The notes under the pieces: generated by a model
Database searches by the model: none
Seen by the model: the letters and a program-made list of their open reading frames with translations, nothing else
Told to the model about the DNA's origin: nothing
Program-made: the position numbers and the translations under genes
Virus record (IMG/VR): IMGVR_UViG_3300031918_000147
Location: 1 to 24,380 of that record
DNA: 24,380 nt
From: a virus
Reading direction: 5' to 3' (one strand)
Part shown: positions 1 to 24,380 of the stretch, piece by piece
Numbering within the stretch: the stretch's first letter is position 1
Layout of the letters: each line of letters opens with the position of its first letter

Positions 1-1
1 G

Positions 2-58
2 CAGTTTGACGAGAAAGGAAATGAAATCGTAATGTATATAAATATCAAGCAATTATGA
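2..58 (+). CDS. 3' end of an upstream gene (partial, unknown)
   Basis: An open frame enters from the left edge and stops at 56-58, giving an 18-residue C-terminal tail (ends YINIKQL). Its stop overlaps the start of the next small ORF by ATGA, the same coupling used by many genes in this window, which is the main reason to believe it is coding. Nothing can be said about function from so short a tail. Confidence 0.4.
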   Translation, partial: QFDEKGNEIVMYINIKQL

Positions 59-183
59 AAAACAGATGGCTACGTGAGCAACTAAGAAGATGGAAGGAGA
101 TACGGATGGTACTCAGGGTTAAGCGGATTATCCGAAAGGACGGGAAGCGAACGGTCGTATATCACTATAAGGGCACAGTATAA
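55..183 (+). CDS. small basic protein, 42 aa, unknown
   Basis: A 42-residue ORF starts on an ATG that overlaps the previous stop by four bases (ATGA at 55-58) and ends with TAA at 181-183. The product is strongly basic, with many Arg and Lys residues in its first 33 positions and tryptophans at 5 and 13. It has no membrane segment or signal peptide. Such small basic proteins often sit at the end of early phage operons and may bind nucleic acid, but that is only a guess. It is the last gene before a promoter-bearing gap, so it probably closes the upstream operon. No terminator is visible directly after it. Confidence 0.5.
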   Translation: MKNRWLREQLRRWKEIRMVLRVKRIIRKDGKRTVVYHYKGTV

Positions 184-222
184 TTATTTTCATCGAAAAG
201 CACCAAAATAGGAATTTTGTAT

Positions 223-230
223 TATCTTTG
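223..230 (+). promoter_or_regulatory. Bacteroidota -7 box (TATCTTTG)
   Basis: TATCTTTG matches the Bacteroidota -7 consensus TAnnTTTG, and the identical octamer occurs before the small terminase gene at 1643. No good -33 TTTG lies at the expected distance (about 197-204), so strength is uncertain. A start a few bases downstream would put the RNA 5' end almost exactly on the first arm of the inverted repeat at 235. Confidence 0.55.
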
Positions 231-234
231 ATAT

Positions 235-347
235 GCGAAACTCTTTAATGAACATTCCATGATTAGATTAACACACCATAAGGCTAAGGCCGATATTTTT
301 AGGTAGAGTTTCGCAGACTGTTCGCCTAAATTTATCGGTCTTGGTCT
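235..347 (+). ncRNA. structured leader RNA with pseudoknot topology (candidate)
   Basis: Two inverted repeats are interleaved here. Arm A (235-244) is perfectly complementary to A' (305-314), 10 bp. Arm B (281-303) pairs with B' (325-347) as 6 bp, a 2x2 U/U internal loop, then 15 bp including three G-U wobbles. A' lies in the loop of the B hairpin, so the order A-B-A'-B' is that of an H-type pseudoknot. The wobbles suggest selection on RNA rather than on a DNA site. The element lies between a -7 box and the HNH gene, so it could be a 5' UTR switch or an independent small RNA. I recognise no known RNA family. Pairing is seen directly; the function is inferred. Confidence 0.5.
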
Positions 348-363
348 TTGTAATAATGTAGAT

Positions 364-873
364 ATGGAAACAGAAATTTGGGAAAGCGTTGTAGGCTACG
401 AAGGATACTACGAAGTTAGCAGTTTGGGTCGGTTAAAATCAATTATGCACGGAGCAGGTAGAAGAATTGGAGTATTAAAACCAAGTATCAGTAGTAGTGG
501 CTATTATACTTGTGTTTTATATAAAGACTTTAAGAAGAGAACCATTTCAATGCACACTATTATTGCAATGGCATTTTTAGGGCACAGGCGGGAAGGGCAT
601 AAATTCGAGATAGACCACATAGACGGAGATAAAAAAAACAATAGGGTTGATAATCTTAGAATATTAACAACACGAGAAAACACAACCGAATATCAAAAAA
701 GGAATAAGAGCAAATCGTCAAAATACATAGGGGTCAGTAAGGATCCTGAATCCGATTGCTGGAAGGCTATTATCTATACAGAAAAAAGAAATAAATATAT
801 AGGGAGGTTTAAAACGGAAATAGAAGCAAGTGAGGCATATCAGAAAGAGCTATCTATCATAAGCACGGGATAA
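364..873 (+). CDS. NUMOD4-HNH-AP2 homing-type endonuclease
   Basis: This 169-aa protein has the three-part build of a free-standing phage HNH endonuclease. Residues 5-50 (EIWESVVGYEGYYEVSSLGR) are a NUMOD4 DNA-binding module. Residues 83-101 hold the HNH_3 core, with the D84-H85 metal-binding pair and the asparagines of the KNNRVDNLRIL segment. Residues 120-160 (KYIGVSKD, then YIGRF and EASEAY) form an AP2-like DNA-binding domain. Such proteins nick or cut DNA at a recognition site and spread by homing into uncut relatives. All three modules look complete, so it is probably active. It lies upstream of the terminase genes, a usual place for phage HNH genes. The structured leader at 235-347 ends 17 bases before its ATG, and a hairpin terminator follows at 898. 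Its target is unknown. Confidence 0.9.
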   Translation: METEIWESVVGYEGYYEVSSLGRLKSIMHGAGRRIGVLKPSISSSGYYTCVLYKDFKKRTISMHTIIAMAFLGHRREGHKFEIDHIDGDKKNNRVDNLRILTTRENTTEYQKRNKSKSSKYIGVSKDPESDCWKAIIYTEKRNKYIGRFKTEIEASEAYQKELSIISTG

Positions 874-906
874 CGTTGATTATTTGACTAATAATTTAAG
901 CACGGG
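860..906 (+). repeat. direct repeat TAAGCACGGG, two copies 37 bp apart
   Basis: The decamer TAAGCACGGG occurs at 860-869, inside the last codons of the endonuclease gene, and again at 897-906, where it forms the 5' arm of the terminator hairpin. Both copies are followed closely by TAAC. The second copy may be a duplication footprint or may allow an alternative RNA pairing. Confidence 0.55.
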
Positions 907-923
907 TAACACTGAGCTTTTTT
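898..923 (+). terminator. terminator after the HNH gene
   Basis: A hairpin can form from 898-905 with 912-919: four base pairs (AAGC/GCTT), one A-A mismatch and three more pairs including a G-U, with a six-base loop. Six T residues follow at 918-923. It is short and imperfect but well placed 25 bases after the endonuclease stop. Confidence 0.45.
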
Positions 924-930
924 GCGTTTA

Positions 931-968
931 GGAAAATAAAAAATGGCGGTAGGATTTTTCCCCCGCCA
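931..968 (-). terminator. terminator of the minus-strand gene pair
   Basis: Read on the minus strand, a perfect 6-bp GC-rich stem (963-968 with 944-949) with a 13-base loop is followed by TTTTTTATTTT (943-933). It lies 28 bases after the stop of the minus-strand gene ending at 997. It faces the + strand terminator at 898-923, so the two converging units are insulated from each other. Confidence 0.65.
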
Positions 969-996
969 CCGTTCTTTGAAATATGGATTTTCCCGC

Positions 997-1194
997 CTAC
1001 CACTCAATCCCGTAATGGGAAAAGGTCGAGCGTATGAATTTTTCCGCCAGGGGGCTGACATTGACCCGACCGTACAGGTAAGGCTCCAGGCTCCTGGCAT
1101 CCTTCAAACCGAGTTCAGCAATAAACAGCCTGCGGACTTCCATCCGTTGGGAGAATGGAAGCGATTGCAGGGTAGGGGCGATTGGCTTTTTCAT
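997..1194 (-). CDS. small protein, 65 aa, possible DNA-binding regulator
   Basis: The frame is open from 1242, but the internal ATG at 1192-1194 is the better start: it begins MKKPIAPTLQ and lies 20 bases after the stop of the upstream minus-strand gene. The 65-aa product is basic and mainly helical, with segments MEVRRLFIAELG, YLYGRVNVSPLAEKF and a final FSHYGIEW. This pattern of short helices resembles small helix-turn-helix regulators of Bacteroidota phages, but I see no diagnostic signature. It is probably the second gene of a two-gene minus-strand operon that ends at the terminator at 931-968. A role in lysogeny or host interference would fit its orientation against the late genes; this is inference only. 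Confidence 0.6.
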   Translation of the reverse strand: MKKPIAPTLQSLPFSQRMEVRRLFIAELGLKDARSLEPYLYGRVNVSPLAEKFIRSTFSHYGIEW

Positions 1195-1213
1195 AGTTGT
1201 AATTATTAGTGGT

Positions 1214-1507
1214 TTAAAATCCAAGTTCGTAAGAAAGAACATCTTCGATTGATTCGTAAGTATCAGTCAGGCCATTTTCAAGAACAACCCATTCAGCAAA
1301 CATCTGATTGTACCCAGATTTGCGCTGTTCGGTACGTTCTTGAATAAAGGACAACGTTTTGCAAGAATTATTCTGCTTATTGGCTGAATGGTCAGAAACA
1401 CGAATCTTAACAGTTTCACCATTGGAGTCTTCCATGTTGAAGTATGAAGAGTAACCTATTTCAAGGCCTTCTCTGATTGCTTCGGATGCTTCGTTGATAG
1501 TTTTCAT
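1214..1507 (-). CDS. hypothetical protein, 97 aa, first gene of the minus-strand operon
   Basis: The frame is open from 1612, but the ATG at 1505-1507 is preferred because a -7 box lies at 1556-1563, so a longer protein would start upstream of the transcript. The 97-aa product begins MKTINEASEAIREGLEIGY and ends EDVLSYELGF. It is acidic overall, with charged helices at both ends and a central polar stretch with several Asn and Ser. No signal peptide, membrane segment or known motif is visible. It is followed 20 bases later by the 65-aa gene and both run against the surrounding phage genes. The pair could be a moron (a cargo unit with its own promoter and terminator) or a small regulatory unit. 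Confidence 0.6.
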   Translation of the reverse strand: MKTINEASEAIREGLEIGYSSYFNMEDSNGETVKIRVSDHSANKQNNSCKTLSFIQERTEQRKSGYNQMFAEWVVLENGLTDTYESIEDVLSYELGF

Positions 1508-1552
1508 AGTGGTTGTTTTTAATACCTCAAAGATAGGGGTAAAATCAACACA

Positions 1553-1570
1553 ATACAAATATAATTGTAT
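1553..1570. promoter_or_regulatory. minus-strand -7 box inside an inverted repeat (possible operator)
   Basis: On the minus strand TATATTTG (1563-1556) matches the -7 consensus TAnnTTTG for the 97-aa gene, although a clear -33 TTTG is missing. The box lies inside the inverted repeat ATACAA-N6-TTGTAT (1553-1558 and 1565-1570). A repressor binding this repeat would block the promoter, so an operator is plausible. Confidence 0.45.
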
Positions 1571-1583
1571 GTTATAAAACACG

Positions 1584-1609
1584 TTATTGAAGATTATTGA
1601 AATTATTTG
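1584..1609 (+). repeat. three phased heptamers TTATTGA/TTATTGA/TTATTTG
   Basis: TTATTGA occurs at 1584-1590 and 1594-1600, followed by the near copy TTATTTG at 1603-1609. Spacing of 10 and 9 bases puts them on one face of the helix. They lie between divergent promoters and directly before the small terminase gene, so they may bind a regulator or the small terminase itself. Confidence 0.35.
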
Positions 1610-1642
1610 CATACAACCGTACTACTTTGCAAGAATATGCGT

Positions 1643-1650
1643 TATCTTTG
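1643..1650 (+). promoter_or_regulatory. -7 box for the terminase genes
   Basis: TATCTTTG followed by CA fits the Bacteroidota pattern TAnnTTTGCA. It ends 21 bases before the small terminase ATG. The nearest upstream TTTG (1626-1629) is only 13 bases away, shorter than usual, so a phage or host activator may be needed. Confidence 0.55.
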
Positions 1651-1671
1651 CATAAACTAACACTTTAGACA

Positions 1672-2136
1672 ATGGCACAAGGTAAAGCCTTCACAGAGGA
1701 CGAAAGGAACGCCATATTTACACAAATATGCAACAACGTTATAGAGAACCGCATATCGTTTAATAAAGCCGTAGAGGAGTCTGAAATAAGCCTTACGCTG
1801 TTTTATCAATGGATTGTATCATCTGAAGACCGTAAAACCCTGTATAACTACGCACGTGAGGTTCGGTCTGATGTTCTGTTTGAGGAGATTGTCGAGATTG
1901 CTGATACTACCGAGGATGGCGTTATAACGACAGAGAAGCCAAACGGCATAGAGATTAAGCACGCAGACATGATTGAACACAGGCGGTTAAAGGTCGATGC
2001 TCGTAAATGGGTAGTGTCTCGAATGAATCCAAAGAAGTACGGTGATAAACTCGATTTGTCAAACAATGGCGAAAGTTTTGCCCCAACCGTTACCATAACA
2101 CCTGAACTTGTAAAGTCGTTATCTGATAATCTGTAA
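1672..2136 (+). CDS. terS: terminase small subunit (TerS)
   Basis: The 154-aa protein has the length and build of a phage small terminase. Residues 1-50 contain a helix-turn-helix-like region (AIFTQICNNVIENRISFNKAVEESEISLTLFYQWI). A middle helical part follows, then the family-typical segment HRRLKVDARKWVVSRMNPKKYGDKLDL around residues 102-128, and a tail that would contact the large subunit. TerS binds the phage packaging site as a ring and delivers DNA to TerL. The ATG lies 21 bases after the -7 box at 1643-1650. TerL follows after 78 bases. The assignment rests on these motifs and on its place before TerL. Confidence 0.85.
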   Translation: MAQGKAFTEDERNAIFTQICNNVIENRISFNKAVEESEISLTLFYQWIVSSEDRKTLYNYAREVRSDVLFEEIVEIADTTEDGVITTEKPNGIEIKHADMIEHRRLKVDARKWVVSRMNPKKYGDKLDLSNNGESFAPTVTITPELVKSLSDNL

Positions 2137-2138
2137 CA

Positions 2139-2160
2139 TTTGCCCACTAAATAAGGCAAA
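2139..2160 (+). other. hairpin between terS and terL
   Basis: TTTGCC (2139-2144) and GGCAAA (2155-2160) can form a 6-bp stem with a 10-base loop directly after the terS stop. No T run follows on either strand, so it is not a standard terminator. It might act as an RNA-processing or stability element between the two terminase genes. Confidence 0.3.
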
Positions 2161-2214
2161 AATACTTACAGTTGTGTAAATCCTACCGGTACCGAATTAT
2201 CAATCTGTAACTAA

Positions 2215-3618
2215 ATGCCCAAAATCACAGAATTAACCCCCGAACTTGAAGCGGTGTTGCAGATTGCAGCCCGTCAAAACTTCTGGTGTTTCTGTTGTTT
2301 GTGGGATTGGGATTTTTTCAGGGTCAAACGCCGCTTTCTAAAGGAGGTGGCTTTCTTGTTTCAGGAAGTTGCGGACGCATACGCAGAAGGTCGTGCAATG
2401 TCCGTATCGGTGTCAATGCCCCCACGTGCAGGGAAATCCTACATAACAAGCCTGTTCGCTGCCTGGTGGCTCGGTACGCACCCTAAACTGTCTGTCATGC
2501 GTAATACATGCACGGCTTCACTGTATCAGGAGTTTTCATACGTTACCAGGGGGATTGTTCAGGACGTGAGATTTAAGCGTGTGTTTCCAGAAATCAAAAT
2601 CAAGAAGGACAAACAGAACCTTGATGGGTGGTCTTTGGAAACATCTAAGCAAGTAGGATACTTTGGCGGTGGTGTTGGTACGAACATCATAGGAAAGGGC
2701 GCAAACATAGCTATAACCGATGATTTGTACTCAGGCATGACGGATGCCCTTAGTGATGCCATAACGACCCGCACCGACCTTTGGAAGTCCTCAGAGCATA
2801 ACTCTCGCATGGAAAAGAATTGCCCTGAGATATTCATCGGCACTCGCTGGACAAAACGGGATGTACTTGGTAAGGCGATGGAATCCGGTAAGATTGAACG
2901 GTCTGTTATTATACCGGCACTGATTAACGGTGTATCGTTTTGCGATGATGTGAAATCAACAGACGAATATCTATCCATCCGACAGGAAGAGGGCGAGGAC
3001 TCGATGACATGGCAGTCGGAGTATATGCAGCAACCTATCGAGGCTAAAGGATTACTACTGCCTGAATCCGAATTACAGTTTGATGACTTCACCAGGTTAA
3101 CGCCTGACAATTTTATCTACCGCTTTGCTGTTGGTGACCCTGCGGACAATGGAGGGGACAAATACGCTATGCCGTTCTGTTACGTCCGATTCTCTGGCGC
3201 AGTGCCTCAAGTCTATGTTACGGATGCCATCTGCAATGGATACGGTATTGAGTACAATTCTGAAATGATACTACACCGATGTACTGAGTTGTTTATTGAT
3301 GACGTGTACATTGAATCTAACGGGGTGGGTTTGGCCTCTATTGTCCTACTTCGTAACCGACTGCATAAGAACACCACCTTGAAGCCGTTTAACTCTAGTG
3401 AGAACAAGGAAGTCCGAATCATGTCGCACTTTGAATTTATTAAGAGGTACTTTGTATTTGACAAGGACTACAAACAGAAACCCGAATACCGTCAATTTAT
3501 GCAGGACTTGACTTCGTATGTGAAGGGCGGACAGAACTCCCACAAGGCCGATGCTATTGATTGTTTGGCAACGGCGGCACAGGTTATCAAGGCAAAGTAT
3601 AGAAAGACTTTGTACTAA
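2215..3618 (+). CDS. terL: terminase large subunit (TerL), ATPase and nuclease
   Basis: This 467-aa protein is the DNA-packaging motor. The Walker A motif SMPPRAGKS is at residues 67-75, and the Walker B stretch NIAITDD at about 164-170, with Asp-Asp as in psiM2-like terminases. The C-terminal RNase H-like nuclease has an acidic triad, probably D308 (in VGDPADNGGDKY), E367 (in VYIESNGVG) and D446 (in HKADAIDCLA). TerL docks on the portal, hydrolyses ATP to pump DNA into the head, and cuts concatemers. Length is normal for the family and all key residues are present. It follows terS with a 78-base gap that contains a hairpin but no recognisable promoter. Confidence 0.95.
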   Translation: MPKITELTPELEAVLQIAARQNFWCFCCLWDWDFFRVKRRFLKEVAFLFQEVADAYAEGRAMSVSVSMPPRAGKSYITSLFAAWWLGTHPKLSVMRNTCTASLYQEFSYVTRGIVQDVRFKRVFPEIKIKKDKQNLDGWSLETSKQVGYFGGGVGTNIIGKGANIAITDDLYSGMTDALSDAITTRTDLWKSSEHNSRMEKNCPEIFIGTRWTKRDVLGKAMESGKIERSVIIPALINGVSFCDDVKSTDEYLSIRQEEGEDSMTWQSEYMQQPIEAKGLLLPESELQFDDFTRLTPDNFIYRFAVGDPADNGGDKYAMPFCYVRFSGAVPQVYVTDAICNGYGIEYNSEMILHRCTELFIDDVYIESNGVGLASIVLLRNRLHKNTTLKPFNSSENKEVRIMSHFEFIKRYFVFDKDYKQKPEYRQFMQDLTSYVKGGQNSHKADAIDCLATAAQVIKAKYRKTLY

Positions 3619-3627
3619 AATGAATAA

Positions 3628-3675
3628 ATATTTGCAATTTGTGATAATTTATACAATAATGATGTATATTTGCAA
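3628..3675 (+). promoter_or_regulatory. promoter before the portal gene, with a repeated -7-like decamer
   Basis: TATATTTG at 3665-3672 is a full -7 box, with TTTG at 3638-3641 as a possible -33 box (spacer 23). The decamer ATATTTGCAA occurs twice, at 3628-3637 and 3666-3675, 38 bases apart. The first copy lacks the correct T for a full box, so it may be a decayed promoter. This site would start the structural gene operon apart from terminase. Confidence 0.55.
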
Positions 3676-3690
3676 CGTAAAACGTATAAT

Positions 3691-4944
3691 ATGGCTTGGA
3701 ACTTCCTAAAAAAGAAAGACGTAACACGCACTCTAAGAGAGTCCAGCACATTGACAAAGGTCGGAACGTTCGAGGTTCCCGACAAGCTGACAGACCTAAA
3801 CGCATTCCGTTTGGCCTCATCCGTTTCAGAGATTTACTACCCTATTGATTTTATTGCTGATCGCATTTCTAAGCTGACCTTCAAGGTTATGAAGGGCGAA
3901 ACCGAAGTTAAAGGAGACTTAGCTCGGTTCGTTACGAACATTAATCCACTGTATTCATTCTCGGACATGGTGTATATGTATATGTTTTCCTTGTTGGCTG
4001 ATGGTAACACTAGGGTATATCGAAGCGTCCCTGATTTGTATAAGACAACGAACGTAAACAACATTTCACGCATAAACATATTTCTACCTGACGAATTAGA
4101 GATGCTGGAATACTCGAACGTATCCAAACTTTCCATATCCAAGGTGTCGGACGTTATCCGAAGGGCGTATGTGTCGAACAGCGGTCTTTCAAACATGGGA
4201 TTCTCCAGGGATGAGCTGAATGTCGAAAACCTGATTATCAATTCAATCGATGCAAGTAGAAGGGATGATTCAATGTTACTTAGCAAATCCCCGCTATTCA
4301 AGGCATATCGCAACATTAACAACCTTCTGGCCGTGTATAGTGCCCGCTACAACGTTTATGTCAATAATGGCGCAGCAGGCATCTTAGTCAGGAAAGGTTC
4401 AACAGGCAACACCATTGATAGCTTGTCAGACGTTCGTACAGCCGAAGAGATACAGGCCGAATTGAATTCAAGGTATGGTGTTACGGGAAATAGAAACCTT
4501 TGGGGCATTTCCTCAACTCCGCTAGAATTTGTTAAGACCTTAGCCGATATTAAAGACTTGATGCCACTTGAGGAAACCCTTGAGAACGCTATCAAAATAG
4601 GCGGTGTTTATCAGATTAAACCTGAATTGCTTCCAAGGATAGATAATGCCAAGTTTGACAATCAAAACATAGCCGAACGCTCTGTTTGGGAAAATACCCT
4701 AATGTCCCTAACACAGACTTTTGAAACTAATTGGGCACGCATTTGTATGTTGGACACGGTTGGCTGCACAATCAAAGCGGACTACTCTTCAGTATCATGT
4801 TTGAAGGCAAACGAAACTGAAAAGGAAACGAACATCAAAGCACGGTTGGAAAACCTTGAAAAATTACGGACTATGCGACCCGATAAGGAATCGGAAATAA
4901 ATAAACAGATCGATTTAATTCTAGAAGAATATGGACAAGGATAA
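3691..4944 (+). CDS. portal protein (HK97 type)
   Basis: The product is 417 aa from the ATG at 3691. An in-frame ATG at 3670 lies on the -7 box itself and is rejected. It follows TerL and precedes the protease, the classic portal position. The segment NINPLYSFSDMVYMYMFSLLADGNTRVYRS matches the clip and wing region of HK97-family portals (residues around 85-115), and the C-terminal region is helical with a final charged coiled part (about 380-415). Twelve copies form the ring at one head vertex through which DNA passes and to which the tail attaches. It overlaps the protease gene by 14 bases. The length is normal for this family. Confidence 0.88.
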   Translation: MAWNFLKKKDVTRTLRESSTLTKVGTFEVPDKLTDLNAFRLASSVSEIYYPIDFIADRISKLTFKVMKGETEVKGDLARFVTNINPLYSFSDMVYMYMFSLLADGNTRVYRSVPDLYKTTNVNNISRINIFLPDELEMLEYSNVSKLSISKVSDVIRRAYVSNSGLSNMGFSRDELNVENLIINSIDASRRDDSMLLSKSPLFKAYRNINNLLAVYSARYNVYVNNGAAGILVRKGSTGNTIDSLSDVRTAEEIQAELNSRYGVTGNRNLWGISSTPLEFVKTLADIKDLMPLEETLENAIKIGGVYQIKPELLPRIDNAKFDNQNIAERSVWENTLMSLTQTFETNWARICMLDTVGCTIKADYSSVSCLKANETEKETNIKARLENLEKLRTMRPDKESEINKQIDLILEEYGQG

Positions 4945-5530
4945 ATTTGGCAAAGAAGAGCAAGGCATTTGCCGTGCGATGATTGAAACAGAAGAAGGCG
5001 GGGCTGATTCTCTTGAATTTGACTTTGAGGCCGTAGCGGTTCCGACCGATAACAAACAGTTGAAATATTCGTATAACAACGATGAATATTTTTACCAAGT
5101 CTTACGGACTGGCAAAGAGAACATTAATACTGAACGGCTGGACATGGGTCTTCCGATGTTTGATAACCATACATGGGACAAGTCGGCCTCACAAACGCTC
5201 GGAATAACCAACGGGTATGACTTTACCGCAAGGGGTCTATCAGTAAGGGTTAAGCATGGCGCAAGAGCCGATCAGTCCTTGAGGGATGACATTAAAAACA
5301 AAATCATCCGTTCAGTTTCAATCGAAGGCGATGTTGAGTTATACTCTATTGAAAGGGTTATGGGTCAAGTCCCCGTTTACTACGCTGAGAAGTGGACACC
5401 TACATCGCTCTCCTATTCTCCAGTGCCTAATGATATGGGCGCACAAATTGATGTTAAGAGAGCCTTAGACGCTCAACTGCATAAAAAAGAAAATTATTTC
5501 AATTTACTAACCAAAAACATGAACAAATGA
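4931..5530 (+). CDS. prohead (capsid maturation) protease
   Basis: The 199-aa protein matches the HK97-type prohead serine protease. His80 in LPMFDNHTW is the likely catalytic histidine, and the segment IIRSVSIEGDVELY (about 125-138) holds the likely catalytic serine (S128 or S130). Between them, GITNGYDFTARGLSVRVKH is the usual strand region. The enzyme cleaves the N-terminal scaffold of the capsid protein inside the prohead, and itself. It overlaps the portal gene by 14 bases and the capsid gene by ATGA (5527-5530), so the three are probably translated together. The C-terminal tail (about 175-199) is basic and Asn-rich and may be lost during self-processing. Confidence 0.85.
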   Translation: MDKDKFGKEEQGICRAMIETEEGGADSLEFDFEAVAVPTDNKQLKYSYNNDEYFYQVLRTGKENINTERLDMGLPMFDNHTWDKSASQTLGITNGYDFTARGLSVRVKHGARADQSLRDDIKNKIIRSVSIEGDVELYSIERVMGQVPVYYAEKWTPTSLSYSPVPNDMGAQIDVKRALDAQLHKKENYFNLLTKNMNK

Positions 5531-6765
5531 AAAAGATTGTTTCAGACATTGCACGGTCTAAGGCGAACGGAACCCTTACACCGGAACAAGAAGCAGCCTA
5601 TTCCATCTTAGATGAGAGCTTTGAAAAAGCTTTTGCCGAAGAAGGCATAGAACGCAAAAACCAAATTGATGGCATTATCGCCAAACTTGCCGAAGTAGAA
5701 TCGGGTGCCGCAACCGCAGCCGTAGTACGTGCCTTAGCTCAAAAGGTTGATGACGTGGAAGCCAATTCCCGCAAGTCCTTCACGGCTGACGAATCCTATC
5801 GCCTGAAAAGAGCGTTGGAAGGTAAGAAAACCGAAATCATGGCCGTCATTCGTGAAAAAGGTCAAGCATGGGGCTTGGAGTTCAAGGCCAAACGTGCGGC
5901 CTCTGCAATGATGCAGACCTCGACCATCGTAACTGGTGCCGTAGCTATTAATACGGACAACGTATTTGATGACTTGGAACTGACCGTTATCCGTTACCCG
6001 GCCAATTTCGTAGGTGATGCTATCAACAGCCGCCAAGTATCGAAGGTTCCTTATTCCTTGAAGTGGAAAGAACAGAAAGCCGTTAGTGATGGAGTCGTTA
6101 CAACCGTTGCTGAAGGCACTACGAAACCTCTTGTAGACTTCGCATTTGATTGGCATTACGCTTACCGTTTGAAATATGCAGGCCGTATCGAATTTACCGA
6201 AGAAACCGAAATCGACTTTGAACAACTGACGATGGACGTTATCGATATGTTTGAATCTGAAGTCCTTCGTGCTTACAACGATGGCCTGTTGGCTTTGATT
6301 CTTGCATGGGCACCCGCATACGCAGGCACAGCCTTGGACGGAACAATCAAGAACCCAAACATGATGAACGTGGTCAAGGCAGGTCAATTGGACGTTGCTA
6401 TGGACAATTACACGGCTGACGTTGTGTTCATGAACCCCGCTGATTACGCTGCAACCCAGAACATGCAGAACGTGAATGGTGATCCTATCTTTATCCCTGA
6501 TAACGTCCTGTTCCCCGGTCTTCGTTTATTCGTTACAAACAAGATGACAGCAGGCACTATCCTGTTGGGTGAAGGTGGCATCATCAAGGAACAACACGGC
6601 CCGTTCATTCTCCGTTCAGGTCAATACGGCACACAGTTCATTGAAAACGAAAAAACGATCATCGGCGAAATCTTCTCCGTTGTGAAACTTCCTACCCTCG
6701 CATCTAAAGGATGGGTTAAACTGACCGTTGCTACCGTTCTGGACGCATTAAAACTGCCAGAATGA
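5527..6765 (+). CDS. major capsid protein (HK97 fold)
   Basis: This 412-aa protein follows the protease directly, as in HK97. Residues 1 to about 125 are charged, helical and alanine-rich, fitting the delta or scaffolding domain removed by the protease. The rest has HK97-fold features: a pair of strands with AINSRQVSKVPYSLKWKEQKA, the P-domain region with RIEFTEETEIDFEQLTMDVIDMFESEVLRAYNDGLLALI, and a C-terminal part with FMNPADYAATQNMQNVNGDP and FVTNKMTAGTILLGEG. Codons favour CGT, ACC and GGC, more than in the tape measure gene, as expected for the most abundant virion protein. It starts by ATGA overlap with the protease stop, and its own stop overlaps the next start. Confidence 0.92.
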   Translation: MKKIVSDIARSKANGTLTPEQEAAYSILDESFEKAFAEEGIERKNQIDGIIAKLAEVESGAATAAVVRALAQKVDDVEANSRKSFTADESYRLKRALEGKKTEIMAVIREKGQAWGLEFKAKRAASAMMQTSTIVTGAVAINTDNVFDDLELTVIRYPANFVGDAINSRQVSKVPYSLKWKEQKAVSDGVVTTVAEGTTKPLVDFAFDWHYAYRLKYAGRIEFTEETEIDFEQLTMDVIDMFESEVLRAYNDGLLALILAWAPAYAGTALDGTIKNPNMMNVVKAGQLDVAMDNYTADVVFMNPADYAATQNMQNVNGDPIFIPDNVLFPGLRLFVTNKMTAGTILLGEGGIIKEQHGPFILRSGQYGTQFIENEKTIIGEIFSVVKLPTLASKGWVKLTVATVLDALKLPE

Positions 6766-6968
6766 ACCTAGTTTGGACACCTCAAAGCGGAAAGGATGGT
6801 AAAGTGATAGGCGGTGAAAATATCGCTGCCTATCTCATTGCCAAAGGTTCAGCCGTTGACCTTGACGCTGAAAGGCAAGAGATTGATGCAATGGTTCAAG
6901 AGGCAGGTAACGCTCCATCGGTATCCAAAACATATAAAGTTAAACCAACTAAAAAGAAAAAGAAATGA
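6762..6968 (+). CDS. small head-region protein, 68 aa, unknown
   Basis: It begins by ATGA overlap with the capsid stop and ends by ATGA overlap with the next gene. The 68-aa product has a polar N-terminal half (WTPQSGKDGKVIGGENIAAYLIAKG), an acidic helix (VDLDAERQEIDAMVQEA) and a very basic tail ending KPTKKKKK. There is no signal peptide or membrane segment. The position after the capsid gene would fit a minor head or decoration-related protein, and the Lys tail could touch DNA or an acidic partner. I do not recognise a family. Confidence 0.65.
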   Translation: MNLVWTPQSGKDGKVIGGENIAAYLIAKGSAVDLDAERQEIDAMVQEAGNAPSVSKTYKVKPTKKKKK

Positions 6969-7390
6969 AAAAGTATATTTTATTGCTTATCGCTTGTCTG
7001 TCCTTCGGGGTAGCAAGTGCCCAATTGAGTGATGCAAACCTGTACTACGGTTACACGGGACTTCCTACCGACACCGTATCTTGGTCACGTCCTTGGTCAA
7101 AAACCATCGTTCCGAACGCCACCTTTACCTTGTACTACGATGCGTTGGTGAAGATTACCGAAGTAGCCGCTTCTGCCCAAACCGCTGTTCTGTGGCAAGG
7201 ACGCAAGTTCGACACCGATACTTGGAGTACAATTACTACGGTAAACTACAAGGGCACGGGTGCTGACACTTCCATCTATTTTACACAGGTAACGACCAAA
7301 CAATTCTATAATCAATACAGATTATTGGTAACGCCTACCACTACGGGAAAAGTTAAGATTACCTACCTGAAAGCATACTTCAGGAAATGA
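6965..7390 (+). CDS. secreted beta-rich protein in the head operon, 141 aa
   Basis: Residues 1-20 (MKKYILLLIACLSFGVASAQ) form a clear Sec signal peptide: two lysines, a hydrophobic core, and an ASA-Q cleavage site after residue 19. A lipobox-like LIAC at 8-11 comes too early to be convincing. The mature part of about 120 residues is rich in Thr, Tyr and Ser and in alternating hydrophobic residues, typical of a beta sandwich (for example YDALVKITEV and YRLLVTPTTTGKVKITYLKAYFRK). It lies in the head operon between the capsid and connector genes, with ATGA overlap on both sides. A head protein would normally not be exported, so it might act at the host envelope, for example in superinfection exclusion, or be a decoration protein that has gained a signal. 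Confidence 0.8.
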   Translation: MKKYILLLIACLSFGVASAQLSDANLYYGYTGLPTDTVSWSRPWSKTIVPNATFTLYYDALVKITEVAASAQTAVLWQGRKFDTDTWSTITTVNYKGTGADTSIYFTQVTTKQFYNQYRLLVTPTTTGKVKITYLKAYFRK

Positions 7391-7893
7391 TTACAGACCC
7401 CACATATTTTGTTGCAGACCTGCATATCGAGAATGCAACAGTAGGTCATTTTGATAATGCCGAATTGTCGAAAGCTGCAGAGCTTACCCGTCAGATCGCT
7501 ATTTATGAACCTGAACTGTTGAAACTGATTCTTGGTGCAACGCTGTACGCTGAATACCTGGTAGGTGGAACACAATGGGATGCTTTTAAAGCTAAGATTG
7601 CCGATGCCACCAACAAGGTTTCACCGATTACAAACTATGTGTTCTTTAATTATTGGCCTACATTCTGCATACAATCAACCATGGCGGGTGCTGTTATCTC
7701 TAAAACAGAGAACAGCATCACGCTCTCGGTGGCTGATAAACAGCGCATGGTATGGAACCGTATGCGTCGGTTACTGATTGATGTTTTTGATTGGATGGAC
7801 GAAAACCGTACCGATTACGAACATGATGACGTGACTCTTGACACTACGAACTGGGAGAATTTAACCACTTATATGAACTGGGCAGGATTATGA
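7387..7893 (+). CDS. probable head-tail connector (adaptor) protein
   Basis: The 168-aa product is mostly helical and follows the capsid block, where the gp6-like adaptor that binds under the portal is found. Typical features are the early helix region AAELTRQIAIYEPELLKLILGATLYAEYL (about 30-60), a middle part with NYVFFNYWPTFCIQSTMAGAV, and the C-terminal helix KQRMVWNRMRRLLIDVFDWMDEN. Similar helical proteins in this position are common in Bacteroidota phages. It starts and stops by ATGA overlap with its neighbours. The structural role is inferred from gene order and helical build, not from an active-site motif. Confidence 0.65.
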   Translation: MITDPTYFVADLHIENATVGHFDNAELSKAAELTRQIAIYEPELLKLILGATLYAEYLVGGTQWDAFKAKIADATNKVSPITNYVFFNYWPTFCIQSTMAGAVISKTENSITLSVADKQRMVWNRMRRLLIDVFDWMDENRTDYEHDDVTLDTTNWENLTTYMNWAGL

Positions 7894-8450
7894 TTCAAGA
7901 CCTGTTTGCTAATTTGCTACCACGTATAAACGCAAAGTTTAAGGACATTACGTTTATTACGAATGAAGAGGGTAAAATCCTTATCAATGAGGATGGTAAA
8001 CTGTTTCAGTTGCCGATTACGCAGAACACGTTCAACCTGAATTGTAAGTTTTCCTCACCGACCGAGTTTGTTAGTGAGCTAACCCAATGGAACAATAACC
8101 CCATACAAGCCAAGTACCCCGCACTGTTCATTAATTCAATGACCGTAGAGGAGTCCTTTGACCTGGTTACGATTGGTGAACTGGTTCTGGTCACACACTC
8201 CGACCCGAAATGGAACACCAAAAAACGGGATGCCTACTCCTTCAAACCGATACTGAATAACATCTATCGGTTTCTGGATGAAGGCATCAAAGAATCGCAG
8301 GATTTTTGTTACTCGGACTTTCCACAGTCGCACTCCATAAAGTTTCATTACTTCTACGGACGTTCTGGATTGTACGGTGGCGAGGCGAACACGTTTAACG
8401 ACCACTGCGATGCAATAGAGATTAAGAATCTAAAATTACGAATATTCTAA
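7890..8450 (+). CDS. probable neck or tail-terminator protein, 186 aa
   Basis: It lies between the connector gene and the tail tube gene, where head-closure and tail-terminator proteins are encoded. The protein is mixed alpha and beta. Conserved-looking stretches are NNPIQAKYPALFINSMTVEE, GELVLVTHSDPKWNTKKRDAYSFKPIL (about 93-122) and the end CDAIEIKNLKLRIF. Tail terminators cap the tail tube and fix its final length. The start overlaps the previous stop by ATGA, and the next gene begins 11 bases after the stop. The exact neck role cannot be told from sequence alone. Confidence 0.6.
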   Translation: MIQDLFANLLPRINAKFKDITFITNEEGKILINEDGKLFQLPITQNTFNLNCKFSSPTEFVSELTQWNNNPIQAKYPALFINSMTVEESFDLVTIGELVLVTHSDPKWNTKKRDAYSFKPILNNIYRFLDEGIKESQDFCYSDFPQSHSIKFHYFYGRSGLYGGEANTFNDHCDAIEIKNLKLRIF

Positions 8451-8461
8451 ACTAAACAAAA

Positions 8462-9454
8462 ATGGCAAAAGATTATGGTGCTGATCTATTAACTCAGCAA
8501 ACAAACAACACGGGATGGTCAGACAATGGCATCCTAATGGGTAAAATAGTAGGCATGATTCTTATGCCTAAATCCCTGCTTATTGCAGCTTCGGACTACG
8601 CAAGTACCACGGCTTTGGTAACCAAACTTCAAGAGCTAAGCACAGCGGTAAAATCCTCACGTATTTATCCGTTCCTTGGCCCGAACTCTATTGCTGACTT
8701 GACGGACGGAACTCCTGAAATCACACTCGAAGAATCTGGCTACGGCTTAATGATGGGTCAAACCATTAAGAAACGTATGCTGACTATTCGTACCGCCAAC
8801 AACGGCCAGGACTTGAACCAAAAATTGTACTCCTTCAACGGAAACAAATCTTTGGCCGTGGTTCTTTACGATGCCACCGGAAATCTGTATTTTGAACGCT
8901 CTGGAACATCCATAAAAGGTTCAGGGGTTCAGATGTTGGTCGATCAAACAAAACTGCCTTCTGGCGGTTCAAGCGCAGCTGTTCAGAACGTGAAGCTCAT
9001 CTTTGACGATGAAAACGTGTACATGAACGCAGACCGCTTCTTTGTATTTCCTTTGGGAAGTGCATTCTTAGCTTTGAACCGTCTTTCGGACGTTCTGCAC
9101 GGTATCCATAATGTCAAACTCCGTTTGATTTCTGCCACCACTACCGCTATCACGGTTGAGGCTTTAAGGGCTGACGACCTTAGGAACATGGCCGATGCTG
9201 ATATGTACGGAACCGCTCCACTAGCTATGCAGCCCAGTGCATGGCTTGCAGTGCTTGATTCATCCGGTGCCCCGATTACTCTTTCGGGCGTCACCATAAA
9301 CACCCTGAAACAGTTTGTACTTGCGAACGCCGCTTTTGCAACCGCCCCGCATTCTATAAGTATGCAAACCTCCGCCGCTCTGAAAGTCTTGAATGTAGGT
9401 TCAGCCACCACCGGAGGTTATGAATCCAACACAATCACGGCAACACCTGCATAA
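8462..9454 (+). CDS. major tail (tube) protein, probable
   Basis: The 330-aa product begins after an A-rich leader (ACTAAACAAAA). It is rich in Ala, Thr, Leu and Gly, with long beta-forming stretches such as SLAVVLYDATGNLYFERSGTSIKGSG and DENVYMNADRFFVFPLGSAFLALN. The place between neck genes and tape measure is that of the tail tube protein, which stacks in rings round the tape measure to form the non-contractile tail. The last 80 residues (about 250-330) form a Thr/Ala-rich extra domain that could be exposed on the tail surface, like the Ig-like additions of other tube proteins. It has no sheath-like partner gene, which fits a siphovirus. Confidence 0.7.
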   Translation: MAKDYGADLLTQQTNNTGWSDNGILMGKIVGMILMPKSLLIAASDYASTTALVTKLQELSTAVKSSRIYPFLGPNSIADLTDGTPEITLEESGYGLMMGQTIKKRMLTIRTANNGQDLNQKLYSFNGNKSLAVVLYDATGNLYFERSGTSIKGSGVQMLVDQTKLPSGGSSAAVQNVKLIFDDENVYMNADRFFVFPLGSAFLALNRLSDVLHGIHNVKLRLISATTTAITVEALRADDLRNMADADMYGTAPLAMQPSAWLAVLDSSGAPITLSGVTINTLKQFVLANAAFATAPHSISMQTSAALKVLNVGSATTGGYESNTITATPA

Positions 9455-9664
9455 ATGGATGAATATGTAAGAACACTCTCTGGATCAATTTCCAGAGAGT
9501 TTCTCACGGCCAAAGGAATGACGTGGGAAAAATTCAACAAAGACGGTGGGTATATTCATTTGACGGAAGATCAGAAACTTGAATTTTGGAACGCAACGCA
9601 TGAACCTACTGCAATACCGAAACAAGACAGCCAGCCTAAGAGCAAACTTAATCCCTTGGATTGA
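9455..9664 (+). CDS. small tail-region protein, 69 aa, unknown
   Basis: The ATG follows the tail tube stop directly (TAA-ATG). The 69-aa product has an N-terminal half with IS.EFLTAKGMTWEKFNKDGGYIHLTEDQKLEFWNA-type charged and aromatic pattern, and a polar tail ending QPKSKLNPLD. The place after the tube gene is where the first tail assembly chaperone is often found, but the protein is shorter than usual for that role. It overlaps the next gene by 65 bases in a +1 frame. Confidence 0.6.
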   Translation: MDEYVRTLSGSISREFLTAKGMTWEKFNKDGGYIHLTEDQKLEFWNATHEPTAIPKQDSQPKSKLNPLD

Positions 9665-10034
9665 GGAAATACTTAAAGGATTTGACAAGGAAATTGTTAA
9701 ACTTATTCAGGAACAATTAACAGAAGGGAAAAGGGGGGACGGTACACTGATGCCCCCTTATTCCTATCTGACCGTTCAAAGTAGAAAGGATGCAGGCCGT
9801 CCCGTTAAAGGTCCACGCATTTCATTGATCGAGTACGGTGACTTTTGGCAGTCGATGTTTTCGTATGTGGGTCAAGGAATGATTGAGGTGGGGTCAAAAG
9901 ACTGGAAAGAGTCAATGTTGGTCAAAGAATACAACCCAAACATCTTTTTAATCTCGAAAACACAGATGCAACACCTCGCATCACTTGTAAGACCTAAATT
10001 AGACGCTAAAATCAAGCAACATTACGCACAATGA
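9600..10034 (+). CDS. tail-region protein, 144 aa, unknown
   Basis: The frame is open from a TTG at 9579, but the first ATG at 9600 is chosen. This still gives a 65-base overlap with the previous gene. The product starts with a helix-forming part (SLRANLIPWIEEILKGFDKEIVKLIQEQL) and continues with GDGTLMPPYSYLTVQSRKDAGRPV, a DFWQSMF strand region and YNPNIFLISKTQMQHLASLV. Size and position between tube and tape measure resemble minor tail or joining proteins. I do not recognise a family with confidence. It overlaps the next gene by ATGA. Confidence 0.65.
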   Translation: MNLLQYRNKTASLRANLIPWIEEILKGFDKEIVKLIQEQLTEGKRGDGTLMPPYSYLTVQSRKDAGRPVKGPRISLIEYGDFWQSMFSYVGQGMIEVGSKDWKESMLVKEYNPNIFLISKTQMQHLASLVRPKLDAKIKQHYAQ

Positions 10035-10699
10035 TTAAGAACGTACTCGAACGCATTAAAACCTCACTACAAGGCTTAAAACACGGTTTTTCGGCCTTTA
10101 TTGACCGTTTATGGCTTCGTAACGTCAAAACACAGTGTGAATCCATCACTTGGGGCGATTATATGAAGGTAATTTGTTACGACCGCTTTAAGTTGATGCT
10201 AAAAACGAATATTTATACACCAAAACGCATAGTTATAAAAGGCTTCGCTATGCTTTTGGAGGACTACAATACGATTACTACCAATGTTTCCGTCCGTGTG
10301 AATGAGGAGAAACGCACCTCTGCACAGCGTTTGAGCCATAGACATCGGATAATATTCGCCTGTTACACGTCCATGCGTTTTCATGATGAACCGTATATCC
10401 GTCAGACTTTATGCAATTACATGGTTATAGGGGAATCGGATGACAGATTGACAGCATTAAATAAGTGTATTGCAGTCCTGAAGGGCTTGGATATGCAGAT
10501 AACTAGTTTACAGGTACATAACGACTATAAAAAGCCGATGATGGCCGATTACGAAAAGGAACGGCAGATTTTAAGCCAATACCAAGGCTATAACATCCCT
10601 TCGACCATAACGATGTCGGAATACGCTATACTTCAAAACCTTTACAGGGAACACGTTGAGAATTTAAAAAAGCAGCACGATGGAACAAGGAATCATTGA
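10031..10699 (+). CDS. probable tail assembly chaperone, 222 aa
   Basis: The gene lies directly before the tape measure, the usual place of tail assembly chaperones that coat the tape measure during tail building. The protein is basic and helical, with SITWGDYMKVICYDRFKLML early on and a C-terminal helix SEYAILQNLYREHVENLKKQHDG. Codons 211-214 (10661-10672) read AAT TTA AAA AAG, which gives two in-frame slippery heptamers (T TTA AAA and A AAA AAG). A -1 shift would replace the last residues with a different short tail and stop at 10705-10707, so no large fusion protein arises. It overlaps the tape measure start by 20 bases. The chaperone role is inferred from position. Confidence 0.55.
   Translation: MIKNVLERIKTSLQGLKHGFSAFIDRLWLRNVKTQCESITWGDYMKVICYDRFKLMLKTNIYTPKRIVIKGFAMLLEDYNTITTNVSVRVNEEKRTSAQRLSHRHRIIFACYTSMRFHDEPYIRQTLCNYMVIGESDDRLTALNKCIAVLKGLDMQITSLQVHNDYKKPMMADYEKERQILSQYQGYNIPSTITMSEYAILQNLYREHVENLKKQHDGTRNH
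10663..10672 (+). other. tandem slippery sequence TTTAAAAAAG before the tape measure
   Basis: In the zero frame of the upstream gene this run contains T TTA AAA and A AAA AAG, both classic -1 slippery heptamers. It lies only eight bases before the tape measure ATG, so the A-rich run may equally serve as the leader for that start. Confidence 0.4.
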
Positions 10700-13600
10700 T
10701 AATGTAGTAGACCCGAAAGCGATTAAGCAGGTCGAAGATTTGACCGTCAAGCTGAATGCCGCACTTGCCGTAATGGAGAAGATTGCCACGACTTCAAAAG
10801 GCGGTAAAGCCTCTAATACGAACCAAGAAACCAAAGCCATGTCGGAATTAGCCACCGCACAACAAAAGGTTATCGCTTTAGAATCACAATTAGAGCAGGC
10901 AAAGATTAAAGCCACCAAGGTAACGCAGGCCAAGGTTCGCATGACAATAGAGGATAAGGTCGCACTTGACTCTCTTAACAACACCGTCAAATTAAATGCG
11001 ATTGCTACAAGTCAATTCGTATCGGCAACCGAAAGGCTGATTGCAGCACAGAAACTCGCAGCAATAGCCGCACAAGAAGCAGGACTGAAATATGGTATTC
11101 AGTCCAAGGAATTTATGGCTGCATCCACGCACTCTAACAAGTTGGCAAAGGAATTAACTACCTTGACACAGGCATCAGGCAACATGGGACGTGCAGGCAT
11201 GAATAACGCCTATAATTCCACCTTCCAATTAACGCAGGTAATGCGTGAACTTCCCAACTTTGCTATTGACGCAAGAATTGGGTTTATGTCCCTGTCGAAT
11301 AACTTGCCGATGTTGGCCGATGGGTTCAAGCAGTTGTCTAATTCGGTTGATGCAGCGGGGAAGAAATTAGGAAATGCAGGTGCTTTGAAGGTTATGCTTA
11401 AATCGTTGCTTTCCTTGAATACTGTAATGATTATTGCCGTTACACTTATGACTTTGTACGGTGATAAGGTTGTGGATATGTTTAAGAAAATGTTCACAGG
11501 CGAAAAGGCCGCAGGATCGTTGGCTAAACGTATGGAAGTTTTGAACGGAGTGATGAAAGACAAATCAGTTAGTTCTAAAATATCCGACCTATACGAACTT
11601 GGGATTATTCTAAATAAGGCAAAAGAAGGAACTTACGACCATACGGCGGCACTTGAAAAATATAATGAAGTAATGGGCAACACCTACGGAAATGTCAAGA
11701 CCGTTGACGAAGCACTTTTAATCTATACCTCACATACGAATGATTACATCAATGCGGAAATAGCAAAGGCCGCAGCCTCAAAGGTTTTAGGGGATACGGT
11801 GGATGCCTCACTTAAAAAGAATATGCTTTTACGTCAGATTCAAGGGATTGACGGATATAAGGATATTGCACCTATTTTCAATAATATCGTCAAGGGTGCA
11901 GGGAAAAGCAAGGAAGGAATTGAGGCGTTGGGGACGGCTTTGGACTTTATGATTAAAGAACAAGCAACAGGCAGAGAAGGAACAGGATTAAAACCGTTTG
12001 ACCCGAAAGAGTTTGAAAAGATGGGGCCAGTTGTAAATAAGTATATTACTGAATTATACAAAATCAAGGCACTTAATGGAGGTATGAATTTTATCCAATT
12101 CATAAAAGATATTCAGGAACAAGATCAGGCTTTATTAAATGCAAGAATAACGGCAAAATCCTTTCTAGATGAAGTGTCTAAAGCATTAACAAAAGCAAAA
12201 CCATTAAAAGAAACCGTTGTCCAAACCGCCAAAGAAATATCAGTCGCACGGGATTACTACGATCAAAAACGTGGACAGATCGTAGAAGAGCTTTCAAAGA
12301 TTGAACTAAAGGCGAATAAAACAACCGAAGATGGTGTTTTAAACAGCTACGAAGATAGGGCAAAGGCAGTAAGCGAATATTACCTTATTACCAAAACATT
12401 GGCTGAATCCGATTTGAGCGTAGCCGAATCGACCGCAAATCAAAAAGCTGCTATTGATAAATCAAAGATTGATTCCGAACAGGCACGGAATTTAGCTCTA
12501 TACAACGGTAAAAAGATAACCCTTGATGAATTTAACAAATCGGAATCCGACTATGCGGATGCCTCTGAAAATATCAATCAAAACCTTATAGCGCACTTAG
12601 AAGAAGCAAAAGACAAATACAATAAAGCGATTTATGACGGTGAGCGTAAACTTAGCGCAGACCTTTACAAAGTTAGGGTTGACAGCTATGCCGACGAAGT
12701 AAAACTTTTGGACGTTTCCCTACAAGCACAGGACAAATTAATAGAACAATACAAGCGCAAGCAAAAGGTTGAGATTGAAACAAAATCGACCGTTGATATT
12801 CTTGCTGAACTTTTCGGATACCAAAAGGATAATTCGCTCAAAATTATTCAAATAGAGCATGAGGCCGACACTGAATCGCTACAAAACAAACTTGGTACGA
12901 TTAATTTAAAATTAATAGCGGTTAAAAAAGGTTCTGAGGATGAAAAACAGCTACTTTTGGATAAGGCACAGGCTGAAAAGAAAATAACAGACGAATCCGC
13001 AGATTATGAAATAAAGACAGCCGAAGCCGTTGCCGCAAAAAAAGCATCCCTACAAGAAGAAACAAAAAAAACTTTAAAGGATGCCGCCAACGCTTTATGG
13101 GAATCGTATTGGAAAATTCAGGAAAACAATTTAGACAAGGAGGAAAAGAAAAATAGCGATTTCTATAAATCAGAATTGGATAGTAACCAAGAGCTGTACG
13201 ACAACAAATTAATCAGTCAAGAAACCTACGAAGGCAATAAGAAAGACCTTGAAGCGGAACAGGTTAAAGCGGAAGATGATATTGAAAAGAAGCGCAAGGA
13301 AAACGAAAAGACCAAGTTTTTAACCGAACAAGCTGTTGCTTTGGGAAAAGTTATATTTTCTACCGCTGTCGGTGTTATGGAATACGCCTCAAATCCATTA
13401 ACCGCCGCTTTAGTTCCGTGGCTTATCGCTTTGGGTACGGCTCAATCGGCTGCTATTATCGCACAGTCCATCCCATATTTTGAACACGGTGGTATAACAG
13501 ACAAAGACGGAAACATTATAGTGAACGAAAGACGCAGGGAATTGGTTGTTGAACCGTCAGGAAAAGCCTACATACCGCAAACGGACGGTGCTACGATGCT

Positions 13601-13826
13601 TAATGTCCCGAAAGGTACACAAATCTACCCCGATGCCTCTATAATGAACAATGAGGCCATAAATAGGGCTATAATGGTAAGCACGGGAAACAATGTCGAT
13701 TTTACCGATTTACGCAAGGATTTACACGTTCTGACTAATGAAGTCAAGAAGTTGAAATCCGAACCGTCAAAATCCCTATCTTTGATGGAACAGATTAAAA
13801 TTGCCGAACGCCTAAAACTGAATTGA
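10680..13826 (+). CDS. tape measure protein, 1048 aa
   Basis: This is the longest gene, placed after the tail tube and chaperone candidates. The N-terminal 200 residues are Ala/Lys-rich helices. A hydrophobic segment at about 240-262 (SLLSLNTVMIIAVTLMTLYG) can cross a membrane, and a long charged coiled coil runs from about 500 to 890. A second hydrophobic stretch lies at about 905-932. Next comes the tape-measure tail motif YFEHGGITDKDGNIIVNERR with VEPSGKAYIPQTDG and MLNVPKGTQIYPD. The protein lies inside the tail tube, sets its length and is ejected with DNA. At the known rate of about 0.15 nm per residue, a tail of roughly 150 nm is expected. It overlaps the previous gene by 20 bases. Confidence 0.92.
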   Translation: MEQGIIDNVVDPKAIKQVEDLTVKLNAALAVMEKIATTSKGGKASNTNQETKAMSELATAQQKVIALESQLEQAKIKATKVTQAKVRMTIEDKVALDSLNNTVKLNAIATSQFVSATERLIAAQKLAAIAAQEAGLKYGIQSKEFMAASTHSNKLAKELTTLTQASGNMGRAGMNNAYNSTFQLTQVMRELPNFAIDARIGFMSLSNNLPMLADGFKQLSNSVDAAGKKLGNAGALKVMLKSLLSLNTVMIIAVTLMTLYGDKVVDMFKKMFTGEKAAGSLAKRMEVLNGVMKDKSVSSKISDLYELGIILNKAKEGTYDHTAALEKYNEVMGNTYGNVKTVDEALLIYTSHTNDYINAEIAKAAASKVLGDTVDASLKKNMLLRQIQGIDGYKDIAPIFNNIVKGAGKSKEGIEALGTALDFMIKEQATGREGTGLKPFDPKEFEKMGPVVNKYITELYKIKALNGGMNFIQFIKDIQEQDQALLNARITAKSFLDEVSKALTKAKPLKETVVQTAKEISVARDYYDQKRGQIVEELSKIELKANKTTEDGVLNSYEDRAKAVSEYYLITKTLAESDLSVAESTANQKAAIDKSKIDSEQARNLALYNGKKITLDEFNKSESDYADASENINQNLIAHLEEAKDKYNKAIYDGERKLSADLYKVRVDSYADEVKLLDVSLQAQDKLIEQYKRKQKVEIETKSTVDILAELFGYQKDNSLKIIQIEHEADTESLQNKLGTINLKLIAVKKGSEDEKQLLLDKAQAEKKITDESADYEIKTAEAVAAKKASLQEETKKTLKDAANALWESYWKIQENNLDKEEKKNSDFYKSELDSNQELYDNKLISQETYEGNKKDLEAEQVKAEDDIEKKRKENEKTKFLTEQAVALGKVIFSTAVGVMEYASNPLTAALVPWLIALGTAQSAAIIAQSIPYFEHGGITDKDGNIIVNERRRELVVEPSGKAYIPQTDGATMLNVPKGTQIYPDASIMNNEAINRAIMVSTGNNVDFTDLRKDLHVLTNEVKKLKSEPSKSLSLMEQIKIAERLKLN

Positions 13827-13827
13827 T

Positions 13828-16122
13828 ATGATGCCAACACCGTCCAAGTTTGTCCTAATATTTCCGACAGGAACGCTCGAATGCACCCCAGATAATTGGG
13901 CAGAGGTCGAGATGGGTCTGACTAGGCAGGAATTTGGCATAAACAGGGAGGTAACATCGGAGTTCGTATTTTCAGGTGCAGCAGGGTCGGTTCTTACAGG
14001 ATTGTTCAATACCTACGGTTTCGGTGCTGTTTGTTCGATGGAGTTTCACAAACGGCAGAATAATTGGACGTATGAACTATTCAACACGTTTCAGGCTGAT
14101 TTTTCGACCTATTCCCTTGATAATGGCAAAGTAACCCTGTCGTTCATTGAAAACTCGATTAGAAAGCTGATTGACGATAACAAGGGGACGGACTACCAAT
14201 TCGACCTACCGACAACGAATAATCTGCTTTATACGGGGGTTTCGTTTGTCAAGGAGAATAAGATGCTCGCTACGGCAGGATTATTGACTGAATGGGTTAA
14301 TGCAAGTTGTTTCCCGATACGCTCAAAACGCACCGTCAGGCAATCTACCACACTGTTTGATTTTGCCATTGACCAAATGGAAGCAATTGCCAAGGCTACG
14401 GGAACTTTCAACGTAGAGGTGTCAATCAAAACGCTTGCTTTCCATTTGATTGGTAATGACACATTCCTACCGACCGAGGGAAAGGTTCGATTAGTAAAAA
14501 CAAACGCAGGGACAAAGACCTGGAAGGAAACCCTTTTAGAATGGAATCCGATTTCACCTGCATACGGATACGAACGATTTGAGGATTTCGGAGTTTATAA
14601 CCTAGAAAATGTTTCGTTGAATGTTGGTGAACGCATTATGCTTTGGTACGATGCAGGGAATCACGCTATAAATTCGGTCGCCATGACGGGAAACCATTTG
14701 GATGGATACTTAAAACTCACCAATATTGACCCGTCCATCTACCAAGCCCACGAAGTTCCTGTTGTTTCGCATGATTGGGCAATTGAGCAATTGATTCGTA
14801 AAATTGTACCTTCGCTCGCCTTACTGCCTATTGCTGACATATTAGAGTACAACTTGCCAAAGATTACCGATGCAGTGGCCTACGTGCCTGTTTTAACGTC
14901 CGGCAGTGGCTTAATTCAAGATAGCGGGGCAACTATCACTGTTTCGCTCGAAAAGGTCTTAAAATCGCTTAAATTCCTTTACGGTGCTGATTACGACATA
15001 ACAGGAAATAAAATGCGGGTGGATTACGCTTCTACGTTCTTTTCACACGTAAAATCCACTATTGACATTGAACCGATTGCCAAACCCGTCATTAAGTCCG
15101 ACATGACACACGTTTACAATCGTATTGTCGTAGGTTGGGAAACGGATGAAAACGCAACGAACGGGGCACTTGAAATTAACTGTAAAAATACGTTCACTAT
15201 TCCTAATTCAAAAGTTGATAAGGAGCTTAATTTGGTTCATCCGTTCAAAGGGTCGATGTACACGATTGAGAAGTACATGGAGGACAAGGACACCTCGACG
15301 AACACGACCAAGGATTCTGATACATCGGTGTTTATTTTTGCCGTCAATCCATTGGTAGCCAATTCGACAACTCTTCATAGACCCGTTACCTATACGTGGG
15401 CATATAAAGGCACATCTAATACATCGCCATATCCTACTATCTTTTATATCTCAAGTCCATCGACACCGATAATACCCGTTACAGGGGCGTTTTACCGTGA
15501 CATTAATAGCCGTAATTATTATACTTGGAACGGAACGGCTTATTTGAATAGTCCAACAGGGCCAGAAAACCTTCCCCCGATGGCCTACAACGTTCCGTTT
15601 TCCCCTATGCGGTTGATGCTTGCCAATATGTCTTATATTGCCGTGTCGCTGTACCTACTCACTAAAAAGGGATATTTACTTTCGGGCACTTTTTATGAGG
15701 ATGTTTCGCACACCGTTCCTATTGTTCCTGTCATTGATTTGTACTTTTTTGATATTACAGGCTCGAAATATTACAAATACAACGGCTCTATTTACGTTAT
15801 TACGGATGCCCCTACATGGATTCAGTTTGCATCAACAGACAGGAAAGCGGATTACTTCACACCGTATGGGGGAGTTACTCTGTATGAGAATGCACTATCG
15901 ACTTCGTTAATCCCTGAACCGCTATTCTTGCCACTTTCCGTTGAGTTTGACACGGCTCTAAAACTTTGGACTCTTGCATCAATAAACGATAATCTGTATA
16001 AGTATTGGGAATTAGTGAATAAAAATACAAGTCAGACGTACAAAATATGGATTAAAGATGTAACTTTGCAATTAACACGGGTTAATTCACAATCTTGGAA
16101 AGGCATAGCGTATGATTTATAA
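13828..16122 (+). CDS. tail tip protein, 764 aa (distal tail or tail-associated type)
   Basis: It starts on the first of two adjacent ATGs (13828 or 13831), one base after the tape measure stop. The N-terminal 120 residues look like a distal tail protein: beta-rich, with GLTRQEFGINREVTSEFVFSGAAG and YELFNTFQADFSTYSLDNGKVTLSF. The middle is a mixed domain. Residues 546-576 and 629-660 contain a repeated unit (PIIPV, then YYTWNGTAY; PIVPV, then YYKYNGSIY). Such proteins form the hub under the tail tube. The last 10 bases overlap the next gene. No peptidase motif was seen. Confidence 0.7.
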   Translation: MMPTPSKFVLIFPTGTLECTPDNWAEVEMGLTRQEFGINREVTSEFVFSGAAGSVLTGLFNTYGFGAVCSMEFHKRQNNWTYELFNTFQADFSTYSLDNGKVTLSFIENSIRKLIDDNKGTDYQFDLPTTNNLLYTGVSFVKENKMLATAGLLTEWVNASCFPIRSKRTVRQSTTLFDFAIDQMEAIAKATGTFNVEVSIKTLAFHLIGNDTFLPTEGKVRLVKTNAGTKTWKETLLEWNPISPAYGYERFEDFGVYNLENVSLNVGERIMLWYDAGNHAINSVAMTGNHLDGYLKLTNIDPSIYQAHEVPVVSHDWAIEQLIRKIVPSLALLPIADILEYNLPKITDAVAYVPVLTSGSGLIQDSGATITVSLEKVLKSLKFLYGADYDITGNKMRVDYASTFFSHVKSTIDIEPIAKPVIKSDMTHVYNRIVVGWETDENATNGALEINCKNTFTIPNSKVDKELNLVHPFKGSMYTIEKYMEDKDTSTNTTKDSDTSVFIFAVNPLVANSTTLHRPVTYTWAYKGTSNTSPYPTIFYISSPSTPIIPVTGAFYRDINSRNYYTWNGTAYLNSPTGPENLPPMAYNVPFSPMRLMLANMSYIAVSLYLLTKKGYLLSGTFYEDVSHTVPIVPVIDLYFFDITGSKYYKYNGSIYVITDAPTWIQFASTDRKADYFTPYGGVTLYENALSTSLIPEPLFLPLSVEFDTALKLWTLASINDNLYKYWELVNKNTSQTYKIWIKDVTLQLTRVNSQSWKGIAYDL

Positions 16123-17020
16123 TGCGAATATAATTGTTCCAACTCTTTGTCCGTTACAGTTCAAAGACATTCAGAACGCCTCTGAATTGACCCACTATCC
16201 GCAGGCTTTTCAGTACGTCCAGAAATTCGGTATCTCGAAAACAATTCACGTACAATTTCACTTTACCTCAGACCCAACAGCGGGGGCGGTTACAATTAAT
16301 GTATTCAACTACCACACGGACGCACCCATTTGCATAGGGGGAACGGCTAAGACTTATACAGCGAGCGTAACAACACTTTCCGCAGGGCATTATTACATGG
16401 ATTACTACATACCTTGTTCTGAACTTTCGGGCGTGGTGTATTTTACCGTCACGTCCTCACAAGGTTTAATGTTGACTTCGTGGCCTGTTGAGATCGGGAA
16501 CACGGGGGACATGATTGAAATAACGTACTTCAATACGGACAACGATTTTCAGACCGTATTCGGAAATCCCGCTCCTGTTTTTCAAGAATCGAATTTATTT
16601 TCCGTTTACGTTGAGGGTGGTTTTAGACCTGACGGTTACACACCTTCGGGAAATGCCGAGTCGTTTTCAAACCAATTCGCTGAACCTTCTCTCACTTACG
16701 GGATGCCTTTCGATGTTGAACGTCTTACTTTAGGTGACTCAAACGGCCTGCCTCGATGGATGGGGCAAAAACTAAACGCAATTTTCCATTGTGACACCGT
16801 GCTTATAGACGGGTTTCAGTGGTCACGAAACAGCCCTTTGACGGTAGAATACACCGGCAAATTAACGGGTGTTTACTCGATTGACCTTGTACCTTCTACA
16901 AACAGATTGACCCAAACCATTGCAGGGGACATCCTGATTACAAACGAAGAATCTACGGTAATAACGACCGAAGCCGAAATAGCATTAGCACTATCTAAAA
17001 CAACAGACCCATGGCCGTAA
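16112..17020 (+). CDS. tail tip or baseplate protein, 302 aa
   Basis: The 302-aa protein is beta-rich throughout, rich in Thr, Tyr, Phe and Val, with no membrane segment or signal peptide. Segments include GISKTIHVQFHFTSDPTAGAV, AGHYYMDYYIPCSELSGVVYFTVTS and PRWMGQKLNAIFHCDTVLIDGFQWSR. It starts 11 bases before the end of the tail tip gene and ends 10 bases inside the first fibre gene. The layout suggests a tip component connecting hub and fibres. I cannot name a family. The GDMIEITYFNTDNDFQTVFG stretch may be a conserved core to test. Confidence 0.6.
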   Translation: MIYNANIIVPTLCPLQFKDIQNASELTHYPQAFQYVQKFGISKTIHVQFHFTSDPTAGAVTINVFNYHTDAPICIGGTAKTYTASVTTLSAGHYYMDYYIPCSELSGVVYFTVTSSQGLMLTSWPVEIGNTGDMIEITYFNTDNDFQTVFGNPAPVFQESNLFSVYVEGGFRPDGYTPSGNAESFSNQFAEPSLTYGMPFDVERLTLGDSNGLPRWMGQKLNAIFHCDTVLIDGFQWSRNSPLTVEYTGKLTGVYSIDLVPSTNRLTQTIAGDILITNEESTVITTEAEIALALSKTTDPWP

Positions 17021-19218
17021 AAGAAAACGAATTAACCAAAAAGCTATCCGATACCCACGATGAAGATTGGTGGTTTAGGATGGTGGATGCTTTGGGCAAC
17101 TCAAAGGATATGCTCAAATCACTTCTAAGGCTTGACCCGTCACAAATTGAAGGATTAGTATCTGCACTCGCTTCATTATCTACAATCCCCGTAATCAAGT
17201 CGCAAACAGCCTATATTAAGACGGATGGAACGATTAACGGTTCAGGAACAGAGTTAAAGATGCTCACTAACGAAGCAGGATTAAACGCAGCCTTTGACGG
17301 ATTCTATTCGGTTGTTACACCTTTTCTAGTGGCTGATTTGGGATACATCAAGAATGTTATAGCGTTTGACAATTCGGTAAAAGGGCAAGGGGCGGTAACG
17401 CCTTCAGTCCGTACAATGTCAAGGCAGTTGATATTCTCGACTCTTGGCATTCTGTACCGTGAATACTCCTCTTCTACTTGGGGCGTTCCTATTTTTATGG
17501 GTGGCACGAATGACAACTTTGTAACTACCTATTCGGCACTTTCCTCGCTTGCAACAGCCAATAAATTAACCCCCGGCACGCTGTACAAAATTACAGACCA
17601 CGGGAATGATAACGGCATAATCATTCAGGCCGCCACCTCTTCAACGTTCAAACCTGACGGTATCCGCTTGGGTCTTGTACCTGCCCACTACATCGCAGGC
17701 ACTTACAGCACGGTTGCTTGGTTGGGTGTTTGGAGATTGTCAATCGGTGACGGTGGTGTTGCCGCAGGAAATAAGGCCGTTTATATGGGCAGGGTTTGGA
17801 CAAACCTTACAGGCAATATCGGAACGGTTCACGCTGACCCTGATTTATGGGCTTTGGATGCTACTAATTGGGCACTTTCAACCGATTCAGCCGATTATGT
17901 TCAAGAAGTATTTGGATGCACTTACAGGCTTGTTTCAAATTTACCTGCTACCTATCCCAAAGGGTATATTTCTAAACAGTGGGATTCAAGAGGAAATTCA
18001 TTCGGAATTGAAATTGAACCCGCAACGCTATTCTTGGTTGATTATAACGATTGGGGAAACGCCTTTGTTTGGGGCAATAAACTGAAATCATGCCGTAATA
18101 ATATCTGTATTGATGCTAACAGCATGATACATGACAATTTCGGAGGCGGTGATATTCATACCGTTTCAGGCTCGCACGTTTACGAAAACGAACTAAAGGA
18201 CTTTGACAACAATATTCAATTAATAACAGGAACGACTGCCGTAATCTATAAAAACGTCCTTACGAATGATGCCGATATTCAATACTTAACAGGGGCTTCT
18301 AATATAGCGTTCAATAAAATAGGCGGTGATATTAAAGGCGATTCGGTTGTTTATTGTACGGCTGTTGTAACCAATTCTGTTATTGATCTTGGTGGACTTA
18401 TCAAAGACTGTATTACGGTTGCAATATCCAACTCGAAGATTTACGGCACAGTAGATGGAAACAAGACCACAAGTGCGTACACATTCGCACGTTGCACAAT
18501 CGGTCAGGCCGCAGACATTACAAATAACGATTCCTTAAATTTTGCAGACACAACAATTGAGTCGTACGCATATATATATAGCAATCCGTCCCTTGTGTTC
18601 ACTCGGTGCAAGATAGGTTCTTCTATTGCTATGCACGGAAATACGGACGTTCAAATGACGGATACGGAAATGAAGTCAGGGGCTGAATATAGTTTAAAAA
18701 CCATGACGGGCTTTTCTATGTCTAATTCCGTTTTGGATTCCGTAGATGTTTCAGTGCAAACTATTGGGGCTAACATATCTATCCGTCAATCAAAAGGCAA
18801 GATTTGCGCCTCCGTTTCCCGCATTGCAGGGTCTTTCACCGTTCCAACAGGAGCTTATTCAGCCTTGACGGTCGCAATGGGAATGACCCCCACCACCACC
18901 CGCTCGAACGGTGTTACCGTATCAGGCCTTACCCTTATAGCACAATACGCTGGCTGGCACAAAGTCAAACTAAATATGTCGCTGCTTTGCTCTATAGGTA
19001 AACAGATAGAAGCCAACATCCATGTAGGGGCTACGCTAAAGGCTGGACTTTATGACAAGGCCTATTTTGAGGCCGAAGAATGCAGAAAACTACTGATTGA
19101 TGATTCCGTTCTGCTTGCCGTTGGCGACGTTGTAAGCGTCAAATATCGTCATGCAGATGGGGGAACTCTCACTTATCAACACCTTGCCTCAACTTTCTCA
19201 CTTGAATACGACAATTAA
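17011..19218 (+). CDS. tail fibre with beta-helix shaft and C1q-like head, 735 aa
   Basis: The N-terminal 60 residues are helical and charged (ELTKKLSDTHDEDWWFRMVDALGNSKD), probably the attachment part. A globular part around 150-340 contains W- and G-rich segments (DPDLWALDATNWALS, EVFGCTYRLVSN). From about 365 to 600 there are short irregular repeats with N, D, I and V at spaced positions (NNICIDANSMIHDN, NIAFNKIGGDIKGDSVVY, NSKIYGTVDGN), the pattern of a right-handed beta helix. The last 125 residues (SFTVPTGAYSALTV to STFSLEYDN) resemble a C1q/TNF-like trimer head. Trimeric receptor binding is likely. It overlaps the previous gene by 10 bases, and the next gene starts 11 bases after its stop. 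Confidence 0.78.
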   Translation: MAVKENELTKKLSDTHDEDWWFRMVDALGNSKDMLKSLLRLDPSQIEGLVSALASLSTIPVIKSQTAYIKTDGTINGSGTELKMLTNEAGLNAAFDGFYSVVTPFLVADLGYIKNVIAFDNSVKGQGAVTPSVRTMSRQLIFSTLGILYREYSSSTWGVPIFMGGTNDNFVTTYSALSSLATANKLTPGTLYKITDHGNDNGIIIQAATSSTFKPDGIRLGLVPAHYIAGTYSTVAWLGVWRLSIGDGGVAAGNKAVYMGRVWTNLTGNIGTVHADPDLWALDATNWALSTDSADYVQEVFGCTYRLVSNLPATYPKGYISKQWDSRGNSFGIEIEPATLFLVDYNDWGNAFVWGNKLKSCRNNICIDANSMIHDNFGGGDIHTVSGSHVYENELKDFDNNIQLITGTTAVIYKNVLTNDADIQYLTGASNIAFNKIGGDIKGDSVVYCTAVVTNSVIDLGGLIKDCITVAISNSKIYGTVDGNKTTSAYTFARCTIGQAADITNNDSLNFADTTIESYAYIYSNPSLVFTRCKIGSSIAMHGNTDVQMTDTEMKSGAEYSLKTMTGFSMSNSVLDSVDVSVQTIGANISIRQSKGKICASVSRIAGSFTVPTGAYSALTVAMGMTPTTTRSNGVTVSGLTLIAQYAGWHKVKLNMSLLCSIGKQIEANIHVGATLKAGLYDKAYFEAEECRKLLIDDSVLLAVGDVVSVKYRHADGGTLTYQHLASTFSLEYDN

Positions 19219-19229
19219 TACTTAAAAAT

Positions 19230-19448
19230 ATGGCAGACTACACCGTACCGAGTATTAAGACAAAAGACATTACAGAAACGTCCCCAATGTCGAGCGTAAA
19301 AGAGATATTGGTCAATTCTACCTCTGACGAAACGAAGGTAATTCTAAAGGCGAATTTCACACTTCCGATTAGTCAGATAATCGGCCCTGTCGGAGCTATG
19401 GAGGGTCAGATAACATACGAGAATGGATTTTACTATATAAATACTTGA
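19230..19448 (+). CDS. small fibre-associated protein, 72 aa
   Basis: A 72-aa product begins after an A-rich leader (ACTTAAAAAT). It is beta-rich and polar and contains EILVNSTSDETKVILKANFTLP and GPVGAMEGQITYENGFYYINT. The last residues, GFYYINT, closely match the end of the next protein (GFYFINL), so the two probably share a C-terminal element. It sits between two fibre genes and might be a small fibre cap, chaperone or fibre fragment. No family is recognised. Confidence 0.6.
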   Translation: MADYTVPSIKTKDITETSPMSSVKEILVNSTSDETKVILKANFTLPISQIIGPVGAMEGQITYENGFYYINT

Positions 19449-19450
19449 AG

Positions 19451-19924
19451 ATGAAAGCAGAATCATTACCCACAATTCAGGAACACGCACTACCCGTTGC
19501 GACCACTTTAGTGACAGGTGACTTCATCCGAAAGGTGAAAGCCGACCACACTTCCGAGGATTTGCCTTATGCCACCTTTGAGGCAATAGTACAGGGAGTA
19601 GCATCCGCATCAGGGACAGCTGCAGGAACTATTTCGGGAGCCGTAGCGGGGTCTATTTCAGGCGCATCCGCAGCCGAGGGGGTATTAGACCCATTGGTAG
19701 CCGAGGCGACCAGGCAGGCAGGTATTGCCACTACACAGGCAGGATTAGCCAATACAGCAAAGGACTATTCAGCGGGGTATTCCGAGGATTCTGATTTATC
19801 AGCACAGGCAGCAAAGGTAAGCGAAAACAACTCTAAACAGTCCGAAACCAACGCCGCCGCCTCTCTTCTTGCGATTCAAAACTCGCTCACCCTTGAAGGT
19901 GGATTTTACTTTATAAACTTATAA
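19451..19924 (+). CDS. Ala-rich fibre protein, 157 aa
   Basis: The frame is open from a TTG at 19445, but the ATG at 19451, two bases after the previous stop, is the likely start. Residues 45-75 are rich in Gly, Ala and Ser (GTAAGTISGAVAGSISGASAAEG). Residues 78-140 show Ala at regular spacing with the pattern SAQAAKVSENNSKQSETNAAAS, like the trimeric fibre repeats of lambda Stf-type tail fibres. The end GFYFINL mirrors the previous protein. It is short for a fibre, so it is probably a shaft or linker piece that works with the next, larger gene. Confidence 0.65.
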   Translation: MKAESLPTIQEHALPVATTLVTGDFIRKVKADHTSEDLPYATFEAIVQGVASASGTAAGTISGAVAGSISGASAAEGVLDPLVAEATRQAGIATTQAGLANTAKDYSAGYSEDSDLSAQAAKVSENNSKQSETNAAASLLAIQNSLTLEGGFYFINL

Positions 19925-19936
19925 CACTACAATATT

Positions 19937-21562
19937 ATGGCAAAAGTACAATTAATCACAGCCACAGACTTGGCAGCCACGCTTCCCGTTCAGCAATTTG
20001 TTCAGCGGGTTACAGTAGATAGTGGATCCCCTTCCCCGTCTTTCGCATTACGGGCAATGTCAGCATTCAAACCCACCACCCCGAACATCCTACTTTTTCC
20101 CGAAGCAGGTTGTAAAATTGCAAGCGGTAAACTTGCTTCCGTGTACGACCTTTTCGGAACGGTGGATGCAACGCAAGCAACCGCAGGTTCACAATGGTAT
20201 GCAGGCAACACAGTCGCACCAAATGAAAAGACCTCTATTAAAGCGGTTACAGGCATGTCCGCCGTTTCTTTGGGTTTTGCCGACATTGTAAAAGCCGACA
20301 CAGCACGATGGACGATGCTTCAAAACCTGAAATGCAATAATGTAGGTTCAGCACGGATTTACTACGGTACGGCTTATTTGGCAATCACGGCAACCGAAAT
20401 AATTCTGCATAACGGAACGTCAGCGGTTTTGACAGGAACTTATGCAAGTGTTTCTGGTCAGAACATGACCATTGAATGCCGATATATGGCAGGTGCAGGC
20501 GTTATCCTTGTGGACGGTGTGGCAATTCCTACCGTAGCCGCTTCTTTGGGTATCACATTTGGCGAAATAACCTTCAACGCTACCTATCCGTTTGACGGCA
20601 ATACCAACGGGTTTGGGGTATTCACAAACGAATTTACAGCCTACGACAGTCAGGCAATTTCGCACTTTTTAGCTACCGAATTTCCCGCAATCGAAACCAT
20701 CGCAGTCGGTTCGCAAAAGATAGCGACATCCAACTTGGAAGCAACGGTATTCGGGGCAACGACAATTCCCGAAGTTACAGACGCAGGAGCATGGACAGCC
20801 CTATCAACCCCCGCATGGGCACATTACAACAATGATGTTGCCATAGGCTCGGTATTTGGCAAAATGTACAATGGGTTTGCAGCTCAACTTATCAATAATT
20901 ATTGCCCAGTGGGTTTCCATGTTGGTTCTGAATTAGAGCAGGAAATGTTAAGCGACTACTTAGGTGGAGATACGGGAAGTGGGGGGAAAATTAAGGCACT
21001 TTATGGGACATTTTTAAACGAGTTTTCAACTAATGAAAGCGGGATTAGCCTATTGGCTGGTGGTCAGCGTTCTCCAACTGGTGACTTCGCAGTAGGGGGT
21101 TCTTATGCTCTTTTATGGCTAAACAGCGGGGATAAAAGAGTAATAGTATCTTTAACGGACACAACCTTCATTATAAGTGATATAATAGATAGCGGACACG
21201 GGCTTTCCGTCCGCCTATTTTCCAACACCCCCCACCTTGAAAAGCTGACCTACGACAGCGGACTATTCGCGACCGACATCGCAAGTACGCCAAAGTCGAT
21301 ACGCATACCTTTCGGCTGTAAGGTTACAAACATCAAGTGTGTAACATCTACAAGTGTCACGGCAATTGAAGCCAAACTATTCGACTACGCAGGCACAGAA
21401 CTTGAAACGCTGATAACGGGAAAGGTCTGCAATGCTACGACCAAATCATTTAATGTGGTGGCAGACCAAACCGTATCGTACACGGATAATTATGTCAGGG
21501 TAACAGCAACTGGAAACAGCGGTGTAGGCATGACTATTTATGTAACAATTGAACCTATTTAA
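19937..21562 (+). CDS. receptor-binding fibre with ConA-like and FISUMP domains, 541 aa
   Basis: Residues about 45-255 look like a concanavalin A/LamG-type beta sandwich (ARWTMLQNLKC, IYYGTAYLAI, GQNMTIECRYMAGAGVILVDG). Residues about 265-430 match the FISUMP (Fibrobacter succinogenes major paralogous) pattern: WTALSTPAWAHYNND, a GKMYNGFAA segment, NNYCPVGFHVGSELEQEML, a LGGDTGSGGKIKALYG stretch, SLLAGGQRSPTGDF, and the end GLSVRLFSN. This fold is C-type-lectin-like and suits ligand binding. The last 100 residues form another beta domain. The protein probably binds a host surface glycan or protein. It is the last and most elaborate fibre gene before the lysis cassette. No reverse transcriptase or template repeat was found nearby. 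Confidence 0.75.
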   Translation: MAKVQLITATDLAATLPVQQFVQRVTVDSGSPSPSFALRAMSAFKPTTPNILLFPEAGCKIASGKLASVYDLFGTVDATQATAGSQWYAGNTVAPNEKTSIKAVTGMSAVSLGFADIVKADTARWTMLQNLKCNNVGSARIYYGTAYLAITATEIILHNGTSAVLTGTYASVSGQNMTIECRYMAGAGVILVDGVAIPTVAASLGITFGEITFNATYPFDGNTNGFGVFTNEFTAYDSQAISHFLATEFPAIETIAVGSQKIATSNLEATVFGATTIPEVTDAGAWTALSTPAWAHYNNDVAIGSVFGKMYNGFAAQLINNYCPVGFHVGSELEQEMLSDYLGGDTGSGGKIKALYGTFLNEFSTNESGISLLAGGQRSPTGDFAVGGSYALLWLNSGDKRVIVSLTDTTFIISDIIDSGHGLSVRLFSNTPHLEKLTYDSGLFATDIASTPKSIRIPFGCKVTNIKCVTSTSVTAIEAKLFDYAGTELETLITGKVCNATTKSFNVVADQTVSYTDNYVRVTATGNSGVGMTIYVTIEPI

Positions 21563-21563
21563 T

Positions 21564-21884
21564 ATGGAAAAGACTATTGCATTTGACGGCTATACGGTGG
21601 CTGTGATTAAGAAGCGTTATCCGAACGGTGACTGCCTTTGTGACATTCGCCAAGAATTGAAAACCGAAAAAACCGACACAACGGACGCAAGTATCCAAAT
21701 CCTGAAAACGGACAAGGATATAATCTTTACGGCTGACAAATTGCCGTTCAAGTTGACCGAAAAACAAATAGAGTTTTTAAACCCAAAACCAACAGAAATG
21801 AAAACAGTCATGCCCACTCCTGACGATGGAAGTCCAACACTTCCCCCTGATTCACCTCCAACCGTACCACCGTTGAAGCCATGA
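21564..21884 (+). CDS. small protein with proline-rich tail, 106 aa
   Basis: The start is the ATG at 21564, one base after the fibre stop. Residues 1-75 form a compact, charged domain (FDGYTVAVIKKRYPNGDCLCDIRQ, DKDIIFTADKLPFKLTEKQIEFL). Residues 76-106 are rich in Pro, Thr and Asp (PTPDDGSPTLPPDSPPTVPPL), an extended linker-like tail. It may be a fibre-associated factor or the first gene of the lysis cassette. It overlaps the next gene by ATGA. No family is recognised. Confidence 0.6.
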   Translation: MEKTIAFDGYTVAVIKKRYPNGDCLCDIRQELKTEKTDTTDASIQILKTDKDIIFTADKLPFKLTEKQIEFLNPKPTEMKTVMPTPDDGSPTLPPDSPPTVPPLKP

Positions 21885-22267
21885 AAAAGATTGAATTAGC
21901 ATCCGTTAAATACTTTCCGATAGTGCTGAATATCGTACTATTGGGGTTGATGCTACTTCAATTAATGCGAATAGAGATAAGGGATTTGACGGCTTATTTT
22001 ATAGGCATCGGAATAATCCCTACACTAAACCTAATCACACAATCCAAACAGCTACATTTCTGTACGTGGCATCGCATTTTGCTCTACAACATTATGTTTT
22101 ATGCGGTGCTTCAAATTTGTTGGCGGCTTGGATTTGAATTTAATTACTATCTTTACCTTTGCTTAACTATAAATATAGCTTCACTAATAACGGCCTTTAT
22201 GCTTTACCGAAAAAATGGATGCTACACAACGAAAGTTAGTCAGAGGGTTAAAAGGTTTAATAATTGA
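21881..22267 (+). CDS. membrane protein, 128 aa, possible holin or exclusion protein
   Basis: The sequence has four hydrophobic segments: about 11-29 (YFPIVLNIVLLGLMLLQLM), 34-54, 66-83 (ILLYNIMFYAVLQICW) and 88-108. A basic tail follows. The first gene of a lysis cassette is often a holin, and the size fits. Short loops and aromatic residues at membrane edges (HFCTWHR, WRLGFEFNYYLYL) are visible. It overlaps the previous gene by ATGA and the next ORF by 53 bases. A role in superinfection exclusion is also possible. The TACCTTTG at 22154-22161 inside it looks like a -7 box but has no supporting -33 element. Confidence 0.6.
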   Translation: MKKIELASVKYFPIVLNIVLLGLMLLQLMRIEIRDLTAYFIGIGIIPTLNLITQSKQLHFCTWHRILLYNIMFYAVLQICWRLGFEFNYYLYLCLTINIASLITAFMLYRKNGCYTTKVSQRVKRFNN

Positions 22268-22484
22268 GATTGAGTGCGGAAAACTTGACCGCATGACTGA
22301 ACCAGAGTATAAACTATTTCTCGAAGGGTTATCATTAATCATCGAGGCAAAAAAGACAGATTATGGACATTGCAGCAATCGTATCAAGCGGAATAACAGC
22401 CGTCATTATTGGAGGTGGTTCACTTCTTTATTTCCGTCCAAAGATAAAGCGGATGGAAGCGGACACCGAAGGTCAGAGCCTTAA
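22215..22484 (+). CDS. small protein, 89 aa, overlapping both neighbours
   Basis: The ORF begins at 22215, inside the end of the membrane protein gene, and ends 122 bases inside the next gene. Residues 1-50 look like a real helical protein (QRKLVRGLKGLIIEIECGKL, EPEYKLFLEGLSLIIEAKK). The part after residue 50 is an unnatural-looking basic and Ser-rich stretch, as expected where the frame mainly serves the other gene. Without this ORF the bases 22268-22362 would be non-coding. An in-frame A AAA AAG lies at 22349-22355; a -1 shift there would end the protein at 22396. Coding status is moderately supported. Confidence 0.5.
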   Translation: MDATQRKLVRGLKGLIIEIECGKLDRMTEPEYKLFLEGLSLIIEAKKTDYGHCSNRIKRNNSRHYWRWFTSLFPSKDKADGSGHRRSEP

Positions 22485-22770
22485 GAATCTGGAATCGGCA
22501 CTTGATACACTAACAGCGGCCTACGAAAAAAGGCTAGAAATAACCGAAGGCAATTACACGCTAGAAATAAACGGTATCCGCAGACAGCAGGAAATGCAAC
22601 AAAGAGAAATCGAGGTATTGAATAAGAAGTTGGATGATAGGGAAAAGGTTTACAGTGTTGATCGTGAACGCCTAAAAATTATGGATGCCTGTGCTGTTGA
22701 GATGAAAAAATGCCCAAATTTTCCTACCTGTGTCGGAGCTACACTTTACCATAAACTGATAAACAAATGA
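22363..22770 (+). CDS. membrane-anchored coiled-coil protein, 135 aa (lysis region)
   Basis: Residues 5-24 (AIVSSGITAVIIGGGSLLYF) form one N-terminal membrane segment, followed by a charged coiled coil from about 28 to 105 with many Glu, Lys, Gln and Leu. The C-terminal end has three cysteines (110, 117, 123) in MDACAVEMKKCPNFPTC, which may bind metal or form disulfides. The build is like an inner-membrane spanin or a holin-associated anchor. However, the downstream protein at 23573 is already a complete one-gene spanin. It overlaps the next gene by ATGA. The first 122 bases overlap the 89-aa ORF in another frame. Confidence 0.7.
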   Translation: MDIAAIVSSGITAVIIGGGSLLYFRPKIKRMEADTEGQSLKNLESALDTLTAAYEKRLEITEGNYTLEINGIRRQQEMQQREIEVLNKKLDDREKVYSVDRERLKIMDACAVEMKKCPNFPTCVGATLYHKLINK

Positions 22771-23162
22771 AACTACTACTGCAGCGTGTTGGATTCAATC
22801 CAAACTATACAATCGGCCATTTATCGGTTGATGGTGGTTATCTGACTGACACATTGGAGGATGCTGTACGGACTGAAAAGATTAAAGGCAAAACCGCCAT
22901 ACCCGCAGGAACGTATGAAATCATCCTCACAATGTCCGCAAGGTTCGGCAAGGTTATGCCTCTACTTTTGAACGTCCCGAATTTTGAGGGTGTACGGATT
23001 CATTCCGGAAATACGGCAGCGGACACTGAAGGCTGTATCCTGGTAGGCAAGAACACCGAAAAGGGAAAAGTCCTGAATAGCCGTATGTGGGCAAAACTTC
23101 TGTACATGGATATTGAAAAACATATCAAGGCGGGCGAAAAGGTTGAAATTGAAATCGTATGA
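22767..23162 (+). CDS. DUF5675-type protein, probable cell-wall enzyme
   Basis: The 131-aa protein matches the DUF5675 pattern: LTDTLEDAVR near residues 26-35, KTAIPAGTYEIILTMSARFGKVMPLL (42-67) and the signature VRIHSGNTAADTEGCILVG (77-94). His79 and Cys90 with the HSGN and GC context resemble the catalytic His/Cys pair of L,D-transpeptidase-like (YkuD) enzymes, so it may act on peptidoglycan as lysin or wall modifier. The cassette position between membrane proteins supports an endolysin role, and no other lysin is visible in the window. There is no signal peptide, so a holin would have to release it. The enzyme reaction is inferred. The stop overlaps the next start by one base (TGATG). Confidence 0.75.
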   Translation: MKLLLQRVGFNPNYTIGHLSVDGGYLTDTLEDAVRTEKIKGKTAIPAGTYEIILTMSARFGKVMPLLLNVPNFEGVRIHSGNTAADTEGCILVGKNTEKGKVLNSRMWAKLLYMDIEKHIKAGEKVEIEIV

Positions 23163-23305
23163 TGTTCAACTTTCCATACCGCAAGGAGTTTTTCAAATCA
23201 ATCTGCATGGAAGACGTTCGGGAAATCATCAAGTTTGAGGTAATTATCCGGAACTATATGAAAATGGATATGCTTAGTAAAGAACTTAAAAACGAAAAGC
23301 AATGA
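23162..23305 (+). CDS. 47-aa protein coupled to its neighbours
   Basis: The ATG at 23162 overlaps the previous stop by one base (TGATG), and the stop TGA (23303-23305) overlaps the next start at 23302 (ATGA). The 47-aa product begins MFNFPYRKEF and ends LKNEKQ. It is mixed and helical, with FFKSICMEDVREIIKFEVIIRNYMKMDML and no clear membrane segment. The tight spacing on both sides and the exact fit into the gap argue that it is translated. It may be a lysis regulator, but the function is unknown. Confidence 0.65.
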   Translation: MFNFPYRKEFFKSICMEDVREIIKFEVIIRNYMKMDMLSKELKNEKQ

Positions 23306-23616
23306 AAAGTACTGGATTTTTCCAAGACCGTGACGGAAACAATTCACTTTCCCGTCTTGTAGCCTTTATTTCAATTTGCACGGCACTACTTTATTGTGGT
23401 GTGGCATTATACCTCGGTAGGCTTGATGTAATGAAAGCAGCGGGAGCAATCGCCCTTATTTTCGGCTCTATGACCGTTCCAAGTTACACGTTCCTTTTTG
23501 CTCAAAAGAAAACGGAAGCGCAAACGGAGATCAATTCAAAAAATAATGAAACTATCACAAACATAGAAACCAATGAAAAAATTAATCCTACTACTGATAG
23601 CAATACTACTATTTAG
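23302..23616 (+). CDS. holin-like membrane protein, 104 aa
   Basis: The protein begins MKSTGFFQDRDGNNSLSRL, a charged N-terminus, followed by two membrane segments at about 18-38 (RLVAFISICTALLYCGVALYL) and 44-67 (MKAAGAIALIFGSMTVPSYTFLFA). A hydrophilic tail of about 35 residues follows. Two-segment proteins of this size near the wall enzyme are typical holins, which time lysis by opening the inner membrane. The tail region (23573-23616) overlaps the start of the spanin gene, whose signal peptide is read in another frame, so the polar tail composition may be forced by that overlap. Confidence 0.7.
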   Translation: MKSTGFFQDRDGNNSLSRLVAFISICTALLYCGVALYLGRLDVMKAAGAIALIFGSMTVPSYTFLFAQKKTEAQTEINSKNNETITNIETNEKINPTTDSNTTI

Positions 23617-24067
23617 TTGCACGAAGTACGTCTATGTACCTGTTGAAACCGTCCGTATTGTAGAGCGCATTTCACATGATACAATTATATGGACAAAATT
23701 AGTGCCTACAAGGGACAGCGTTTCGATTAGGGACACTTTCAGCCTTTTAAGCAATAAGTACTCCTATTCAGTTGCAGAATGGCACAGCGGGCTTCTAAAT
23801 CATTCGTTGGTGGTTAAGGACGTGGCAATACCTGTAAAGATTCAGTACATTAATACGACTATCCATGATACTACAAGCCGAACAATCGTACAGCCACTAT
23901 CCAAAGTGGATGCTAACAAGCTGAAAACCTACGATGCAATAAAGGAAAAGGCATCAAAACGACTTGGAACGGTGTGGAAGTTGATTGGTTTGCTATCTTT
24001 GTCGGTGCTTTTCATCCTGAGAAAGCCGATATTTGCGATTATTTCAAAACTTATTAAGCCGATATAG
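23573..24067 (+). CDS. unimolecular spanin (u-spanin), outer-membrane lipoprotein with C-terminal membrane segment
   Basis: The product is 164 aa. Residues 1-16 (MKKLILLLIAILLFSC) are a lipoprotein signal with lipobox LFSC and Cys16. A periplasmic part of about 115 residues follows with repeated charged or polar strands (YVPVETVRIVERISHDTI, IRDTFSLLSNKYSYSVAEWHSGLLNHSL). The C-terminus has a membrane segment at about 132-149 (GTVWKLIGLLSLSVLFIL) followed by a basic tail. This layout, a lipid anchor at one end and an inner-membrane segment at the other, is that of u-spanins such as T1 gp11, which fuse the two membranes in the last lysis step. No acidic surface-export signal follows Cys16. It overlaps the holin-like gene by 44 bases and is followed by a terminator. 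Confidence 0.75.
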   Translation: MKKLILLLIAILLFSCTKYVYVPVETVRIVERISHDTIIWTKLVPTRDSVSIRDTFSLLSNKYSYSVAEWHSGLLNHSLVVKDVAIPVKIQYINTTIHDTTSRTIVQPLSKVDANKLKTYDAIKEKASKRLGTVWKLIGLLSLSVLFILRKPIFAIISKLIKPI

Positions 24068-24095
24068 GCGAATTTTCCAACCATTTATAAGCCTT

Positions 24096-24138
24096 AACGC
24101 TGTAATTCTTAGTGAGTTGCAGCGTTTTTATGTTTTTT
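24096..24138 (+). terminator. terminator of the late operon
   Basis: AACGCTGTAA (24096-24105) pairs with TTGCAGCGTT (24117-24126), ten pairs including one G-U, around an 11-base loop. A T-rich run follows (TTTTT at 24125-24129, then TTTTTT at 24133-24138). It starts 29 bases after the spanin stop, so it closes the whole late unit. Confidence 0.8.
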
Positions 24139-24299
24139 AGCTATGTTTTTAAATATCGTATTTAGCATAAAATAAGTAGCCTTTATTGTATTGTATTACA
24201 AATTATGTAGTATATTTGCAGTATCAAAATCGATCATTGACATACGGGACATACAAAACAACTTAGTAAAGCACGAAACAAGTCGTTGGAGATTGCGGA
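24139..24299 (+). promoter_or_regulatory. promoter region of the next unit
   Basis: TATATTTG at 24211-24218, followed by CAG, is a full -7 box, with TTG at 24186-24188 or 24191-24193 as possible -33 elements (spacers 22 and 17). Downstream, the heptamer GACATAC is repeated at 24239-24245 and 24248-24254, and could be an operator. Apart from these sites I see nothing coding in this stretch. Confidence 0.6.
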
Positions 24300-24380
24300 A
24301 TGTGGGGGAGTTGGAAATTACTTATAAGTAAAGATACGAACCGACCTATAAAAATGCCGTTACGCGATTATGGGTTAAAC
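24300..24380 (+). CDS. possible start of the next gene (partial, 27 codons)
   Basis: An ATG at 24300 opens a frame that runs to the right edge without a stop (MWGSWKLLISKDTNRPIKMP...). It lies 82 bases after the -7 box at 24211-24218. The frame contains a perfect 14-bp palindrome (24318-24331). Too little is visible to name it. If it is not coding, the region is a long leader with the palindrome as an operator or structured element. Confidence 0.35.
   Translation, partial: MWGSWKLLISKDTNRPIKMPLRDYGLN
24318..24331. repeat. perfect 14-bp palindrome TTACTTATAAGTAA
   Basis: The 14 bases are identical on both strands. The site lies about 100 bases downstream of the promoter at 24191-24218, in either a leader or the start of the next gene, so it may be a dimer-binding operator or chance in an AT-rich stretch. 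Confidence 0.4.

Follow-up and report, generated by a model that had tools for sequence, protein, structure and literature searches.

The 24,380-base stretch of phage DNA analysed here (the window) contains a pseudoknotted RNA element directly 5' of an HNH endonuclease gene, and relatives with different letters occupy the same place 5' of HNH genes in other phages. We think it slightly better than an even bet (about 55%) that this element is a small structured RNA which moves as a module with free-standing phage homing endonuclease genes, locks its own 5' end to a downstream hairpin, and limits nuclease output. An earlier note made from the window sequence had proposed a regulatory leader or small RNA tied to the endonuclease, a suggestion that is supported by the finding that relatives keep the architecture 5' of homing endonucleases.

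In the window, all parts of the element lie on the + strand. A −7 promoter box, TATCTTTG at positions 223–230, stands upstream of the entire structure, matches the Bacteroidota consensus TAnnTTTG, and recurs in relatives with unchanged spacing. K, as we call the 5' arm of the pseudoknot helix (GCGAAACTCT, 235–244), begins at the predicted +1 and is the exact reverse complement of AGAGTTTCGC at 305–314. The earlier note had placed this repeat correctly, and it is in fact one pair longer: T234, if transcribed, would add a pair, giving a perfect 11-bp helix (11/11) between 234–244 and 305–315. K', the reverse complement of K (AGAGTTTCGCA, 305–315), sits inside the loop of a second hairpin, H2, which is separated from K by an AT-rich spacer, L1 (245–279). 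In the core of H2 (281–303/325–347), 21 of 23 positions pair, three of them as G-U, and there is a tandem U-U mismatch; the earlier note had given the same positions and pair counts, and the stem extends slightly, to arms at 280–304 and 324–348 that interleave with K:K'. The 3' arm is terminator-like in relatives and has a weak U-tail in the window copy, where H2 stops 15 nt 5' of the AUG and a link (349–363) leads from its base to the start codon. No Shine-Dalgarno sequence was found in window positions 330–363, and a clear −33 TTTG is missing from the window copy. The homing endonuclease gene (364–873) encodes a 169-residue protein with NUMOD4 (residues 4–52) and HNH_3 (residues 64–107) domains by Pfam, a weak AP2 match (residues 119–159) below the Pfam cut-off, and a PHROGs assignment as HNH endonuclease. 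Further 3' are ORFs for the terminase small subunit (1672), a terminase-large-like protein (2215), and the portal (3670). Just 5' of the RNA, positions 55–183 hold a small basic 42-residue ORF with no family match.

Several results confirm that the interleaved structure in the window is real. First, a scan of both strands of the window for interleaved stems gave a single match, the element itself, with a score of 68.2 on the + strand and nothing on the − strand; when the whole window was Markov-shuffled 100 times, the top score was 56.2. Second, the + strand folds with z = −5.1 to −6.3 (0 of 200 shuffles reach the fold at z = −5.1), whereas the − strand gives z = −1.2, and the + strand RNA is therefore the relevant molecule. 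Third, the K:K' duplex is worth −15.8 kcal/mol, which outweighs the 4.1 kcal/mol cost of opening a competing inner hairpin; energetically, the two stems can therefore form together. An inverted repeat that acts at the DNA level, in packaging, replication, or as a homing site, or that arose by chance, is extremely improbable: the window copy does lie upstream of terminase genes, but strand-specific folding, G-U pairs, promoter register, and the covariation described below argue for pairing in RNA, as had been claimed, and other copies sit at unrelated sites. For the latter reason, a packaging- or terminase-linked role was rejected.

The only DNA relatives of the window RNA itself were fragments of the same, identical strain, and we therefore sought conservation via the neighbouring gene. 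An exact 16-mer from the window had ten matches in viral_contigs besides the identical-strain contig L074, but these had no further similarity and look like chance; comparison with named phages and plasmids gave no real DNA match, and among TerL relatives there was neither an HNH relative nor an element at the corresponding place. The architecture does recur 5' of HNH genes of other phages: 13 of 155 HNH upstream regions pass our descriptor at a score of 47. Of 3100 shuffles only 2 pass, as does 1 of the 484 regions that precede other ORFs at these loci. Most HNH genes are without the module. The members were found in uncultivated phages and on a few contigs assembled from metagenomes, and share an order of parts that runs from the TAnnTTTG box through K, an AT-rich spacer, H2 with K' in its loop, and usually a U-rich tail to the start codon, with K:K' pairing kept across about 20 variants of differing sequence.

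These members are of two types. In the kissing type, to which most belong (for example L087, L096, L191, L199, and L209), K is displayed in the 8-nt loop of a small hairpin, H1, and seven bases of this loop pair with as many in the loop of H2, forming an intramolecular kissing complex. Members of the window type lack a substantial H1 and carry K right at the 5' terminus; besides the window, they include L160, both L186 copies, L203, L204, L252, and L339:12380. The letters of the window RNA have no diverged homologue, and we count it as a member by the architecture and register that it shares with the others: it has the box, K at +1, a perfect K' in the H2 loop, and an endonuclease start downstream, whereas the U-rich tail, clear in most relatives, is weak.

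Some superficially similar sites were rejected. L357 (IMGVR_UViG_3300030685_000353) has four pattern sites on one contig, none with a convincing K'; there the promoter-like TATATTTGTATTGTAATTAA...ACAATA is repeated within 6.9 kb, and L326, from the same contig, has a further match to this pattern with no kissing element. In L002, the HNH gene is directly preceded by a structured leader of another kind, and L002 was not counted as a member; this leader (L002:250–340) resembles a three-way junction, with GGAGACCC...GGGTTCTCC around two hairpins. In the isolate Flavobacterium phage FL-1 (L429:2870–3000), a TATCTTTG box is followed after about 100 nt by a terminator-like hairpin and then by the start of a GIY-YIG gene, but no K:K' was found.

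Promoter and fold are separate lines of evidence, and they agree. TAnnTTTG is the −7 consensus of Bacteroidota (PMC7366714, PMC9723704), and in Flavobacterium this box covers −12 to −5 (PMC9723704), which places +1 five bases past the box. The box noted earlier at 223–230 is present, and this spacing predicts +1 at position 235 of the window. Of the eight window-type members, six, the window among them, have a K whose first base falls exactly on the predicted +1; in the kissing type, K begins at +5 to +7 with a single exception. Since the descriptor behind most members already demanded that a box lie no more than about 22 bases from K, only the exactness of this register is new information. 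From the promoter type, the hosts are probably Bacteroidota. The assignment to this phylum rests on the promoter because searches of 395 Bacteroidota genomes gave two weak matches with model R1 and, by pattern search, one match that is likely due to chance; as the first pass scores few candidates, this scarcity does not show that the element is absent.

The pairings also covary. In an alignment of 12 kissing-type members, RNAalifold finds the kiss helix unprompted, and six of its seven pairs have changed on both sides. The kiss and H2 helices together contain 46 double-change cells compared with 17.4 in shuffles (0 of 500 reach 46), although these cells are not independent events because some alignment rows are related; the test was also run on all four helices. 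Sliding the partners by one column lowers the paired cells from 84% to below 45%. In one pair of close relatives, L291 and L361, the RNAs are 93% identical and K/K' differ by compensating substitutions (ATTGCGG/CCGCAAT in the former, GTTACGG/CCGTAAC in the latter). The earlier note had named a lack of covariation as what would refute it, and the compensatory change in relatives is strong. Its alternative of a phage switch found no support. No conserved alternative (anti-terminator) helix is seen in the alignment of the RNAs, and for this reason we do not claim that the RNA switches.

To which genes is the RNA linked? In a gene-blind scan of viral_contigs, with a pattern built from the promoter box and H1 only, all clear non-redundant matches precede nuclease genes, which by Pfam encode HNH_3, classical HNH, or GIY-YIG proteins. 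RNAs that are 93–99% identical precede proteins that are only 18–36% identical (L209/L297, L310/L382, L291/L361, and L087/L277), indicating that the RNA is exchanged as a module with a boundary near the start codon. At a metallophosphatase/peptidase locus, HNH-less phages have flanking genes 0–20 nt apart and no RNA, whereas HNH-bearing phages have both the RNA and the HNH gene; at this locus, the two therefore come as a unit. The same RNA in L275/L391/L392 and in L277 accompanies HNH genes that are 53% and 36% identical, at two insertion sites, the metallophosphatase/peptidase locus and a position between a terminase-small-like and a terminase-large-like ORF. In L186, the 3' end of the integrase-like gene upstream is repeated after the HNH gene (2058–2120), which suggests, from the sequence, that this cassette entered near the end of the integrase-like gene.

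The tight linkage of RNA and gene would also be expected if the nuclease bound the RNA, either for autoregulation or for an RNA-guided activity like that of HEARO/omega RNA. We regard this as very unlikely, because near-identical RNAs precede non-homologous HNH and GIY-YIG proteins, K varies freely, no IscB/TnpB-like protein is present, and Rfam has no HEARO match. More generally, an Rfam search at the gathering score and at E values up to 5, which the earlier note had called for, gave no matching family, including HEARO and the group I intron models. A group I intron carrying a homing endonuclease was rejected on this result and because the cassettes sit between genes.

A few copies precede genes for other proteins, or no gene at all, and nuclease control is thus not the only role. 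The copy in L221 precedes a RecT-like gene, itself followed by an HNH gene; the second L186 copy (L186:2185) precedes a gene of an unknown PHROG that resembles replication organisers; and a copy at L386:10353 precedes a small ORF and a gene similar to the one in L186. Finally, L291:8257–8360 is a stand-alone copy with perfect H1, K, and H2, a terminator-like end with a GGCGGGGTTTTTTATTTTT tail, and no ORF immediately following. Between this copy and an ORF at 8677 lie some 0.3 kb of non-coding DNA; that ORF is followed by an HNH gene and a terminase-like ORF.

These copies bear on the main rival that we keep, in which the element is an independent small RNA that acts in trans, for example with mRNAs of the phage or its host as targets, or further copies of the element through K/K', and the nuclease is a read-through passenger. 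Besides the stand-alone copy and those before the RecT-like gene and the probable replication gene, this idea gains from the observation that, within one subfamily, the RNA is more conserved than the nuclease (98% versus 53% identity for L087/L275). We nevertheless judge it unlikely, given the uniform position of the clear gene-blind matches before nuclease genes and the start codon that nearly always follows 5–25 nt past H2. A bolder version, to which we would assign only a small chance, is that these elements are mobile RNAs of a new class: cassettes encoding a self-locking small RNA with kissing loops, which circulate among Bacteroidota phages, capture unrelated nucleases for their spread, and use the fast-changing 7-nt kiss to recognise or exclude other copies in trans, much as plasmid copy-control RNAs do.

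Under the preferred reading, a control module for nuclease expression, transcription would start at the predicted +1 of the Bacteroidota-type promoter, and the first nucleotides, K, presented either as a bare 5' end or in the 8-nt H1 loop, would pair with K' in the H2 loop. H2, whose base abuts the nuclease start codon, would both terminate transcription intrinsically and block the initiation of translation, with the K:K' lock tying the 5' end of the RNA to the terminator hairpin. Most transcripts would then stop as a stable RNA of about 100 nt, nuclease mRNA would arise only by read-through, and output of a potentially harmful nuclease would probably stay low. Among the members, the last 20 bases before the start codon contain a mean of 10.4 T, compared with 5.45 for other ORFs (p = 4e-9). 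Termination is least certain in the window itself, because the tail TTTGTAATAATG is a poor U-run and the −33 box is missing; a terminator scan of window positions 1–2300 found none. With so weak a U-tail, the translation block may weigh more in this copy. The fold might instead raise expression, by shielding the nuclease mRNA from decay at its 5' end, and the first transcribed bases do lie within H1 or the K:K' helix in nearly all members; such a role seems improbable, because a hairpin such as H2 with a U-rich tail, placed straight before the AUG, is what one expects of a terminator or translation block.

There are precedents for individual features. The homing endonucleases I-TevI, I-TevII, I-TevIII, segB, and mobE of the T4 family are restrained by RNA hairpins that sequester the Shine-Dalgarno sequence and are bypassed from a late promoter inside or below the hairpin, and in Aeromonas phage 25 a stable hairpin ends just before the initiation region of seg43(25) (PMC2988022). 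Like those hairpins, the present RNA is a structure directly 5' of phage HNH or GIY-YIG homing endonucleases that is proposed to limit expression. Unlike them, it is a pseudoknot or kissing loop that begins at the +1 of its own promoter, its last hairpin is terminator-like, no Shine-Dalgarno is involved, and one RNA backbone is common to unrelated nucleases. The strong H2 and mostly U-rich tail before the start codon recall intrinsic terminators and attenuator leaders, in which the K:K' tertiary lock of 5' end to terminator loop has no counterpart; a conserved anti-terminator is lacking here. HEARO/omega RNAs are non-coding RNAs directly 5' of IscB-type HNH genes and so resemble the module in position, but ours is far smaller, differs in structure, and precedes no RuvC/IscB protein, the window encoding a NUMOD4-HNH_3 protein instead. 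In ColE1, RNA I and RNA II form 7-bp loop-loop (kissing) complexes; here loops pair over a similar length, of about 7 bp, and both belong to one molecule.

Among the papers searched, none describes this element. It thus seems to be a so far undescribed RNA module for the control of mobile nuclease genes, found before genes of two unrelated nuclease families. Because the kiss sequence varies while its pairing stays, the mechanism is directly testable by paired mutations. Among the selfish genes of phages, those for homing endonucleases rank with the commonest, and it is mainly from T4-like phages that we know how the nucleases stay harmless. A shared module with exchangeable HNH and GIY-YIG nucleases, reshuffled at the start codon, would make expression control a mobile part with a history of its own.
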